A stretch of DNA of 61,255 nt from an uncultured Oscillospiraceae bacterium (lineage in GTDB: Bacteria; Bacillota; Clostridia; Oscillospirales; Oscillospiraceae): positions 1-61,255 of the forward strand of contig CALWWW010000013.1 in NCBI GenBank assembly GCA_944385365.1, in the 5' to 3' direction. Position 1 is the first letter of the stretch. Each line of letters opens with the position of its first letter. Both the position numbers and the translations under genes were made by a program. Of this stretch, positions 1-61,255 are shown one piece after another. The notes under the pieces are model-generated. The model was given only the letters and a program-made list of their open reading frames with translations, did no database searches and was not told the origin of the DNA.

Positions 1-47
1 ACATCTTGTGCCGTCCGGTTTCGTCAGACACTATATATTGTGGAATT

Positions 48-1547
48 TTAGTCCAAGGGCTTCATCGTGGGGAACAGAATCACATCACGGATGGAATCCG
101 CGCCGGTCAGCAGCATGACACAACGGTCAATGCCGATACCCAGGCCGCCCGTGGGGGGCATACCATACTCCAACGCCGTCAGAAAATCCTCGTCCATCAT
201 ACCGGCCTCGTCGTCGCCCTTGTCCCGCAGCTCCACCTGCTTCTGGAAGCGGCCGCGCTGATCAATGGGGTCATTGAGCTCGGAGAATGCGTTGCCCATT
301 TCACTGTGGCAGATGAACAGCTCGAAGCGCTCCGTCAGGCGGGGGTCCTTGGGAGACCGCTTGGCCAGCGGGGACACATCCACCGGGTGCATGGTGATAA
401 AGGTGGGCTGAATCAGCTGCTTTTCCACCCGCTGATCGAAGCACTCATACAGGGCGTTGCCCCAGGTCTTATCCGCCGTCTCCGGCAGCTCCACACCGAT
501 GGCAGCGGCAGCAGCCACGGCTTCCTCATCGCTGTCGATGGCCATAAAGTCAATGCCGCAATACTTCTTGACAGCTTCGTGCATGGGCATACGGGGCCAG
601 CCGGGCGCCAGATTGATCTTCTCGCCCTGCCATTCCATCTCATAGGTGCCCAGCAGCTTCTGAGCCGCAGAGGTCAGCAGATCCTCAAAGAGGTCCATCA
701 TATCATTGAAATCCGCATACGCCTGATAGAGCTCAATGGTGGTAAACTCCGGGTTGTGCTTGGGGTCCATACCCTCATTGCGGAAGATACGGCCAATTTC
801 GTACACACAGTCCATGCCGCCGACGATCAGCCGCTTCAAGGGCAGCTCGGTGGCAATCCGCATATACATATCGATATCCAGCGTGTTGTGGTGCGTGATA
901 AAGGGCCGGGCCGTAGCGCCGCCGGAAATGGTATTCAATACCGGCGTCTCCACTTCCATATAGCCGCGGTTATCCATGAAGTCACGGACATGCTTGATGA
1001 ACTTGGAGCGAATCTCGAAGTTCTTGCGGACCTCGGGATTGACGATCAAATCCACATAGCGCTGGCGGTACCGGGTCTCCTTGTCGGTCAGGCCGTGGAA
1101 CTTCTCGGGCAGCGGCAGCAGAGACTTGCTCAGCAGCGTCACCTTCTCGGCCCGGACGCTCATTTCACCCCGCTGGGTGCGGAACACGGTGCCGTCAACG
1201 CCGACAATATCACCGATATCGTATTTCTTGAAGAGATTATAGCACTCCTCGCCCACTTCGTCCTTCCGGACATAGAGCTGAATCCGGCCGGTCTTGTCCT
1301 GCAAATCGCAGAAACTGACCTTGCCCATGCCGCGCTTGCTCATGAGACGGCCGGCCACGGACACCGGCTGGTTCTCCATGGCGTCAAAGTTGGCCTTGAT
1401 GGTGGCGCTGTCGCTGGTTACCGTAAATTTTGTCAGCTGGAAGGGGTCATTGCCGCTCTCCTGCAGCTGGCTTAGCTTCTCCCGGCGGATGCGCACCTGG
1501 TCGCTGTACGACACCTCGGGCTGTTCATTTCTCTTTTCTTCAGACAC
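48..1547 (-). CDS. lysS: Lysyl-tRNA synthetase, class II
   Basis: Charges tRNA-Lys with lysine in the cytoplasm. The 499-residue product has the usual bacterial length and layout. An OB-fold anticodon-binding domain spans about residues 60-140. The class II catalytic domain follows, with motif 1 around 195-204 (GYMEVETPVL), motif 2 at 255-259 (FRNEG) plus the downstream HNPEFTT segment, and motif 3 at 467-475 (GGLGIGIDR). The ATG is preceded by a good ribosome-binding site (AGGAGGTAACC). It lies just downstream of greA, 21 bases away, and is probably co-transcribed from the greA promoter, a frequent pairing in Firmicutes. Nothing is odd about it; the stop lies 48 bases from the window edge. 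Confidence 0.98.
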   Translation of the reverse strand: MSEEKRNEQPEVSYSDQVRIRREKLSQLQESGNDPFQLTKFTVTSDSATIKANFDAMENQPVSVAGRLMSKRGMGKVSFCDLQDKTGRIQLYVRKDEVGEECYNLFKKYDIGDIVGVDGTVFRTQRGEMSVRAEKVTLLSKSLLPLPEKFHGLTDKETRYRQRYVDLIVNPEVRKNFEIRSKFIKHVRDFMDNRGYMEVETPVLNTISGGATARPFITHHNTLDIDMYMRIATELPLKRLIVGGMDCVYEIGRIFRNEGMDPKHNPEFTTIELYQAYADFNDMMDLFEDLLTSAAQKLLGTYEMEWQGEKINLAPGWPRMPMHEAVKKYCGIDFMAIDSDEEAVAAAAAIGVELPETADKTWGNALYECFDQRVEKQLIQPTFITMHPVDVSPLAKRSPKDPRLTERFELFICHSEMGNAFSELNDPIDQRGRFQKQVELRDKGDDEAGMMDEDFLTALEYGMPPTGGLGIGIDRCVMLLTGADSIRDVILFPTMKPLD

Positions 1548-1568
1548 TGGGTTACCTCCTTTGCCGTA

Positions 1569-2051
1569 TCAGGCCTTCTTCTCCACAGAGATGATCTTGA
1601 ACTTCAGCATGCCCACCGGGGCCTCCACTTCCACCGTGTCGCCCTCGGTCTTGCCCACCATGGCGCGGCCAAAGGGAGAGTCATCAGAGATGCAGCCCTC
1701 CATGGGGTTGGCCTCCTGGGAACCGACGATGGTATAGGTCTCCGTCTCGTCCACATCCAGGTCCAGGACGGTGACAACGCAGCCCAGACCAATGCGGCCG
1801 CTGTTTTCCTCGCTGGCGTCGTCGATGATGACGGCATGGGCCAGAATGTTCTCCACCTCGGCAATGCGGCCGTAGAGCTTGGCCTGTTCGTTCTTGGCCT
1901 CGTCATATTCACTGTTCTCAGAGAGGTCGCCAAAACTGCGGGCCTCTTTCAGATGCTCTGCCACCTCTTTTTCCCGGGTGGTCTTCAGATAGTGGAGCTC
2001 GTCCTCCAGCTGCTTCAGGCGGGCGCTGCTGATCTTGTATTCCTTAGCCAT
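1569..2051 (-). CDS. greA: Transcription elongation factor GreA
   Basis: Binds RNA polymerase and stimulates cleavage of backtracked transcripts. From the ATG of MAKEYKISS the product is 160 residues, the normal GreA length. The N-terminal half is a charged coiled coil containing the conserved segment GDLSENSEYDEAKNEQ, and the C-terminal half is the FKBP-like globular domain. The open frame continues nine codons upstream, but those residues do not resemble GreA, so 2051 is chosen. A strong minus-strand promoter lies 70-100 bases upstream, and lysS follows 21 bases downstream. Confidence 0.96.
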   Translation of the reverse strand: MAKEYKISSARLKQLEDELHYLKTTREKEVAEHLKEARSFGDLSENSEYDEAKNEQAKLYGRIAEVENILAHAVIIDDASEENSGRIGLGCVVTVLDLDVDETETYTIVGSQEANPMEGCISDDSPFGRAMVGKTEGDTVEVEAPVGMLKFKIISVEKKA

Positions 2052-2120
2052 AGATACGATCCTTCCAAATTTTATCATTTATTGTGCAGACAAAGATTTG
2101 TCTGATGCGTTATCCTGTTG

Positions 2121-2149
2121 ATTATAGAAGATTCCGGTTCCTTCGTCAA
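2121..2149 (-). promoter_or_regulatory. Promoter of greA-lysS
   Basis: On the minus strand, -35 TTGACG (2149-2144) and -10 TATAAT (2126-2121) are separated by exactly 17 bases. The -35 overlaps the last codons of the upstream S41 protease gene. A short inverted repeat (CAGACAAA / TTTGTCTG, about 2088-2105) lies in the resulting leader. Confidence 0.75.
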
Positions 2150-3321
2150 GTAGATTCTTGGAACAATGCCAGAGCGGCCTGCATCTGCGGGTCCTCCTCC
2201 ATGGGCAGCTGATTATAATACAGCTTGACGGCCTCTTCGTCGCTGAGTTCCACCACCACGTCAGGGGTGATGCCCACGCCGGTGAGACTGACGCCCTTGG
2301 GCGTATAGTATTTGCCGATGGAAATGGCGATGGCTGAACCGTCAGACAGAGGGAAGGTACTCTGGAAATTGCCCTTGCCATACGTCTGAGTACCGACGAT
2401 CTCCGCCGCGTCGTACTCCTGCAATGCCGCCGCAAAGAACTCCGCCGCGGAATACGATTCATTATTGACCAGCACCGCCATGGGCAGGTCCACGCAAGCG
2501 GCATCGGATTCGTCAATTTCCTCCTCACCGGCATAGTCCACGCTGCGGAACAGCACACCCTCCGGCAGCAGATAGTCCAGCAGCTCCACCAACTCTGTTT
2601 TCATACCGCCGGGGTTGTTGCGGACATCGAAAACAATGGCTTTCGCCCCTTCAGCCTGGGCCTGTTCCACCGCGGCAATACTCTGGCGGGCACTATCGGC
2701 GTCAAAATTGGCAATGGTGATGATAGCGATTTTATCCTCAGTCATGGTATAGGTGGCCACGGCCTGCTGGACATTGCCCCGCTTCAGCGTCACATCGTAG
2801 GGTTCCCCGTCACGGGTCAGGGTCAGCAGCACCTCTGTCCCCTCTTCACCCCGGACCCGGTTTACCGTTTCCTCCTGTCCCAGCTCCGTCACCGATTCCC
2901 CTTCCACATGGGTCAGCACGTCGCCCACCTGGATACCGCCCTGGTCAGCCGGTCCGTCAGCCGTAACTTCCATAATGCGGAATCCATCCAATCCATCCTC
3001 TGGCAGGATGGTGACGCCGATGCCCACATAAGCGTTATTCATCTGCTCCAAATAGGCATCGTAATCGTCAGCGGAGATATAGTAGCTCCATTCGTCGCCG
3101 GTGGCGGCGATCATACCGGCGGCTGCGCCGTCGGCCAACTGCTCCGGGTCGTATTCATCGACAAAGTACGCGTCCAGATACCGGCTGATCTCCTCGGTCT
3201 TGGCCGTCCACGGCGTGGACAGCAGGGCGCTGCCCAGCTCCTGATAGGTGATGCAGAATGTCACCGCCGCACTGGCGGCCATCAATCCCAGGACCATGGC
3301 CACTTTCCAGAATTTTTTCAA
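2146..3321 (-). CDS. S41 family C-terminal processing protease
   Basis: Membrane-anchored serine protease of the CtpA/CtpB type. Counting from the chosen TTG start, a signal anchor covers residues 7-25, a PDZ domain about 97-180, and the S41 catalytic domain follows. The Ser-Lys dyad is visible as Ser291 (ESYSAAEF) and Lys316 (TYGKGNFQ). The TTG at 3321 is preferred because AGAAGGGAG sits directly upstream and the protein then begins with a basic stretch before the membrane segment. An ATG 21 bases further upstream (3342) lacks a clear ribosome-binding site. The gene follows ftsE-ftsX and an M23 hydrolase, so a role in processing wall or division proteins is inferred. Confidence 0.93.
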   Translation of the reverse strand: MKKFWKVAMVLGLMAASAAVTFCITYQELGSALLSTPWTAKTEEISRYLDAYFVDEYDPEQLADGAAAGMIAATGDEWSYYISADDYDAYLEQMNNAYVGIGVTILPEDGLDGFRIMEVTADGPADQGGIQVGDVLTHVEGESVTELGQEETVNRVRGEEGTEVLLTLTRDGEPYDVTLKRGNVQQAVATYTMTEDKIAIITIANFDADSARQSIAAVEQAQAEGAKAIVFDVRNNPGGMKTELVELLDYLLPEGVLFRSVDYAGEEEIDESDAACVDLPMAVLVNNESYSAAEFFAAALQEYDAAEIVGTQTYGKGNFQSTFPLSDGSAIAISIGKYYTPKGVSLTGVGITPDVVVELSDEEAVKLYYNQLPMEEDPQMQAALALFQEST

Positions 3322-3344
3322 GGTTTGACTCCCTTCTGCCATAA

Positions 3345-3392
3345 AATCAAGGACACCCACAGTGTGCCCCGCTCCGGGCACACTGTGGGGCT
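3345..3392 (-). terminator. Hairpin terminator between the M23 and S41 genes
   Basis: A perfect 14-bp stem (3356-3369 pairing with 3376-3389, loop six bases) lies just after the M23 stop codon. On the minus strand it is followed by a broken T-rich stretch (TCCTTGATTTTA). Termination may be partial, because the S41 start is only about 35 bases further on. Confidence 0.65.
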
Positions 3393-3405
3393 TTGGAATC
3401 TTCGG

Positions 3406-4677
3406 TTAGATAGAGATGTAGTCCATGGGGTTGACATTGGCGCCGCCGTAGAACACCTCAAAGTGCAGATGTGCGCCGGTGCTCCAGCCGGTGCTGCCCA
3501 CGTAGCCGATGATGTCGCCCTGGTTGACATAGTCGCCCACGGACACCACATAGTTGGTCATATGGGCATACAGGCTGCCGTAGCCGTCATTATGGCTGAT
3601 GGAAACATAATAGCCGTTGACGCTGCTGTAAGTAGCCGTAGTCACCGTGCCGCTCTTGACCGCATAAATGGGCGTACCGGCACCGGCGGCCAGGTCCACG
3701 CCATAGTGCATGGAATAGTAGCCGTAGATGGGGTGCTCCCGATAGCCGTAGGCACAGGACACATAGCAGCTGCCTGCCGGCAGCGGGGACACAAAGCCGC
3801 TGCTGTTGGCGCCGCCGCTGGGACGGCTGATATTGCCGCTGGCGGCCTCCTGACGAGCCGCTTCAATCTCCCGCTGGGCCTCTTCATCGGCCAGTGCGTC
3901 CTCGTAGGCCTTCTGGGTCTCCAGAATCTGCTGGCGGACTTCCTCCTCCAGCGCGTCATACGTCTCGCTGGCGGCTTTCAGTTCGTCCTGCTTGCTCATC
4001 AGCTCGGTGATCATGGCATCGGCTTCGGCCCGCTGCTCGGACAGCTGCTGCTCCAGCACGTCCTGCTCGGCCTTGGCAGCCTCCAACTCGGCACGGCCCG
4101 CCTCCACTTCCGCCTTGGCGGCGGAAATCTGGTCGGCCACATCCCGCAGCTGCTGCAGCATGATCTGGTCGGCTTCGCTGATCTCATGGATCATATCGAT
4201 CCGGTCCAGCAAATCGGTAAAGCTGCTGGCATTGAACAGCACAGACCAATAGGACACGTTGCCCGTCTCCTCCATGGCCCGCAGGCGCAGCTTGTACTGC
4301 TCGTTGAGCTCCGTCTCATTTTCCAGAGCCTGGTCCAGCTCCTCCTGCTTGGCGGCAATCAGCAGGTTATACTGCTGAATCTGCTGGTTCAGGTTTTCCA
4401 CCTGCTGGCGGGTCAGCTCGATCTGCTGATCGATGTTGGCCTTCTTATCCACGATGGACTGGGTTTCCGATTGGTTGTCGGCGATTTGCTGCTGCAAATC
4501 CGCCGCCTGTGCGGCAATCTCGTCGGCCTTGCTCTGCAAGTCGTTGATCTTGCTTTTCAGCTCCGACGACGAGGCCGCCGATACGGGAACCGGCAGCACA
4601 CTGAGGAAGACGCCGCCCAGCATCAGCACCGACAGGACGATGGCGACGATGGAAACGAGTAATTTGCGTTGTTTCAT
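3406..4677 (-). CDS. EnvC/PcsB-like coiled-coil murein hydrolase (M23 peptidase)
   Basis: Secreted peptidoglycan hydrolase or hydrolase activator. Residues 1-34 are a signal peptide. About 38-275 is a long Gln/Glu/Ala-rich coiled coil, and the C-terminal 125 residues form an M23 (LytM) domain. The metal-ligand motifs are intact: His324-x3-Asp328 (HYGVD) and HLH at 403-405. An intact active site suggests an active peptidase rather than a degenerate EnvC-type activator. The gene lies 18 bases downstream of ftsX. In known systems FtsEX controls such coiled-coil hydrolases (EnvC, PcsB, CwlO) through the FtsX extracellular loop, and the same partnership is inferred here. Confidence 0.93.
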   Translation of the reverse strand: MKQRKLLVSIVAIVLSVLMLGGVFLSVLPVPVSAASSSELKSKINDLQSKADEIAAQAADLQQQIADNQSETQSIVDKKANIDQQIELTRQQVENLNQQIQQYNLLIAAKQEELDQALENETELNEQYKLRLRAMEETGNVSYWSVLFNASSFTDLLDRIDMIHEISEADQIMLQQLRDVADQISAAKAEVEAGRAELEAAKAEQDVLEQQLSEQRAEADAMITELMSKQDELKAASETYDALEEEVRQQILETQKAYEDALADEEAQREIEAARQEAASGNISRPSGGANSSGFVSPLPAGSCYVSCAYGYREHPIYGYYSMHYGVDLAAGAGTPIYAVKSGTVTTATYSSVNGYYVSISHNDGYGSLYAHMTNYVVSVGDYVNQGDIIGYVGSTGWSTGAHLHFEVFYGGANVNPMDYISI

Positions 4678-4695
4678 GGTATGCCTCCCAGATGA

Positions 4696-5583
4696 TCAGA
4701 CGTTCAGGAACTTACGGATGGACAGAAGACTGCCGAAGACGCCCACCATAAAACCGGTGATGGCATAGGCGGCAATCATCAGATACAGCACCTCGGAGAA
4801 GGGCACCACGGTGAACAGCCGCAGCGTATCCACCGAAGCGATGCGCTCCGCCACCAGCTTGTACAGGCCCCACTCCAGGAAGAAAGCCACAGCGGCGCCG
4901 AACATGCCCAGAATAAATCCTTCCACCACATAGGGCATCCGGATGAATCCGTTGGTGGCGCCCACCATACGCATGACGGCAATTTCATCCTTGCGGTCAT
5001 ACATGGCCAGCTTAACGGTATTGGAGATAATCAGCAGAGACACCACCAGCAGCACGGCGATGATGGCCACCGAAGCAATCCGCAGCACATGCTGCAATGT
5101 GGTGAAGCCCTCGGAGATCTCATAGTGGGCCGACACGTCGGCCACGCCCTGAATCTGCCGCAAATCGTTTTCCGTCTGCCGCATGAGGGTGTTGTCCTCC
5201 AGGGTGATCACAAAGCGGTCCCGCAGAGTGTCGGATTGCAGTCCGGCAAAGGCTTCGGGATCGTTCTGTTCCTCCACGAAGTTTTGCAGGGCTTCTTCCC
5301 TGGAAACAAACTGGGCGTTATGAACGTTTCCGATCATATTGATTTGAGACCCGACGCTCTTGGCCTGATCCTCCGTATAGGTCTCGTCAATATAGACGAT
5401 CATTTCATTTTCTTGTTCCAGCTCCGTCACCATAACGCTGAGATTGTACAGAATCAGACTGAAGCTGCCCATGATGATCAAGCAGGCAACGGTGACGCAG
5501 ACTGCCGCGAAGGACATGAAGCCGTGGAGGAAAATACCCCGGACGCCTTCGCGGATCAGATAACCAAATTTATTCCTCTTCAT
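4696..5583 (-). CDS. ftsX: Cell division ABC transporter permease FtsX
   Basis: Membrane subunit of the FtsEX complex, which couples ATP hydrolysis to cell-wall hydrolase activation at the septum. From MKRNKFGYLIREG the product is 295 residues. It has one transmembrane helix near residues 24-46, an extracytoplasmic loop of about 110 residues, and three C-terminal helices, the standard FtsX topology. The start overlaps the 3' end of ftsE by 14 bases, consistent with translational coupling; upstream codons in the same frame read through ftsE and are not FtsX-like. Confidence 0.95.
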   Translation of the reverse strand: MKRNKFGYLIREGVRGIFLHGFMSFAAVCVTVACLIIMGSFSLILYNLSVMVTELEQENEMIVYIDETYTEDQAKSVGSQINMIGNVHNAQFVSREEALQNFVEEQNDPEAFAGLQSDTLRDRFVITLEDNTLMRQTENDLRQIQGVADVSAHYEISEGFTTLQHVLRIASVAIIAVLLVVSLLIISNTVKLAMYDRKDEIAVMRMVGATNGFIRMPYVVEGFILGMFGAAVAFFLEWGLYKLVAERIASVDTLRLFTVVPFSEVLYLMIAAYAITGFMVGVFGSLLSIRKFLNV

Positions 5584-6259
5584 ACGTATAGTACCCGTCC
5601 ATTCCGTCGCTGATGATTTTGCCTTCGTCGATGGCCACCACACGCTTGGTAAAGCGGTTGACCAAATCCCGTTCGTGGGTAACCACCAGAACGGTGGTAC
5701 CCAGGGCGTTGATGTGCTCCAGCAGCATCATGATCTCCAGAGAGCGGGCCGGGTCCAGGTTTCCCGTGGGCTCGTCGGCGATGATGATGGAAGGATTGTT
5801 GACCAGCGCTCTGGCGATGGCCACACGCTGCTGCTCGCCGCCGGATAGTTCGTTGGGCAGGCGGTGGCCCTTCTTGTCCAAGCCGACCAATCCCAGCACA
5901 TAGGACACCCGCTTATGGATGACCTTTTCCTTGGCGCCCACCACGCGGATGGCAAACGCCACGTTTTCATAGACCGTCTTGTTCTCAATGAGCCGGAAGT
6001 CCTGGAACACCACGCCCAGGGTGCGGCGCATAAACGGGATGGAACTCTGTTTGATGGATTCCACTTTAAAGCCGTTGACCTGCACCGAGCCGGAGGTGGG
6101 CCGCAGCTCTGCCGTCAGCAGCTTGATGAGGGTGGACTTGCCGGAACCGGACGGTCCCACCAGAAAGACGAACTCTCCGTCATCGATGCGAAGATTCACC
6201 CCCCGCAACGCCTTGGTTCCGTTGTCGTAGGTTTTCTTCACGTTCTGAAACTCAATCAT
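5570..6259 (-). CDS. ftsE: Cell division ATP-binding protein FtsE
   Basis: Cytoplasmic ABC ATPase partner of FtsX. All nucleotide-binding motifs are intact in 229 residues: Walker A GPSGSGKST (35-43), Q-loop Gln86, signature LSGGEQQR (138-145), and Walker B IIIADEPTG (158-166). It begins 22 bases after a PucR-type regulator gene and overlaps ftsX, so all of these may share one transcript with the M23 hydrolase. Confidence 0.97.
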   Translation of the reverse strand: MIEFQNVKKTYDNGTKALRGVNLRIDDGEFVFLVGPSGSGKSTLIKLLTAELRPTSGSVQVNGFKVESIKQSSIPFMRRTLGVVFQDFRLIENKTVYENVAFAIRVVGAKEKVIHKRVSYVLGLVGLDKKGHRLPNELSGGEQQRVAIARALVNNPSIIIADEPTGNLDPARSLEIMMLLEHINALGTTVLVVTHERDLVNRFTKRVVAIDEGKIISDGMDGYYTYEEE

Positions 6260-6281
6260 GTCATCACTCCAGAAAGTAAAC

Positions 6282-7376
6282 TCAGATCAGGCGGTTTTCC
6301 CTGGATACCAGGTACTTCTTGACCATCAGGGCCACCTTGAAAATGATGGCGTGGTCAAACTCCCGCAGATCCAGGCCCGTCAGCTTCTTGATCTTCTCCA
6401 GGCGATACACTAGGGTGTTGCGGTGGACGAAGAGCTTGCGGGATGTCTCCGAAACGTTCAGATTGTTCTCAAAGAACTTGTTGATGGTGAACAGCGTCTC
6501 CTGGTCGAGAGAATCAATGGAGTTTTTCTTGAAGACCTCGGACAGGAAAATCTCACACAGCGTCGTGGGCAGCTGGTAGATCAGACGGCCGATGCCGAGA
6601 TTCTCATAGCTGAGAATGCTCTTTTCCGTGTCGAAAACCTTGCCCACCTCAATGGCCACCTGGGCCTCCTTATAGGCGTCGGCCAGCTCCCGCAGATGGT
6701 TGGCAATGGTGCCGATGCCGATGGCTGTCTTGATAAACAGCTCCGCCTTGAGGGTATCCTCCACCGACTGGGCGATCTTGAACAGCTCTGCGCTCTCCAC
6801 ATTGGCCGGGACCTGCTTGACGATGGCAATGTCCGTCTCGTTGATGCTGAGCACAAAGTCCTGCTGCTTGTCGGTGAACATGTTTTGCAGCACATCCACC
6901 GCCGCCACGTCGGCACGGCCGATCTGGCGGATCAGAAACACAGCCCGCTGTACATCGGTGGCAAAATGCAGTTCCTTGGCCCGGATGTAAATATCGCCCG
7001 GCAGAATGTTGTCGGTGATGATGTTCTTGACAAAGGTGCCCTTGTCGTGCTTTTCCTCATAATAGGTCTTGGCGCCGTTGAGCGCCACATAGGCCATGAT
7101 ACACAGGCTTCTGGCCGCCTCGTCGTCGCCGTCGGTAAAGACGGCGTAATCAAAATAAGAACTCCAGCTGGACAGCGGTTTGAACGTCTTCTTATCCACA
7201 ATGACAATGGAGTCCGGCGCACTGTTGAGCTTGATGACTGCGTCCGACCATTTCTCCCCGATCATGGCAGTATCACTGCACGAAATCACATTACCATCAG
7301 AGTCGATGACGCCGATCATGCGATCGGTGGCATCCTTCATCTGGACGATGACGCTCTGAAACACCCGACTGGACAT
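6282..7376 (-). CDS. PucR/CdaR-family transcriptional regulator
   Basis: Probable DNA-binding regulator of 364 residues. The C-terminal 60 residues hold the PucR-type helix-turn-helix (segment NVSETSRKLFVHRNTLVYRL, about 310-330). The middle is a GGDEF-like/CdaR region, and the N-terminus may sense a ligand. No membrane segment is seen. Known PucR/CdaR family members respond to small metabolites such as sugar diacids or purines, but the ligand here cannot be deduced. The gene lies directly upstream of ftsE with a 22-base gap, an unusual neighbour for this family. It has its own candidate promoter. Confidence 0.85.
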   Translation of the reverse strand: MSSRVFQSVIVQMKDATDRMIGVIDSDGNVISCSDTAMIGEKWSDAVIKLNSAPDSIVIVDKKTFKPLSSWSSYFDYAVFTDGDDEAARSLCIMAYVALNGAKTYYEEKHDKGTFVKNIITDNILPGDIYIRAKELHFATDVQRAVFLIRQIGRADVAAVDVLQNMFTDKQQDFVLSINETDIAIVKQVPANVESAELFKIAQSVEDTLKAELFIKTAIGIGTIANHLRELADAYKEAQVAIEVGKVFDTEKSILSYENLGIGRLIYQLPTTLCEIFLSEVFKKNSIDSLDQETLFTINKFFENNLNVSETSRKLFVHRNTLVYRLEKIKKLTGLDLREFDHAIIFKVALMVKKYLVSRENRLI

Positions 7377-7434
7377 ACGATGCCCTCCCCTTCAAAATAA
7401 CGCATAACAACGGAATACACAAATATTCACATAG

Positions 7435-7463
7435 ATTCTACACTGCTTTTGTCCATATTTCAA
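7435..7463 (-). promoter_or_regulatory. Candidate promoter of the PucR regulator and ftsEX block
   Basis: Minus-strand -35 TTGAAA (7463-7458) and -10 TAGAAT (7440-7435) with a 17-base spacer, about 60 bases upstream of the start codon. The 215-base gap between the regulator and the pseudouridine synthase is AT-rich and otherwise holds only the palindrome at 7538-7577. Confidence 0.55.
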
Positions 7464-7537
7464 GAGGTATTTGACATTTTATTTCAAAATGGTCGCTGAT
7501 ATTTGTTTCTTTTTGCTATATGTCCCTGGAAACATAC

Positions 7538-7577
7538 CGATTTTTCAGGAAAACCGCGGTCTTTTCCCGAAAAATCG
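7538..7577. terminator. 40-base near-perfect palindrome after the pseudouridine synthase gene
   Basis: The arms CGATTTTTC and GAAAAATCG flank a GC core (ACCGCGGT) with one unpaired base. It lies 14 bases after the stop of the minus-strand pseudouridine synthase gene. A/T tracts within the stem could help termination in either direction, but no clear U-tract follows, so it may instead be a protein-binding site. Confidence 0.45.
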
Positions 7578-7590
7578 TTGTGCATAATGA

Positions 7591-8289
7591 CTAAGCCCGC
7601 AGCTGTAAAATTTCTTCCTGTTCCAGAACGCGGCAGTCTCCTTTGGGAAGATTCCCCAATTCCAGCGGTCCTTCCGCCACACGCTTGAGGTATCGGACAT
7701 ATAGACCACGGGAGGCCATCATCCGGCGGACCTGATGATATTTGCCCTCGTGGAGCACAATGCGGCTTTTGCCCGGTCCCAGGGGCGTTAGCTCCGCAGG
7801 CAGACAAACGTCCCCGTCCCGCAGCACAATGCCCTGCTGAAAGGCTTCCACATCGGCGGCGGTACTCTCCCCGTCGTGCTCCGCTTCATAGACCTTGGGT
7901 ACCCGGTGCTTGGGCGAAATCAGCCGGTGCAGCAGCGCGCCGTCATTGGTCAGCAGCAGCAATCCCTCCGTCTCCTTGTCCAGCCGCCCCACCGGCGACA
8001 GCTCCATGGAGCGGTACGGCTCCGGAAGCAGCTCCATCACCGTCGGGTCCCGCGGGTCTTCGGTAGACGTCACATATCCGGCCGGTTTATGGAGCATCAG
8101 CACCACAACGCCGGGGCGGGCAATGGGCTGCCCGTCCACCAATATGGTGTCGGCGGCGGCGTCCACTTTCTGCTCCGGCGTGCGGGCTGCCTGGCCGTTG
8201 ACGGTAACCCGTCCGGCCCGGATGATTCCTTTTAATTCTCGGCGGGAGGCCACGCCGGCCTCCGACAGCACTTTGTCCAACCGCTGCAT
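7591..8289 (-). CDS. Pseudouridine synthase, RsuA/RluB family
   Basis: Isomerises a specific rRNA uridine to pseudouridine. The 232-residue protein has an N-terminal S4 RNA-binding domain (about 2-60) and the RsuA-type catalytic domain with the conserved aspartate in GRLDKETEGLL (Asp104). In Firmicutes this family usually modifies 23S rRNA (RluB-like) or 16S rRNA (RsuA-like); sequence alone does not separate them here. The gene is divergent from the DUF4830 gene. Confidence 0.92.
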   Translation of the reverse strand: MQRLDKVLSEAGVASRRELKGIIRAGRVTVNGQAARTPEQKVDAAADTILVDGQPIARPGVVVLMLHKPAGYVTSTEDPRDPTVMELLPEPYRSMELSPVGRLDKETEGLLLLTNDGALLHRLISPKHRVPKVYEAEHDGESTAADVEAFQQGIVLRDGDVCLPAELTPLGPGKSRIVLHEGKYHQVRRMMASRGLYVRYLKRVAEGPLELGNLPKGDCRVLEQEEILQLRA

Positions 8290-8387
8290 ACGGTCCCTCC
8301 TGTTATGATTTCCGGCTTGTCATATTTGTCCCACAGGGCGAATACGCTATAGCACCAATGGTAAATTTCAGATTGGGGGAAAACAAC

Positions 8388-8864
8388 ATGGTAGTTGTCA
8401 CCACAAAAGTATCCAAGGGAAAACTGGTCGCCATTCTGCTGATCCTCGCGGTCATCGTGGGTCTGCTGGTCACGCTGGGATCCAAGGCCGATCAGGAAGC
8501 CGACGCCGCCGCAGAATCGGCTCTGACGGTCTCCAACAACGAGGAGCGCGTGGCGTATCTGCAATCCCTTGGCTGGGAAGTCACCGAGGAGCCGGTGGAG
8601 TCCCAGGAAGTCCGCATCCCGGCGGAACTGCCGGACGTTCTGGTGCAGTATAATGAATTGCAGAAAAGCCAGAACTTTGATCTGACCCGCTACGCCGGCA
8701 AAACCGTCTCCCGCTTCGTCTACGAGGTTCTCAACTATCCGGACAGCGCCGAACGGTTTTTCGCCACGCTGCTGGTCTACGAGGACACGGTCATCGGCGG
8801 CGATGTGACCTCGGCCAGCCAGGACGGGCTTATGCAGGGCCTGCAGTTTCCGACGGGTCGTTGA
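8388..8864 (+). CDS. DUF4830 membrane-anchored protein
   Basis: A 158-residue protein of unknown function. The ATG at 8388 is chosen because GGGGGA lies 8-10 bases upstream; an ATG 30 bases earlier lacks a site. A single membrane helix (LVAILLILAVIVGLLVTL, about residues 13-30) is followed by an extracytoplasmic domain containing ERVAYLQSLGWEV. That motif is typical of the DUF4830 domain found in Oscillospiraceae. The 3' end overlaps the convergent SLOG gene by 35 bases. No function is known to me for this domain. Confidence 0.8.
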   Translation: MVVVTTKVSKGKLVAILLILAVIVGLLVTLGSKADQEADAAAESALTVSNNEERVAYLQSLGWEVTEEPVESQEVRIPAELPDVLVQYNELQKSQNFDLTRYAGKTVSRFVYEVLNYPDSAERFFATLLVYEDTVIGGDVTSASQDGLMQGLQFPTGR

Positions 8865-9351
8865 CGATTTCCCACAGGGAAATCACGGGAATCCGGGCCA
8901 GCTGGGCCTGACGGACCATCCAGCCGGTGCCGCCCTTGCCGCCGTCGTAGAAGCTGACCACCACATCGCACCGCTCCAGCATCCACTGGTTGCGCCGCAC
9001 CATACACTGGGGCGTGTACGCTTCCTGTATCAGGATCACATGGCGGCAGGCGCCGCACAGACGGCGATAGCGCCGCCGATCCGCCGCCGTCCATTGATCC
9101 GCCTGCCCGCGGCATGGCAAAACCGCCCACAGCTCCGTCTGTGGGCGTTCTTCCTGCAGCCGCAGCACCGCTTCGGCAAACAGGGTGTCGCTGCCTCTGG
9201 CCATGCCGCAGAGAAACACGTTCACGCCCTTATCGCTGAGATGGCGAACCGTCTCCAGCAGGCAGTCTTTCAGCAGATCGCAGCGGGGGTCCTCCTCGTG
9301 CTCGCCCCAGGGCAGACGCCCGGGCCGGTGTCCCGTAAATGCACAAATCAA
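8830..9351 (-). CDS. SLOG-family protein (DUF1273/YspA-like)
   Basis: A 173-residue Rossmann-like protein of the SMF/DprA-LOG superfamily. The N-terminal FTGHRPGRLPWG (5-16) and CGMARGSD (48-55) are the expected nucleotide-binding loops, and a third GGKGGTGW loop is near residue 137. These proteins are thought to bind nucleotides or nucleotide-derived ligands; the cellular role is unknown. The start is a TTG with AAGGAGG eight bases upstream. Convergent overlap with the DUF4830 gene is 35 bases. Confidence 0.82.
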   Translation of the reverse strand: MICAFTGHRPGRLPWGEHEEDPRCDLLKDCLLETVRHLSDKGVNVFLCGMARGSDTLFAEAVLRLQEERPQTELWAVLPCRGQADQWTAADRRRYRRLCGACRHVILIQEAYTPQCMVRRNQWMLERCDVVVSFYDGGKGGTGWMVRQAQLARIPVISLWEIVNDPSETAGPA

Positions 9352-9465
9352 GGGAGTAACCTCCTTCCCGTTTCCCGAAATAATAATAAAGTGTGTTGGT
9401 TTTCCGCTTCACCGTCTCTATCTCCCTGGGCAAAGCCGTAGGCGCTGGGGAGGGCAGCGGTTCTT

Positions 9466-9954
9466 TCAACCTTGTAGTTTTTGCAAAAACTGCTGCATTC
9501 TTTTGGTTACCAGTTCCTGTTGTGTCATCCGGAGCAGCGCATCCCGGCTCACCCATTGATAATCTGTGGTTTCGCCCTCCTGCAAACGCACACTTTCTTT
9601 CTCACAGCTTGTGACGCATAAAAATTCCACATAGATAGATCGATTGGTCTCCGATACCGTGCGTCCCACCTCGGTTAATTGTTCCGCAGCAATTCCGGTT
9701 TCCTCCAAAAGCTCCCGTGCCGCACATTCCGCAGGACTTTCTCCTTGCAGCGCGGACCCTCCTGCCGTCGCTTCCCACATGCCGCCAAACCGCTTACGCT
9801 CGTCCCGGAGCATTAGCAAATAGGTACCGTCTGTGTGCTTTACGATGATATCACAAACCAGATGGAACAGTCCGGCTGGGATGGCCTCTCCACGAATCAG
9901 CGTCACGCCCTCCACTCGATTGAGCTGTGCATCATAGGCGTCCCATACTTCCAT
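9466..9954 (-). CDS. NUDIX hydrolase
   Basis: A 162-residue NUDIX enzyme with a complete Nudix box: G66-x5-E72-x7-R80-E81-L-x-E84-E85-x-G87. The N-terminal WDAYDAQLNRV pattern resembles the YfcD/isopentenyl-diphosphate-isomerase-like subgroup, so a nucleoside- or isoprenoid-diphosphate substrate is possible, but specificity cannot be assigned. The ATG at 9954 has GAGG eight bases upstream; the GTG three codons earlier overlaps that site. The gap of about 110 bases to the SLOG gene shows no clear feature. Confidence 0.88.
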   Translation of the reverse strand: MEVWDAYDAQLNRVEGVTLIRGEAIPAGLFHLVCDIIVKHTDGTYLLMLRDERKRFGGMWEATAGGSALQGESPAECAARELLEETGIAAEQLTEVGRTVSETNRSIYVEFLCVTSCEKESVRLQEGETTDYQWVSRDALLRMTQQELVTKRMQQFLQKLQG

Positions 9955-10036
9955 ATTGTTCACCTCACAGCAGCTGTTCTACCAGTATTCAGTATTTGTC
10001 GAATAGTATAGCATACTTCACTCTGTAAAAAAAGGG

Positions 10037-10064
10037 TTGCAATTCCATCACACCATGGTATAAT
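10037..10064 (+). promoter_or_regulatory. Promoter of the FMN riboswitch-ribU transcript
   Basis: -35 TTGCAA (10037-10042) and -10 TATAAT (10059-10064) with a 16-base spacer, 25 bases upstream of the riboswitch core. Confidence 0.75.
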
Positions 10065-10084
10065 ACGAGTGTAGCAACTGAATA

Positions 10085-10198
10085 GCATGTCTTCGGGGCA
10101 GGGTGAAATTCCCGATCGGCGGTGACAGTCCGCTAGCGGCAACGCATGAACCGGTGCAATTCCGGTACCGACAGTATAGTCTGGATGGGAGAAGATAT
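10085..10198 (+). promoter_or_regulatory. FMN riboswitch (RFN element)
   Basis: The conserved RFN blocks appear in order: CTTCGGGGCAGGGTGAAATT, CCCGATCGGCGGTGACAGTC, the variable arm, AACCGGTGCAATTCCGGT, and CGACAGTATAGTCTGGATGG followed by GAGAAGA. It precedes the riboflavin transporter gene. When FMN is bound, the downstream terminator is expected to form and switch transport off. Confidence 0.97.
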
Positions 10199-10226
10199 GA
10201 CGTATTCCCTTAAAAGGGTCCGTCGT

Positions 10227-10266
10227 CACCTGGAAGACAAGTCTTTCAGGTGTTTTCTATTTTTTA
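10227..10266 (+). terminator. Riboswitch expression-platform terminator
   Basis: CACCTGGAAGAC and GTCTTTCAGGTG form a 12-bp stem with one mismatch, followed by TTTTCTATTTTTT. It lies between the FMN aptamer and the ribU start, the classical arrangement for transcriptional control by FMN. Confidence 0.9.
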
Positions 10267-10281
10267 GACGAGGTGATCCCT

Positions 10282-11037
10282 ATGAAAGAACTTCTGCAAA
10301 CCGCATCCGAAAACGTCTCCTTTCTGCTGGTGAGCCTGCTGGTCTTCGCCGCTCTGGTGGCCGTGGCCAAGCTCTCCGAACGGCTGGTCCACGCCGACCT
10401 GCACCGCCCCGCTCAGTCCCGTTACATCGCCTTTGTGGCCATGTCCGCTGCTTTGGGCGGCATTCTCATGTACTTTGAGATTCCCCTGTTCTTCGCTCCC
10501 TCCTTCTATCAGCTGGACCTGAGCGAAATCCCCGTTCTGATCTGTTCCTTCTATCTGGGCCCCGTGGCCGGCGTCATCACCGAATTCCTGAAAGTGGTGA
10601 TCAAGCTGTTCATCAAGGGCACTTCCACGGCGTTCGTCGGTGACTTCGCCAATTTCGTCGTAGGCTGCACCTTCCTCTTGCCCGCTACCATCTTCTATCA
10701 CATCCGCAAGACGAGAAAGATGGCTGTGATCGGCATGGTGGCCGGTACCATTATCATGGCTATCTGCGGCAGCCTGTTCAACGCCCTGTACCTGCTGCCC
10801 ACCTTTTCCGTCCTCTACGGTATGCCCCTGGATGCCATTGTCGGCATGGGTAAGGCCGTCAACCCCGCCATCAACAGCGTGACCATGCTGGTACTGCTGG
10901 CGGTTGTTCCCTTCAATCTCCTCAAGGGCGCTGTGGTCTCCGTGGTCACCTTCGCTCTCTACAAGCGCACAGAGCGTGCCCTGTCGAGAGTGATGCTGCC
11001 CCAGCAGCGTCCCGCCCGTCACGGCACGGTTTCCTGA
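10282..11037 (+). CDS. ribU: Riboflavin ECF transporter S component
   Basis: Substrate-binding membrane subunit of an energy-coupling-factor riboflavin importer. The 251-residue protein has about five or six hydrophobic helices and the RibU-like region YIAFVAMSAALGGILMYFEI near residue 52, followed by LDLSEIPVLICSF. The ATG at 10282 is favoured by GAGGTGAT upstream; an ATG nine bases earlier is less well placed. The FMN riboswitch directly upstream supports the substrate. The shared ECF ATPase and T subunits are not in this window. Confidence 0.93.
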   Translation: MKELLQTASENVSFLLVSLLVFAALVAVAKLSERLVHADLHRPAQSRYIAFVAMSAALGGILMYFEIPLFFAPSFYQLDLSEIPVLICSFYLGPVAGVITEFLKVVIKLFIKGTSTAFVGDFANFVVGCTFLLPATIFYHIRKTRKMAVIGMVAGTIIMAICGSLFNALYLLPTFSVLYGMPLDAIVGMGKAVNPAINSVTMLVLLAVVPFNLLKGAVVSVVTFALYKRTERALSRVMLPQQRPARHGTVS

Positions 11038-11046
11038 ACAACACAC

Positions 11047-11091
11047 AAAACCGCCGCACCGGTCATCTTCCACCGGCGCGGCGGTTTTTTT
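11047..11091 (+). terminator. Terminator of ribU (bidirectional)
   Basis: CCGCCGCACCGG (11051-11062) pairs with CCGGCGCGGCGG (11073-11084), with T7 on the plus side and A4 on the other. It can also end the convergent ogt transcript. Confidence 0.9.
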
Positions 11092-11575
11092 ATATTCGAT
11101 ATGGGATGTGTTCCAGGTCCAGCAGGAGCCGTTTCCGTTCCAGGCCACCGGCATAGCCGCCCAGGCGGCCATCGGCAGCCAATACTCGATGGCAGGGGAT
11201 GACGATGGAAATGGGGTTCCGTCCCACCGCGCCGCCCACCGCCCGTGGGGACGAGTGCAGTATGGCGGCCAGTTGGCCATAGGTCCGGCTCTCCCCTGCC
11301 GGAATTTCCCGCAGCAGCGCCCAAACCTGTTGATCAAAGGCGCTGCCCTGGGGCCGGACCAGCCCGGGAAACGGTTCCAGCTGTCCCGCAAAATATCGCG
11401 CCAACCAGTCCCGCAGCTGTTCGAGTACTGGACATAGCTCCATCTGTACATAGTCCAGGTCGTGTTTCCGGCCAAACTTGCGCTGCCCTTCCATCCACAG
11501 GCCCACCAGGGCCTCGTCGTCGGCCAACGTTGTCAGCATTCCCAAGGGGGATGGGATTTTTGCAAGATACATCAT
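11090..11575 (-). CDS. ogt: Methylated-DNA-protein-cysteine methyltransferase
   Basis: Repairs O6-alkylguanine by suicidal transfer of the alkyl group to its own cysteine. From the ATG at 11575 (GGAGG nearby) the product is 161 residues. The active-site motif PCHR is at 127-130 (acceptor Cys128), preceded by RAVGGAVGRNPISIVI, the typical DNA-binding and active-site region. It is downstream of putP but separated from it by a terminator. Confidence 0.95.
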   Translation of the reverse strand: MMYLAKIPSPLGMLTTLADDEALVGLWMEGQRKFGRKHDLDYVQMELCPVLEQLRDWLARYFAGQLEPFPGLVRPQGSAFDQQVWALLREIPAGESRTYGQLAAILHSSPRAVGGAVGRNPISIVIPCHRVLAADGRLGGYAGGLERKRLLLDLEHIPYRI

Positions 11576-11585
11576 ATCCGTACCT

Positions 11586-11620
11586 CCAAAAACGGTGCGC
11601 CGTCTCTCCGGCGCACCGTT
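11586..11620 (-). terminator. Terminator of putP
   Basis: AACGGTGCGCCG and CGGCGCACCGTT form a 12-bp stem with a short loop. On the minus strand it is followed by TTTTT, immediately before the ogt ribosome-binding site. Confidence 0.85.
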
Positions 11621-11630
11621 ATCATTTACA

Positions 11631-13160
11631 TTACATGGATTTGACTTGATCGAACTGGTCACAAACCGCCTTGGACGGTGCAGGCGTCAACAGGCTCACC
11701 ACCATAATGGCAGCACAGGCCAGCAGGAACGCCGGGAGCAGCTCATAGAGGTCCCAGGCACCGCCCAGGGGCCGCACGGCATATTTCCACACAAAGACCA
11801 TGACACCGCCCACTACCATCCCAACCAGAGCGCCATATTGATTGGACCGCTTCCAGAACAGTGCCGCCAGGACCACGGGGCCGAACACCGCACCGAAGCC
11901 CGCCCAGGCAAAGGAGACGATGGAAAACACAGAGCTGTCGGGGTCCCTTGCCAGATAGACGCCGATCAAGGCAATGAGAACCACTGTGGTTCGGGCCACC
12001 AGCATGGTGGTTTTTCTAGACATCTTGATTTTCAGAAAGTCCTGCATCAGGTTCTGGGAGACGCTGGAGGCCGCCGCCAGCAGCTGGGAATCAGCGGTGG
12101 ACATGGTGGAGGCCAGAATACCGGCCAGGACCAGACCGGCTATGCAAGCCGCCAAAACGCCGTGGCTGCTCAGCAGATCGGAAAACCGGACAATAACCGT
12201 CTCGGAATCGCTGCCCGCCAGAACAGGAATGGCTCCCGCCTTAGTGGCGGCGTTGCCCACAATGCCGATGGCCAGGGCCACAAACATGGCGATGATTACC
12301 CAGCCGGTGGCCACACGCCGGGACAGCTTCAACTTTTCCGCGTCCTCAATGGCCATAAACCGCAGAAGAATATGGGGCATTCCGAAATAACCCAGTCCCC
12401 AGGCCAATGTGGAAACCACCGTCAGAATGCCGTAGGGCTTGGCGGTACCGGTGGCCACGTCATGGGTGGCGCTCAGTCCCAGGTAGCCGGGCAGGGACCG
12501 GGCATTGTCCAGAACATTGTCAAAGCCGCCGGCCACATGGACGCCAAACAGCAGCACGGCGAACAGAGCAATGGTCATAATAATGGACTGGATAAAGTCA
12601 GTGGTAGACGCTGCCAGGAAGCCGCCCATGGTGCAATACAGGACGATAACGGCGGCGCTGATGAGCATGGCCGTCACATAATTGACGCCGAAGATGCTGG
12701 AAAACAGCTTACCGCAGGCGGCGAAGCCGGAGGCCGTATACGGAATAAAGAAAATCAGGATGAACACGGCGGCGATTCCGCACAGCAGGTTTTTCTTGTC
12801 GCCGTAACGGTTGGAAAAGAAGTCCGGCAAAGTAATGGAGCCGGTGGCATGGGTATAGCAGCGGATACGTTTCGCCACAATGAGCCAGTTGATATAGGTG
12901 CCCAAAACCAGACCCAGGGCCGTCCAGCCTGCGTCGGCCACACCGGTTAAGTACGCCACGCCGGGCAGGCCCATCAAAAGCCAGCTGCTCATGTCAGAGG
13001 CTTCGGCGCTCATGGCTGTCACCAGGGGACCCAGCTTGCGGCCGCCCAAATAAAAGTCGTCGGTGTCGTTGTTTTTCTTGGAGCAGACATAGCCCACATA
13101 GAGCATACCCAGCAGGTATACGGCAATGGTGACCATAATGCACACATGTGCAGTCGTCAT
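11631..13160 (-). CDS. putP: Sodium/proline symporter
   Basis: Sodium-coupled proline importer of the SSS family. From MTTAHVCIMVTIAVYLLG the product is 509 residues, the normal PutP length. About thirteen hydrophobic helices are visible. Family motifs include the early DFYLGGRKLGPLVTAMSAEASDMSSWLL segment (about residues 30-57) and GFLAASTTDFIQS. The ATG has GAGAGGA upstream; 45 codons of in-frame sequence before it are polar and not PutP-like. A TetR regulator gene lies upstream in the same direction and may control it. Confidence 0.95.
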   Translation of the reverse strand: MTTAHVCIMVTIAVYLLGMLYVGYVCSKKNNDTDDFYLGGRKLGPLVTAMSAEASDMSSWLLMGLPGVAYLTGVADAGWTALGLVLGTYINWLIVAKRIRCYTHATGSITLPDFFSNRYGDKKNLLCGIAAVFILIFFIPYTASGFAACGKLFSSIFGVNYVTAMLISAAVIVLYCTMGGFLAASTTDFIQSIIMTIALFAVLLFGVHVAGGFDNVLDNARSLPGYLGLSATHDVATGTAKPYGILTVVSTLAWGLGYFGMPHILLRFMAIEDAEKLKLSRRVATGWVIIAMFVALAIGIVGNAATKAGAIPVLAGSDSETVIVRFSDLLSSHGVLAACIAGLVLAGILASTMSTADSQLLAAASSVSQNLMQDFLKIKMSRKTTMLVARTTVVLIALIGVYLARDPDSSVFSIVSFAWAGFGAVFGPVVLAALFWKRSNQYGALVGMVVGGVMVFVWKYAVRPLGGAWDLYELLPAFLLACAAIMVVSLLTPAPSKAVCDQFDQVKSM

Positions 13161-13209
13161 AGGGATTCCTCTCTTCCTTCCGTGGGAAACGGTATTGCAG
13201 AATGGAGGT

Positions 13210-13238
13210 ATCTTACCATAAACAAAATTAGACTGCAA
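13210..13238 (-). promoter_or_regulatory. Candidate promoter of putP
   Basis: Minus-strand -35 TTGCAG (13238-13233) and -10 TAAGAT (13215-13210), 17-base spacer, 50 bases before the putP ATG. Confidence 0.5.
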
Positions 13239-13338
13239 CACAGAACGTAGTTCAGACTTTTTTCTTTCATTTCCTTGAAAACACCCTGATATCAATGGAT
13301 TTTAACTGTACAAAAACAGAAATGAATCCAGACTATTT

Positions 13339-13929
13339 TCAAGAATTTTTTCGAATCTCCCGCAGCAGCATGGGCATCACCGTTTTGGCATAGGATTTCA
13401 GGGAGTAATCGCCGTTGCAGATGCACCAATCGTACATCAGCGCCCGTTCACACAGGGCATACAGTTTTGTAATCTCATTAACAGAGAGGTCGGTCCGCAG
13501 CTCTCCCCTGCTCTGGCCCTCCTGGACAATCTGCCGCAGCAGCTTATAGTAGATACGGTTGTGGTCCAGCAGATGCTTCTCGCCCTTAGTGGTCAACTGG
13601 GTGGAATACAGCCGGGCCAGCAGGTCCAGCGATACGGAATTCTCAATGAGCTGGAACAGCTCCTGATTGAGATACAGCAGTTTTTCAAAGCTGTCCATAT
13701 CGTCCGTCAGTGTGGGAATCAATTCCTCGTACTTCTCGTCAAACAGCATGGACAGAGAACTGAGCAGCGCGTCCTTGCCCTCAAAATAATGGTAGAAGGA
13801 GCCTTTGGAGGTCTCCGACAGTTCGATGATTTCGTCAACCGTAGTATGGTCATAGCCCTGCTCATAAAAAAGCCGCCAGGCCGCCGTGACGATTTTCCGC
13901 TTGGTGTTCTTGCCCCGTTTGTTCTTCAT
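13339..13929 (-). CDS. TetR/AcrR-family transcriptional regulator
   Basis: A 196-residue repressor-type protein. The N-terminal 55 residues form the TetR helix-turn-helix: AAWRLFYEQGYDHTTVDEI followed by GSFYHYFEGKDALL. The C-terminal domain is helical, and its ligand is unknown. The ATG at 13929 has GGGAGG six bases upstream, so it is preferred over a start six codons earlier. The closest candidate target is putP, which follows after about 180 bases; no clear palindromic operator was seen between them. Confidence 0.9.
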   Translation of the reverse strand: MKNKRGKNTKRKIVTAAWRLFYEQGYDHTTVDEIIELSETSKGSFYHYFEGKDALLSSLSMLFDEKYEELIPTLTDDMDSFEKLLYLNQELFQLIENSVSLDLLARLYSTQLTTKGEKHLLDHNRIYYKLLRQIVQEGQSRGELRTDLSVNEITKLYALCERALMYDWCICNGDYSLKSYAKTVMPMLLREIRKNS

Positions 13930-13944
13930 GGCTTCCTCCCGTAG

Positions 13945-13976
13945 CAAAAAAGCCCGCCAGTGTCCCGGCGGGCTTT
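13945..13976 (-). terminator. Terminator of yebC
   Basis: AGCCCGCC and GGCGGGCT (13951-13958 and 13967-13974) form a stem followed on the minus strand by TTTTTT, directly ahead of the TetR gene ribosome-binding site. Confidence 0.88.
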
Positions 13977-13986
13977 GGTATTGGTC

Positions 13987-14721
13987 TTACTCGTTGTCCC
14001 AGTTGTGCCAGACGTTCTGGACGTCGTCGTCGTCCTCCATCATATCCAGCAGCTTCTCCATGTTCTTGATGTCCTCTTCCTTCTCCAGCTTCTGATAGTT
14101 CTGAGGAACCATCTCCACCTGGGCGGACACAAAGCTATAGCCCTTGGCCGTCAGGGCGTCGGCCACAGCGTTGAAGTCATCGGGATCGGTGGTGATCTCG
14201 AAGCACTCACCCTCATTGGAGAAGTCCTCGGCGCCGGCATCCAGGGCATCCATCATGACGGTGTCCTCTTCCAGCTCCTCCTCCTCGTTGTCGATGACCA
14301 GCACGCCCTTGCGGTCAAAGCTCCAGGCCACGCAGCCGGAAGCGCCCAGGTTTCCGCCGTACTTGTCGAAGTAGTGACGCATATTGGCGGCGGTACGGTT
14401 GCGGCTGTCAGTCATGGTTTCCACGATGACGGCCACGCCGCTGGGGCCGTAGCCTTCGTAGGTGATGGACTCATAGTTGTCGGTATTACCGGCGCCGGAA
14501 GCCTTGTCCAGCACGCGCTTGATGTTATCATTGGGCATGTTGGCGGCCTTGGCCTTAGTGATGACGGTGGCCAGACGGGAGTTGTTGGCGGGATCGGCGC
14601 TGCCGCCCTCCTTCACCGCAACAATCATCTCCTTGGAGATTTTGGTGAACATGGAGGCGCGCTTGGCGTCCTGCGCACCCTTGGTCTTCTGAATGTTATG
14701 CCATTTGGAATGTCCGGACAT
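13987..14721 (-). CDS. yebC: YebC/PmpR-family protein
   Basis: A 244-residue YebC/PmpR protein with the family's signature start MSGHSKWHNIQKTKGAQDAKR and the GYGPSGVAVIVE segment. Family members were first described as DNA-binding regulators, and some have since been linked to translation of difficult sequences; which applies here is unknown. The C-terminus is unusually acidic (EEDIKNMEKLLDMMEDDDD). It is a single-gene transcript with its own promoter and terminator. Confidence 0.95.
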   Translation of the reverse strand: MSGHSKWHNIQKTKGAQDAKRASMFTKISKEMIVAVKEGGSADPANNSRLATVITKAKAANMPNDNIKRVLDKASGAGNTDNYESITYEGYGPSGVAVIVETMTDSRNRTAANMRHYFDKYGGNLGASGCVAWSFDRKGVLVIDNEEEELEEDTVMMDALDAGAEDFSNEGECFEITTDPDDFNAVADALTAKGYSFVSAQVEMVPQNYQKLEKEEDIKNMEKLLDMMEDDDDVQNVWHNWDNE

Positions 14722-14761
14722 ACAGTATTTCTTCCCTTCGTTTCAGTTGCAATTACATTGA

Positions 14762-14790
14762 ATTATACCACAGCTTTCGGCCAAACTCAA
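14762..14790 (-). promoter_or_regulatory. Promoter of yebC
   Basis: Minus-strand -35 TTGAGT (14790-14785) and -10 TATAAT (14767-14762), 17-base spacer, 40 bases upstream of the ATG. Confidence 0.65.
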
Positions 14791-14794
14791 GCTG

Positions 14795-15589
14795 TCAGCC
14801 GAATTTTACCACATCTTCGTGGACGGTGGACCGCAGAATCTCCAAATCAGGGAACCGCGTTTCCAGATACCGGGCCATGGTTTCACAGACAAGATTTTCC
14901 GTGGGATAGTGACCGGCATCAATGAGATTCAGCCCCAAATCCCGGGCGTCGGCAAACTGATTATATTTCAAATCCGCCGTCACAAAGGTGTCGCAGCCCA
15001 ATGCCAGCGCCGTTTTGATGAATTCTCCGCAAGCGCCGCCGCCCACGGCCACCTTGTGCACCGGCTTGCCGCCGTCGGCGTAGCGGACACCGTCACAGTG
15101 CAATGCCGTCTTGACGCGCTCCAGGAAGTCCGGCAGGGCACAATCTGCCTTTAGCGTGCCGTACCGGCCCAGGCCGTAGAGCCGGCCCTGTTCGTCCTCC
15201 CCTGCCGGGGCCAGAACGCCGATCTCTGTCAGACCCAGGGCCTTGGCCAGCACATCATTGACGCCGCCGGGCGCGGAATCCAGATTGGTGTGCATATTGA
15301 CCGCCGCCACACCGTGTTCAATCAGATGCAGGATGGTCTGCCCCACCGGGTCCCGGTCGTTGACGGTCTTTGCCGGGAAAAAGATCAGCGGATGGTGGGT
15401 CACCAGCAGCTGGGCCCCCTTTTCCACCGCCTCCCGTGCCACTGGGAGGAAGGGGTCCAGGGCCACCAAAACACGGGACACCGCCGCGTCCTCATGGCCG
15501 CACAGCAGACCCACGTTATCCCAGTCCTCTTTCATATGGGCCGGGGCCAGTTCAAACAACGCCTGTTCCAGTTCTTTGACGGTTCTCAT
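14795..15589 (-). CDS. Nif3-like dinuclear metal-centre protein
   Basis: A 264-residue Nif3/YqfO-family protein, GTP cyclohydrolase I type 2-like. Conserved metal ligands are visible: the HH pair in LLVTHHPLIFF (His65, His66) and a later DAGHYPTENLV segment. The start MRTVKELEQAL is chosen by family alignment and lies inside the 3' end of trmK, a 38-base overlap. The trmK-nif3 pairing is common in Firmicutes. No enzymatic activity is firmly established for the family. Confidence 0.92.
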   Translation of the reverse strand: MRTVKELEQALFELAPAHMKEDWDNVGLLCGHEDAAVSRVLVALDPFLPVAREAVEKGAQLLVTHHPLIFFPAKTVNDRDPVGQTILHLIEHGVAAVNMHTNLDSAPGGVNDVLAKALGLTEIGVLAPAGEDEQGRLYGLGRYGTLKADCALPDFLERVKTALHCDGVRYADGGKPVHKVAVGGGACGEFIKTALALGCDTFVTADLKYNQFADARDLGLNLIDAGHYPTENLVCETMARYLETRFPDLEILRSTVHEDVVKFG

Positions 15590-16280
15590 AGTCTTCCTCC
15601 AATTCCCGCACCTGACGCAGGGCCGTCTCATAGTGGGCGCGCCGCTCCGCCAGACCATCCTCCTTGGCCCGGCTCAGACCATCCACGGTCCGGACCAGGG
15701 CATTCTTTACCCGTTCGATGTACGCCCGCACCAGAGCCGGGTCTTCCTCCAGCAGTTGGGGCGACACATACTGCTGTCCCGGCGTCAGCAGCGTTCCATC
15801 ACCGTAACGGACCTCCATGACTGCATACAGGAAGCCCCCGTCCTGGACCAGCTTTTCCCGTTCAATCCGATAGCCCCGCTCACTGAGCCAACGGCGCAGA
15901 TCGTTGCCGGAGGACTGGGGCTGCAAAATCCAGGTTACCGCCGGGTCATCGGCCCAGGAACACTCGGACAGAATTTTCACCATGGTGTCGCCGCCCATTC
16001 CGGCGCAGACCACCGCATCCACAGCGCCGGGGCCCAGAGCCGAAAGGCCGTCGCAGAGGAAAAATTCCATGCGGTCCGCCGTTTGGAACCGGGCGGCGTT
16101 CCGGCGGGCCGCCTCCAGGGGCTCCGGCCGCAAATCCATGGCGGCAACAGCGGCGGCGATGCGTTCCCGCAGCAGATGGATGCTCAAATAACCGTGGTCA
16201 CAGCCCACATCGGCCACTCTAGCCCCCTGGGGCACCATCGACGCACAGCACAGCAGCCGTTTGGAAATGGGTAGTTTCAT
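15552..16280 (-). CDS. trmK: tRNA (adenine22-N1)-methyltransferase
   Basis: SAM-dependent enzyme that methylates N1 of A22 in tRNA. From MKLPISKRLL the product is 242 residues with the SAM-binding motif VADVGCDHGYLS at 22-33, and CAGMGGDTMVKIL further on. The ATG at 16280 has GGAGGG six bases upstream; an in-frame TTG four codons earlier overlaps that site. It overlaps nif3, suggesting coupled translation. Confidence 0.93.
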   Translation of the reverse strand: MKLPISKRLLCCASMVPQGARVADVGCDHGYLSIHLLRERIAAAVAAMDLRPEPLEAARRNAARFQTADRMEFFLCDGLSALGPGAVDAVVCAGMGGDTMVKILSECSWADDPAVTWILQPQSSGNDLRRWLSERGYRIEREKLVQDGGFLYAVMEVRYGDGTLLTPGQQYVSPQLLEEDPALVRAYIERVKNALVRTVDGLSRAKEDGLAERRAHYETALRQVRELEEDYENRQRTGTGVV

Positions 16281-16289
16281 CGTTCCCTC

Positions 16290-16319
16290 CAAAAGAAAAG
16301 GGGCCGAATGGCCCCTTTG
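16290..16319 (-). terminator. Terminator of the DUF1858 gene
   Basis: AAAGGGGCC and GGCCCCTTT with a four-base loop (16298-16306 and 16311-16319), followed on the minus strand by TTTCTTTT, just before the trmK ribosome-binding site. Confidence 0.82.
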
Positions 16320-16330
16320 GTTCCAGTGGT

Positions 16331-16558
16331 TTACTTGTTGAGACCGGCAGCCTCGCTGGCCTCGATGAAGCGGTTGACCTGCTCCAGGAAGGGCTCCACC
16401 TGGATGCCGTGGACCATGCAGGCCTCCTCAACGGTCTCGCCGCGGGAGGAGGGGCAGCCCAGGCAATGCATGCCGATGGACAGGAACAGAGGGGCCGTCT
16501 GGGGGGCGATGTCCAGGATATCGCCGATGATGGTGTCCTTGGTGATCTGAGTAGCCAT
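16331..16558 (-). CDS. DUF1858 domain protein
   Basis: A 75-residue protein of the DUF1858 family. The conserved MHCLGCPSS segment has Cys32 and Cys35, which could bind a metal or act in redox chemistry. Family members occur as short stand-alone proteins in anaerobes and as domains near iron-sulfur or hybrid-cluster proteins. The function is unknown. It is a single transcript ended by its own terminator, 79 bases downstream of tsf. Confidence 0.88.
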   Translation of the reverse strand: MATQITKDTIIGDILDIAPQTAPLFLSIGMHCLGCPSSRGETVEEACMVHGIQVEPFLEQVNRFIEASEAAGLNK

Positions 16559-16582
16559 AATACTACACTCCTATCGTATATT

Positions 16583-16630
16583 TCAAAAAGAGCAAAACGG
16601 ACAGGCTCCGGCCATGCCGGAACCTGCCCG
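16583..16630 (-). terminator. Terminator of rpsB-tsf
   Basis: CGGACAGGCTCCGG and CCGGAACCTGCCCG form a long stem with mismatches (16598-16611 and 16617-16630). The minus-strand transcript continues with TTTTGCTCTTTTT. Confidence 0.82.
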
Positions 16631-16637
16631 AACGGAA

Positions 16638-17564
16638 TTACTTGGTCAGGCCGGCAGCGGCAGCGACCTCGGCAGCGAAGTCATCGACCTTCTTCTCGAT
16701 GCCCTCGCCCTTCTCAAAGCGGACGAACGCAACCAGCTTGATGGAACCGCCCAGCTCCTTGGCAACGGCCTCGATGTGCTTCTCCACGGAGATCTTGTTC
16801 TCCTTGACGAAGGCCTGCTGCAGGAGGCAGTTCTCCTCGTAGTACTTGTTCAGCTTGCCCATGACGATGCCCTCGCGGACCTTCTCGGGCTTGTTGGCCA
16901 TCTTGGGATCGTTGGCCATCACAGCCAGCTGAATCTCCTTCTCCTTCTCCAGGACCTCGGGAGCCACGTCGCTCTTGTCGCGGAAAGAGGGGTTCATGGA
17001 AGCGATCTGCATGCAGATGTCCTTGCCCAGCTCGGTAACGGCATCGGCAGCGATGCCCTCAACCTCCATGTTGACCAGCACGCCGATACGGCCGCCCATG
17101 TGGGTGTAGGCCACGGTCACGCCGGTGTCGAAGCGGGCGAAACGGCGAATCTGGATGTTCTCGCCGATGACCAGAATCTTCTCGGGCAGAGTGGCCTCAA
17201 CGGTCAGGTCGGAGCCGGGGTACTTGCAGGCCTTCAGAGCGTCCATGTCGGCGGGAGCGTCCTTGAGGATGACGGAGGTCACGTCGTTGACGAACTCCAT
17301 AAACTTGTCGGACTTGGAAGCGAAGTCGGTCTCAGCGTTGATCTCAACGATGGCGCCGACACCGTTCTCCACGACGGCGTTGACAACGCCCTCAGCGGCG
17401 ATACGGCCGGACTTCTTGGCGGCAGCGGCCAGGCCCTTCTCACGCAGCCACTCCACGGCCTTGTCCATGTCGCCGTCGGAAGCGGTCAGAGCCTTCTTGC
17501 AGTCCATCATGCCGACGTTGGTCATCTCGCGCAGCTTCTTAACATCCTGAGCAGTAAAAGCCAT
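16638..17564 (-). CDS. tsf: Elongation factor Ts
   Basis: Nucleotide-exchange factor for EF-Tu. The 308-residue protein starts with the UBA-like domain containing LREMTNVGMMDCKKAL, followed by ETDFASKSDKFMEFV, the EF-Tu contact region. The ATG is preceded by AGGAGGAACTG. It lies downstream of rpsB across a 103-base gap containing a hairpin, the usual ribosomal operon with room for attenuation of tsf relative to rpsB. Confidence 0.97.
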   Translation of the reverse strand: MAFTAQDVKKLREMTNVGMMDCKKALTASDGDMDKAVEWLREKGLAAAAKKSGRIAAEGVVNAVVENGVGAIVEINAETDFASKSDKFMEFVNDVTSVILKDAPADMDALKACKYPGSDLTVEATLPEKILVIGENIQIRRFARFDTGVTVAYTHMGGRIGVLVNMEVEGIAADAVTELGKDICMQIASMNPSFRDKSDVAPEVLEKEKEIQLAVMANDPKMANKPEKVREGIVMGKLNKYYEENCLLQQAFVKENKISVEKHIEAVAKELGGSIKLVAFVRFEKGEGIEKKVDDFAAEVAAAAGLTK

Positions 17565-17604
17565 AATACAGTTCCTCCTGTAAATTCTAGTGTATAAGGA
17601 TATC

Positions 17605-17644
17605 CCAAAAGATGCCCGCCTGGACGGATGAACAAGCGGGCATC
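17605..17644 (-). terminator. Hairpin between rpsB and tsf
   Basis: GATGCCCGC and GCGGGCATC form a 9-bp stem (17611-17619 and 17636-17644), followed on the minus strand by TTTTGGG. It probably acts as a partial terminator lowering tsf relative to rpsB. Confidence 0.7.
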
Positions 17645-17667
17645 TGCATTTTCATGCGATATAGAGA

Positions 17668-18393
17668 TTACTCGGCAGCGGGGGCCTCGACAGCCTCAGC
17701 AGCGGTCTCCTCGCCCTGCTTGCCCTCGGTCACAGCGTTGGCCATGGTGGCAGCAATCAGGCGGATGGCGCGGATGGCGTCATCATTGCCGGGAATGACA
17801 TAATCGACCTCATCGGGATCGCAGTTGGTATCAACGATGGCCACGACGGGGATACCCAGCTTGCGGGCCTCGGCAATGGCGTTGCGCTCCTTGCGGGGGT
17901 CAACGATGAACAGAGCGCCGGGGAGCTTCTTCATCTCCTTGACGCCGCCCAGGTACTTCTCCAGCTTGGCAATCTCGCCCTGGTGCTTGATAACTTCCTT
18001 CTTGGGCAGCATGGCAAAGGTGCCGTCCTCTTCCATCTTGCGCAGCTGAGCCAGACGATCAATACGGGTACGCATGGTCTTGAAGTTGGTCAGCATACCG
18101 CCCAGCCAACGGGCGTTGACATAGAACTGGCCGACTCTCTCAGCCTCTTCGCGGATGGCGTCCTGAGCCTGCTTCTTGGTGCCGACGAACAGGATGGACT
18201 GACCGTTGGCGGCCAGGTCGCGGACGAAGTTGTAGGCCTCCTCCAGCTTCTTCACGGTCTTCTGCAGATCAATGATATAGATACCATTTCTCTCCGTGTA
18301 GATGTAGGTTGCCATCTTGGGGTTCCAGCGGCGGGTCTGGTGACCGAAGTGGACGCCGGCCTCCAGCAGCTGCTTCATGGATACGACTGCCAT
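17668..18393 (-). CDS. rpsB: 30S ribosomal protein S2
   Basis: Structural protein of the small subunit. From [20 protein letters not shown] the product is 241 residues with the family motifs TRRWNPKM and IVDTNCDPD. The C-terminal tail is Glu/Ala-rich. The ATG has TAGGAGG nine bases upstream. The transcript begins about 125 bases upstream, leaving a leader that may bind the protein for autoregulation. Confidence 0.97.
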
Positions 18394-18520
18394 AGTGTTT
18401 TTCCTCCTAAAATTCGTTTTTTGACCGCCACCCCATTCATCTCTCTCCGCTACCCAACCGGGCACGAAGCGGAAAGATCCCTGGGTGTGTGTGGTTCCAT
18501 TGCACTTTTTCGCACAATAC
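18394..18520 (-). promoter_or_regulatory. Long leader of rpsB-tsf
   Basis: The RNA leader of about 125 bases contains a hairpin (CCGCTTCGTGCCCGGTTGGGTAGCGG, broken at the loop) and a second GC-rich element ahead of the Shine-Dalgarno site. This is inferred to be an S2 autoregulatory leader; no specific Rfam family was recognised. Confidence 0.35.
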
Positions 18521-18526
18521 TTGCTA

Positions 18527-18555
18527 AGTATAAACGATTATGCCAAAAAGTGCAA
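18527..18555 (-). promoter_or_regulatory. Promoter of rpsB-tsf
   Basis: Minus-strand -35 TTGCAC (18555-18550) and -10 TATACT (18532-18527), 17-base spacer. The -35 lies in one arm of a 19-base inverted repeat (18500-18518 and 18537-18555). Confidence 0.7.
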
Positions 18556-18564
18556 GGTCTTTTT

Positions 18565-18864
18565 TCAGGTTTTTTCAAAAATCTCAAAAAGTTTTTTCCG
18601 GTTCTCCAGCGGCGAGCGCACCTGCTCCAGGCACACCTCCACCAAAATGATGTCGTCGCCGATCTGTTTGACGGCCTGCCAGGGGATACAATAGTCGTAT
18701 TCCCGGCAGAACAGGCCGAAAAACCGCCGGGGTCCCGGCACAATGATGGCCACCAGCCGTCCGCAGGGCAGCTCCACCACCACATCCGAAACATAGCCCA
18801 ACCGGCTGCCGTCGCAGATGTTGACCACCTCTTTGCACCGCAGTTCCGTAAATCGCTGCTGCAT
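18565..18864 (-). CDS. YlmC/YmxH-family PRC-barrel sporulation protein
   Basis: A 99-residue PRC-barrel protein of the YlmC/YmxH family; these are small proteins linked to sporulation gene clusters, with no defined biochemistry. Visible family features are ELRCKEVVNICDGSRLGYVSDV and the IPWQAVKQIGDDIILVE end. The ATG at 18864 has GGAGGG upstream. It lies downstream of sigG, as ylmC does in Bacillus. The 222-base gap between them is C-rich on the plus strand and shows no clear gene. Confidence 0.85.
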   Translation of the reverse strand: MQQRFTELRCKEVVNICDGSRLGYVSDVVVELPCGRLVAIIVPGPRRFFGLFCREYDYCIPWQAVKQIGDDIILVEVCLEQVRSPLENRKKLFEIFEKT

Positions 18865-19086
18865 ACTCAGCCCTCCCTTTTTGGGGGGCAACACCGCACA
18901 ATTTTGCCTGCGGCCCTGGCCGGCCCTTTGGCCCCAACTGTACCGTTTGGAAATCTTGAAATACATCCAGTATTCCGGCGATTCCCAAACGTTCATTTGA
19001 GGCAAAATGACGCGTCCAGTCCTCTTGTCAAATTGTGTGGTGCTGCCTCAGGATTCTACGGCCAGTCTATGCGCCGGGGCTGCCGG

Positions 19087-19863
19087 TTATGAGGTGATGG
19101 CCCGGCGGATGGTATTGAGAGCGTTTTTCTCCAGTCGGGACACCTGGGCCTGACTGATGCCCACCTCTCCGGCCACTTCCATCTGGGTTTTGCCGTCGTA
19201 GAACCGCAGGGCCAGAATGTGCTTTTCCCGTGGATTGAGCCGGGCCATGGCCTCCCGCAAGGCAATCCGCTCCACCCATCGCTCATCGGTGTTTTTTTCA
19301 TCCCGGACCTGATCCATCACCGTCAGCGGGTCGCCGCCGTCGGAATACACCGGTTCAAAGAGAGACACCGGCAGCGAGATGGCGTCCATGGCGTAGGTCA
19401 CCTCTTCCAGCGGCAGCTCCAGCCGTTTGGCGATTTCCTCCATGGACGGCTCCCGGTTCTGCTCCGCCATCATCTGCTCCTTGCATTGGAGCACTTTATA
19501 CGCCGTATCCCGCACGGAACGGCTGACGCGGATGGTACTGTTGTCCCGCAGGTATCGCCGGATTTCACCGGCAATCATGGGAACGCCGTAGGTGGAAAAC
19601 CGCACCAGCTTCGTCTCGTCGAAGTTTTTGATGGCCTTTAACAGCCCAATACACCCCACCTGGAACAAATCGTCCGGATTTTCCCCCCGTCCGATGAATT
19701 TCTGAATCACCGACAGCACCAGCCGGAGATTCCCCTCCACCAGCCGTTGGCGCGCGTCCTCATCCCCCTGCTTGCTGCGGCGCAGCAGCTCCATCATCTC
19801 CTCGTTTTTCAGCGTTTTCAATTTCGACGTGTTGACGCCGCAGATCTCCACCTTACCCAGCAT
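19087..19863 (-). CDS. sigG: RNA polymerase sporulation sigma factor SigG
   Basis: Late forespore sigma factor. From MLGKVEICGVNTSKLKTL the product is 258 residues. The start carries the SigG-specific VEICGVNTSKL signature, followed by region 2 (DDLFQVGCIGLLKAIKNFD), region 3, and region 4 (GKTQMEVAGEVGISQAQVSRLEK). The ylmC-like gene downstream matches the Bacillus arrangement; sigE and spoIIGA are not in the window. Its promoter would be expected to be SigF/SigG dependent, but no convincing match was seen in the gap to argD. Confidence 0.95.
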   Translation of the reverse strand: MLGKVEICGVNTSKLKTLKNEEMMELLRRSKQGDEDARQRLVEGNLRLVLSVIQKFIGRGENPDDLFQVGCIGLLKAIKNFDETKLVRFSTYGVPMIAGEIRRYLRDNSTIRVSRSVRDTAYKVLQCKEQMMAEQNREPSMEEIAKRLELPLEEVTYAMDAISLPVSLFEPVYSDGGDPLTVMDQVRDEKNTDERWVERIALREAMARLNPREKHILALRFYDGKTQMEVAGEVGISQAQVSRLEKNALNTIRRAITS

Positions 19864-19957
19864 TGTACATCCCTTGTCCTTTCTGCCACTCCATCCGGAA
19901 TGGCGACAGGCAAAGTATTTCCCACCCTGGGCGGTTTTATCCGGGATTTCCTCTGTT

Positions 19958-19999
19958 GTATAAAACTGCCGCCGGACAATCTGCACTGTCCGGCGGCAA
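19958..19999 (-). terminator. Terminator of the arg operon
   Basis: TGCCGCCGGACA and TGTCCGGCGGCA form a perfect 12-bp stem with an eight-base loop, followed on the minus strand by GTTTTATA, just after the argD stop. Confidence 0.85.
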
Positions 20000-20013
20000 G
20001 CGTCTTCTATCGT

Positions 20014-21192
20014 TTATTGTGCGTTCAGCACGGCTTCCAGAATGGCAAGGCCCTGGTCGATCTCCTCATAGGTGATGGTCAGAGGCGGCAGCAGCCGCAC
20101 TTTTGTTTTGGCCGTCAGGGGAATCAAGCCCTGTTCGATGCACTGCTGCACCACCGTCTTGGCTTCCAGACCGTCGGCCAATTCAATGCCGATCATCAGG
20201 CCCAGGCCGCTGACGGATTTTACATGCTTCATTGTGGAGAGTTTCTTCCAGATATAATCGGCTTTCTCCGTGATCTGTTCCAGCATCTTGTCATCCAGCT
20301 TCTTGAAAACAACTTGGCCGCCGGCGCAGGCCACGGGGTTGCCGCCGAAGGTGGTGCCGTGCTGGCCGAAGCCCAGGACGTGCTCCGTCTTCTCTCCGAA
20401 CAGAACCGCGCCCAGGGGCAGGCCGCCGCCGATGCCCTTGGCAATGGTGATGACGTCGGGCTGAATGCCGTAGTGCTCACAGGCCAGCAGCTTGCCGGTA
20501 CGGCCAATGCCCGTCTGGACCTCGTCCACCATCAGGAGAATATCCTTTTCCTTGCAGAGTTTGGCCACGGCCTGGACATAATCCTTATCCAGAGCAATGA
20601 CGCCGCCCTCGCCCTGCACCAGCTCCATCAGAATGGCCGTGGTGTTGGGGGTGATGGCCGCTTCCAGCTTGGCCAGATCGCCGGACTCCACAAACTGGAA
20701 GGCATCCACAAAGGGGAAGAAAAAGTTATGGAACACCTCCTGGCCCGTAGCCGACAGCGTTGCCATGGTACGGCCATGGAACGAATTCTTCAGGGTGATG
20801 ATCTCGTTGTGCTCCTTGCCATACTTGTCAAAGCCATACTTCCGGGCCGTTTTGATGGCACCCTCGTTGGCCTCGGCGCCGGAGTTGCAGAAGAACACCT
20901 TTTTCATGCCGGTGCGCTCGCAGAGCATTTTGGCCAGCACGGCACAGGGTTCCGTATAGAACAGGTTGCTGATATGCTGCATCTTCCCTGCCTGCTCACT
21001 GACGGCCTGGACCCAATCGGCATCGCAGAAGCCCAGGGAATCCGCGCCGATACCGGCGGAAAAGTCAATATACTGCTTGCCCTCAGGGGAATAGCAGGTG
21101 GCGCCGTGGCCCCGCTCCACGCACAGGTCGAACCGGGCATAGGTACTGCACACATACTGTTGGTCGATGGTTTTCAATTCCTGGCTTGTCAT
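20014..21192 (-). CDS. argD: Acetylornithine aminotransferase
   Basis: PLP-dependent conversion of N-acetylglutamate semialdehyde to N-acetylornithine. The 392-residue product is a class III aminotransferase: NSGAEANEGA (103-112), Asp223 in VDEVQTGIGRTG, and PLP lysine Lys252 in TIAKGIGGG. It is the last gene of argC-argJ-argB-argD, 18 bases after argB. Confidence 0.96.
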   Translation of the reverse strand: MTSQELKTIDQQYVCSTYARFDLCVERGHGATCYSPEGKQYIDFSAGIGADSLGFCDADWVQAVSEQAGKMQHISNLFYTEPCAVLAKMLCERTGMKKVFFCNSGAEANEGAIKTARKYGFDKYGKEHNEIITLKNSFHGRTMATLSATGQEVFHNFFFPFVDAFQFVESGDLAKLEAAITPNTTAILMELVQGEGGVIALDKDYVQAVAKLCKEKDILLMVDEVQTGIGRTGKLLACEHYGIQPDVITIAKGIGGGLPLGAVLFGEKTEHVLGFGQHGTTFGGNPVACAGGQVVFKKLDDKMLEQITEKADYIWKKLSTMKHVKSVSGLGLMIGIELADGLEAKTVVQQCIEQGLIPLTAKTKVRLLPPLTITYEEIDQGLAILEAVLNAQ

Positions 21193-21210
21193 AGTCTTCG
21201 CTTCCTTTAC

Positions 21211-22059
21211 TCAATAGAACAGCGTGCCGTTGCCCAGGTCGGAGAACATCTCCAGCAGGATGGCATGCTCCTTGCGGCCGTCGATGATGACGGCCTCCTT
21301 GACGCCCTTGGCGATGGAATCCACACAGCAGGCAATCTTCGGCAGCATACCGCCGGAGATGACGCCCTGGGCCACCAGCTTGGGGACGTTGCTGATCTTG
21401 ACCTCGTGAATCAGGGTGGATTCGTCGTCCTTATCCATCAGCAGGCCGGGAATATCCGTCAGGGACACCAGCTTGCAGGCTCCCAAGGCAATGGCCAGAG
21501 CCGCCGCCGCCGTATCGGCGTTGATGTTATAGGTACGGCCCTCACTGTCGGCGCCGATGGTGGCCACCACGGGAATCAGGCCGCTGTTCAGTGCCTGCTC
21601 CACAGGGAAGGTATTCACGTCTACAATGTCGCCCACCAGGCCCAAATCCTGCTCGGCGTGCTTCTCGCAGCGGATCATACCGGCGTCCACGCCGCACAGG
21701 CCGATGGCCTTGCCGTTGCGGGCGCAGAGACGGGCCACCAGGTCCTTATTGACCTTACCGGCCAGGACCATCTGGACCACTTCCATGGTCTCCTCGTCGG
21801 TATACCGCAGGCCGTTGACAAACTTGGCCTCCTTGCCGATCTGCTTGAGCAGCTTATTGATATCGGGGCCGCCGCCGTGGACCAGCACCGTCTTGATGCC
21901 CAGCATATTGAGCAGGATGATATCCTCCATGACGGCATCCTTGAGCCGCTCGTCGATCATGGCGTTGCCGCCGTATTTAACGACGATGGTTTTCCTCGTG
22001 TATTTCTTCATATACGGCTGCGCTTCGGTGAGCACATCCGCAATGGTCCGTTCTTTCAC
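21211..22059 (-). CDS. argB: Acetylglutamate kinase
   Basis: Phosphorylates N-acetylglutamate, the second step of arginine synthesis. The 282-residue product carries KYGGNAMIDE (28-37), VHGGGPDINKLL and the NINADTAAAALA segment of the amino-acid kinase fold. The start is a GTG with GAGGGGGA upstream. The N-terminal extension before KYGG (about 28 residues) resembles the arginine-sensitive type of enzyme, so feedback inhibition by arginine is plausible. Confidence 0.96.
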   Translation of the reverse strand: MKERTIADVLTEAQPYMKKYTRKTIVVKYGGNAMIDERLKDAVMEDIILLNMLGIKTVLVHGGGPDINKLLKQIGKEAKFVNGLRYTDEETMEVVQMVLAGKVNKDLVARLCARNGKAIGLCGVDAGMIRCEKHAEQDLGLVGDIVDVNTFPVEQALNSGLIPVVATIGADSEGRTYNINADTAAAALAIALGACKLVSLTDIPGLLMDKDDESTLIHEVKISNVPKLVAQGVISGGMLPKIACCVDSIAKGVKEAVIIDGRKEHAILLEMFSDLGNGTLFY

Positions 22060-22076
22060 GTTCTTGTCCCCCTCGC

Positions 22077-23291
22077 TCAGGTTCTGTAATCGCCGTTGAT
22101 CTTCACATAGTCGTAGGTGAGATCACAGCCCCAGGCCGTGGCGGAGCCGCTGCCCTGGTGCATTTCCACTTCCACGGTCACCACGTCCTCGGAGAGGATT
22201 TCCAGCGCTTTTTCCTCGCTGAATTCGTGGTGGGCAGCCTTTTCGCAGACCAGCAGACTGCCGGCCTTGGAGGACAGGGTCACTTCGATGGGTTCGATAT
22301 CGAACTCGGCGTCGGTGTAGCCGATGGCGCAGAGAATCCGGCCCCAGTTGGCATCCTTGCCGAAGACGGCGGCCTTGAACAGGTTAGAGGAAATGACCGA
22401 CCGGGACACCAGCCGGGCCGTCTCCTTGGTGGGTGCGCCGTTGACCTGGCAGACAATGGTCCGGCTGGCGCCCTCGCCGTCGGCGGCAATGCAGAAGGAC
22501 AGCTTCCGGGTCACAAAGGCCAGTGCCTCGGCAAACGCCTTGTAGTCCTCCCCTTCTCCGGTGATCTCGTCATTGCCGGCCATCCCGTTGGCCATAATGG
22601 TCACTGTATCATTGGTGGAGGTATCCCGGTCCACGCTGACCTGGTTGAAGCTGTCGGGCACGTCATCGGACAGAGCCTTTTGCAGCATGGGGGCCGAAAT
22701 GGCGGCGTCGGTGGTGATAAAGCAAAGCATGGTGGCCATATTGGGGTGAATCATGCCGCTGCCCTTGGCAATGGCCCCCATATGGCACGTCTTGCCGCCC
22801 ACCGTAAACTCCACAGCCACCTCTTTCAGCTTCGTATCGGTGGTCATGATGGCATGGGCCGCAGCCTGGGAGCCCTCATAGGTAAGGGCATCCGCCAGCT
22901 GGGGGATACCCGTGGCAAAGGGTGCAATCTCCATTTCCTTGCCGATGACGCCGGTGGAAGCCACGATGATGTCCGTGGGCAGCAGACCCAGGGCCTTGGC
23001 CGTCAGGGCACAGGTCTCCTCGGCAATCTCCAGGCCGTTGGGAGCGCAGGTGTTGGCATTGCCGCTGTTGCAGATGACAGCCTGGGCATGGCCATCGGCC
23101 AGATGGTTCTTGGTCACCACAATGGGTGCGCCCTTGACTTTGTTCTTGGTATAGACGCCCGCCGCCGTGCACATGGTATCGCTGACGATCATGGCCAGAT
23201 CGGATTTTGTCTTATTCTTCCGGATGCCGCACCAGATGCCGCCAGCCCGGAATCCCTTGGGGGCGCAAACGCCGCCGATTACTTCTTTCAT
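22077..23291 (-). CDS. argJ: Bifunctional ornithine acetyltransferase/N-acetylglutamate synthase
   Basis: Recycles the acetyl group from N-acetylornithine to glutamate. The 404-residue precursor self-cleaves before the catalytic threonine in MATMLCFITTDA (Thr187), leaving alpha and beta chains. GSGMIHPNMATML is intact. From MKEVIGGVCAPKGF the length is normal. Spacing to argC is 30 bases. The presence of argJ means a separate synthase (argA) and deacetylase (argE) are not required for a cyclic pathway. Confidence 0.95.
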   Translation of the reverse strand: MKEVIGGVCAPKGFRAGGIWCGIRKNKTKSDLAMIVSDTMCTAAGVYTKNKVKGAPIVVTKNHLADGHAQAVICNSGNANTCAPNGLEIAEETCALTAKALGLLPTDIIVASTGVIGKEMEIAPFATGIPQLADALTYEGSQAAAHAIMTTDTKLKEVAVEFTVGGKTCHMGAIAKGSGMIHPNMATMLCFITTDAAISAPMLQKALSDDVPDSFNQVSVDRDTSTNDTVTIMANGMAGNDEITGEGEDYKAFAEALAFVTRKLSFCIAADGEGASRTIVCQVNGAPTKETARLVSRSVISSNLFKAAVFGKDANWGRILCAIGYTDAEFDIEPIEVTLSSKAGSLLVCEKAAHHEFSEEKALEILSEDVVTVEVEMHQGSGSATAWGCDLTYDYVKINGDYRT

Positions 23292-23321
23292 AACAGGATC
23301 GTCTCCTTCTTCTTGTCTCAA

Positions 23322-24254
23322 TTAAAGTCCCGTGTCCTCCGGCAGGCCCAGCATCAGATTCATGCACTGGACCGCTGCGCCGGAGGCGCCTTTTCCCAAA
23401 TTGTCGAAGCGGGAAATCAGAACAATCTGCTCCGCCGTTCCCACAATGTAAATCTCCAGATCATTGGTGCCCGCCAGGGAATTGGCGTCCATGGTGCCAT
23501 CCTCCGGCAGCTGGCCGTAGGGCATCACATGGATAAACCGCTGGCCGCCGTAATAGTCGGCAAAGGCTTTCGTCAAGTCCTCCGGCGTCATGGGCTTTTG
23601 CAGCAGCCGCGTGTGCAGGGGCACCGTCACCACCATGCCGCTGAAATAGTCGGCCACAATGGGGTTAAACACCGGCGGATAGGCAAGCCCGGCAATTTTC
23701 TGCATCTCCGGCAGGTGTTTATGCTTCTGGCCCAGGGCGTACTGCCGGGGGCTGTCGTATGTACCGGGCCGCTCCTCGGCCTCATAGGCGGCAATCATGT
23801 TCTTGCCGCCGCCGGAATAACCGGTAACGGAATGGGCCGTAAAGGGATAGTCCGGCGCGGCAATGCCCATGGACACCAGGGGTGCCGCCAGGGTGATAAA
23901 GCCTGTGGCATGGCAGCCCGGCACCGCCACCCGGTTGGCCGCCGCCACCGCCGCCCGTCGCTCTTTGGACAGTTCCGGCAAGCCGTAAACCCAGTCGGGC
24001 AGCGTTCGGTGGGCCGTGGAGGTATCCAGCAGCCGCACCGTCTGGGGCAGCTGTTCACAAATCTCTCTGGAAGCCGCGTCAGGCAGACACAAAAAACTGA
24101 TGTCCGCTTCGCAAACCTTGGCAATCCGGGCATCGAGGTTTTTCCGGTCCGCCTCGGGAATCGTCAGCAGCTCCAGGTCCGACCGGTTCTGAAACCGTTC
24201 AAAGATTTTCAGACCCGTGGTTCCGGCGCTGCCGTCAATAAACACTTTCTTCAT
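23322..24254 (-). CDS. argC: N-acetyl-gamma-glutamyl-phosphate reductase, type 2
   Basis: NADPH-dependent reduction of acetylglutamyl phosphate. At 310 residues it is the shorter type 2 form rather than the 345-residue type 1. It shows GSAGTTG (8-14) for nucleotide binding and catalytic Cys114 in VPGCHATGF. First gene of the arg operon, with a promoter and ArgR-like boxes 40-90 bases upstream. Confidence 0.95.
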   Translation of the reverse strand: MKKVFIDGSAGTTGLKIFERFQNRSDLELLTIPEADRKNLDARIAKVCEADISFLCLPDAASREICEQLPQTVRLLDTSTAHRTLPDWVYGLPELSKERRAAVAAANRVAVPGCHATGFITLAAPLVSMGIAAPDYPFTAHSVTGYSGGGKNMIAAYEAEERPGTYDSPRQYALGQKHKHLPEMQKIAGLAYPPVFNPIVADYFSGMVVTVPLHTRLLQKPMTPEDLTKAFADYYGGQRFIHVMPYGQLPEDGTMDANSLAGTNDLEIYIVGTAEQIVLISRFDNLGKGASGAAVQCMNLMLGLPEDTGL

Positions 24255-24292
24255 GGTGTATGCGCGCTCCTACTCGCTGTATTGGTGTTAAT

Positions 24293-24320
24293 ATTATACA
24301 CCTCGCTTTGAATATTTCAA
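24293..24320 (-). promoter_or_regulatory. Promoter of the argCJBD operon
   Basis: Minus-strand -35 TTGAAA (24320-24315) and -10 TATAAT (24298-24293), 16-base spacer. The -35 is embedded in the first ArgR-like box. Confidence 0.75.
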
Positions 24321-24342
24321 GAGTTATATGAATATTTATGCA
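24307..24342 (-). promoter_or_regulatory. Tandem ArgR/AhrC-like operator boxes
   Basis: Two AT-rich palindromes read CTTGAAATATTCAAAG (24322-24307) and TGCATAAATATTCATA (24342-24327) on the minus strand. Both resemble the known ARG box pattern (TGAATAWWWATTCA-like) and are spaced about 20 bases centre to centre, as for hexameric ArgR binding. Binding would block the -35 of the arg promoter. The argR gene is not in this window. Confidence 0.75.
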
Positions 24343-24435
24343 CCGCTTTTCGGTTCAGTCCCATTTTTTGTGAATATCACGCAGAAAATTATACGCGTAT
24401 CCCCTTTGCTTTTGTGCATCTTTTCAGCACCGCGC

Positions 24436-24472
24436 AAAAGTGCGGCCGGACCCGCCGCAGGTCCGACCGCAC
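24436..24472 (-). terminator. Terminator of pyrG
   Basis: GTGCGGCCGGACC and GGTCCGACCGCAC (24440-24452 and 24460-24472) form a 13-bp stem with one mismatch, followed on the minus strand by TTTTGC, eight bases after the stop. Confidence 0.82.
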
Positions 24473-24479
24473 GTTGGAT

Positions 24480-26078
24480 TCAAATTTGCTGTTTTGCCGC
24501 GGCAATGAAGGCCCGGAACAGTGGATGCGCCCGGTTGGGGCGGCTCTTCAGCTCCGGGTGGAACTGAGCCCCCAGAAACCAGGGGTGATCGGGCAGTTCC
24601 ACCATCTCCACCAGATGCCCGTCCGGCGACAGACCGCCCAGGCGAAGGCCCGCGCCGGTCAAAACGTCCCGATAGTCATTGTTTAGCTCATAGCGATGAC
24701 GATGCCGCTCGTCAATGCGCTCGCTGCCGTAGATGGACCGGGCCAAGGTATCCGGCTGCAATACACAGGGGCAGCTGCCCAGGCGCATGGTGCCGCCCTT
24801 GTCGGTGACACCCACCTGATCCGGCATCAGGTCGATGACCGGATGGGTGGTGGCCGGGTTCAGCTCGCTGGAATGGGCGTCTTCCATACCGCAGACGTGG
24901 CGGGCGTACTCCACCACCATCATCTGCATACCCAGGCAGATACCGAACAGCGGTATCTTGTGTTCTCTGGCATAGCGAATGGAGGCAATCATACCCTCCA
25001 CGCCCCGGTCGCCAAAGCCGCCGGGCACAATAATGCCCTGGCAGTGGCCCAGAAGCGGTTCCGCCGTCTCCGGCGTGATCTGTTCCGATTCCACCCAGTC
25101 GATTTTCACCCGGACCCCGTTCTCGATGCCGCCATGGGTCAGAGCTTCCACCACGCTGAGATAGGCGTCATGGAGGGCCGTATATTTGCCCACCAGGGCG
25201 ATGGTCACTTCCCCCTTGGGGTGCTTGGCCTGTTCCACCATCCGAATCCAATCGTCCAGCTCCGGCTTACCGCAGGACAGGTTTAGATGCTTGATGGCCG
25301 CATGGGCCAGTCCCGCCTCTTCCAGCAGCAGCGGCACTTCATATAGAATGGAAGCCGTCAGATTGGGGATGGCGTTCTCTACAGGGATGTTGCAGAACAA
25401 GGAAATCTTCTGCAGAATCTCCAAGGGCACTTCTTGGTCGCAGCGGCAGAGAATCACATCGGGCTGAATGCCGATGGACAGCAATTCCTTGCAGGAGTGC
25501 TGGGTGGGCTTTGATTTCAATTCGCCGGAGCCGGGAATGGAGACGATGAGGGACACATGGATAAAGAGACAATTCTCCCGTCCCACTTCGCCGGCCACCT
25601 GGCGGATGGCCTCCAGGAACGGCTGAGATTCCATATCGCCCACGGTACCGCCGATTTCGGTGATCACCACGTCGGTTTTGCCGTCGTCCATATCATAGAT
25701 GCGCCGCTTGATCTCATTGGTGATATGGGGGATGATCTGCACGGTGCCGCCCAGAAATTCCCCGGCCCGCTCCCGGTTGAGGACACTCCAATAGATTTTA
25801 CCGGAGGTCACCGAGCTGTGTACCGTCAGATTTTCATCGATAAACCGTTCATAGTGACCCAAATCCAGGTCCGTCTCCGCGCCGTCGTCGGTGACGAAGA
25901 CCTCGCCGTGCTGATAGGGGCTCATGGTGCCCGGGTCCACATTGATATAGGGGTCCAGCTTCTGAATGGTCACCCGCAGGCCCCGTGCCTTCAGCAGCCG
26001 TCCCAACGAGGCGGCGGCAATGCCCTTGCCCAATCCCGATACCACGCCGCCGGTGACAAAAATACGCTTGACAGCCAT
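24480..26078 (-). CDS. pyrG: CTP synthase
   Basis: Aminates UTP to CTP using glutamine. From [19 protein letters not shown] the product is 532 residues. The N-terminal synthetase domain has the P-loop-like [13 protein letters not shown] (8-20). The C-terminal class I glutamine amidotransferase has the nucleophile in [10 protein letters not shown] and the His-Glu pair in [10 protein letters not shown]. The ATG is preceded by GGAGGAGAG. It is transcribed alone. Confidence 0.97.
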
Positions 26079-26117
26079 AGTCTCTCCTCCGTTTCCAAAT
26101 TGAAAAATAATAGACAG

Positions 26118-26146
26118 AGAATACGCGTTTCTGCCGCCGCCGTCAA
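26118..26146 (-). promoter_or_regulatory. Promoter of pyrG
   Basis: Minus-strand -35 TTGACG (26146-26141) and -10 TATTCT (26123-26118), 17-base spacer. The predicted start lacks the GGG initiation seen in pyrimidine-controlled pyrG leaders. Confidence 0.6.
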
Positions 26147-26244
26147 GCATATTTTCCCTGTTCCAATCAATTTTGTAGGATTATCCCAGAGTGTCCCGTT
26201 TGGCATGTCATTTTTTGGTGGTTTTTCAGCCATTTAAAGCAGTG

Positions 26245-27147
26245 CTATTCCACAAAGAACGCAATGTCCTCCAAATCCATGGACTCCTGCAAGGCCAGAT
26301 TGATGCCCCATGCCACCAGCTTCGACAGCCGTTCCACCTGGGCGTCCATGTCCTGGGGAGTGATGACCATGGACTGCCCTCCCGTCAGCTTGTCCACACC
26401 GGCCTGGTCCAACGTCTCATCGTAGAGCCGGGCCACCGTCGGCAAATGGGCCACCGTCGGCACGCCCACGGCGATGACGGGAATGCCGAACCGGTCCTGA
26501 TTGAAGGCCGCCCGGCCGTTCTGGACGCCGGAGCCCGGCGTAATGCCCGTATCGGCCAGCTGTACCGTCCGGCACACCCGGCGCAAATCGGAGGCAGCCA
26601 GGGCATCCACCACAATCATGCAGTCCGGTCCGGCCCGGTCCACCACGCCGCCCACCACCTCGGCACTTTCCAGGCCCGTCAGGCCCAGCACATTGGGCGC
26701 AATGGCCGATACGGGCCGGTAAGCTCCGAACAATGTGGGCATCCGCTCCACCAGATGGCGCGTCACCACCAGCTGCCGGACCACCTTGGGACCGATGGCG
26801 TCCGGCGTCACCGCCTCGTTTCCCAAGCCCGCCACCAGCACCGACTGACCCTTTTTCAGCGGCAGCAGGGACCGCAGCTGTCCGGCCAGCACCTGGGCCG
26901 CCCGCCGCAGGCTGTCCCGCTCCTTCTTCCCGTAGTCCACCAAATCCAGGGTCACATACGTTCCCACGGGTTTTCCCAGCTGCTGTTCCCCTTCCTCATC
27001 GAGAATCTGCACCGTGTTCACGGCCACGCCTTTCTGCTTCGTCTCCCGGGCCAGAACGCCGCGCAGTTCTGTCGTATGGGACGGGTCCTGTTCCCACAGC
27101 TCCTTGGCCTCCAAAGCCAGGTCCGTCCGTATCTGGTTCCAATTCAT
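26245..27147 (-). CDS. gpr: Germination protease GPR
   Basis: Endopeptidase that degrades small acid-soluble spore proteins at germination. From MNWNQIRTDLALEAKELW the product is 300 residues. The RTDLALEA start matches the GPR propeptide and autoprocessing region. The conserved nucleotide-like core VLVAGLGNEAVTPDAIGPK is intact, as is TPGSGVQN. The ATG at 27147 follows GGAGGTGG; forty upstream codons are not GPR-like. A candidate forespore promoter lies directly upstream. Confidence 0.95.
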   Translation of the reverse strand: MNWNQIRTDLALEAKELWEQDPSHTTELRGVLARETKQKGVAVNTVQILDEEGEQQLGKPVGTYVTLDLVDYGKKERDSLRRAAQVLAGQLRSLLPLKKGQSVLVAGLGNEAVTPDAIGPKVVRQLVVTRHLVERMPTLFGAYRPVSAIAPNVLGLTGLESAEVVGGVVDRAGPDCMIVVDALAASDLRRVCRTVQLADTGITPGSGVQNGRAAFNQDRFGIPVIAVGVPTVAHLPTVARLYDETLDQAGVDKLTGGQSMVITPQDMDAQVERLSKLVAWGINLALQESMDLEDIAFFVE

Positions 27148-27170
27148 CCGGAAATCCACCTCCACGCCCC

Positions 27171-27200
27171 TAGTTTTCGGCCCGCAAAAACGGCTTATAC
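27171..27200 (-). promoter_or_regulatory. Candidate SigF/SigG forespore promoter of gpr
   Basis: Minus-strand GTATA (27200-27196), a 15-base spacer, then CCGAAAACTA (27180-27171). This matches the known forespore pattern GYATA-N15-GGNRANAMTW except for CC in place of GG. Transcription would start close to the ribosome-binding site, leaving a very short leader. Confidence 0.45.
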
Positions 27201-27229
27201 AATTTTTCAAAATTTTTCTCATTTTCCTA

Positions 27230-27258
27230 TTGATTTTTACAGGGACAGCCGCTATAAT
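27230..27258 (+). promoter_or_regulatory. Promoter of rpsT
   Basis: -35 TTGATT (27230-27235) and -10 TATAAT (27253-27258), 17-base spacer, divergent from the gpr promoter. Confidence 0.7.
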
Positions 27259-27314
27259 ATGTTTCTGCATGAGACCATTCTTATGAATGAAACGCTATTG
27301 GAGGAGGTGTAATC

Positions 27315-27581
27315 GTGCCCAACATTAAATCTGCCAAGAAGAGAGTTCTGCTTTCCCGCGCTGCGAATGAGAGCAACAAGAAGGCTAAGTCCGTTCTGAA
27401 GACTTCTCTGAAGAAGTTTGAAGCTGCCGTCGCCGCCGGTGACGCCGCCCAGACCGATAGCGCTTACAAGGCAGCCGTGAAGACCATCGACCAGGCTGTC
27501 AAGAAGGGTATTCTTCACAAGAACACTGCTGCGCGCAAGAAGAGCAGCATTGCTCGCAAGATGAATTCCATCGCTTCCTAA
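27315..27581 (+). CDS. rpsT: 30S ribosomal protein S20
   Basis: Small-subunit protein of 88 residues, rich in Lys and Ala, with the typical start PNIKSAKKRVLLSRAANE and end AARKKSSIARKMNSIAS. The start codon is GTG, preceded by a strong GGAGGAGGTG. It is transcribed alone with its own promoter and terminator. Confidence 0.95.
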   Translation: MPNIKSAKKRVLLSRAANESNKKAKSVLKTSLKKFEAAVAAGDAAQTDSAYKAAVKTIDQAVKKGILHKNTAARKKSSIARKMNSIAS

Positions 27582-27600
27582 CGGGAACATCGAGCTTGTA

Positions 27601-27636
27601 AAGTCCTCCGATTTCTTCGGAGGACTTTTTCTTTTT
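27601..27636 (+). terminator. Terminator of rpsT
   Basis: AAGTCCTCCGA and TTCGGAGGACTT form a stem with a short loop, followed by TTTTCTTTTT. Confidence 0.93.
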
Positions 27637-27697
27637 CCTTGCTTCCCCGCGGGAACGGGGATATACTGTACCATATTGGTTTTTCCGGAGGTGTTGT

Positions 27698-29740
27698 ATG
27701 GCTTCTCTCTTCGACCCTGTCACGATTCTCCCCGGCATCGGTCCCACCCGGGCCCAACAGCTGGCCAAACTGAACATCCGCACCCTCTACGATCTCATTG
27801 CCTATTTCCCCAGGGGCTACGAGGATCGGACGCGGCTGCGGGCCATCGCCGATCTGGAAGTGGACCAGCCCGCCTGCTTCGAGGCCATTGTCATCTCCCA
27901 CCCTCGCACAGCCCACATCCGCCAGGGTCTCGATCTGACCAAAGTCACCCTGGCCGACCAGACGGCCCGGCTGTCCGTCACGTTCTTTAATCAGCGGTAC
28001 ATTGCCGATCATCTGCTGTACGGGCAGAGCTATATTTTTTACGGCAAACTGGAGGGCGACGCCCGCGGGGTACAGATGATCAACCCTGTTTTTGAGCCTG
28101 TGGAATCGCCCGGCATCCTGACCCGGCGCATTCTGCCCCTCTACGGCCTCACTGCCGGGATTACCAACAAAATTCTGGTCAAGGCCATTGGGGCGGCCCT
28201 CCACGTCTGTCGGGACAGTCTGCCGGAGGTGCTGCCGCTCCAGGTGCGGCAGCGGTTCCGCCTGTGCGACGCCGCCTACGCCTATGAAACCATCCATCAT
28301 CCCGCCGACTTCGATTCCCTGGCTGTGGCACAGAAGCGGTTGATTTTTGAGGAATTCTTTATTTTTTCCGTGGGTCTGGCCATGATGCGGGCCCGGCGCA
28401 CGGAGATTCCCCACACGCCCTATGCTGTAAAGGACCTCTCCCCGTTTCTAGCCCAGCTGCCCTTTTCCTTGACCGGCGCACAGCGGCGGTCCATTGATGA
28501 GATTGCCGCCGACTTTCAGCAGCACAAGCCTATGAACCGGCTGGTTCAGGGCGACGTGGGCAGCGGCAAAACCATGGTGGCTGCCGCTGCCGCCTATCTG
28601 GCCGCTGTCAACGGAAAACAGGCGGCGCTGATGGCCCCGACGGAAATCCTGGCCGAACAACATTATCACCATTTACAAGCGCTGTTTGAACCCTTGGGCA
28701 TCTCCACCGTATTGCTGACCGGTTCCCTGGGCGCCGCCGCCAAGCGGGCCGCCAAAGCCGCCATTGCAGATGGTTCGGCCCAAGTGGTCATCGGCACCCA
28801 CGCCCTGCTCACCGGCGATGTGTCGTTCCACAGTCTGGATTTGGTCATTGCCGACGAGCAGCACCGCTTCGGCGTGGGCCAGCGGGCCGCCCTGTCGGCC
28901 AAGGCCGGCAGCCCCCACCTGCTGGTCATGTCGGCAACGCCCATCCCCCGGACACTGTCGCTGATTCTCTACGGCGATCTGGACCTGTCCATCATCGACG
29001 AACTTCCGCCGGGACGGCAGACCATCGACACCTTTTTGGTGGGAGAATCCATGCGCCCCCGTCTCAACGCCTTTATCCGCAAGCAGGTGGACCACGGCAA
29101 TCAGGTCTATATCGTCTGTCCTGCTGTGGAGGAAAATGAGGAAACAGCTCTCAAATCCGCGGAAAGCTGGGCCGATACCCTCCAACGGACCGTATTTCCC
29201 GACCTGACGGTGGGACTGCTCCATGGACGCATGAAAGGCTCGGAAAAAGAGGCCGTTATGGGGCGGTTCTCCCGGGGGGAGATTCACATTCTGGTGTCCA
29301 CCACTGTCATTGAAGTGGGTGTGGATGTGCCCAATGCCACACTGATGCTGGTGGAAAACGCGGAGCGGTTCGGTTTGAGCCAGCTGCACCAGCTGCGGGG
29401 CCGGGTGGGCCGCGGCAAAGAAAAATCCTTCTGCGTCCTGATCTCCGACACCCGCAGTACCGAAACGCGGCAGCGTCTCAAGGCCCTTTGTCAAACCAAC
29501 GACGGTTTCCAGATCGCCCAGCAGGACCTGGATTTACGCGGTCCCGGCGACTTTTTCGGCCAGCGGCAGCATGGCCTTCCCACGTTCAAGGTGGCCAGTC
29601 TCACCTGTGACCTGGACACCCTGAAACTGGCCCAGGAGGCCGCCGCGGACTATCTGGCGGAACAAACGCCGGAGCCGGACAGCCCGCTGATGGCCCGCAT
29701 TCGGGCGCTGTTCTCCAATCAAGAGACGGTTTTCAACTGA
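27698..29740 (+). CDS. recG: ATP-dependent DNA helicase RecG
   Basis: Remodels branched DNA and stalled replication forks. The 680-residue protein has an N-terminal wedge/OB domain (about 1-150), Walker A GDVGSGKT (285-292), DEQH box (386-389) in VIADEQHRFGV, and helicase C-terminal motifs VSTTVIEVGVDVPNA and QLHQLRGRVGRG. The ATG is preceded by CCGGAGGTG. In Bacillus recG lies near yloUV, as it does here with gpmI between. Confidence 0.97.
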   Translation: MASLFDPVTILPGIGPTRAQQLAKLNIRTLYDLIAYFPRGYEDRTRLRAIADLEVDQPACFEAIVISHPRTAHIRQGLDLTKVTLADQTARLSVTFFNQRYIADHLLYGQSYIFYGKLEGDARGVQMINPVFEPVESPGILTRRILPLYGLTAGITNKILVKAIGAALHVCRDSLPEVLPLQVRQRFRLCDAAYAYETIHHPADFDSLAVAQKRLIFEEFFIFSVGLAMMRARRTEIPHTPYAVKDLSPFLAQLPFSLTGAQRRSIDEIAADFQQHKPMNRLVQGDVGSGKTMVAAAAAYLAAVNGKQAALMAPTEILAEQHYHHLQALFEPLGISTVLLTGSLGAAAKRAAKAAIADGSAQVVIGTHALLTGDVSFHSLDLVIADEQHRFGVGQRAALSAKAGSPHLLVMSATPIPRTLSLILYGDLDLSIIDELPPGRQTIDTFLVGESMRPRLNAFIRKQVDHGNQVYIVCPAVEENEETALKSAESWADTLQRTVFPDLTVGLLHGRMKGSEKEAVMGRFSRGEIHILVSTTVIEVGVDVPNATLMLVENAERFGLSQLHQLRGRVGRGKEKSFCVLISDTRSTETRQRLKALCQTNDGFQIAQQDLDLRGPGDFFGQRQHGLPTFKVASLTCDLDTLKLAQEAAADYLAEQTPEPDSPLMARIRALFSNQETVFN

Positions 29741-29765
29741 ATTTCACAAAATTGCAAAGTAGGAA

Positions 29766-29794
29766 TTGTATCTTTCGCCAATTTGTAGTAAAAT
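29766..29794 (+). promoter_or_regulatory. Promoter of gpmI
   Basis: -35 TTGTAT (29766-29771) and -10 TAAAAT (29789-29794), 17-base spacer, 55 bases before the start codon. Confidence 0.6.
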
Positions 29795-29848
29795 GGACCC
29801 AGTGTGTGAATCACAGTTGAATCCACTGTTTTTGGAGGATGTTTGAAC

Positions 29849-31411
29849 ATGAAAAAACCCGTTGTACTTGTGATCATGGACGGTGTGGGCCGCGGCGACG
29901 GCGGCCCCGGCGACGCTGTCAAGCAGGCCAACACCCCCACCCTGGATAAGCTCTTTGCCACCTGCCCCTACACCTGGCTCAAGGCCCACGGCACTGCCGT
30001 CGGTCTGCCCAGCGATGACGACATGGGCAACTCCGAAGTAGGCCACAACGCCCTCGGCTGCGGTCAGGTCTATGCCCAGGGCGCCAAGCTGGTGTCCGAG
30101 AGCATCGAGTCCGGCAAGCTGTTCCAGTCCAAGACCTGGAAGAAGCTGGCCGACAACGCCAAGAACGGCAAGACCCTCCACTTCCTGGGTCTGCTGTCCG
30201 ACGGCAACGTCCACTCCAACATTTCCCACCTGTTCGCCCTGCTGCGCCAGGCCAAGGCCGAGGGCATTCACAGTGTGTGCTGCCACATCCTGCTGGATGG
30301 CCGCGACGTGCCCGCCACCTCCGCCCTGGAGTATGTCCAGCAGCTGGAAGACGTCCTCGCCTCCCTGTCCGGCGACGGCTATGACTACCGCATCGCCTCC
30401 GGCGGCGGCCGCATGACCATCACCATGGACCGCTACGAGGCCAACTGGCCCATGGTGGAGCTGGGCTGGAAGACCCACGTTCGCGGCGAAGGCCGTCAGT
30501 TTGCCGACGCCAAGACCGCCATTGAGACATACCGCACCGAGACCGGCTGCATCGACCAGGACCTGCCTCCCTTCGTCATTGCCAAGGACGGCAAGCCCGT
30601 GGGCACCATCGCCAACGGCGACAGCGTCATTCTCTTCAACTTCCGCGGCGACCGCGCCCAGGAGATTTCCCTGGCTTTCGACCGCAAGGACTTTGACAAG
30701 TTCGACCGCGGCGACTACACCGGCGTGGAGTTTGCCGGTATGCTGGAATACGACGGCGACCTGCATATCCCCACCAACTACCTGGTGGAGCCCCCCGTCA
30801 TTCAGAACACCCTCACCGAGGTGCTGTGCGCTCACAAGGTCCGGGAGTACGCCCTGTCTGAGACCCAGAAGTACGGCCATGTGACCTACTTCTGGAACGG
30901 CAACCGTTCCGGCAAGGTCTGCGAGGAGCTGGAAACCTATGAGGAGATTCCCTCCGATGTGATTCCCTTCGATCAGGCTCCGGCCATGAAGTCCGTGGAG
31001 ATCACTGACCACATGGTGGAGGCCATGGCTTCCGGCAAGTACGATTTCCTGCGCTGCAACTTCCCCAACGGCGACATGGTGGGCCACACCGGTTCCCTGG
31101 AGGCCGCCATCACTGCCATGGAGTATGTGGACAAGGGTCTCAGCCGCATTCTGGAGGCCGCCGACAAGTACGGCTATGCCGTCTGCGTCACCGCCGACCA
31201 CGGCAACGCCGACCAGATGACGGAGACCAAGAAGGGCAAGACCTCCGTCCGTACCGCCCATTCCCTGAACCCCGTTCCCTTCATCATCTATGACCCCGAC
31301 ACTGCCTACACCATCAAGGAAGGCAATTACGGTCTGGCCAACGTGGCCCCCACGCTGGTGAAGATGATGGATATCCCCGCTCCCGACTGCTGGGAAGCCA
31401 GCATGATCTGA
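29849..31411 (+). CDS. gpmI: 2,3-bisphosphoglycerate-independent phosphoglycerate mutase
   Basis: Interconverts 3- and 2-phosphoglycerate in glycolysis, using manganese. From MKKPVVLVIMDGVGRGD the product is 520 residues. The phosphatase-like domain has Asp11 and the catalytic Ser62 in MGNSEVGHNALG, plus the C-terminal VTADHGNADQM. The ATG at 29849 has GGAGG 13 bases upstream; a TTG six bases earlier is a weaker option. Codon choice strongly favours C-ending codons, in line with high expression. Confidence 0.97.
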   Translation: MKKPVVLVIMDGVGRGDGGPGDAVKQANTPTLDKLFATCPYTWLKAHGTAVGLPSDDDMGNSEVGHNALGCGQVYAQGAKLVSESIESGKLFQSKTWKKLADNAKNGKTLHFLGLLSDGNVHSNISHLFALLRQAKAEGIHSVCCHILLDGRDVPATSALEYVQQLEDVLASLSGDGYDYRIASGGGRMTITMDRYEANWPMVELGWKTHVRGEGRQFADAKTAIETYRTETGCIDQDLPPFVIAKDGKPVGTIANGDSVILFNFRGDRAQEISLAFDRKDFDKFDRGDYTGVEFAGMLEYDGDLHIPTNYLVEPPVIQNTLTEVLCAHKVREYALSETQKYGHVTYFWNGNRSGKVCEELETYEEIPSDVIPFDQAPAMKSVEITDHMVEAMASGKYDFLRCNFPNGDMVGHTGSLEAAITAMEYVDKGLSRILEAADKYGYAVCVTADHGNADQMTETKKGKTSVRTAHSLNPVPFIIYDPDTAYTIKEGNYGLANVAPTLVKMMDIPAPDCWEASMI

Positions 31412-31424
31412 GTCCCGCCTTCTT

Positions 31425-31461
31425 CCGGCCCCGCTGCTGTGGCAGCGGGGCCGGTTTTTTT
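31425..31461 (+). terminator. Terminator of gpmI
   Basis: CCGGCCCCGCTGC and GGCAGCGGGGCCGG form a 13-bp stem with a three- to four-base loop, followed by T7. Confidence 0.93.
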
Positions 31462-31480
31462 CACCTGTATAATATTTTTC

Positions 31481-31509
31481 TTGTGCTTTTGTTGGAAATG
31501 CGGTACAAT
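31481..31509 (+). promoter_or_regulatory. Promoter of yloU-yloV
   Basis: -35 TTGTGC (31481-31486) and -10 TACAAT (31504-31509), 17-base spacer. A second TATAAT-like hexamer at about 31468 could belong to another start. Confidence 0.55.
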
Positions 31510-31547
31510 ATCTTCAAGGTATCTTCATTTCTAAAGGAGGTTGCTTT

Positions 31548-31901
31548 ATGATTCGTCTCAGTACGGATAGGGGCGCAATCGCTGTGGACAGCAGCGTTTA
31601 TACCAATATTGCCGGCGTGGCCGCATCCAACTGCTTCGGCGTCAAGGGCATGGCCGTTCGCTCCATGACCGACGGCCTGGTCCATCTGCTCCGCCGGGAA
31701 GCCATGCGCAAGGGCGTGCGCGTCACCTTTCACGATGACAAGTCCATTTCCATTGATCTGCACATCGTCATCGACAACGGCGTCAATATCAACGCCGTCG
31801 GCAACGCCATCATTGACGAAGTCCGCTATGTCGTTACGAAATCGACCGGTGCGGAAGTGAAAGCAGTCAACGTCTTTGTAGACTCCATGACTGTCGACTA
31901 A
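31548..31901 (+). CDS. Asp23/Gls24-family protein (YloU-like)
   Basis: A 117-residue Asp23/Gls24 protein. It has VAASNCFGVKGMAV and the alternating beta pattern VRVTFHDDKSISIDLHIVIDNGVNI typical of the family. Members are associated with envelope stress or sit beside the FakA-like protein, as here. AAAGGAGG precedes the ATG. The gene is followed 34 bases later by yloV. Confidence 0.9.
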   Translation: MIRLSTDRGAIAVDSSVYTNIAGVAASNCFGVKGMAVRSMTDGLVHLLRREAMRKGVRVTFHDDKSISIDLHIVIDNGVNINAVGNAIIDEVRYVVTKSTGAEVKAVNVFVDSMTVD

Positions 31902-31935
31902 TACGCGGACCATCCGCATACGGAGGTGTACCACA

Positions 31936-33570
31936 TTGAGGCAGACCATGGACGGAGCGGCTTTTCGTCGAATGATGATCAGCGCCGCCGCCTCGATTGA
32001 AATTCACAAACAGCAAATCAACGAACTGAACGTATTTCCGGTTCCCGACGGCGACACGGGCGCCAATATGAGCCTGACCATCAACACGGCCTGCGGCGAT
32101 CTGCGCAAGCTGGAGGACCCCACCCTAACCAAGGCCGCCGACGCCACGGCTTCGGCGCTGCTGCGGGGCGCCCGCGGCAACTCCGGCGTCATTCTTTCCC
32201 TGCTGTTCCGGGGCTTTGCCAAGGCTCTCAAGGGCAAGGAGGAAGGCGACGGCACCGATTTCGCCGCCGCCCTCAACGCCGGTGTGGAGGCCGCCTACAA
32301 GGCCGTCATGAAGCCTGCCGAGGGTACCATTCTCACCGTGTCCCGTGTAGCCGGTACGGTGGCGGCCCTGGAAGCTCAGTCCAACCGCAACATGGAGCAT
32401 GTGCTCACCTGCACCATTGCCGCCGCCAAAGACGCTCTGGCCGAGACGCTGCACCAGAACCCCGTGCTGGAAAAGGCCGGTGTGGTGGATGCCGGCGGCA
32501 TGGGCTTTGTAGTAATTCTGGAGGGTATGCTGTCCAGTCTCCAGGGAGACGACATCGTGGCCCCCACGGAGAGCGCCCCCGACATGGGCCAGGAGCAGGC
32601 CAACTTCTCTGACTTCTCCACCGAGGATATCACCTTCGGCTACTGCACCGAATTTATTATTTCACGGGAGAATGACAAGGACCCGGCAGCACTGCGGGAG
32701 TTCCTGTCCCAGTTGGGTGACAGTCTGGTACTGGTGGACGATGACGAGATTATCAAAGTCCACGTTCACACCAACAACCCCGGCACCGCCATTGAAGAGG
32801 CTTTGACCTACGGCAGTCTGGTGACTGTCAAAATTGAGAACATGCGGCTCCAGCACACGGAAAAGGTCATGAAGGAACAGGATTTGGAGCCTAAAATTGC
32901 CCCGCCGGAGAAGAAATACGGCATTGTGGCGGTTTGTGCCGGTGACGGCATCGCTTCGGCGTTCCGGGACCTGGGCGTGGATGGCATCATCCAGGGCGGT
33001 CAGACTATGAATCCCTCCACCGAGGACATTCTGCGGGAGATTCAGCGGACGCCGTCGGAGGTTGTCTTCGTCTTCCCCAACAACAAGAACATCATCATGG
33101 CCGCGGAGCAGACCGTGGCCCTGTGCGAGGAAAAGCAAGTCGTTGTTCTGCCCTCCAAGACCATTCCTCAGGGCATTACGGCCCTGCTGTCCTTCGACCC
33201 CGAGGGTGAGGTTTCGGACAATGTGGAGGCCATGACCGCCGCCATGGAGACGGTGACCACCATGCAGATCACCTATGCTGCCCGGAACTCCGATTTTGAC
33301 GGCTACGACATCCACGAGGGCGATTATCTGGCCCTGTACGGCGGCTCCCTCTTCGGCACCGACCGAAACATCGAAAAGCTCCTCAATGAACTGGCCCTGC
33401 GGGTGGCTCAGGAGGACAAGGAGTTTATCACCATTTTCTACGGTGAGGATATCGACGAGAAGAAGGCTCAAAAGGCCGCGGCCATTTTTGAGAAGCGCTG
33501 CCCCGGCGCGGAGGTCAATCTCCTCAACGGCGGCCAGCCCGTTTACTATTATCTGATTGCTGCGGAATAA
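31936..33570 (+). CDS. DAK2-domain fatty-acid-kinase-like protein (YloV/FakA-like)
   Basis: A 544-residue protein with an N-terminal DAK2 (dihydroxyacetone kinase L-type) domain, including NVFPVPDGDTGANMSLTI and LLRGARGNSGVILSLLFRG, a middle domain, and a DegV-related C-terminal half. FakA homologues phosphorylate fatty acids bound by FakB proteins; no FakB gene is seen here. The start is a TTG with GGAGG nine bases upstream; an ATG four codons later (31948) is an alternative. Confidence 0.93.
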   Translation: MRQTMDGAAFRRMMISAAASIEIHKQQINELNVFPVPDGDTGANMSLTINTACGDLRKLEDPTLTKAADATASALLRGARGNSGVILSLLFRGFAKALKGKEEGDGTDFAAALNAGVEAAYKAVMKPAEGTILTVSRVAGTVAALEAQSNRNMEHVLTCTIAAAKDALAETLHQNPVLEKAGVVDAGGMGFVVILEGMLSSLQGDDIVAPTESAPDMGQEQANFSDFSTEDITFGYCTEFIISRENDKDPAALREFLSQLGDSLVLVDDDEIIKVHVHTNNPGTAIEEALTYGSLVTVKIENMRLQHTEKVMKEQDLEPKIAPPEKKYGIVAVCAGDGIASAFRDLGVDGIIQGGQTMNPSTEDILREIQRTPSEVVFVFPNNKNIIMAAEQTVALCEEKQVVVLPSKTIPQGITALLSFDPEGEVSDNVEAMTAAMETVTTMQITYAARNSDFDGYDIHEGDYLALYGGSLFGTDRNIEKLLNELALRVAQEDKEFITIFYGEDIDEKKAQKAAAIFEKRCPGAEVNLLNGGQPVYYYLIAAE

Positions 33571-33580
33571 AACCGGCAGT

Positions 33581-33617
33581 AAAAAACCAGGACAGCAGCT
33601 GCTGTCCTGGTTTTTTT
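33581..33617. terminator. Bidirectional terminator between yloV and htrA
   Basis: A near-perfect palindrome (AACCAGGACAGCAGCTGCTGTCCTGGTT is centred at 33600/33601) is flanked by A6 on the left and T7 on the right, so it can end both convergent transcripts. Confidence 0.93.
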
Positions 33618-33631
33618 GTGGTTGATATCGA

Positions 33632-34987
33632 TTAGTTACCGCCGAAGAAGTAGTCAAAGGGATTCAGCTCACCATAGGTGGGGCTGTCTTCCTGCGTGGG
33701 CTCCTCATTCTGCGTGGTGCTGTCGGTGGTCTCTTCCGTGGGCTCCGGCTGCTTCTCGTCCAGGGTCACAGACAGGTCCACCATCTGGCCGCTGCGGTAA
33801 ACAGTCAGTGTCACGGTCTCACCGGCTTTGTGGTCTCTCAGCGCCGAAGCCAGGTCCGTATAGCTCTCCACCGTCTGATCACCCAGGGCCGTGATGATAT
33901 CGCCCTGACGGACACCAGCCGCTTCGGCACAGCTGCCCTCGGTAACACTTGCCACATAGACGCCTGCGGGCAAGTTGTAATACTTTGCAGTCGTGGTATC
34001 CAGCTCGTTGATGCCGACGCCCAGGTAAGCCTGGCCGGTCACATAGCCATAATTGATCAGATCATTGACAATGCTCATGGCGTCATTGATGGGGATGGCG
34101 AAGCCCAGGCCCTCAATGGTGGTGCCGGAAGAGGTATTGCCGCTGTACTTGGCGGTGGTAATACCGATGACATTGCCGTTCATATCGAACAGAGGGCCGC
34201 CGGAGTTACCGGAGTTGATGGCCACATCGGTTTGGAGCATGGTGATGGGCACATCGCCGGTACCCACGTCACGGTTCAGAGCACTGACATAACCGGCGGT
34301 CATGCTGAAATTCAGCGTACCCAGGGGGTTGCCGATGGCCACGGCCTGATCGCCTACGGCAACTTCATCGGAATTGCCGATGGAAACGGGATGGAGGCCC
34401 GTGGCCTCGATTTTCAGCACAGCCACGTCATTGCTGGCATCGCTGCCGATGATGGTTGCATCGTGGAGCGTACCGTCATACATGGCCACCTGGACGGTGC
34501 TGGCACCCTCAATGACATGGTGGTTGGTCACAATATAGCCATCCTCCGAGATGATGAAGCCGGAACCGCTGGCCGTAAATTCACTGGTCCAGTAGCCGTT
34601 GGAGGTGGTGCCGGTGGTCGTAATGCCCACGGTGGAATCCACATACATGTCATAGACTTCTTTCGGCGTCAGATTCTTGTCGCCGGTATTGGTATGGACG
34701 ACCCGGTTGACCACCACATTTTCATCCTCTGTCGTCGTCTCCGTGGTTGCCTGGGTTTGGGTGTTGGTCGTGTGCTGATCCAGCAGGTACGCCGTCATGG
34801 CGCTTCCGCCAGCACCGCCCACCAGGGCACAGGCCACGGCCACCGCTACAATTTTCGCTCCCTGGCTGCTCTTCTTGGGCTTGGGAGCCTCCGGCGGGGT
34901 GAACGAATTACCGCCGTTCATCTGCATCCGGCTGTCATGGTCCACCGGTTCAAAGCTGTAGGAATAGGGTTCACGATTCTCATTCAT
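33632..34987 (-). CDS. HtrA/DegP-like trypsin-type serine protease
   Basis: Membrane-anchored protein-quality-control protease of 451 residues. A transmembrane helix lies at about 44-66 after a cytoplasmic N-terminus. The S1C domain has the catalytic triad His157 (TNHHV), Asp187 (SNDVAVLKI) and Ser262 (GNSGGPL). One PDZ domain covers about 318-410, and the C-terminal 40 residues are Glu/Thr/Gln-rich. The ATG at 34987 has GAGGAG upstream. The 154 bases to the hydrogenase gene are AT-rich with no certain promoter. Confidence 0.95.
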   Translation of the reverse strand: MNENREPYSYSFEPVDHDSRMQMNGGNSFTPPEAPKPKKSSQGAKIVAVAVACALVGGAGGSAMTAYLLDQHTTNTQTQATTETTTEDENVVVNRVVHTNTGDKNLTPKEVYDMYVDSTVGITTTGTTSNGYWTSEFTASGSGFIISEDGYIVTNHHVIEGASTVQVAMYDGTLHDATIIGSDASNDVAVLKIEATGLHPVSIGNSDEVAVGDQAVAIGNPLGTLNFSMTAGYVSALNRDVGTGDVPITMLQTDVAINSGNSGGPLFDMNGNVIGITTAKYSGNTSSGTTIEGLGFAIPINDAMSIVNDLINYGYVTGQAYLGVGINELDTTTAKYYNLPAGVYVASVTEGSCAEAAGVRQGDIITALGDQTVESYTDLASALRDHKAGETVTLTVYRSGQMVDLSVTLDEKQPEPTEETTDSTTQNEEPTQEDSPTYGELNPFDYFFGGN

Positions 34988-35141
34988 ATTGCTCAACTCC
35001 TCGCGTGTTGCTTATCTTCTATGGCTTTATGATATGCAACAATTATGAAAAAAATATGAAGCAGAATTGAAACAAATTTAAACAATCAAAGCGGTATGCC
35101 GACTCTGTTCGACATACCGCTTTGCTGCCGGGTTATCCAGT

Positions 35142-36647
35142 TTAATCCAGCGTCGGGAGCACCGACTCGTATTTGGAATCCAGGGCGTTCTGCTCCGGCG
35201 CTTCCTTTTTATAGCGGGCCACCAGCTCCGCCGACTTGTTGATGGGCCGGATGGTCCCGGCGCCGCCGACGCAGCCGCCGGGACAGCCCATACCTTCCAA
35301 CAGATAGCCGTTGTACTTGCCGGCCCGGGCCATGGTCAGCAGCTTGCGGCATTCCCGCAAGCCCTCGGCATGGGCCACCTTGACCTCCATATCCGGATGC
35401 CAGCGGTGGATGACGTCGGCCACCGCCTGGGCCACGCCGCCGGCCACCGCAAAGCCACGGCCTGCGCCGGTACCCTCCAGCAGGGGTTCGCCGTCCTCCA
35501 GTTCCTCAAACTGGATGTCCTTGGCCTCGAACATGCCCTGGAGCTCTTCAAAGGTGATGACGAAGTCCACATCACTGCGGATATTGGCGCGGCTGGCCTC
35601 CAGCTTTTTGGCGGCACAGGGACCAATGAAAACGATTTTACTGCCGGGGTACTTCTTTTTCTCCAGGCGGGCCGTCAGCACCATGGGCGTCAGGGCCATG
35701 GAAATGCAGTGGGCATATTCGGGATACAGCTTGGTTGCCATATCATACCAGGCGGGGCAGCAGGATGTGGCCATAAAGGGCTGCTGCTCCGGCACCTTAT
35801 CCAGAAAATCCTTGGCCTCCTCGATGGTACACAGGTCCGCGCCCACGGCTACCTCCGTCACATGGTGGAAGCCCAGTGCTTTCATGCCCGCCGTCAGCTT
35901 TTCCGGCGTGGAATGGGGGCCGAACTGGCCCACAAAGGCAGGGGCTACCAGGGCGATAACCTGATCGCCCCGCTTGATGGATTGAATCAGCTGGAACACC
36001 TGGCCCTTATCGACAATGGCGCCGAAGGGGCAGTTGACAAGGCACATACCGCAGGAAACGCACTTATCCTGGTTGATGACGGCGCGGCCAAATTCGTCGG
36101 ACTCAATGGCATCCATGCCGCAGGCCTGGACACAGGGCCGGTCCAGCTTGATGATGGAACCGTAGGAGCAGGCGTCGGCGCAGCGGCCGCACTTGATGCA
36201 CTTGTCCTGGTTAATGACCGCTTTCCCCTTCTGAAACTCAATGGCATCCTTGGGGCAGGCCAGATGGCAGTTCTGGGCCAGACAGCCCTGGCAGAACTCC
36301 GTGACCCGGTATTGCTTGGTCGGGCAGGCGTTGCAGGCGTAGTTGATGATGTTGATCAGGGGCGGGTCGTAATACTTCTCCGCAATGGCGCTCTCCTCCA
36401 CCCCGTCGGACAACATACTGTGTTCCTGGACGGAACGCAGGGGCAGGCCCATGGCCAGACGCACCCGCTCACCGGCAATGGCCCGCTCCAGGAAAATGGA
36501 TTCCCGGTGGGCCGCGATTTCGCCGGGGGCGATGACATAGGGCAGCTTCTCCATTCTTGTGTAGTCGCCGCCCTCATAGGCCAGACGCGCCACCTCTGTA
36601 AACACTTTTTTCCGAATACTGGTAACAGTTGAGGGTACTCCCCGCAT
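35142..36647 (-). CDS. Monomeric [FeFe] hydrogenase with ferredoxin clusters
   Basis: Reduces protons to hydrogen, or the reverse, using ferredoxin-type electrons. The 501-residue protein has two N-terminal groups of [4Fe-4S] cysteines (about 105-135 and 150-206) and the H-cluster domain: L1 TSCCPAW (294-300), L2 IGPCAAKKLE (341-350), and L3 GMGCPGGCVGGAG (452-464). L2 has IGPC rather than the classical MPC, and L3 has GMGC rather than EMAC, resembling group B-type enzymes of Clostridia more than the classical group A. No hydE, hydF or hydG maturation gene is in the window. Preceded by AAGGAGACTGTC. Confidence 0.93.
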   Translation of the reverse strand: MRGVPSTVTSIRKKVFTEVARLAYEGGDYTRMEKLPYVIAPGEIAAHRESIFLERAIAGERVRLAMGLPLRSVQEHSMLSDGVEESAIAEKYYDPPLINIINYACNACPTKQYRVTEFCQGCLAQNCHLACPKDAIEFQKGKAVINQDKCIKCGRCADACSYGSIIKLDRPCVQACGMDAIESDEFGRAVINQDKCVSCGMCLVNCPFGAIVDKGQVFQLIQSIKRGDQVIALVAPAFVGQFGPHSTPEKLTAGMKALGFHHVTEVAVGADLCTIEEAKDFLDKVPEQQPFMATSCCPAWYDMATKLYPEYAHCISMALTPMVLTARLEKKKYPGSKIVFIGPCAAKKLEASRANIRSDVDFVITFEELQGMFEAKDIQFEELEDGEPLLEGTGAGRGFAVAGGVAQAVADVIHRWHPDMEVKVAHAEGLRECRKLLTMARAGKYNGYLLEGMGCPGGCVGGAGTIRPINKSAELVARYKKEAPEQNALDSKYESVLPTLD

Positions 36648-36708
36648 GACAGTCTCCTTCCGGTATCTTTGGTAACCTGTGAAAGTCTACTAATATGATC
36701 GGTTATAT

Positions 36709-36737
36709 ATTGTACGATATTCTTAAAATAATGTCAA
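36709..36737 (-). promoter_or_regulatory. Promoter of the hydrogenase gene
   Basis: Minus-strand -35 TTGACA (36737-36732) and -10 TACAAT (36714-36709), a 17-base spacer and near consensus. It begins two bases from the end of the palindrome at 36739-36778. Confidence 0.8.
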
Positions 36738-36738
36738 T

Positions 36739-36778
36739 TACCGAATGGAAACAGGGAATATCCTGTCTCCATTCGGTA
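36739..36778 (-). terminator. Hairpin between the SPOCS-LysM gene and the hydrogenase promoter
   Basis: TACCGAATGGA and TCCATTCGGTA plus an inner ACAGG/CCTGT form a 16-bp stem with one bulge. It lies just after the SPOCS-LysM stop, so it may terminate that transcript, although no strong U-tract follows. It could also be an operator for the hydrogenase promoter next to it. Confidence 0.6.
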
Positions 36779-36784
36779 AGTTCG

Positions 36785-38293
36785 TTATTTCATGACCGGA
36801 ATCAGCAGCATTCCCTGGACTGTTTCTCCATCGGCCAGACCGTTGGCTTCCCGGATGGCCTCCGGCGTGGAGCAGCACGCCTTGGCCAAAGACCACAGGC
36901 TCTCCCCCGTTCCCATGGGCCGGAGAATCACCGAAGGCCGGTCCGACGTATTGAGCCGTTCATCGCTGAGCTGTCCGCCCAATAGCGTCTGGTACGTCTG
37001 GCGGGCCACGGTGTCCACGGTGAATTCCACCGTGCAGCGGACCTCCAGGCCCTCCCCTGCCGGAACGGCGAAAGCCTCGCCCACCAGCCGGGCCATGGGA
37101 TGCCATTGGCACTGTTCAGCCCCGGCGGTGCGGCAGTGAATCTCCATCCGGGCCGTGGTCCCCCGGATTTCCTCTTCCGGGTCGCAATAGAGAATATTGG
37201 CCACCGCCGGCAGGGTCACCACCAGCTGGCCGTCCTCCCAGGTCACTGTGGGGTCTCCCAGGCAGACCTGGATATCGATGACCGATTTCACCGGTACCTC
37301 CACCGGTGTTCGCACCGTCTCCTGCATGGTTTGCCGGTCCAGACGGCCCGCCGCCTCCACCTGCTGCCAGTTGGGCGTGAAGGTATGGTGCAGACTGTAG
37401 CCGTCCTCCAAGACCTCCAGCTGCTCCTGCCCTACCACGGTACACTGGGCCAGGATTTGCAGGTCCGCCAGAAGCCGCCGCCCCTGGCCGCTGGTATCCT
37501 CCATATGGAGCTCTGCCAGGGCCAAATCCACCTGGACCTCCTGGTCCTCATACTCCCGCTGCAACTCCACGTACTGGGAGAACGGCAGCTGGCAGGACCA
37601 GGTGGCCAATTCCTCATCCTCTGTCAGATACAGCAGCCGCACCAGAGCATTGCCTTTGAAGATGGCCTTACTGCCCAGGAGCCGGGACTCCGTCAGCTCC
37701 AGGTCCACCTGGGAGCGGCACAGCTCTTTCATGGGGGCCTGCCCCTCCGGTAGTTCGATTTCCTCGGCCATGGGGAATTGCCGCTGGGCAAACTCCACCG
37801 GCCGGACGATGGGATATACCGCCGACCGCAGCTGCAAATCCACCGGCTCCGCCGGGCTGAGGCTGAATGTCTGCTGGGCCGGTTCATACCCTGTCACGCC
37901 GCCGCACAGGCTGACCCGAACCAGAATTTTACGACTGTGGATCACTTTGGCGTCAATATGGCGAATGCGGCAGACCGCATGGACCTCGGTACTCTCCGTA
38001 ATGGCCGGATGTTCCAGCCGCACGGAAAACGGCAGATACGCCTGTAGGGACCGGGGCGCGGAATGGTCCTCCGGCTCATATACCACACCGGCCTGGACGC
38101 CGCCACTGAGGTGGATACTGCCGTTGCGGCACTCCTTGCCCCGCAGCACCACTGTGCCGAAGGTTTGCAGAATCTGGCCCACGTCGGGGTGGCTGTCGGG
38201 TACAATGGACTCGCCGCTCTCCTCCTGTGCGATGACGGATGAAAACACCTCCCGCAGATAGTCGGCGGTCTTCGTTTCAAATATCAGTTCCAT
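36785..38293 (-). CDS. SPOCS (DUF3794) and LysM domain spore-associated protein
   Basis: A 502-residue protein with repeated SPOCS/DUF3794 domains (roughly 30-120, 155-250 and 290-385) and a C-terminal LysM domain containing GTGESLWSLAKACCSTPEAIREANGL. It has no signal peptide, so it is probably placed on the spore surface from the mother cell. Similar SPOCS-LysM proteins occur in many Clostridia; a spore-coat assembly role is inferred. The ATG at 38293 has GGAG eight bases upstream; the GTG three codons earlier would overlap that site. Confidence 0.88.
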   Translation of the reverse strand: MELIFETKTADYLREVFSSVIAQEESGESIVPDSHPDVGQILQTFGTVVLRGKECRNGSIHLSGGVQAGVVYEPEDHSAPRSLQAYLPFSVRLEHPAITESTEVHAVCRIRHIDAKVIHSRKILVRVSLCGGVTGYEPAQQTFSLSPAEPVDLQLRSAVYPIVRPVEFAQRQFPMAEEIELPEGQAPMKELCRSQVDLELTESRLLGSKAIFKGNALVRLLYLTEDEELATWSCQLPFSQYVELQREYEDQEVQVDLALAELHMEDTSGQGRRLLADLQILAQCTVVGQEQLEVLEDGYSLHHTFTPNWQQVEAAGRLDRQTMQETVRTPVEVPVKSVIDIQVCLGDPTVTWEDGQLVVTLPAVANILYCDPEEEIRGTTARMEIHCRTAGAEQCQWHPMARLVGEAFAVPAGEGLEVRCTVEFTVDTVARQTYQTLLGGQLSDERLNTSDRPSVILRPMGTGESLWSLAKACCSTPEAIREANGLADGETVQGMLLIPVMK

Positions 38294-38377
38294 GGTCGTC
38301 ACTCCTTGTTGTTTCCTCCTGGGGGTTTTACACCTATGGAACTATATACGCGGCCTGGGACAGGGTTATGCCACCAT

Positions 38378-38521
38378 TCAGCGGCGGACCAGCCACCCCA
38401 GCAGAATCAGCAGCGCCGCCACCAGCACCGTAAAGCCGCAGCGGGGCACCAGCATGGACAATAGCAGTCCCGCCCCCAGGGCCATCAAAAAATATCCGAT
38501 TGTTCCAGCACGTTTGCACAT
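38378..38521 (-). CDS. 47-residue membrane peptide of unknown function
   Basis: A very small protein, MCKRAGTIGYFLMALGAGLL and onward, with two hydrophobic stretches (about 8-25 and 28-44) and a basic end (GWLVRR). The ATG at 38521 has GGAGG exactly eight bases upstream, better than any other start. That site is part of the downstream arm of the thiN terminator hairpin. The gene lies between thiN and the SPOCS-LysM gene, 84 bases before the latter. It occupies the position where Bacillus has spoVM, but its sequence is not SpoVM-like. Confidence 0.6.
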   Translation of the reverse strand: MCKRAGTIGYFLMALGAGLLLSMLVPRCGFTVLVAALLILLGWLVRR

Positions 38522-38524
38522 AAA

Positions 38525-38560
38525 AACCGCCTCCTGCATCAGTATACGCAGGAGGCGGTT
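38525..38560 (-). terminator. Hairpin after thiN that contains the next gene's ribosome-binding site
   Basis: AACCGCCTCCTGC and GCAGGAGGCGGTT pair over 13 bp (loop ten bases), followed on the minus strand by TTTTT, consistent with a terminator of thiN. The GGAGG of the downstream arm (38534-38530) is also the Shine-Dalgarno site of the 47-residue peptide. Confidence 0.82.
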
Positions 38561-38574
38561 CCATCTTTCCAGTT

Positions 38575-39207
38575 TCACACAAGACGCCCCGCCCGGATAA
38601 TCCAGGCCGCGCCCTGTGATACGGTCACCGTGGCCGGATGGCCCACGGTTTCATTGCTGACGGTACGGGTGTCACCCCGCAGCACAGAAAAATTTTCCAC
38701 GTTGTATTTGGCCCCCCGGATGGTGACGCCGGACAGGGTCCGGTCCAGGGGCAGCAGCGAAAAGTAACGGAACTGGCCGTGGGGAATCTCCACTGTGCCG
38801 TCCTGTAAGTACCGGATCTCATTGTCCTCGTCCCAGATGGCCGCGTCCACACCGTCCCGCCACGCCTGCTCCAACAGCTGCAAGTTGGCGATATGGTGGT
38901 CCTGGCGGCCTCCGGTGCAGGCTGTAAAAATCATACGGCGAATGCCCCGGTCCCGGGCATACTCGTAAGCCGCCTGCAAATCCGTCAAGTCCTTTTCCGC
39001 AGGCAGAAGCACCCGCTCCGCCCCCTCCGGCGGTACGCCGCCGGAATCGCTGTCACCGATGTACGCATTCACCGGGAACCCGGCAGCAGCCGCGCAGCGG
39101 GTGCCGCCGTCGGCGCAGATCACCCGGACGCAGTTTCGGAGCGGCTCCAAAAAGCCCCAGCCGGCGCAAGCTCTGGACCCGAAAATCAGCGCTATTTCAG
39201 TTCCCAC
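38575..39207 (-). CDS. thiN: Thiamine pyrophosphokinase
   Basis: Transfers pyrophosphate from ATP to thiamine, making thiamine diphosphate. The 210-residue protein carries the family motifs GDSDS (in place of the usual GDFDS), EKDLTDLQAAYEYA and TGGRQDHHIANLQLL. It overlaps the end of rsgA by 16 bases. In Bacillus rpe separates rsgA and thiN; it is absent here. Confidence 0.93.
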   Translation of the reverse strand: MGTEIALIFGSRACAGWGFLEPLRNCVRVICADGGTRCAAAAGFPVNAYIGDSDSGGVPPEGAERVLLPAEKDLTDLQAAYEYARDRGIRRMIFTACTGGRQDHHIANLQLLEQAWRDGVDAAIWDEDNEIRYLQDGTVEIPHGQFRYFSLLPLDRTLSGVTIRGAKYNVENFSVLRGDTRTVSNETVGHPATVTVSQGAAWIIRAGRLV

Positions 39208-40076
39208 AGCTTGATCTCCTTTGCCTTTTCATACAGCCGTGCATAGCTGGCATGGCGGGTAGGCTCGATCTCTCCAGCTTTCACCGCCGCCAGCACCCGG
39301 CAGCCCGGTTCCGTCAGATGGGCGCAGTCGTTGAACTGGCACTGACCCAGGTAAGGGGCGAAATCCGGGAACGCGTATTGCAGATTCTCCTTGAGAATGA
39401 TCTCCATCTGTTCCGTATCAAAGGAGGAAAAGCCCGGCGTATCGGCTACATAGGTACCGTCAGCCATGCGGTACAGCTCCACATGGCGGGTCGTATGGCG
39501 GCCGCGGCCCAATTTATCGGAGACCGCTCCCGTCTCAATGCGGAAGTTGGGGTCCAGGCAGTTGAGAATGCTGCTTTTGCCCACGCCGGAATTGCCGGTG
39601 AACGCCACCACCTTACCGGAGATAGCCCGGTGGAGTTCCTCCACGCCTTCGCCGGTTTCGGCGCTGGTGCGGATCACCGGGTAACCGGCGTGCTCATAAA
39701 TCCGCACCAGACGGTCGCCGTCGTCCAGGTCGCATTTGTTGACGCAGAGAATCACCGGCACATTCTGATGACCCGCAATGGCCGTAATCCGGTCAATGAG
39801 GAACGGCTCCGTCACCGGAATGACGCAGGAGGCCAGGACTACCAGGGCGTCCAGGTTGGCCACCGCCGGGCGGACAAAGCGGTTCCGCCGAGGCAGTACC
39901 TCTTGGACCGTGCCCTTGCCGCCTTCCACGGCGATGGTCACCCGGTCGCCCACCAGGGGCGACATCTGGGTTTTCCGCAGCTTTCCCCTGGCCCGGCACT
40001 CGATGACGGTGCCCTCCTCCGTCTGCACATAGTAAAATCCACTGAGGGCTTTTACAATCAATCCATCCATCGTCAT
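39192..40076 (-). CDS. rsgA: Ribosome small subunit-dependent GTPase A
   Basis: Circularly permuted GTPase that checks 30S assembly. The order of motifs is permuted as expected: NKCD (113-116), GNSGVGKSS (161-169), DTPG (212-215), with a C-terminal zinc site Cys246, Cys251, His253, Cys259. It has an N-terminal OB domain. The ATG overlaps the prkC stop as ATGA; an in-frame ATG two codons later is possible. Confidence 0.96.
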   Translation of the reverse strand: MTMDGLIVKALSGFYYVQTEEGTVIECRARGKLRKTQMSPLVGDRVTIAVEGGKGTVQEVLPRRNRFVRPAVANLDALVVLASCVIPVTEPFLIDRITAIAGHQNVPVILCVNKCDLDDGDRLVRIYEHAGYPVIRTSAETGEGVEELHRAISGKVVAFTGNSGVGKSSILNCLDPNFRIETGAVSDKLGRGRHTTRHVELYRMADGTYVADTPGFSSFDTEQMEIILKENLQYAFPDFAPYLGQCQFNDCAHLTEPGCRVLAAVKAGEIEPTRHASYARLYEKAKEIKLWELK

Positions 40077-42163
40077 CCCGCTCCAAAGGTGATTGTCTCG
40101 GATTTGCTCAGGACCCCGTCAAAATACACCTCTACTGTCTGGGTTCCGGCACCGGTCACCTGGAACGAAAACTGTCCCTGGGCCGTGTCCAGTTCCATGG
40201 GTTCCGCATACGGCTCCTTGTCCAGGTACACCGACATCACCGTTGTGGGACGGTCCTGGGGCAGGTCCACCGTAATCATTTTCGTGCCGGTGGCAGGCTC
40301 TGTGGGCTCCGTAGTGCCGCCGTTGTTCTCTCCCCCGTCGGGGTTCTGGTTCTCACCGGGCTGATCGGGGTCGGTATCGGACGCGTCGGGGTCATCCTCG
40401 GGTTCCTGTTCCGGTGCTTTGCAAATAATCAAGTTGATAACTGTACCTTTGGGAACCTCTTCGTCCTGTTTAATGCTCTGATAAATCACAGTGCCCTCCG
40501 GCAGATTACGGTCATTATCACCGATGGTGATGCTGCCCTGCTCCAGTCCCGCTTGCTCCAGCGCCGCCAAAGCGTCATCAATGAGCTGGCCCTCCAGAGC
40601 CGGTACTTTTACCGGTTCCTCCTTGGGACCGTCGCTGACCGTCAGGGTAACCACTTGCCCCTTCTGCAGCGGTTCATCCTTGCCCGGAGAAGTGGAAATA
40701 ACAACATCTTTCTCCACCGTATCGTCATACTGCCGGACAACTTGCGGCGTTACGCCCAAGGCATCCAGCACTTCCTCGGCGTACTGTAACGTTTTACCGC
40801 TGAGGCCCGGCATGGGAAGGCTTTGATCAGCGTCATCGGTCCCCTGGGAAACCGTCAAGATGACCTTGGCCCCCTCTTTCACCACAGAACCGGCAGCAGG
40901 GTCCTGTGCAATGACGGTACCGTATTCCGCCTCATCCTCCATCCAAACCGGGGTGGCGATATTCAGGCCCTCGTATGCCTCGGAATTGCTGATCACGTCG
41001 TTATACATATCTCCCACAAAGTTCGGGACAGACACATCCTTGGTGGCGGTCAGCATGTCCTTGAGGAAGGAGTTGTACAAAAAGAAGAACACACCCACCA
41101 CCGCCAGAATGATGCAGACCGCGCCGGCGGCAACGGCCACCCGGTTGCCGCTGCGGCGTTTTTGGGGGACTTCCTCCCATTCCACCGCCCGTTCCGCCTG
41201 GCGTCGGGGCGGCTCCGGCCGATGGTAGGTTGCAGGCCGCTGCTGCTGGACCGGCCGTAGGGTCACAACGTCCTCACTGACCGGGTCCAGAATCTGCGTC
41301 TTTTGCAGCGCTGCCGCCGTAAAATCAAAGATCACATTGGGATTTTTCCGGAATTCCTCCAGGTCGGCCAGCATTTCCGTAGCCGAAGCATACCGCTGTT
41401 CCACGGCGGCAGTCATGGCGTGCATGGTGATCTGTTCCAAGCCCTTGGGGATGCCGTCCACCAGTTCCGTGGGCAACACCGGGGAGCCGTTGATATGCTG
41501 GATGGCCACAGCCACCGGGGAATCGCCGTCAAACGGCGGCCGTCCCGTCAGCATTTCGTACATAACGACGCCCAGAGAATAGAGATCGGAACGTTTGTCC
41601 ACGCGGCTGCCCCGTGCCTGTTCCGGGGAAATATAGTGGACGGACCCCAGGGCTTCTCTGGTCAGGGTGCTCTGGGCCGAGGTGATGCGGGCAATGCCGA
41701 AGTCGGCCACCTTGACGCTGCCGTCCTTGAGAATCATGATGTTGTGGGGCTTGATATCCCGATGGATGATGCCGCGGCTGTGGGCATGCTCCAGGGCCTT
41801 GGCAATCTGTGTAGCAAAGTGCAGCGTCTCCCGCCAGTTGAGCTGGCCTTTCTGGCTCATATACTGCTTGAGGGTGATGCCGTCGATGAGTTCCATGACG
41901 ATATAGTCCGTATCGCCGGAGTGGGACACGTCGTACACACTGACGATATTGGGATGGGACAGCATGGCGACGGCCTGGGATTCGGCGTGGAACCGGCGGC
42001 GGAACTCCGCATCCTGGGAAAACTCGTCTTTCAGGATTTTGATGGCCACCAGACGGTTGAGCCGGTGGCACCGCGCTTTATATACAACCGCCATTCCGCC
42101 GATGCCGATACTCTCCAGAATCTCATATCGGTTATCCAGCATCTTGCCGATGTAATTATCCAT
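40073..42163 (-). CDS. prkC: PASTA-domain serine/threonine kinase PrkC
   Basis: Membrane kinase that senses peptidoglycan fragments or lipid II through extracellular PASTA domains. The 696-residue protein has an intact kinase domain (Lys42 in AIKILK, HRDIKPHN with Asp136, DFG 154-156), a transmembrane helix at about 345-368, and three PASTA repeats (about 370-580). An acidic Pro/Gly/Asp linker leads into a C-terminal beta-rich module (about 625-696) not part of the PASTA set. It lies 29 bases after prpC. Confidence 0.95.
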   Translation of the reverse strand: MDNYIGKMLDNRYEILESIGIGGMAVVYKARCHRLNRLVAIKILKDEFSQDAEFRRRFHAESQAVAMLSHPNIVSVYDVSHSGDTDYIVMELIDGITLKQYMSQKGQLNWRETLHFATQIAKALEHAHSRGIIHRDIKPHNIMILKDGSVKVADFGIARITSAQSTLTREALGSVHYISPEQARGSRVDKRSDLYSLGVVMYEMLTGRPPFDGDSPVAVAIQHINGSPVLPTELVDGIPKGLEQITMHAMTAAVEQRYASATEMLADLEEFRKNPNVIFDFTAAALQKTQILDPVSEDVVTLRPVQQQRPATYHRPEPPRRQAERAVEWEEVPQKRRSGNRVAVAAGAVCIILAVVGVFFFLYNSFLKDMLTATKDVSVPNFVGDMYNDVISNSEAYEGLNIATPVWMEDEAEYGTVIAQDPAAGSVVKEGAKVILTVSQGTDDADQSLPMPGLSGKTLQYAEEVLDALGVTPQVVRQYDDTVEKDVVISTSPGKDEPLQKGQVVTLTVSDGPKEEPVKVPALEGQLIDDALAALEQAGLEQGSITIGDNDRNLPEGTVIYQSIKQDEEVPKGTVINLIICKAPEQEPEDDPDASDTDPDQPGENQNPDGGENNGGTTEPTEPATGTKMITVDLPQDRPTTVMSVYLDKEPYAEPMELDTAQGQFSFQVTGAGTQTVEVYFDGVLSKSETITFGAG

Positions 42164-42192
42164 TCAATGGTTCCTCCTGTCGTTGGATTGGG

Positions 42193-42924
42193 TCAGACCG
42201 TGGCCAGGACCACCGTCACATTGTCCGGCGCGCCCCGGCCCTTGGCGATATCCAGCAGACGCTGACAGCAGCCGTCCTTCTGTACGCCGTGGACCACTTC
42301 AAAAAGGATTTCCTGGTCGGCCATCTCATTGGAAAGGCCGTCGGAACAGAGCAGCACCGCGTCGCCGGGGCGCAGCTCCTGATTATACAAATCACAGTCC
42401 ACATTGGCTTCGGTACCCACCGCACGGGTGATCAAATTCTTGCTGGGATGGGTCTTGGCCTGCTCCCGGGTGATCTCTCCCCGGCGGACCATCAGCTCCA
42501 CCAGGGAATGGTCCACGGTCATAAAGCGGATGCCGTCCTTGTCGAAAATATAGGCCCGGCTGTCGCCCACATTGGCAATCACCGCCCGGTCCGGCAACAG
42601 CACCGCCGCCACCAGCGTCGTTCCCATACCGGTAAAGTCGCTGCTGACCTTGGATTGCTCAAACACCGCCTGATTGGCCAGGGAAACCGCGTCCCGCAGC
42701 ATCTGTCCAATCTGTCCGGCGTTCATATCCTCCCGGGCCGTGCGGCGCACCTCACCCACAAAGACCTCCGTTGCCAGACGGCTGGCCACATTGCCGGACT
42801 TGGCCCCGCCCATACCGTCACACACCACCAGCAGCAGCTGGTTGGGGTTCAGGGTGACGATATCATAGAAGTCCTGATTCTGTTTGCGGACATTGCCCAA
42901 ATCTGTCAATCCCCATGCGTCCAT
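42193..42924 (-). CDS. prpC: PP2C-family protein serine/threonine phosphatase
   Basis: Reverses PrkC phosphorylation. The 243-residue PP2C protein shows the metal-binding NQDFYD (16-21), CDGMGG (35-40), GDSRAYIF and LLCSDGLSNEM. The start overlaps rlmN by 19 bases. The prpC-prkC-rsgA order is conserved in Firmicutes. Confidence 0.95.
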   Translation of the reverse strand: MDAWGLTDLGNVRKQNQDFYDIVTLNPNQLLLVVCDGMGGAKSGNVASRLATEVFVGEVRRTAREDMNAGQIGQMLRDAVSLANQAVFEQSKVSSDFTGMGTTLVAAVLLPDRAVIANVGDSRAYIFDKDGIRFMTVDHSLVELMVRRGEITREQAKTHPSKNLITRAVGTEANVDCDLYNQELRPGDAVLLCSDGLSNEMADQEILFEVVHGVQKDGCCQRLLDIAKGRGAPDNVTVVLATV

Positions 42925-43973
42925 GCCGTTCCCTCCGTTTGTTCACTCTCTTTGACGTACTTCCTCCGCAGCTGCCCACAGCTGGCGTCAATATCGCCGC
43001 CCAGGGACCTGCGGACCGTGGCCGGAATGCCGTGGCCCTCCAGAATCTTCTGAAACCGGGCCACCGCCTGTCGGGTACTGGGCCGCAGGGGGCTCTCAGC
43101 CACCGGATTCAGCGGAATCATATTGACATGGGCCGCCAGACCACGGAGCTTGGACGCCAGCAGCTCCGCCTGCTCCGGGCTGTCGCTGACGCCGTCGATC
43201 ATGGTGTATTCAAAGGACACCCGGCGGCCCGTTTTCTCAAAATATCTCCTGCAGGCATCCAGCAGCACGTCCACCGGATACTTCCGGTTGATGGGCATGA
43301 TGGCGCTTCTCGAATCGTCGTCCGGCGAATGCAGGGAAACCGACAGGGTCAGCTGCAATTTCTTTTCCGCCAGCTCGTCAATCCGCGGCACCAGGCCGCA
43401 GGTGGACAGGCTGATATGGCGCATACCGATGTTCATGCCCTCGGGGCTGTTGACCAGCTCCAGAAACCGCATAACGTTATCGAAATTGTCCAGCGGTTCC
43501 CCAATGCCCATCAGGACAATGTTGGAAATGGGCAAGCCGGAATCCAGGGCGGTAAACAGGACCTGATCGAGAATTTCCGACGGCTGCAATCGCCGGACCA
43601 GTCCGCCCAGCGTGGAGGCACAGAACTTGCAGCCCATGGGGCAGCCCACCTCCGACGAAATGCAGACGGTATTACCGTGGTGGTACTGCATCAGCACCGT
43701 CTCCACACAGTTGCCGTCGCCCAGCTCCCAGAGATATTTGACCGTTCCATCCTTTTGAGACCGCTGCATTCTGGCCACCTTGGGAGCTGTAATATAGTAG
43801 GTCTCGTCCAGCTTGGCCCGCAGCTCCTTGGAGATATTGGTCATCTCTTCAAAGTCTGTGACGCCCTTGTGGAGCCAGGTATAGATCTGTTTGGCCCGAA
43901 ACGCCGGTTGTCCCATGGCTTTCAGGGCCTGGGTCATCTCGGCCAGGGTCATGGATTTGATATCTTGCTTCAT
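42906..43973 (-). CDS. rlmN: 23S rRNA (adenine2503-C2)-methyltransferase
   Basis: Radical SAM enzyme methylating C2 of A2503. From MKQDIKSMTLAEM the product is 355 residues. The CxxxCxxC cluster ligands are Cys111, Cys115 and Cys118 (CPMGCKFC). MGIGEPLDNFD and the C-terminal SLGGDIDASCGQLR follow, holding the second catalytic cysteine. The ATG overlaps the rsmB stop by four bases. Confidence 0.96.
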   Translation of the reverse strand: MKQDIKSMTLAEMTQALKAMGQPAFRAKQIYTWLHKGVTDFEEMTNISKELRAKLDETYYITAPKVARMQRSQKDGTVKYLWELGDGNCVETVLMQYHHGNTVCISSEVGCPMGCKFCASTLGGLVRRLQPSEILDQVLFTALDSGLPISNIVLMGIGEPLDNFDNVMRFLELVNSPEGMNIGMRHISLSTCGLVPRIDELAEKKLQLTLSVSLHSPDDDSRSAIMPINRKYPVDVLLDACRRYFEKTGRRVSFEYTMIDGVSDSPEQAELLASKLRGLAAHVNMIPLNPVAESPLRPSTRQAVARFQKILEGHGIPATVRRSLGGDIDASCGQLRRKYVKESEQTEGTAWTHGD

Positions 43974-45277
43974 GGTAGTTTCCTCAGCTTCGCCACAAAA
44001 AATCCGTCGCACTGGTGTACACAGGGCAGCAACGTCAACCGGCTGACTGCCCCCGCGCCCAGGCCCTCCGGCAGAGCCATTCTCTCCGCCGCAAAGTCCG
44101 GGTGCTCCCGCAGAAAGGAATCCACTATGTCCTCATTTTCCCGGTGCAAAATGGTGCAGGTACTGTAGACCAGCACGCCGCCGGGGCGGACGTAGCGGCA
44201 GACGTTATCCAGAATGCGCCGCTGCACCGCGGGCAATCCCTCCAGGGGCTTCAATGCCTTGTACCGGATATCCGGTTTTTTACGGATGGTGCCCAAACCG
44301 GAACAGGGCACATCGGCCAGAACCACATCCATGGCGTTCTCCCACTGGGGGTTGAACGCGGACGCGTCCTGAACCTGGGCCGTCAGCGTTTCAATGCCCA
44401 GCCGTTCCGCCCCCTTTTCAATCAGCTGGATTTTATGGGGGTGGATATCACAGGAGATCAGTTTGCCCCGGTTTTGCAGCGCCATGGCCGCCGCGAAGCT
44501 CTTGCCGCCCGGCGCGGCACAGCAGTCCAGAATGGACATACCCGGCTCAATACCGGCCACCACCGCCGGCAGCTTGGCCGCCGCGTCCTGGACCAGCAGG
44601 GAGCCGTCCCGGAAGGTGTCCATCTGTTCCAGGTTGCCGGTGCCGCTGAGTTCATAGCAGCCGGGCATCCAGGGATGGGGTACATAGGTTACGCCCTGCT
44701 CGTCCCACTGGCGGCACAGGTCCGCTTCGGTGGTCTTCAGCGGATTGAACTGGACCACCGTGGCGGGGGATGTATTATGGCTTTGCAGCAGGGGTTCCAG
44801 CAGGTCCTCCCCTACATTGTCCCGCAGCAGCTCCACCAAGCCCTCCGGATGGGAGTAGCGAGTGGACAGGTCCGACGGCTGGGGCAGGTCCTTCCCTGCC
44901 CGCAGCACCGACCGGAGCACGCCGTTGATGAGGCCCGCCGCACGGGGATTGGCATACCGTTTCCCCTGCTCCACGGCCTCATTGACGGCGGCGGACGGCG
45001 GAATCCGGTCCATAAAAACAATCTGGTAGACACCCAGGCGCAGAATATCCTGCACCACCGGCTGGAGCTTCCGCAATCCGCCCTTGACGAACTCCGTCAG
45101 ATAGAAGTCCAGCAGCAGCCGGTTCTGCACGACGCCGTAACACAGCCGCGTGGCCAGCGCCGCGTCCCGGCTGTCCAGCCGGTCCCGGCGAATATAGTCT
45201 TTCAAAACGCCATCGGACCAGGCGTCATTTTTCCGACAGGCAATCAGCGCCGCCAATGCTGTGTTTCGTGCAGACAT
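43970..45277 (-). CDS. rsmB: 16S rRNA (cytosine967-C5)-methyltransferase
   Basis: SAM-dependent m5C methyltransferase of 435 residues. The N-terminal NusB-like RNA-binding domain (about 1-140) is followed by the Rossmann domain with DCCAAPGGKSF and the catalytic ADVPCSGLGTIRKKPD. AAGGAGG precedes the ATG. It lies nine bases after fmt, as in Bacillus. Confidence 0.96.
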   Translation of the reverse strand: MSARNTALAALIACRKNDAWSDGVLKDYIRRDRLDSRDAALATRLCYGVVQNRLLLDFYLTEFVKGGLRKLQPVVQDILRLGVYQIVFMDRIPPSAAVNEAVEQGKRYANPRAAGLINGVLRSVLRAGKDLPQPSDLSTRYSHPEGLVELLRDNVGEDLLEPLLQSHNTSPATVVQFNPLKTTEADLCRQWDEQGVTYVPHPWMPGCYELSGTGNLEQMDTFRDGSLLVQDAAAKLPAVVAGIEPGMSILDCCAAPGGKSFAAAMALQNRGKLISCDIHPHKIQLIEKGAERLGIETLTAQVQDASAFNPQWENAMDVVLADVPCSGLGTIRKKPDIRYKALKPLEGLPAVQRRILDNVCRYVRPGGVLVYSTCTILHRENEDIVDSFLREHPDFAAERMALPEGLGAGAVSRLTLLPCVHQCDGFFVAKLRKLP

Positions 45278-45286
45278 AGTGCCTCC

Positions 45287-46204
45287 TTACAGTTGAATGG
45301 GATGGCCCCGGAAATAGTCGGGGGCCGCCATGCGTTTGCCGCCCTCGGCCTGGAGCTGGGTAATGGTGACCACCTTGCCGTCGCCGCAGGCCACATCCAG
45401 GCCCTTCTTGTGGAGCTCCAGCAAGGTGCCGGGGGCCTTGTCGGTGGTTTTATCGGTGTATTCCACCCGGTAAATCTTAAACCGCTTGCCGTCCAGCTCT
45501 GTGGTGGCCACGGGCCAGGGAATCAGGCCGCGGACATGGTCCACAATCTGCCGGGACGTGCGGCTCCAATCGATGGGCGCCATATCCTTGGACAGCATGG
45601 GGGCAAAGGTCACCTGACTGGGGTCCTGGGCCGTCCGGGTCACGGTGCCGTCAGCCACATGCTTGACGGTATCGGACAGCAGGCCCGCGCCGATCTCGGC
45701 CAGCCGGACCATCAGCTCTTCGGTGGTCTCCATGGGGTCAATGGGCGTCTTGCGAACCTCAATCATATCGCCGGCATCCATTTCCGCCGCCATATACATG
45801 GCGGTGACACCGGTCTCGTCCAGGCCGTTGAGGATGGCCCACTGGATGGGACCAGAACCGCGCAGGGCCGGCAGGATGCTGGCATGGATATTGATACAGC
45901 CCTGGGGCGGAATATCCAGAACCCGCTGGGGCAGGATTTTGCCGTAGGCCACCACCAGAATCAAGTCCGGCTGCAATGCTTTCAGCTCTTCCACCACAGC
46001 GTCGTCCTTGAAGGTGGTGGGCTGGTATACCGGCAGGCCCACAGACTGGGCGTAGACCTTGACCTCGCTCATCGCCATCTTCATGCCCCGGTTTTTGGGG
46101 GTGTCGGGCTTGGTGTAGACGCCGACGATATTACAGCCGTCCTCATGGATGCGGCGCAGGCAGGTGGCCGAAATGGCCGGAGTTCCCATAAATACAATTC
46201 TCAT
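45287..46204 (-). CDS. fmt: Methionyl-tRNA formyltransferase
   Basis: Formylates initiator Met-tRNA. The 305-residue enzyme has the formyl-donor site IHASILPALRGSGPIQWAIL and the later C-terminal OB domain. The ATG overlaps the def stop by four bases (ATGA), so formylation and deformylation are translated together. Confidence 0.96.
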   Translation of the reverse strand: MRIVFMGTPAISATCLRRIHEDGCNIVGVYTKPDTPKNRGMKMAMSEVKVYAQSVGLPVYQPTTFKDDAVVEELKALQPDLILVVAYGKILPQRVLDIPPQGCINIHASILPALRGSGPIQWAILNGLDETGVTAMYMAAEMDAGDMIEVRKTPIDPMETTEELMVRLAEIGAGLLSDTVKHVADGTVTRTAQDPSQVTFAPMLSKDMAPIDWSRTSRQIVDHVRGLIPWPVATTELDGKRFKIYRVEYTDKTTDKAPGTLLELHKKGLDVACGDGKVVTITQLQAEGGKRMAAPDYFRGHPIQL

Positions 46205-46695
46205 GCTTCGTCCTCCGCTTCGTTGGCCAGTTCCTCCAGTTCTTCCTGGGTCAGGAACCGCTCCACCTTATCCACGTACAGGTGGCCGTCCAGGTGCTCC
46301 AGCTCATGGCAGAACGCCCGGGCAATGAGCTCTTCGCCCTCGGCCTCATACCACTCTCCAAACCGGTCCTGGGCACGGACCTTGACCACATTGGGACGGG
46401 TGACAATGCCATACTTGCCGGGAACACTGAGACAGCCCTCCATGCCCGTCTGCTCCCCGCTCTGGGAGATAATTTCCGGATTGATCAGCTCCAGAATCTC
46501 CTCTCCCACGTCCACTACCACCACGCGGCGGAGAATGCCCACCTGGGGCGCAGCCAGACCGACGCCCCGGGCGTCTTCCAGCGTCTCAGCCATATCGTCC
46601 AGCAGCTCATGGAGCCGGTCGTCAAACTTGGTCACAGGGCGGGACACCTTGCGAAGTGTCGGGTCCTCTTCCGTCAGAATATTTCTCAATGCCAT
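46201..46695 (-). CDS. def: Peptide deformylase
   Basis: Removes the formyl group from nascent proteins. From MALRNILTEEDPTLRK the product is 164 residues. All three metal motifs are intact: GVGLAAPQVG (44-53), EGCLS (86-90, Cys88), and HELEH (130-134). Its acidic C-terminal tail is longer than in the core enzyme. The ATG at 46695 has GGGAGGA upstream. Confidence 0.96.
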   Translation of the reverse strand: MALRNILTEEDPTLRKVSRPVTKFDDRLHELLDDMAETLEDARGVGLAAPQVGILRRVVVVDVGEEILELINPEIISQSGEQTGMEGCLSVPGKYGIVTRPNVVKVRAQDRFGEWYEAEGEELIARAFCHELEHLDGHLYVDKVERFLTQEELEELANEAEDEA

Positions 46696-46730
46696 GGTAA
46701 TTCCTCCCATTCAAACTTCTGTCCCGCCGG

Positions 46731-49169
46731 TCAGCCGTAGGGGTTGACGTCGGCAAACACCGTGACGCCGCGATTCTGCCGGTCACGGGAAAACGCTTTC
46801 ATACACTCCGCCGTCATCCGGCGGATGGCGCGGCTGTTCTCCACGCCCAGAGTCAGCCGGTACCGGTAGCGGTTGTTGACCTTGGCCACCGACGCTGGAG
46901 CCGGTCCCAGCAGCACCGCCGGTACCTGCATCTGCTGCAATCCCCGGTCCAGCAGCGACCGGAACCGCCGGGCCGCTTCCTCCACCTGGTCGGCAAAGAT
47001 GCCGGAAAAGGTCAGAATCAGCAAATCCCGAAACGGCGGGCAGCCCCGCAGATGCCGCATGGCAATCTCCATTTCGTAAAACCGGTCATAGTCCTGGGCC
47101 GCCGCCAGGGTGATCACCGCATTCTGGGGCGTCATGGTCTGAATCACCGCCGTACCGGCCAATGCGCCGCGGCCCGCCCGGCCCACCACCTGGGTGATCA
47201 TGGAGAATGTGGTCTCTGCGGCTCGGAAATTGTCTACATACAGGGACATGTCGGCGTCCAGGACGCCCACCAGCGTCACGGATTCAAAATTCAATCCTTT
47301 GGCCACCATCTGCGTACCGATCAGCACCGGGATTTTCTCCCGCTCGAACCGTTCCAGCAGCTGTTCATGGCTGTGGACGGCGCTGACGGTGTCGGCATCC
47401 ATGCGGAGAATTTCGGAATCCGGCAAGAGCTGCCGCAGTTCTTCCTCCACCTTTTGGGTACCGGTGCCCATCTGCTTCAAGGGGCCACCGCACCGGGGAC
47501 ACCGGGCCATCAGAGGTTCCGAATGGCCGCAGTAGTGGCACATGAGCCGTCCGTTGGCCCCGTGGTACGTCAGATGGACGCTGCACCGGGGGCACTGGGG
47601 CGCTTCGCCGCACTCCACGCAGGCCACATACCGGCTCGTACCCCGGCGGTTGAGAAACAGGATGGTCTGTTCTCCCCGCTGCAATGTCTCGTGGATGCGC
47701 TCTTCCAGGGGCCAGCTGATGGACGTGCCGTTGCCCCGGCGCAGTTCTTCCTTACAATCGATGATTTCCACCGATGGCAAATTCTTCCCGTTATATCGAT
47801 TTTTCAGCCGGTAAAAGCCGATTTTCCCAACTTTTGCCAGATACATGGTTTCGATGGACGGCGTAGCCGATCCCAGCAGGACCATGGCCCCCGTGTGGTG
47901 GCCCCGATAGGCGGCCACTTCCCGCGTATGGTAACGGGGACTGTTCTCCGATTTGTAGGTGTGCTCCTGCTCCTCATCGAGAATCAGCAAACCCGGCGAT
48001 TGCAGTGGGGCAAACACCGCCGAGCGGGTACCCACCACCACACGGGCCGCACCGTCCCGGATGCGTTTCCATTCGTCGTACCGCTCCCCCACCCGCAGGC
48101 CGCTGTGGAGGATGGCCACCTGATCGCCGAAGTGACCGGCAAACAGGCTGACCAGTTGGGGCGTCAATGCAATTTCCGGCACCAGCAGCATAGCAGTCTT
48201 GCCATGGGCCAGACACCGGTGAATCAGCTGCACATAGACCGAGGTCTTGCCGCTGCCAGTGACGCCGTAGAGCAGCGCCACACCGGGGTCCGGGCGGTCC
48301 CACTGGGCACAGATGCCGTCATAGGCCTGCTGTTGTTCCTCGTTGAGAACCACCGGTTCCACGTGGGCCGGGCGAATATCCACACGCCGCAGCACCGGCA
48401 CTTCTTCCAGCGCAATCATCCCTATGGATTCCATACGCCGCAAGGTGGCCGCCGTGGCGCCGGTAAAGTAGCAGAGGTCCTTGGTGCTGCCGCTGCCCAC
48501 AGTACACAGCAGTTCCAGCAGCGCCGCCTGCACCGGCGCCGACTTGCGCCGCCGGTTGGCGTACTCCATGGCCTCCTCTACGGAGACGGCCAGGGAGGCC
48601 ATGCGTTCCGTCTTATCCCGGGTGCGGCGCAGCATTTCCGCGTCGTTACGCAGCAGCTTTTTTTTCTGCAAATATTGCAGTGCGCTTTGCAGCGCTTCTT
48701 CATCATCGGGGAACTGCCGCCGCAGCCACGGGTAATCGGCCTCGCCGCCCAGCGCTTCCAGCTGTTCCATAACCGCTTTGGCCAGGGGCTGCCGGGAAAT
48801 GGCTGCCCGCCAGTCACAGTCCGGACAGATGGCGAACCGGTCCACAGTCTGGAACCACAGTCCCGCCGGTAAAATGGCCTTGACGGCGTCATAAAACGTG
48901 CAAAAGTACCGTTCCCGGAGAAAAGCCGCCAGCCGCAGTCCCGCCGCGTCCAGTACCGGTCCGTCGTCCAGCACCCGTTCAATCCACTTGAGTTCCGCGC
49001 CGTCTCCTTCCTCCAACGCCGCCACCATGCCCTCGCTGCGGCGGTTGCCGCTGCCGAAGGGTACCTGGACCCGCATACCCGGAACCACGTTGCAGCCCTC
49101 AGGTATTCCATAGGAATAAAGTCGGTCTATGGCGTAAACAGCCGCCTGGACGGCCACTTTTGCTACCAA
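46731..49169 (-). CDS. priA: Primosomal replication protein PriA (helicase)
   Basis: Restarts stalled replication forks by loading the helicase. The 812-residue protein has the N-terminal DNA-binding part, Walker A GVTGSGKTS, DEEQEH box, a zinc-binding cysteine cluster (CVECGEAPQCPRC, CHYCG, CPRCGG) and the helicase C-terminal VVGRAGRGALAG. The start is a TTG with AAGGGGG seven bases upstream. In Bacillus coaBC precedes priA; here rpoZ is directly upstream. Confidence 0.95.
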   Translation of the reverse strand: MVAKVAVQAAVYAIDRLYSYGIPEGCNVVPGMRVQVPFGSGNRRSEGMVAALEEGDGAELKWIERVLDDGPVLDAAGLRLAAFLRERYFCTFYDAVKAILPAGLWFQTVDRFAICPDCDWRAAISRQPLAKAVMEQLEALGGEADYPWLRRQFPDDEEALQSALQYLQKKKLLRNDAEMLRRTRDKTERMASLAVSVEEAMEYANRRRKSAPVQAALLELLCTVGSGSTKDLCYFTGATAATLRRMESIGMIALEEVPVLRRVDIRPAHVEPVVLNEEQQQAYDGICAQWDRPDPGVALLYGVTGSGKTSVYVQLIHRCLAHGKTAMLLVPEIALTPQLVSLFAGHFGDQVAILHSGLRVGERYDEWKRIRDGAARVVVGTRSAVFAPLQSPGLLILDEEQEHTYKSENSPRYHTREVAAYRGHHTGAMVLLGSATPSIETMYLAKVGKIGFYRLKNRYNGKNLPSVEIIDCKEELRRGNGTSISWPLEERIHETLQRGEQTILFLNRRGTSRYVACVECGEAPQCPRCSVHLTYHGANGRLMCHYCGHSEPLMARCPRCGGPLKQMGTGTQKVEEELRQLLPDSEILRMDADTVSAVHSHEQLLERFEREKIPVLIGTQMVAKGLNFESVTLVGVLDADMSLYVDNFRAAETTFSMITQVVGRAGRGALAGTAVIQTMTPQNAVITLAAAQDYDRFYEMEIAMRHLRGCPPFRDLLILTFSGIFADQVEEAARRFRSLLDRGLQQMQVPAVLLGPAPASVAKVNNRYRYRLTLGVENSRAIRRMTAECMKAFSRDRQNRGVTVFADVNPYG

Positions 49170-49188
49170 ACGGGAACCCCCTTAAAAG

Positions 49189-49228
49189 CACGTTCAAGGC
49201 GTAGGCGGTCAGCGCCTGCGCCTTGACG
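49189..49228 (-). repeat. Imperfect hairpin between rpoZ and priA
   Basis: TCAAGGCG and CGCCTTGA with an inner GGCG/GCGCC form an imperfect stem. No U-tract follows on the minus strand (it continues ACGTGCTTTTAAGG), so it is more likely an RNA-processing or stability element than a full terminator. Confidence 0.4.
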
Positions 49229-49233
49229 GTATC

Positions 49234-49440
49234 TTACTTCATATACTCTTCCTTGACCGTCGCCGTCAGCTTGCCGTCGGCAACCTCCCGGATGGCCAGG
49301 GTGACGGGCTTTTCCGGCAGGGTTTCCTGGTGCAGTTCCGCCTCAATGGAAATCTGGCGGGCCCGGCGGGCCACAACGTTGACCAGCAGGTACCGGCTGT
49401 CAATGTGTTTGAGCATTTCGCTCATGGGGGGGTAAAGCAT
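49234..49440 (-). CDS. rpoZ: RNA polymerase omega subunit
   Basis: Small polymerase subunit of 68 residues. MLKHIDSRYLLVNVVARRARQI matches the omega pattern (DSRYxLVxxxxxRARQI). It starts one base after gmk with AAGGAGG upstream. Gene order gmk-rpoZ is conserved. Confidence 0.93.
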   Translation of the reverse strand: MLYPPMSEMLKHIDSRYLLVNVVARRARQISIEAELHQETLPEKPVTLAIREVADGKLTATVKEEYMK

Positions 49441-49441
49441 G

Positions 49442-50041
49442 TTAATTGTCCTCCTTCAAATAGTCCAGCCGCAACTGGGCTCTGCACTTTTCTGCTTCCA
49501 TAATGGCCTGAATTTCATTGGCCGCATGCTGTACATGGTCGTTGATGACAATGTAATCGTATTGGGACGCCTGGGCATACTCCCAGCGTGCCCGTTCCAG
49601 ACGGCCCGCGATCTTATCGTCGGGGGTATCGCCGCGTCCCCGCAGCCGCCGTTCAATCTCGGCAAAGCTGGGCGCTGCCATAAAGATCAGCACCGCGTCG
49701 GCCCGGTTGGAGCGGACCTGCATGGCACCGCAGGGCTCCACGTCCAGCAGGATATCAAAGCCCTGCTCCAGCTGCTGCTGGATGGGCCCTACCGGCGTAC
49801 CGTAACAGTTGCCTACATATTCCGCGTGCTCCAACAGCTCGCCCCGGTCCAGCATTTCCTGGAACTGTTCCCGGGTGACATAATAGTAGTTTTCGCCGTC
49901 CACCTCATTGGGGCGCTTCTCCCGAGTGGTCACCGACACGGAAAACCGCAGGTTGGGGTGACGCCGCATGACCTCCTGCACCACAGTGCTCTTTCCCACG
50001 CCCGAGGGGCCGGACAGTACAAACAATCTGCCGTTTGTCAT
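49442..50041 (-). CDS. gmk: Guanylate kinase
   Basis: Phosphorylates GMP to GDP. The 199-residue protein has the P-loop [12 protein letters not shown] (8-19) and the GMP-binding [19 protein letters not shown]. The ATG overlaps the remA stop by four bases. Confidence 0.96.
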
Positions 50042-50310
50042 GATTCTTCCATCTCCTCTGCTGTCAACTCCGTATGCTTATCGTTCATGCGTCCCGCCAC
50101 GGTCTCCGGCAGGATGGCCGAGAGAATCACATGGTCCGTGTCCATGATGATGACGGCACGGGTCCGGCGGCCATAGGTGGCGTCAATGAGCATACCGCGG
50201 TCCCGGGCCTCCTGAATCATGCGCTTGATGGGCGCGGAATCCGGCGCCACAATGGCAATGAGCCGGCTGGACGATATCATATTGCCAAATCCGATGTTGA
50301 TGAGCTTCAT
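50038..50310 (-). CDS. remA: RemA/DUF370-family DNA-binding regulator
   Basis: A 90-residue RemA-type protein; in Bacillus RemA activates biofilm matrix and osmoprotection genes. [18 protein letters not shown] and [19 protein letters not shown] are characteristic. Its position between yicC and gmk matches Bacillus (ylzA). The targets in this organism are unknown. Confidence 0.92.
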
Positions 50311-50322
50311 AGATTCCTCCCG

Positions 50323-51201
50323 TCACTCGATGTTCTGGGTCTGTTCCCGTATCTTTTCCAGTTCCGCTTTGATCTCCACCACCGTGCGGGCCTGCTCCAG
50401 ATCGTTGCCCTTGGAACCGATGGTATTGGCTTCCCGGTTCATCTCCTGCAGCAGGAAGTCCAGCTTGCGGCCAATGGCCCCGCCGCCGGTGAGCATACTC
50501 TCCAGCTGGGACAGGTGGCTTCTCAGCCGCACCGTCTCCTCGTCCACGGCAATCTTGTCGGCGTAAAGGGCGGCTTCAGCCAGAATGCGGCTTTCGTCGA
50601 TGTTCTGATTCTCCAAAACCTCCTGCATTTTCGCCGTCAGCCGGGCACGGTATTCGGCCAGGGTGACGGGGCTGCGGGCTTCCACCTGTTCCGTCAGGGA
50701 CAGGATGGTACCGGCGCGGCTGCGCAGATCGGCTTCCAGAGCAGCGCCCTCCCGGGTCCGCATGGCGTCAAAGGCCGACAGGGCTTGGTGGACCACAGCG
50801 ATCAAATCCTCGGTCACCTGCTCTTCGTCGGTATCCGCCTTTTCCACCAAAAACAGGTCCGGCAGTCTGGCCAGACTCGAAACAGAAATATCATCGGTGA
50901 CGCCGTAGTCCGTCACAATGGTCCGCATGGCCGCCAGATATCCCTCCAGCACCGGCCGGTTCAGAGAGATTTCCACAGCGCTTGTCCCACAGTTGGCAAT
51001 GGAAAGAAACACATCCACCTTGCCGCGGCTGATGGACGATTTGACCGCCTGCTTCACCGCCTCCTCGGCAAAGGAATAGAGCCGGGGCAGCTTGATATTA
51101 CAATCCAGATACCGGTTGTTCACCGACCGGATTTCCACGGAAATCTCCCGGCCATTCCGGGTTTCCACGGCCCGGCCATAGCCCGTCATACTTTTGATCA
51201 A
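50323..51201 (-). CDS. YicC-family endoribonuclease-like protein
   Basis: A 292-residue YicC protein with the family start SMTGYGR and IEIRSVNNRYLD-like VEIRSVNNRYLDCNIKLP, and C-terminal EMNREANTIGSKGND. Recent work on homologues suggests endoribonuclease activity. The start is chosen at a TTG (51201) with GGAGGG six bases upstream; earlier in-frame codons are not conserved. Confidence 0.92.
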   Translation of the reverse strand: MIKSMTGYGRAVETRNGREISVEIRSVNNRYLDCNIKLPRLYSFAEEAVKQAVKSSISRGKVDVFLSIANCGTSAVEISLNRPVLEGYLAAMRTIVTDYGVTDDISVSSLARLPDLFLVEKADTDEEQVTEDLIAVVHQALSAFDAMRTREGAALEADLRSRAGTILSLTEQVEARSPVTLAEYRARLTAKMQEVLENQNIDESRILAEAALYADKIAVDEETVRLRSHLSQLESMLTGGGAIGRKLDFLLQEMNREANTIGSKGNDLEQARTVVEIKAELEKIREQTQNIE

Positions 51202-51244
51202 CGCGATCCCTCCTTGGGTCCTCGTTCTGAATTCCATTGGTTTC

Positions 51245-51281
51245 GATCACCACGACGGAGGAACCGCCGTGGTGATCGGGT
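51245..51281 (-). repeat. Hairpin between cdaR and yicC
   Basis: GATCACCACG and CGTGGTGATC pair over 10 bp, with an inner CGG/CCG. It lies directly after the cdaR stop. No U-tract follows, so it may be a processing or stability hairpin. Confidence 0.5.
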
Positions 51282-51286
51282 GATTC

Positions 51287-52525
51287 TTATTCCTTTACCA
51301 GCGAGACAGCCGCGCTGTACTGACCGATGGCCGCCACGGAGCCGTCGCCGCTGACCTCAATGGTCACCGGTACGCTCTGGGTGCCCTCCCGCAGACTGGA
51401 CGCGTCAATCACCGCCCAGACGTCCTCCTCCGTCAGCTGGTTGACCTCGTCGATGGGGCCGCGGACAGTCACCGTCAGCTGCATGGTCATGACATTGACC
51501 TCGTAGCCCGCCGGCTCATTGGCCGTGATGATATCGGTAACCTTCATGGTCTTGCTGGCAATCCGCGACGTATTGACGCTGATATCCACAAAGACGCTCT
51601 CCAGCTCCGTCACGTTGACCAGTCCATTGGGCAGCGTCACGGGCATATCCTGGGCGATGGGATCGATCATCTGTGCCAGATCCACCTGCGTAATTGTCAG
51701 CTGGTTGGTCTTTTCCAGGACTTCCGGCTCTCCGGCCACGGTGATGGTCTGGGGCTCACAGCTCCAAATCATATCGTTCTTTGTGACGCCGCCGCCGTCC
51801 AGGAACTCCACCACAATGGGGATTTCCTTCATCTGCAAGATGGGCTGGCGGACTTCAATGGTGTTGACCGGCGTGCCGTTGGCACTGATGGTGATATTGG
51901 AGCTGTCCACCGCCTCGCCGTCGCCGTCAATCAATGTGACCGGGCAGGACTGGAGCACCGTCTGGGACAGATTATCCTGCTGCAAAATCACCTGGGCATA
52001 GCTGACCTGACTGATCAGGGACTCCGGGCCTTCCAGCAATACCTCATTGGGGGTACATTCCATGCTAGCGGCGTAATAGCCCTCCTGAACGGTACCGTCG
52101 AGGATGCCCCGCACAGACACCGTCTTGGACGAGAACCGCTCCACGGTAAATGTGACCGATTGCGGCGTGCCGTTGAGCTTCACATCGCTGTTGGATACGC
52201 CGCTGGGATAGGATACGCTGTAATCCATGGTGTACGTTCCCGGTTCTTTGATGCGGGATACGTCCACCGTCAGTACGATATTGGTGGCCGACAGCTTTTG
52301 CAGCGTGGACCGGCTGCAGGTCACCCGAAGATTCACGGTGGTATCCGCGCCTTCGGTGATGACCAGATTGGAGTTCGCCTGGATTTGGTCAGCGCCGTAG
52401 AACGTAACGGCCACATCATTGATGGGCTCGTTGCTGACCTCCTGGTTGACCACCGTCACCACATAGATCCACAGGCAGAGGGCTGCCAGCAGGGCCACCG
52501 CCATGGATACCAGTTTGCTCTTCAT
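51287..52525 (-). CDS. cdaR: YbbR-domain regulator of diadenylate cyclase (CdaR)
   Basis: A 412-residue membrane-anchored extracellular protein with one N-terminal helix (about 4-26) and four YbbR repeats. In Bacillus CdaR binds CdaA and modulates cyclic di-AMP production. The start overlaps the cdaA stop by four bases. The usual third gene, glmM, does not follow. Confidence 0.93.
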   Translation of the reverse strand: MKSKLVSMAVALLAALCLWIYVVTVVNQEVSNEPINDVAVTFYGADQIQANSNLVITEGADTTVNLRVTCSRSTLQKLSATNIVLTVDVSRIKEPGTYTMDYSVSYPSGVSNSDVKLNGTPQSVTFTVERFSSKTVSVRGILDGTVQEGYYAASMECTPNEVLLEGPESLISQVSYAQVILQQDNLSQTVLQSCPVTLIDGDGEAVDSSNITISANGTPVNTIEVRQPILQMKEIPIVVEFLDGGGVTKNDMIWSCEPQTITVAGEPEVLEKTNQLTITQVDLAQMIDPIAQDMPVTLPNGLVNVTELESVFVDISVNTSRIASKTMKVTDIITANEPAGYEVNVMTMQLTVTVRGPIDEVNQLTEEDVWAVIDASSLREGTQSVPVTIEVSGDGSVAAIGQYSAAVSLVKE

Positions 52526-53385
52526 AGTTTCCCACCTTTTTGGGTCAGTTGACCCAGAATGCGCTGGTAGAAGCGCACGGGCTTGGATTCCTCCTTGACG
52601 GTAACCAGCTCATTGACCAGCAGACGTTCCAGCGTCTTGGCGGCCAGATGGCGTTTGAGCATACCGCCCACGGCCACGGAGATGGTGCCCGTCTCCTCCG
52701 AGACAATGACCACCACGGCATCCGACGCCTCGCTCATGCCGATGCCCGCCCGGTGGCGGGTGCCCAGGTCGCTGCTGAGATGGGTGTTCTCCGACAGCGG
52801 CAGCACACAGCCAGCGGCTGCAATGCGGGACTGCCGGATGATCAGCGCGCCGTCATGGAGGGCCGCTTTGGGGAAAAAGATATTGCGCAGCAGTTCGTCG
52901 GAGACCGCGGCATCCAGCACAGTGCCGGTTTTAAAGTATTCATCCAGCAGGATGTTCCGTTCAAATACAATCAGTGCGCCGGTGCGGGTCTTGGACATCT
53001 TCTCACAGGCCGTGACCACGGCGGCAATGGCCGCACTGGCCGGACGGGCCTCCTGTTTGCCGCCCAAAAGCTCCTTGACAGACCGGCTGCCCACCTTTTC
53101 CAGAAACAGACGCAGTTCCGGCTGGAACATGATCACCAGTGCGATAAAGCCCAGTTCCAGAATACGGTTCAAAATAAAGTACAGCGCGTACATGTGGAAC
53201 AGGCTGGTAAGCCAGGTGACCAGCAACAGCAGAACGATGCTCTTGGCGATCCGGGACGCCCGGGTGGAGCGGATCATGGTGATGCCCTTATAGAACAGGA
53301 ACGCCACCACCAGGATATCCAGTACATCGGTGAATTTCATTGTAAAGAGTGACGTCAGAATGCTGTTGAACAGCGCGCTTGGCAT
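52522..53385 (-). CDS. cdaA: Diadenylate cyclase CdaA
   Basis: Makes cyclic di-AMP from two ATP. The 287-residue protein has three N-terminal membrane helices (about 20-88) and the DAC domain with DGA (178-180) and RHR (210-212) motifs intact. The ATG at 53385 has GAAGGGTG upstream; six earlier codons are optional. Cyclic di-AMP controls potassium and osmolyte balance in Firmicutes. Confidence 0.96.
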   Translation of the reverse strand: MPSALFNSILTSLFTMKFTDVLDILVVAFLFYKGITMIRSTRASRIAKSIVLLLLVTWLTSLFHMYALYFILNRILELGFIALVIMFQPELRLFLEKVGSRSVKELLGGKQEARPASAAIAAVVTACEKMSKTRTGALIVFERNILLDEYFKTGTVLDAAVSDELLRNIFFPKAALHDGALIIRQSRIAAAGCVLPLSENTHLSSDLGTRHRAGIGMSEASDAVVVIVSEETGTISVAVGGMLKRHLAAKTLERLLVNELVTVKEESKPVRFYQRILGQLTQKGGKL

Positions 53386-53430
53386 ACTACACCCTTCTTC
53401 CAAAATTGCGATACAAGCATTATTTTGTTA

Positions 53431-53459
53431 ATTATACCGTAAACCGCTGCCAATAGCAA
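53431..53459 (-). promoter_or_regulatory. Promoter of cdaA-cdaR
   Basis: Minus-strand -35 TTGCTA (53459-53454) and -10 TATAAT (53436-53431), 17-base spacer, 45 bases upstream of the ATG. Confidence 0.6.
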
Positions 53460-53484
53460 GTGGAATCCGGCAAGATTTTGGGAG

Positions 53485-54597
53485 TTATGCAAAACTTTTC
53501 AGCCTTTCCACAACTTCCAGCGTCCGAATGATCTCCGTCTCTGTGGTAAACGCCGACAGGCTGAACCGGACGGTTCCGCCCTCCAGCGTTCCCGCGCTTT
53601 CATGGGCCAGGGGCGCGCAGTGGAGCCCCGCCCGCACGGCAATCCCCTCCTCGGCCAGACGCTGGGCCGCCGCTTCGCTGTCCAGATTTTGCAGCACCAC
53701 GGAGACCACATTGGTCTGCGGACTGCCCGTAAACACCCGCACATGGTCCATGGATGCCAGGCTGCGGCAAAGCTGCCGGCTTAGCTGTTCTTCCCGGCTC
53801 CGGCGCGTCTCACTGTCCTCCTGCCGCAGATACGTCAGCCCTGCCAGCAGGCCACAGATACCCGGCATATTGTGGGTGCCCGCTTCGGCCCGCTCCGGCA
53901 GCTCCTCCGGCATGGTCCACTGGCGGGACAGCACGCCGGTACCCCCCTCCATTAGCGGCTGGGGTACCTGTCCGCAGAGAAGAATGCCGGTGCCCTGGGG
54001 GCCGTACAGTCCCTTGTGGCCGGGCATGGCCACATAGGCTGCCTGCCACCCTTTCAGAGAAACCGGCAGCAGCCCCGCCGACTGGGACGCGTCCACGATC
54101 AACGGTACGCCCCGTTCCCGGCACAGGGCAGCAATTTGTTCCACCGGCAGCCGGTATCCAAACACATTGGATACATGGGTGCAGACCACAGCTTTGACCT
54201 CCGGCGTCAGGGACGCGGCAAAGGCCGCCACGGTATCCTCCGGGGCAAACAGCCGCCGTCCGCAGATGCGCAGCTTGGCCCCCAGGGCATACAGGGGCCG
54301 CAGCACGGCGTTATGCTCAAAGCCCGACAGCAGCACCACATCGCCGGGGTGTATCAAACTTTTGATGGCGATATTCAGTCCATGGGTGGCGTTCATGGTA
54401 AACACCACCTGTTCCGGTTCCGCGTCAAACAGCTGTGCCGCCACTGAGCGGGCGCGGTACAGTACATCGGCGGCCTCCATGGCCGCCGGATGGCCGCCGC
54501 GTCCCGGTGAGGCCAAGTGCTCCAGCGCATAGGCAACGGCTTCCCGTACCTGAGGCGGTTTTTGCAGCGTTGTGGCCGCGTTGTCGAGATAAATCAC
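53485..54597 (-). CDS. Cysteine desulfurase-family class V aminotransferase
   Basis: PLP enzyme of 370 residues of the EF2568-type cysteine desulfurase subfamily. The start MIYLDNAATTLQKP is followed by PLP Lys195 in MPGHKGLYGPQG and the active-site Cys327 in RAGLHCAPLAH. The start is a GTG (54597) with GGGAGGTG upstream; it overlaps the DUF3343 stop by four bases. This subfamily occurs with DUF3343 in clusters linked to selenium- or sulfur-carrying pathways; here only the two genes are present. Confidence 0.92.
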   Translation of the reverse strand: MIYLDNAATTLQKPPQVREAVAYALEHLASPGRGGHPAAMEAADVLYRARSVAAQLFDAEPEQVVFTMNATHGLNIAIKSLIHPGDVVLLSGFEHNAVLRPLYALGAKLRICGRRLFAPEDTVAAFAASLTPEVKAVVCTHVSNVFGYRLPVEQIAALCRERGVPLIVDASQSAGLLPVSLKGWQAAYVAMPGHKGLYGPQGTGILLCGQVPQPLMEGGTGVLSRQWTMPEELPERAEAGTHNMPGICGLLAGLTYLRQEDSETRRSREEQLSRQLCRSLASMDHVRVFTGSPQTNVVSVVLQNLDSEAAAQRLAEEGIAVRAGLHCAPLAHESAGTLEGGTVRFSLSAFTTETEIIRTLEVVERLKSFA

Positions 54598-54845
54598 AGA
54601 AACACCTCCCGATGGATGCCGTTTTCCACGGTATAGAGCCGTCCGAAGTCCACATGGTTCTGCCGCAGCACCGACACCGCCCCTGCCAGCGACTCCCGCC
54701 GCAGGGCCAGCACATAGCCGCAGCCCCGGTCCGCCAACGCGGCCGGAAGCCGCTGCAAGCGGCACGGAATGCCCGAATAATCCAAAAGCTCCGCCCCCCG
54801 TTGGGCCCGCGTGATGGTGCGGAACGCAATCATACAATCATACAT
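54594..54845 (-). CDS. DUF3343 (putative Se/S carrier-like) protein
   Basis: An 83-residue protein of the DUF3343 family. YDCMIAFRTITRAQRGAELL is the family start, followed by a GCGYVLAL segment whose cysteine could carry sulfur or selenium. Translationally coupled to the desulfurase-like gene. GGGGAGGG precedes the ATG. The function is inferred only from family context. Confidence 0.85.
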   Translation of the reverse strand: MYDCMIAFRTITRAQRGAELLDYSGIPCRLQRLPAALADRGCGYVLALRRESLAGAVSVLRQNHVDFGRLYTVENGIHREVFL

Positions 54846-54941
54846 GGTATTTCCCTCCCCACCAATCTATGCAGCCGTCCGGGGCCCTGTCGAAATTTCC
54901 CGCATGAATTCACAATTTCTTCATATTTTTTTGAAAATCGG

Positions 54942-54969
54942 TTGACAAGGTTTCGGAATTGCTTATAAT
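54942..54969 (+). promoter_or_regulatory. Promoter of the lysine riboswitch transcript
   Basis: -35 TTGACA (54942-54947) and -10 TATAAT (54964-54969), both perfect consensus, with a 16-base spacer. Confidence 0.85.
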
Positions 54970-54982
54970 AAAGGGCAAATAG

Positions 54983-55155
54983 CCAATGATAGAGGTGCGA
55001 ACTGCAAGAGTACATCCCATGGCCGCAGGCAAATCCGGCGGGATGGAAAGGGTTGTTCGCCGAAGGGTGCCAGCCGGTCTGCCTGCCGGGTGTTCCCTGG
55101 GCCGTCGGAAAAGATCCGCCGGACTGTCACGAAAGTGGAGCGCTGTCATGCCATA
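54983..55155 (+). promoter_or_regulatory. Lysine riboswitch (L box)
   Basis: L-box blocks appear in order: AGAGGTGCGAACTGCAAGAG, TACATCCCATGG, GGAAAGGGTTGTTCGCCGAA, CTGGGCCGTCGG, and GGACTGTCACGAAAGTGGAG followed by CGCTGTC. The aptamer leads into a terminator and the transporter gene, so lysine is expected to switch the gene off. Confidence 0.95.
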
Positions 55156-55183
55156 GAGGTTCCGGCTGTCCGGAACAGTCTGT

Positions 55184-55220
55184 CATGGTCCGCCTCCCGA
55201 ACCATGGCATTTTTATTTTT
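55184..55220 (+). terminator. Lysine riboswitch terminator
   Basis: CATGGT (55184-55189) pairs with ACCATG (55201-55206), extendable by ATGCCAT/ATGGCAT pairing further out, followed by TTTTTATTTTT. An upstream GGTTCCGG/TCCGGAAC hairpin may be part of the alternative fold. Confidence 0.8.
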
Positions 55221-55232
55221 GGAGGAAATCCT

Positions 55233-56969
55233 ATGAATCTGCGAAACCGGAGACCCCTGCTCTCCCTGCTGATGGTGGTCATGATTCTGGCCGCGCTGAC
55301 CATCGCCGTCATGGCCGCCGGACAACCGGCCACCAATCTGGTGGAGTGCCCCGACTGCGGCGGCTCCACGGCCTGCATGACCTGTTATGGTCTGGACCCG
55401 TCCTGTGCCGACTGCGCCGGGACCAACGTCTGCGCCACCTGCGGCGGTATGGGGCAGATCGACGCCCCCAGCAACTATTATAATACCATTTGGGCCCTGC
55501 TGCCCCCGGTCATTGCCATCACGCTGGCGCTGATTACCAAGGAGGTCTATTCCTCCCTATTCATCGGCATTCTGGCCGGCGGCTTGTTGTACTCCAACTT
55601 CAACTTCGAGGGGACCGTGCTCCACGTCTTTGAAGACGGCATCGTCTCGGTGCTGTCCAGCTCTTATAATGTGGGCATTCTCGTCTTCCTGGTGATTCTG
55701 GGCGCTATGGTCAGCCTGATGAACAAGGCAGGCGGCAGCGCCGCGTTCGGTCGCTGGGCACAAAAGAGCATCAAGAGCCGCACCGGCGCTCAGCTGGCCA
55801 CCATCATTCTCGGTGTGCTGATCTTTATTGATGATTACTTTAACTGTCTGACCGTCGGTTCCGTTATGCGGCCGGTCACCGACAAGCATCAGGTGTCCCG
55901 TGCCAAGCTGTCCTATCTGATCGATGCCACCGCCGCCCCCGTCTGCATCATTGCCCCCATCTCCTCCTGGGCCGCCGCCGTGTCCGGCTTTGTGGAGGAC
56001 GGCTCCGGTCTCTCCCTGTTCATCCGTGCCATTCCCTACAATTTCTATGCGCTGCTGACCATCGTCATGATGGTGGGACTGGTGGTTCTCAAGGCCGATT
56101 TCGGCCCCATGGCCCGCCATGAACGCAACGCCATCGAACGGGGCGACGTGTTCTCCGGCTCCAATCCCTATGCCACGGAAAAAGAGCTGTATGTGAATCC
56201 CAAGGGCCGCGTCATCGATCTGGTTTTCCCCATTGCCTCCCTCATTGTCTGCTGCGTCATCGGCATGATCTACTCCGGCGGCTTCTTCTCCGGTGAAAAC
56301 TTCGTGGACGCCTTTTCCGGTTCCGACGCCTCTGTGGGTCTGATGCTGGGCTCCGCCTTTGCCATGGTGCTGACTTTTGTCTTCTACCTGTGCCGTCGTG
56401 CCATGACCTTCCGTGACATGATGGACTGCATCCCCGAGGGCTTCAAGGCCATGGTCCCGGCCATTCTGATTCTGACCTTTGCCTGGTCTCTGAAAGCCAT
56501 GACCGATTCCCTGGGCGCTGGTGTCTTCGTGGCCACCGCCGTCAAGAGCTCCGCCGCCGGATTCCAGGCGCTGCTCCCCGCCATTGTTTTCGTCATCGGC
56601 GCGTTTCTGGCCTTTGCCACCGGCACCAGCTGGGGCACTTTCGGCATTCTGATTCCCATTACCTTGGATGTCTTCGATCTGTCCACACCCATGGGCATCA
56701 TCTGTGTGTCCGCCTGCATGGCCGGCGCCGTCTGCGGCGATCACTGCTCCCCCATTTCCGACACCACCATCATGGCATCCGCCGGTGCACAGTGCGACCA
56801 TGTGAACCATGTGTCCACTCAGCTGCCCTACGCCATCACCGCCGCCGCCGTATCCTTTGTGACGTATATCCTGGCCGGATTCATTCAGAACGCCTGGATT
56901 TGTCTGCCCATCGGCATTGTGCTGATGCTGGGTACGCTGCTGGTCATCAAGCGGGTCACCAAAAAATAA
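55233..56969 (+). CDS. NhaC-family transporter (LysW-like) with a Cys-rich zinc-finger-like insert
   Basis: Membrane transporter of 578 residues in the NhaC Na+/H+ antiporter superfamily. The lysine riboswitch upstream indicates a lysine transporter, matching the LysW candidates described in riboswitch surveys. Family features include FIDDYFNCLTVGSVMRPVTD and CGDHCSPISDTT. The unusual part is residues 39-73: after a first hydrophobic helix (about 8-29) come eight cysteines in four CxxC pairs (39/42, 48/51, 58/61, 67/70), three followed by a glycine pattern as in DnaJ zinc fingers. The ATG at 55233 has GGAGG eight bases upstream. Direction of transport is not visible. Confidence 0.88.
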   Translation: MNLRNRRPLLSLLMVVMILAALTIAVMAAGQPATNLVECPDCGGSTACMTCYGLDPSCADCAGTNVCATCGGMGQIDAPSNYYNTIWALLPPVIAITLALITKEVYSSLFIGILAGGLLYSNFNFEGTVLHVFEDGIVSVLSSSYNVGILVFLVILGAMVSLMNKAGGSAAFGRWAQKSIKSRTGAQLATIILGVLIFIDDYFNCLTVGSVMRPVTDKHQVSRAKLSYLIDATAAPVCIIAPISSWAAAVSGFVEDGSGLSLFIRAIPYNFYALLTIVMMVGLVVLKADFGPMARHERNAIERGDVFSGSNPYATEKELYVNPKGRVIDLVFPIASLIVCCVIGMIYSGGFFSGENFVDAFSGSDASVGLMLGSAFAMVLTFVFYLCRRAMTFRDMMDCIPEGFKAMVPAILILTFAWSLKAMTDSLGAGVFVATAVKSSAAGFQALLPAIVFVIGAFLAFATGTSWGTFGILIPITLDVFDLSTPMGIICVSACMAGAVCGDHCSPISDTTIMASAGAQCDHVNHVSTQLPYAITAAAVSFVTYILAGFIQNAWICLPIGIVLMLGTLLVIKRVTKK

Positions 56970-56980
56970 TACGGCAAAGT

Positions 56981-57016
56981 TAAAAGGACCGATGCTCGCG
57001 CATCGGTCCTTTTTTT
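56981..57016. terminator. Bidirectional terminator between the NhaC-type gene and ispF
   Basis: AAAGGACCGATGC and GCATCGGTCCTTT form a 13-bp stem with a four-base loop and T7 on the plus side. The minus strand also gains a T-rich tail, so both convergent transcripts can end here. Confidence 0.92.
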
Positions 57017-57031
57017 GTCTCTTTATTTGCT

Positions 57032-57508
57032 CTATTTGCTCTGTTCCAGCATACAGACGGCGTGGGCGGCGATGCCGTCACCGGTACCGGTGAAGCCCAT
57101 GCCCTCCTCTGTGGTGGCCTTGATGTTGACCCGGTCCTCGGGGATGTTCAGCGTCTGGGCAATATTCTGCACCATCTGCGGAATGTGGGGCGCCAGTTTG
57201 GGCTGCTGGGCCACAATGGTGGCGTCAATGTTGCCCACGGTCCAGCCCCGGCCCAGCAGGTGTTTTCCAACATATTCCAACAGCAATAAGCTGGAGATTC
57301 CCTTGTACTGGGGGTCCGTATCGGGGAACAGCTTGCCGATGTCTCCAGCTGCCGCCGCGCCCAGCAATGCGTCCATAATGGCATGGACCACCACATCGGC
57401 GTCGGAATGGCCATCCAATCCCATCTGATAGGGAATTTCCACGCCGCCTAAAATCAGCTTTCTGCCCTCCACCAGCCGGTGGACATCGTAACCGTGTCCG
57501 ATTCTCAT
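57032..57508 (-). CDS. ispF: 2-C-methyl-D-erythritol 2,4-cyclodiphosphate synthase
   Basis: Fifth step of the MEP isoprenoid pathway. The 158-residue enzyme has the metal site GHGYDVHRL (4-12), [13 protein letters not shown], and [15 protein letters not shown] at the C-terminus. The start overlaps the ispD stop by four bases. Confidence 0.96.
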
Positions 57509-58230
57509 GGTTGCTCTCTCCTTTTCAGAATCGCCTGGGCCACCACCAAGTCCATGGGGGTGGTGATTTTCAGATTTTCCTCGCTGCCCTCGGTCAAATG
57601 GACCTGCATCCCCAACCGTTCCGCGGCGGAACAGTCATCGGTCAAGGGCGCGTCATCCTCCAGCGCTTTATACAGTGCGCCGCGGATAAAGTCCAAGTCA
57701 AAAATCTGCGGCGTCTGGATAGCCACCAGCCGGCTCCGGTCCGGCGTGGCGGCAATGACGCCGCCGCCGGTTACCTTGATGGTGTCCTTGACCGGAACCG
57801 CCGGAGCCGCCGCGCCGGTGCGCTCCGCCTTGGCGATGGTCTCCAGCAGAATTTCCTGGGTGACCAGGGGGCGTGCGCCGTCGTGGATGGCTGCCAGCCC
57901 CTCCCGCTGCGCCAGGGCATCCAGGCCCCGCAGCACTGAGCGGGTCCGGTCGCTGCCGCCGCTGAGCACCTGCCGCACCTTGGTAATCTGGTGGTCCCGG
58001 CACAGCTGCTCCACCGGTGCGATCAGGTCCTCCCGAGTGACCACCACCACCGTATCTACCCGCTCACAGGCCTCGAACGCCTCCAGCGTGTGTAGCAAGA
58101 CAGGCTTTCCGTTGAGGTCAGCCAAGGCCTTGTCGATGCCCTGCATCCGGGACGCCGAGCCCGCCGCCACAATGACGGCGGCACAGGGCATGGGTTCCGC
58201 CTTCCGATGTTTTTTCCGTCCCAATTCCAT
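57505..58230 (-). CDS. ispD: 2-C-methyl-D-erythritol 4-phosphate cytidylyltransferase
   Basis: Third step of the MEP pathway. The 241-residue product has [35 protein letters not shown] and [10 protein letters not shown]-like [12 protein letters not shown]. The ATG at 58230 ([10 protein letters not shown]) has GGAG eight bases upstream; a later ATG at 58191 (MPCAAVIV) is a shorter option. Confidence 0.95.
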
Positions 58231-58231
58231 A

Positions 58232-59614
58232 TCAAAGCTCCATAACCGTCTGTTTGAACGCGTTGCCCCGGACCATAAAGTTGCGGAAATGGTCAAAAGA
58301 CGCACTGGCCGGGGACAGCATCACCACATCGCCGGGCTGCGCCGCTCGGGCCGCCGTGCGGATGGCTTCGTAAAAATCCGCTTCCTCCAAAATCTCCGGG
58401 GAACCGGGGACATAGTTGGCCGCCTGTTCCACTGCGGCCCGGATTTTCGGCGCGGTAGCACCGGTGAGGACCAGCGTCTTTACATGGTCCACAATCTCCG
58501 GCCCCAGATCGTCATAGGGGATGTGCTTGTCATAGCCGCCGGCAATCAGAATAATTCTCTGTTCAAAACTCCGCAGACCCGCACGGGTCCGGGACGGGCT
58601 GGACGCGATGGAGTCATTATAAAACTTCACGCCGTCCTTGACCCGTACCAGCTCAATGCGATGCTCCACGCCGCCGAAGTTCCGGGCCACATGGCGGATG
58701 TCCTCGTCGGAAGCCAGCCCCTCCACGGCGCAGATGGCCGCCATATAGTTCTCCACGTTGTGAATGCCCGGCAGGAAAATCTCCGACTGTTCCAGAATCT
58801 TCTCCAGCGTCTCGCCGCAGCGCCAGATGACGCCGTCCTCCAGGTATACGCCCCGCTCCGGCCGGGTCCGGCGGGAAAATTCCAGCACCGTTCCCTTTGC
58901 TTTGGGCACAAAGCTGTGGGTGATCTCGTTGTCCCGGTTCAAAACCACTGTGTCCCCAGCTGTCTGATGGAGGTAGATGTTTTCCTTGGCCGCCACATAC
59001 TCCGCCATATCCTTATGTACATCCAGATGGTTGGGGGCCAGATTGGTCAGAACGGCCACCTTGGGACTGTGCTCCATGTCCATCAGCTGGAAGGAGCTGA
59101 GCTCCACCACCGCCACATCCGCAGGGCTCATCTCCCCTGCCTTCGGCAGCAGCGGCTGGCCGATATTACCGCCCACCCACACGGTGCGTCCGGCCCGCTT
59201 GAGAATCTCCGCAATCAGCGTCGTAGTGGTGGTCTTTCCGTCAGAACCGGTGACGGCGATGATGGTGCAGGGGCATACCTGGAAGAATGCCTCCATCTCC
59301 GAGGTCATGACCATGCCCCGCCGCCGCATGTCCACCAACTGGGGCCGGTTGGGATGCAGGCCCGGCGTGCGGAACACCACATCAGCCGTGACGTTTTCCA
59401 GATAGTCCGGTCCCAGCTGCAGCTGCAATCCCTGCTGTTCCAGCTCCAACACCTCCGGCTCCAGCTGGTCCCGTTGGGCCATATCACAGCCCAGGACCTG
59501 CGCGCCGTGGGCCAGCAGCAGCCGCACCAGAGGCCGGTTGCTGACGCCCAGACCCAGGACGGCCACCCGTTTGCCCCGCAGCGCCTCAAAATAGCGTTCC
59601 ATTCGCTCGTTCAT
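58232..59614 (-). CDS. murD: UDP-N-acetylmuramoyl-L-alanine:D-glutamate ligase
   Basis: Adds D-glutamate in peptidoglycan precursor synthesis. The 460-residue Mur ligase has the N-terminal UDP-binding GLGVSNRPLVR, the ATP loop VTGSDGKTTTTTL (121-133), NLAPNHLDVHKDM and the C-terminal YNDSIASSPSRT. From MNERMERYFE with GGAGAGGAG upstream. First gene of murD-ispD-ispF, linking wall and isoprenoid synthesis. The leader holds a terminator-like hairpin. Confidence 0.96.
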   Translation of the reverse strand: MNERMERYFEALRGKRVAVLGLGVSNRPLVRLLLAHGAQVLGCDMAQRDQLEPEVLELEQQGLQLQLGPDYLENVTADVVFRTPGLHPNRPQLVDMRRRGMVMTSEMEAFFQVCPCTIIAVTGSDGKTTTTTLIAEILKRAGRTVWVGGNIGQPLLPKAGEMSPADVAVVELSSFQLMDMEHSPKVAVLTNLAPNHLDVHKDMAEYVAAKENIYLHQTAGDTVVLNRDNEITHSFVPKAKGTVLEFSRRTRPERGVYLEDGVIWRCGETLEKILEQSEIFLPGIHNVENYMAAICAVEGLASDEDIRHVARNFGGVEHRIELVRVKDGVKFYNDSIASSPSRTRAGLRSFEQRIILIAGGYDKHIPYDDLGPEIVDHVKTLVLTGATAPKIRAAVEQAANYVPGSPEILEEADFYEAIRTAARAAQPGDVVMLSPASASFDHFRNFMVRGNAFKQTVMEL

Positions 59615-59635
59615 GGCAGTTCTCCTCTCCAGGTT

Positions 59636-59676
59636 CCAAAAAACCGCGGTCCGCTTCGGCACCGTGGCCGCGGACC
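59636..59676 (-). terminator. Terminator-like hairpin in the murD leader
   Basis: On the minus strand GGTCCGC and GCGGACC (59676-59670 and 59654-59648), with an inner GGTGCC-type fold, are followed by GCGGTTTTTT and then the murD ribosome-binding site. It lies 10-15 bases after the predicted -10, so the transcript would meet it almost at once. This suggests attenuation of murD-ispD-ispF. Confidence 0.55.
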
Positions 59677-59687
59677 CATTCCAAACC

Positions 59688-59716
59688 ATTATATCTATCT
59701 TTTCTTTTTTTTGCAA
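59688..59716 (-). promoter_or_regulatory. Promoter of murD-ispD-ispF
   Basis: Minus-strand -35 TTGCAA (59716-59711) and -10 TATAAT (59693-59688), 17-base spacer, divergent from rnpB. Confidence 0.7.
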
Positions 59717-59721
59717 CCGAT

Positions 59722-59750
59722 TTGACATTTCTCTCGAAATCCGTTAGAAT
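59722..59750 (+). promoter_or_regulatory. Promoter of rnpB
   Basis: -35 TTGACA (59722-59727) and -10 TAGAAT (59745-59750), 17-base spacer, placing the start near 59756. Confidence 0.85.
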
Positions 59751-59755
59751 AACTG

Positions 59756-60115
59756 ATGCGACCGGGCCGGACAGCCGCGCGACCAGTACCGAAAGGTCGG
59801 CCGTGAGGAAAGTCCGGGCTCCACAGGGCAAGGATAACGGGTAACGCCCGCCGAAGGCGACTTCAGGAAAAGTGCAACAGAGATATACCGCCCCGCCGGT
59901 ACTTGTATCGACGAGGTAAGGGTGGAAAGGCGAGGTAAGAGCTCACCCATCAACGGGGAACCGCTTGATGCTGTAAACTCTATCCGGAGCAACACCGCAG
60001 AGGGGACTCAGGCTTGCCCGGCCGTCCCCGAGAAGGTGGCTGGAGCGTACCGGCAACGGTACGCCTAGATAGATGGCTGTCGATTACAGAACCCGGCTTA
60101 TAGGCCCGATCGCAT
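59756..60115 (+). ncRNA. rnpB: RNase P RNA, A type
   Basis: Catalytic RNA of RNase P, which trims tRNA 5' ends. The conserved core is clear: GAGGAAAGTCCGGGCTCCAC (59815 on), CAGGGCAAGGATAACGGGTA, and the 3' segment ATTACAGAACCCGGCTTATA. The ends pair to form P1 (GATGCGAC.. with ..TCGCAT). Loop and helix content (including the CACCGCAGAGGGGACTCAG region) fit class A rather than the Bacillus B type. Confidence 0.96.
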
Positions 60116-60167
60116 TTTATACAGAAGCAAACCCCCGGCCCAGCCGTAATCTCATTAAGATAAGCAG

Positions 60168-60205
60168 CAGACCAGACTGCCTTGCGTGCGGTCTGGTCTG
60201 TGTTT
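60168..60205 (+). terminator. Terminator downstream of rnpB
   Basis: CAGACCAGAC and GTCTGGTCTG form a 10-bp stem with a 13-base loop, followed by TGTTTC. A TTTTAT run right after P1 may also help end the RNA. Confidence 0.65.
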
Positions 60206-60295
60206 CAAATATTTGAAAAAATCACAGAAAATACTTGACAAAATATAAAAAATCGTCGGCCCCGCCTTGAGAGCAATTTCAAGGAGGTCACGTCG

Positions 60296-60500
60296 ATGAA
60301 AAGCTTCCCCAAAGCCCTAAAAAGAAAACTGTTGGATACCATACACCAAATACAAAAGGATTTATCAAAATAAACAACTGATCCCAAACAGGATTTTACA
60401 CGAAATCGCAAGTATCAAAGAAATTGCCTACGCACAGGGTGATTACGCCAAAGAAATGGAGCACGATGCCTTGCTGAAAGAAGCAACGGCGAAAAGTTGA
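60296..60500 (+). pseudogene. Remnant of an IS4-like transposase fused to another fragment
   Basis: An ATG with AAGGAGG starts MKSFPKALKRKLLDTIHQIQ and continues KDLSK before an in-frame TAA (60371). The same frame then reads TTDPKQDFTRNRK, the conserved N-terminal segment of IS4-like DDE transposases. After about 60412 the similarity ends, and another frame reads ASIKEIAYAQGDYAKEMEHD up to a stop at 60498-60500. No catalytic part, inverted repeats or target duplication are visible. This fills most of the 400 bases between rnpB and the GNAT gene. Confidence 0.6.
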
Positions 60501-60517
60501 ATTTGTCGGAGGATTTT

Positions 60518-61033
60518 ATGAAGATAAATGATATTGAAACTTCAAGACTTTTATTAAGAGGATTCACGAAAGAAGATGCTTTGTGGGCATATAGTATCTG
60601 GAACAATCCAGAGATGGGACAATATTTGCCAGATGAAGCAAAAGAAGAAATAGATGACGAATATTTGAAAATGTTAGAAGGCTTAGGCGAGGATGAGGAA
60701 TGTTGTTATTTGATTCCTGTTTTTAAGAATTCATTAGAGCGGGTAGGGACATGCAGTTTCATGATAAGTGATGACAAGAAAGTATACGATATTGCTTATT
60801 GCGTACATAAGAATTTCTGGTGTCAAGGCTATGCAACTGAAATCGCTCAAGGAATGATAGATTACGCTCGTAGTCAAGGAGCTGAGAAAGTAACTATTTA
60901 TGTGAGTCAGGAAAATGCCGCTTCTAATCGGGTTGCCCAGAAATGTGGCGGAAAAATTGTCAGTGAGAGCACATATAAGAAAAAGGGAACAGATATAATC
61001 ATGAAAGATTATAAATACGAAATTCTATTGTAG
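60518..61033 (+). CDS. GNAT-family N-acetyltransferase
   Basis: A 171-residue acetyltransferase of the RimJ/RimL type. It starts MKINDIETSRLLLRGFTKED and has the acetyl-CoA region HKNFWCQGYATEIAQGMIDYA and ENAASNRVAQKCGGKIVSE. The substrate is unknown. It is much richer in A/T than the rest of the window and sits behind a transposase remnant, so it was probably gained by transfer. The ATG at 60518 has GGAGG upstream; an ATG seven codons earlier lacks one. Confidence 0.88.
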   Translation: MKINDIETSRLLLRGFTKEDALWAYSIWNNPEMGQYLPDEAKEEIDDEYLKMLEGLGEDEECCYLIPVFKNSLERVGTCSFMISDDKKVYDIAYCVHKNFWCQGYATEIAQGMIDYARSQGAEKVTIYVSQENAASNRVAQKCGGKIVSESTYKKKGTDIIMKDYKYEILL

Positions 61034-61255
61034 AGTATTTCATACTATAAATGAGCAAAACTGTCAAAATGCACAAAGTTATGCCACGGTTTTGCATGAG
61101 CAGGTCAAAGGGGACATGATTTGCCCCACACTGATACAGGAAGGCAATGCGCTCCATTTGAATTTGCTTTTGGATGTGGGGCAACCCAGAGAATTTTGTG
61201 TAAATAGAAATCCATTTTGTCAAGAAACAGCTTCAGAAACCGTGTTTTGCGGTGC
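61034..61255 (+). other. Unrecognised AT-rich tail with an open fragment
   Basis: After the GNAT stop a frame without a start (for example QSYATVLHEQVKGDMICPTL, about 61073-61132, continuing LIQEGNALHLNLLLDVG) stays open to the window edge. It looks like the inner part of a protein but was not recognised. It is AT-rich like the preceding kilobase and is probably part of the same insertion. Confidence 0.3.

Follow-up and report, generated by a model that had tools for sequence, protein, structure and literature searches.

To our knowledge, DnaJ-type zinc modules built on CXXCXGXG repeats are found mainly inside cells or plastids. The plastid zinc fingers BSD2/ZnJ2 and PSA2 carry such a module without a J-domain, and PSA2 lies on the lumenal side. 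Anti-TRAP (RtpA, PF15777) has two CxxCxGxG zinc motifs and is described, in the excerpt drawn on here, as a trimer-forming, TRAP-binding protein of 53 residues (PMC2896485). The LysW/NhaC proteins that are found under lysine riboswitches are candidate lysine transporters of unproven function, according to excerpts of two papers (PMC5584792, PMC11477304). In those excerpts a Cys-rich outer module is absent from the descriptions of these transporters, and the word ‘cysteine’ occurs 0 times in that of PMC5584792. Among the open-access papers listed, titles and abstract openings likewise pointed to no transporter, of the NhaC family or otherwise, that has a module of this kind. In the part of a further paper that was consulted, obligate anaerobes are described as tending to exclude cysteine from the proteins that they export (PMC12453122).

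Our study concerns a transporter gene in a window of 61,255 nucleotides, the whole stretch of DNA analysed, from an uncultured Oscillospiraceae bacterium. The protein shares with the LysW/NhaC transporters a lysine riboswitch and an NhaC-family core, and carries an eight-cysteine (Cys8) module ahead of that core. Like the Cys-rich domain of DnaJ (PF00684), the module has four CxxCxG repeats and, in its predicted model, short strands at both ends; unlike that domain it is condensed (gaps of 5-6-5), acidic rather than basic, below the Pfam cut-off, probably extracellular, without a J-domain and fused to a transporter. Two-repeat inserts in related NhaC proteins resemble anti-TRAP in their two motifs, but belong to a transporter, which anti-TRAP does not have. 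BSD2/ZnJ2 and PSA2 differ in being eukaryotic, and no transporter core is mentioned in the excerpts that describe them. The architecture in the window is new, while its parts are known.

Results

The coordinates of the locus are given in Table 1. The protein matched PF03553 with 182.8 bits (E 1.2e-53; Pfam cut-off 23 bits), which places it in the NhaC family, and this was the only family matched when the whole protein was compared with Pfam at E up to 1; a J-domain, as in type I J-proteins, was not found at that level. Against TIGR00931, the NhaC Na+/H+ antiporter equivalog, it scored 46.4 bits, with 370 required. In a structural search the core, as predicted, resembled transporters of the IT superfamily, and the top match, going by its title, was modelled jointly with MetQ. 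As MetQ is a lipoprotein of the cell surface, this match hints that NhaC kin may be able to have outer partners.

Table 1. Features of the transporter locus in the window
Feature	Position	Strand	Basis
Sigma-70-type promoter, TTGACA-16-TATAAT	54942..54969	+	12/12 consensus positions (consensus scan only)
Lysine riboswitch aptamer, RF00168	54982..55153	+	81.4 bits, gathering score 30
Terminator-like hairpin and U-run between aptamer and gene	55181..55220	+	MFE fold; inferred expression platform
NhaC-family (LysW-type) transporter gene, 578 aa	55233..56969	+	ORF and PF03553 match
Leader helix, residues 7-29, signal-peptide-like	55251..55319	+	AlphaFold helix; pLDDT <50 at 28-32
Eight-Cys CxxCxG module with flanking strands, residues 36-77	55338..55463	+	
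Transporter core, residues 83-578, IT-superfamily-like fold	55479..56966	+	
Intrinsic-terminator-like stem 3' of gene	56982..57013	+	14-pair stem and T tail

The lysine riboswitch that an earlier note on this DNA had placed before the gene, and that is characteristic of LysW-type transporters, was detected well above its gathering score, with 79 nt between the end of the aptamer and the transporter ATG. The hairpin and U-run that follow the aptamer are probably its OFF switch; this hairpin was present in the MFE fold, absent from the centroid and from a strict terminator scan, and the whole segment gave a z of -1.22, which is not significant. The strict scan did list the intrinsic-terminator-like stem 3' of the gene; it found two such sites, compared with 2.0 expected in shuffles. 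Only two lysine riboswitches were detected in the source genome (91 % complete): that of the window and one at G000:C10:57873-58055 (L001), upstream of a dapA-dapB-like gene pair on the same strand, the names of which were assigned by reading translations. Their positions before the transporter and before this pair fit a lysine-repressed importer, and are consistent with one rather than proof of it. Upstream, at 53485-54845, two genes are oriented away from the transporter; we take one to be cysteine-desulfurase-like and the other, which is small, to resemble DUF3343. Near-copies of the window apart, this pair accompanied L006, L008 and L016 and no other locus tested. Elsewhere the window holds an FMN riboswitch (10085-10200) and an RNase P class A RNA (59759-60116).

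Between leader and core, residues 39-73 (55347-55451; CPDCGGSTACMTCYGLDPSCADCAGTNVCATCGGM) hold four CxxC pairs that start at residues 39, 48, 58 and 67, and both the pairs and their placement between the leader and the NhaC core were as described in the earlier note. Each pair is followed by x-G, and the full CxxCxGxG occurs in the fourth only. The short strands that border the module in the AlphaFold model lie at residues 36-38 and 75-77; pLDDT was 82-85 over the blocks at 41-80, and strand 36-38 falls in a block of mean pLDDT 68. The reading frame through the module is open and is preserved in orthologues that are 98 % identical over their full length, the closest named relative among the matches listed being Candidatus Avoscillospira avistercoris (L025, 98 % identical). 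Four CxxC within 35 residues were obtained in 0 of 20 000 shuffles of the protein (shuffle maximum, three). These shuffles and the orthologues exclude a frameshift or chance origin of the cluster. The doubts that the earlier note had itself raised, namely that the insert might be missing from all close homologues, frameshifted or variable in its cysteines, did not materialize, as homologues carry the insert in frame with the cysteine pairs conserved.

The DnaJ-like nature proposed for the insert held in part. There is a resemblance of the CXXCXGXG type, and 3 of 10 class-wide inserts scanned passed PF00684 (cut-off 32.7 bits; L267 35.4, L278 39.1, L279 39.2), with L274 just under it at 31.9, but the window copy fell below the cut-off with no match listed, and it has the second glycine in one repeat rather than in four, as the full DnaJ pattern would have. 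L278 also passed DUF5351 (31.6 against a cut-off of 27). For anti-TRAP (cut-off 32 bits) no match was listed for the window, and L029 scored 12.0 bits. Among six N-termini scanned against Pfam, the eight-Cys insert of L029 passed DUF7895 (PF25433), a family of uncharacterized function (27.3 against a cut-off of 27), for which the window scored 14.6-16.8. When 31 inserts were scanned alone at E up to 1, anti-TRAP was matched in 21 (best 2.6e-6) and PF00684 in 18 (best 1.8e-4); one ribosomal and one uncharacterized family were matched in 20 each, which indicates that cysteine spacing alone drives part of the family matches, and many other zinc families matched weakly. An eight-Cys profile searched against the PDB gave as its best match the DnaJ Cys-rich domain 1exk (E 0.0094, no single stretch passing alone), followed by a ferredoxin (E 0.016); anti-TRAP was reached at E 0.74.

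The module was found to vary in a restricted manner. In the first two sets of loci, each of the 56 rows with an insert carried two CxxC repeats (35 rows) or four (21 rows), never one or three, and a C..C.G half module was seen in 0 of 168 insert-free rows; the sole row with a single CxxC, L131, has the pair at the end of its leader. All eight cysteines were invariant in 15 of 15 aligned eight-Cys rows, a result that is partly circular because insert rows were called by at least two CxxC and these 15 were excised with the 5-6-5 pattern. The repeat counts of two or four and the lack of half modules act as a check on this circularity, and show the cysteine pairs to be kept whole across insert rows. 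The 56 loci gave 48 unique modules, 14 of which are eight-Cys forms with gaps of 5-6-5. Linkers in the two-repeat modules measured 15 residues in 26 modules, 10 in three, 4 in two, and 7 and 20 in one each, whilst L127 has a tandem of two complete two-repeat units before the NhaC core, spaced 15-19-15. Within the 48 modules, 89 of 126 CxxC were followed by xG, 88 of 126 had a G two further on, and four modules each had one extra unpaired cysteine. The 11 class-wide inserts were more regular, with xG in 36/36 and xGxG in 34/36 module repeats (two of their 38 CxxC lie in the leader or upstream), and all four repeats in the full CxxCxGxG form in L267 and L275.

By eye, the four-Cys forms retain the flanks of repeats 1 and 4 (IECPDCG... 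and C..CGGxGY[VI]xSPS) with the middle replaced. MAFFT aligns the second pair of these forms with repeat 3 and leaves just their tail for repeat 4; against that placement, we read these forms from their flanks as putative repeats 1 and 4. One zinc ion of DnaJ is held jointly by repeats 1 and 4 and the other by repeats 2 and 3, and with such pairing the loss of the inner pair would leave one whole zinc site. A different acidic extension, with YVDNY- or YIENYS-like stretches, was seen by eye at the same spot between leader and core in L009, L102, L255, L256, L258, L261, L263 and L289, which suggests that the outer site accepts several kinds of module.

Expressed as rates of sets of best matches (best 80 of 591 kept), and not of populations, the insert was present in 33 of 103 rows of the first set, with a riboswitch in 32 of the 33 and in 31 of the 70 insert-free rows. 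The family set, in which 143 of 330 genomes had a homologue at E 1e-60, gave 23 inserts among 83 N-termini read (riboswitch in 23/23, compared to 51/60 of those insert-free). The class set, with matches in 106 of 391 genomes at 1e-120, gave 11 among 49 (riboswitch in 6/11, and in 13/38 insert-free); all 11 carriers came from families other than that of the window, and 20 of these loci had been chosen partly for early-starting alignments (insert in 8/20 versus 3 of the other 29). Overall, with duplicates included, a riboswitch preceded 61 of 67 insert rows; riboswitches were called with an nhmmer model from 37 Rfam hits, and their absence from a row is relative to this model and to the limited sequence available upstream. 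The duplicates include L002 and L003, which are the window, L004 and L025, which share a contig, and several family-set loci that repeat genome-contig loci. The survey of riboswitch-linked NhaC proteins that had been proposed thus did recover homologues with the insert, but the link to the riboswitch was not specific: a strict tie is rejected by the insert-free rows that have one and by the six insert rows without. One of the latter kind, L006 from the same genus (G003), has a four-Cys form, no lysine riboswitch upstream and conserved neighbouring upstream genes.

Across the order, the eight-Cys profile, which misses two-repeat forms, matched in 3 of 295 genomes: at the window, at the lipoprotein of L109, and at L110, where the matching frame has a stop. 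The L109 protein (347-1279, minus strand, in another genome of the order) is lipoprotein-like and 310 aa long. Eleven of its twelve C..C.G repeats are full CxxCxGxG, and it is apparently an exported zinc-finger-like array without a transporter. A second protein with a CxxC array was seen in the window's own genome at L106 (562-1665; G000:C8, match 10614-10676; the same piece as L225), in the order N-terminal zinc ribbon, one hydrophobic stretch and C-terminal tail of four CxxC (three CxxCxGxG). From our reading of its topology this array possibly faces outward, and its module was found in 1 of 60 genomes, its own, with none in the other 59 at E 1e-5.

The window leader has a basic start and a cleavage-like end. 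A cleavage-like [AVSTGLI]xA site, by a rule of our own, was present in 84 of 90 leaders of first-set rows, where start sites of homologues were also set by rule; ten rows had no leader by rule, with L056 and L082, for example, beginning at the core and L102 having a longer upstream extension. Between leader and core lie five D/E and no K/R, and the protein ends in KRVTKK, past 13 core segments in a crude hydropathy scan. The signal-peptide-like leader, the near lack of K/R and a core able to begin outside suggest that the module is probably outside the cell, whether the leader is cleaved or kept as an anchor. A cytoplasmic module is disfavoured by the leader, the charge pattern and the leader-less members. 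The outward orientation given in the earlier note is therefore probable, but its caveat that a cleaved helix would alter this was mistaken, as cleavage still leaves the module outside. In some class-wide relatives the leader has, by eye, no clear cleavage site, and cleaved and anchored forms may both exist.

The 48 unique modules contain 3 K/R versus 249 D/E in 1616 residues, compared to 256 K/R versus 105 D/E in 2064 residues of 31 Cys-rich stretches of DnaJ proteins encoded in the same order. The bias is milder in class-wide inserts (23 K/R and 93 D/E in 582 residues, some leader residues counted), and past residue 30 the 91 leader-bearing rows with and without insert contain 41 K/R and 386 D/E in 2149 residues. 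Mean charges of ten transporter loops differed most between proteins with and without insert at inner loop 292-327 (-2.93 versus -1.11) and outer loop 425-443 (0.00 versus -1.62). The latter, picked after seeing the means and the only loop tested further, was not upheld in independent pairs (median p 0.5). A docking face revealed by loop charge was rejected, as no charge change in this outer loop tracks the module once relatedness is allowed for.

On trees of the core, presence or absence of the insert required 4 changes among 99 rows, 9 among 143 and 16 among 178, 10 of the 16 being forced by starred branches alone; these are quick trees with SH-aLRT support only, in which gains are not separable from losses. 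A single clade for all inserts was rejected by the AU test, with 28 main rows, L010 and L018 as one side (p 1.35e-6); the 28 main rows alone, a group named after seeing the tree, were not rejected (p 0.187). The history may be one of a single early gain with many losses, or of transfer. Eight-Cys and four-Cys forms are intermixed within the main clade, which indicates multiple losses or regains of the inner repeats, or transfer of the N-terminus from one lineage to another. A weakly supported group (67) joins L246, which comes from another family, with eight-Cys forms.

Discussion

We propose, with a probability of roughly 0.5, that the transporter is a probable lysine importer to which an exported, acidic, zinc-stabilized module of the DnaJ/anti-TRAP kind has been added as an optional part on the outer side, for docking or modulation, lysine being its putative substrate. 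The transporter would be made when lysine is scarce, and its IT-superfamily (elevator-type) core would import lysine. The leader would be inserted like a signal peptide, and the next ~45 residues would fold into a compact acidic Cys8 module at the outer mouth, probably holding two Zn2+, by repeats 1 and 4 and repeats 2 and 3, in a structural role. Lying outside the transport pathway, the module would be an outer accessory, most likely docking a partner or another subunit, or steadying the outer vestibule. Relatives that lack the module still have the core, and those that carry the module have complete cysteine pairs, so that it looks like an optional accessory under selection, and we count the changes on the 178-row tree in favour of this role. 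We favour a role in docking, in assembly or in stabilizing the outer face over one in gating. The functions suggested in the earlier note, a metal-bound gate, a redox sensor or a partner-binding site, are all conjectural.

The acidity of the module could be read differently, as an electrostatic antenna that concentrates lysine or Na+ at the mouth, since Zn(Cys)4 sites are negative too. The scarcity of K/R in the 48 modules (3, versus 249 D/E) and past residue 30 in leader-bearing rows with and without insert (41, versus 386 D/E) would agree with this, but low K/R just past a signal peptide is expected from export alone, and the imbalance is smaller in class-wide modules (23 and 93 in 582 residues), so that we regard an antenna as quite unlikely. 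Tandem CxxC pairs may alternatively bind iron or form disulfides. The pairs themselves, and the ferredoxin that was the second PDB match of the profile, would allow a rubredoxin- or ferredoxin-like iron site in place of zinc; this we consider highly improbable, as the ferredoxin match covers 20 profile residues, less than the whole module, and both the xGxG pattern and the matches in Pfam speak for the DnaJ/anti-TRAP kind.

A redox or metal switch, in which outer zinc thiolates lose zinc and form disulfides upon oxygen, oxidant or zinc scarcity and so alter the outward gate, would suit a module that in the AlphaFold model stands immediately before the first core helix, and would suit outer CxxC pairs in an anaerobe lineage where, from the excerpt consulted, exported cysteine tends to be excluded (PMC12453122). 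However, linkers of 4-20 residues in two-repeat forms and the existence of insert-free relatives suggest no fixed switch geometry, and such a switch appears unlikely to us. We are similarly doubtful of a chaperone-like role as in BSD2/ZnJ2 and PSA2, in which the module would aid folding or assembly of the transporter rather than its activity. Excerpts on the plastid proteins provide precedents for assembly or holding roles, as ZnJ2 is a zinc-binding holding chaperone with four CXXCXGXG motifs (PMC5818400), and PSA2 lies across a membrane, in the thylakoid lumen (PMC7662858). The module is, however, absent from many relatives, and ZnJ2 deficient in cysteine retained its holding activity, according to the same excerpt (PMC5818400), whereas here the cysteine pairs are the conserved feature. 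An outer docking or modulating accessory is the reading that we prefer.

In a wider sense, and as a speculation that we rate as rather improbable, Clostridia may have evolved an exported, zinc-loaded DnaJ-type module, present in other exported proteins too, as an interchangeable outer cartridge that was repeatedly grafted onto lysine-regulated NhaC transporters, where it would read zinc, redox state or a surface partner and tune lysine uptake. A conserved outer Cys8 module that recurs on a transporter described, in the excerpt consulted, as of unproven function (PMC11477304) offers a handle on what NhaC proteins carry, as well as on the possible control of a transporter by a zinc module on its outer side, and the natural variants, with no module, two repeats, four repeats or a tandem, form a ready-made test series.
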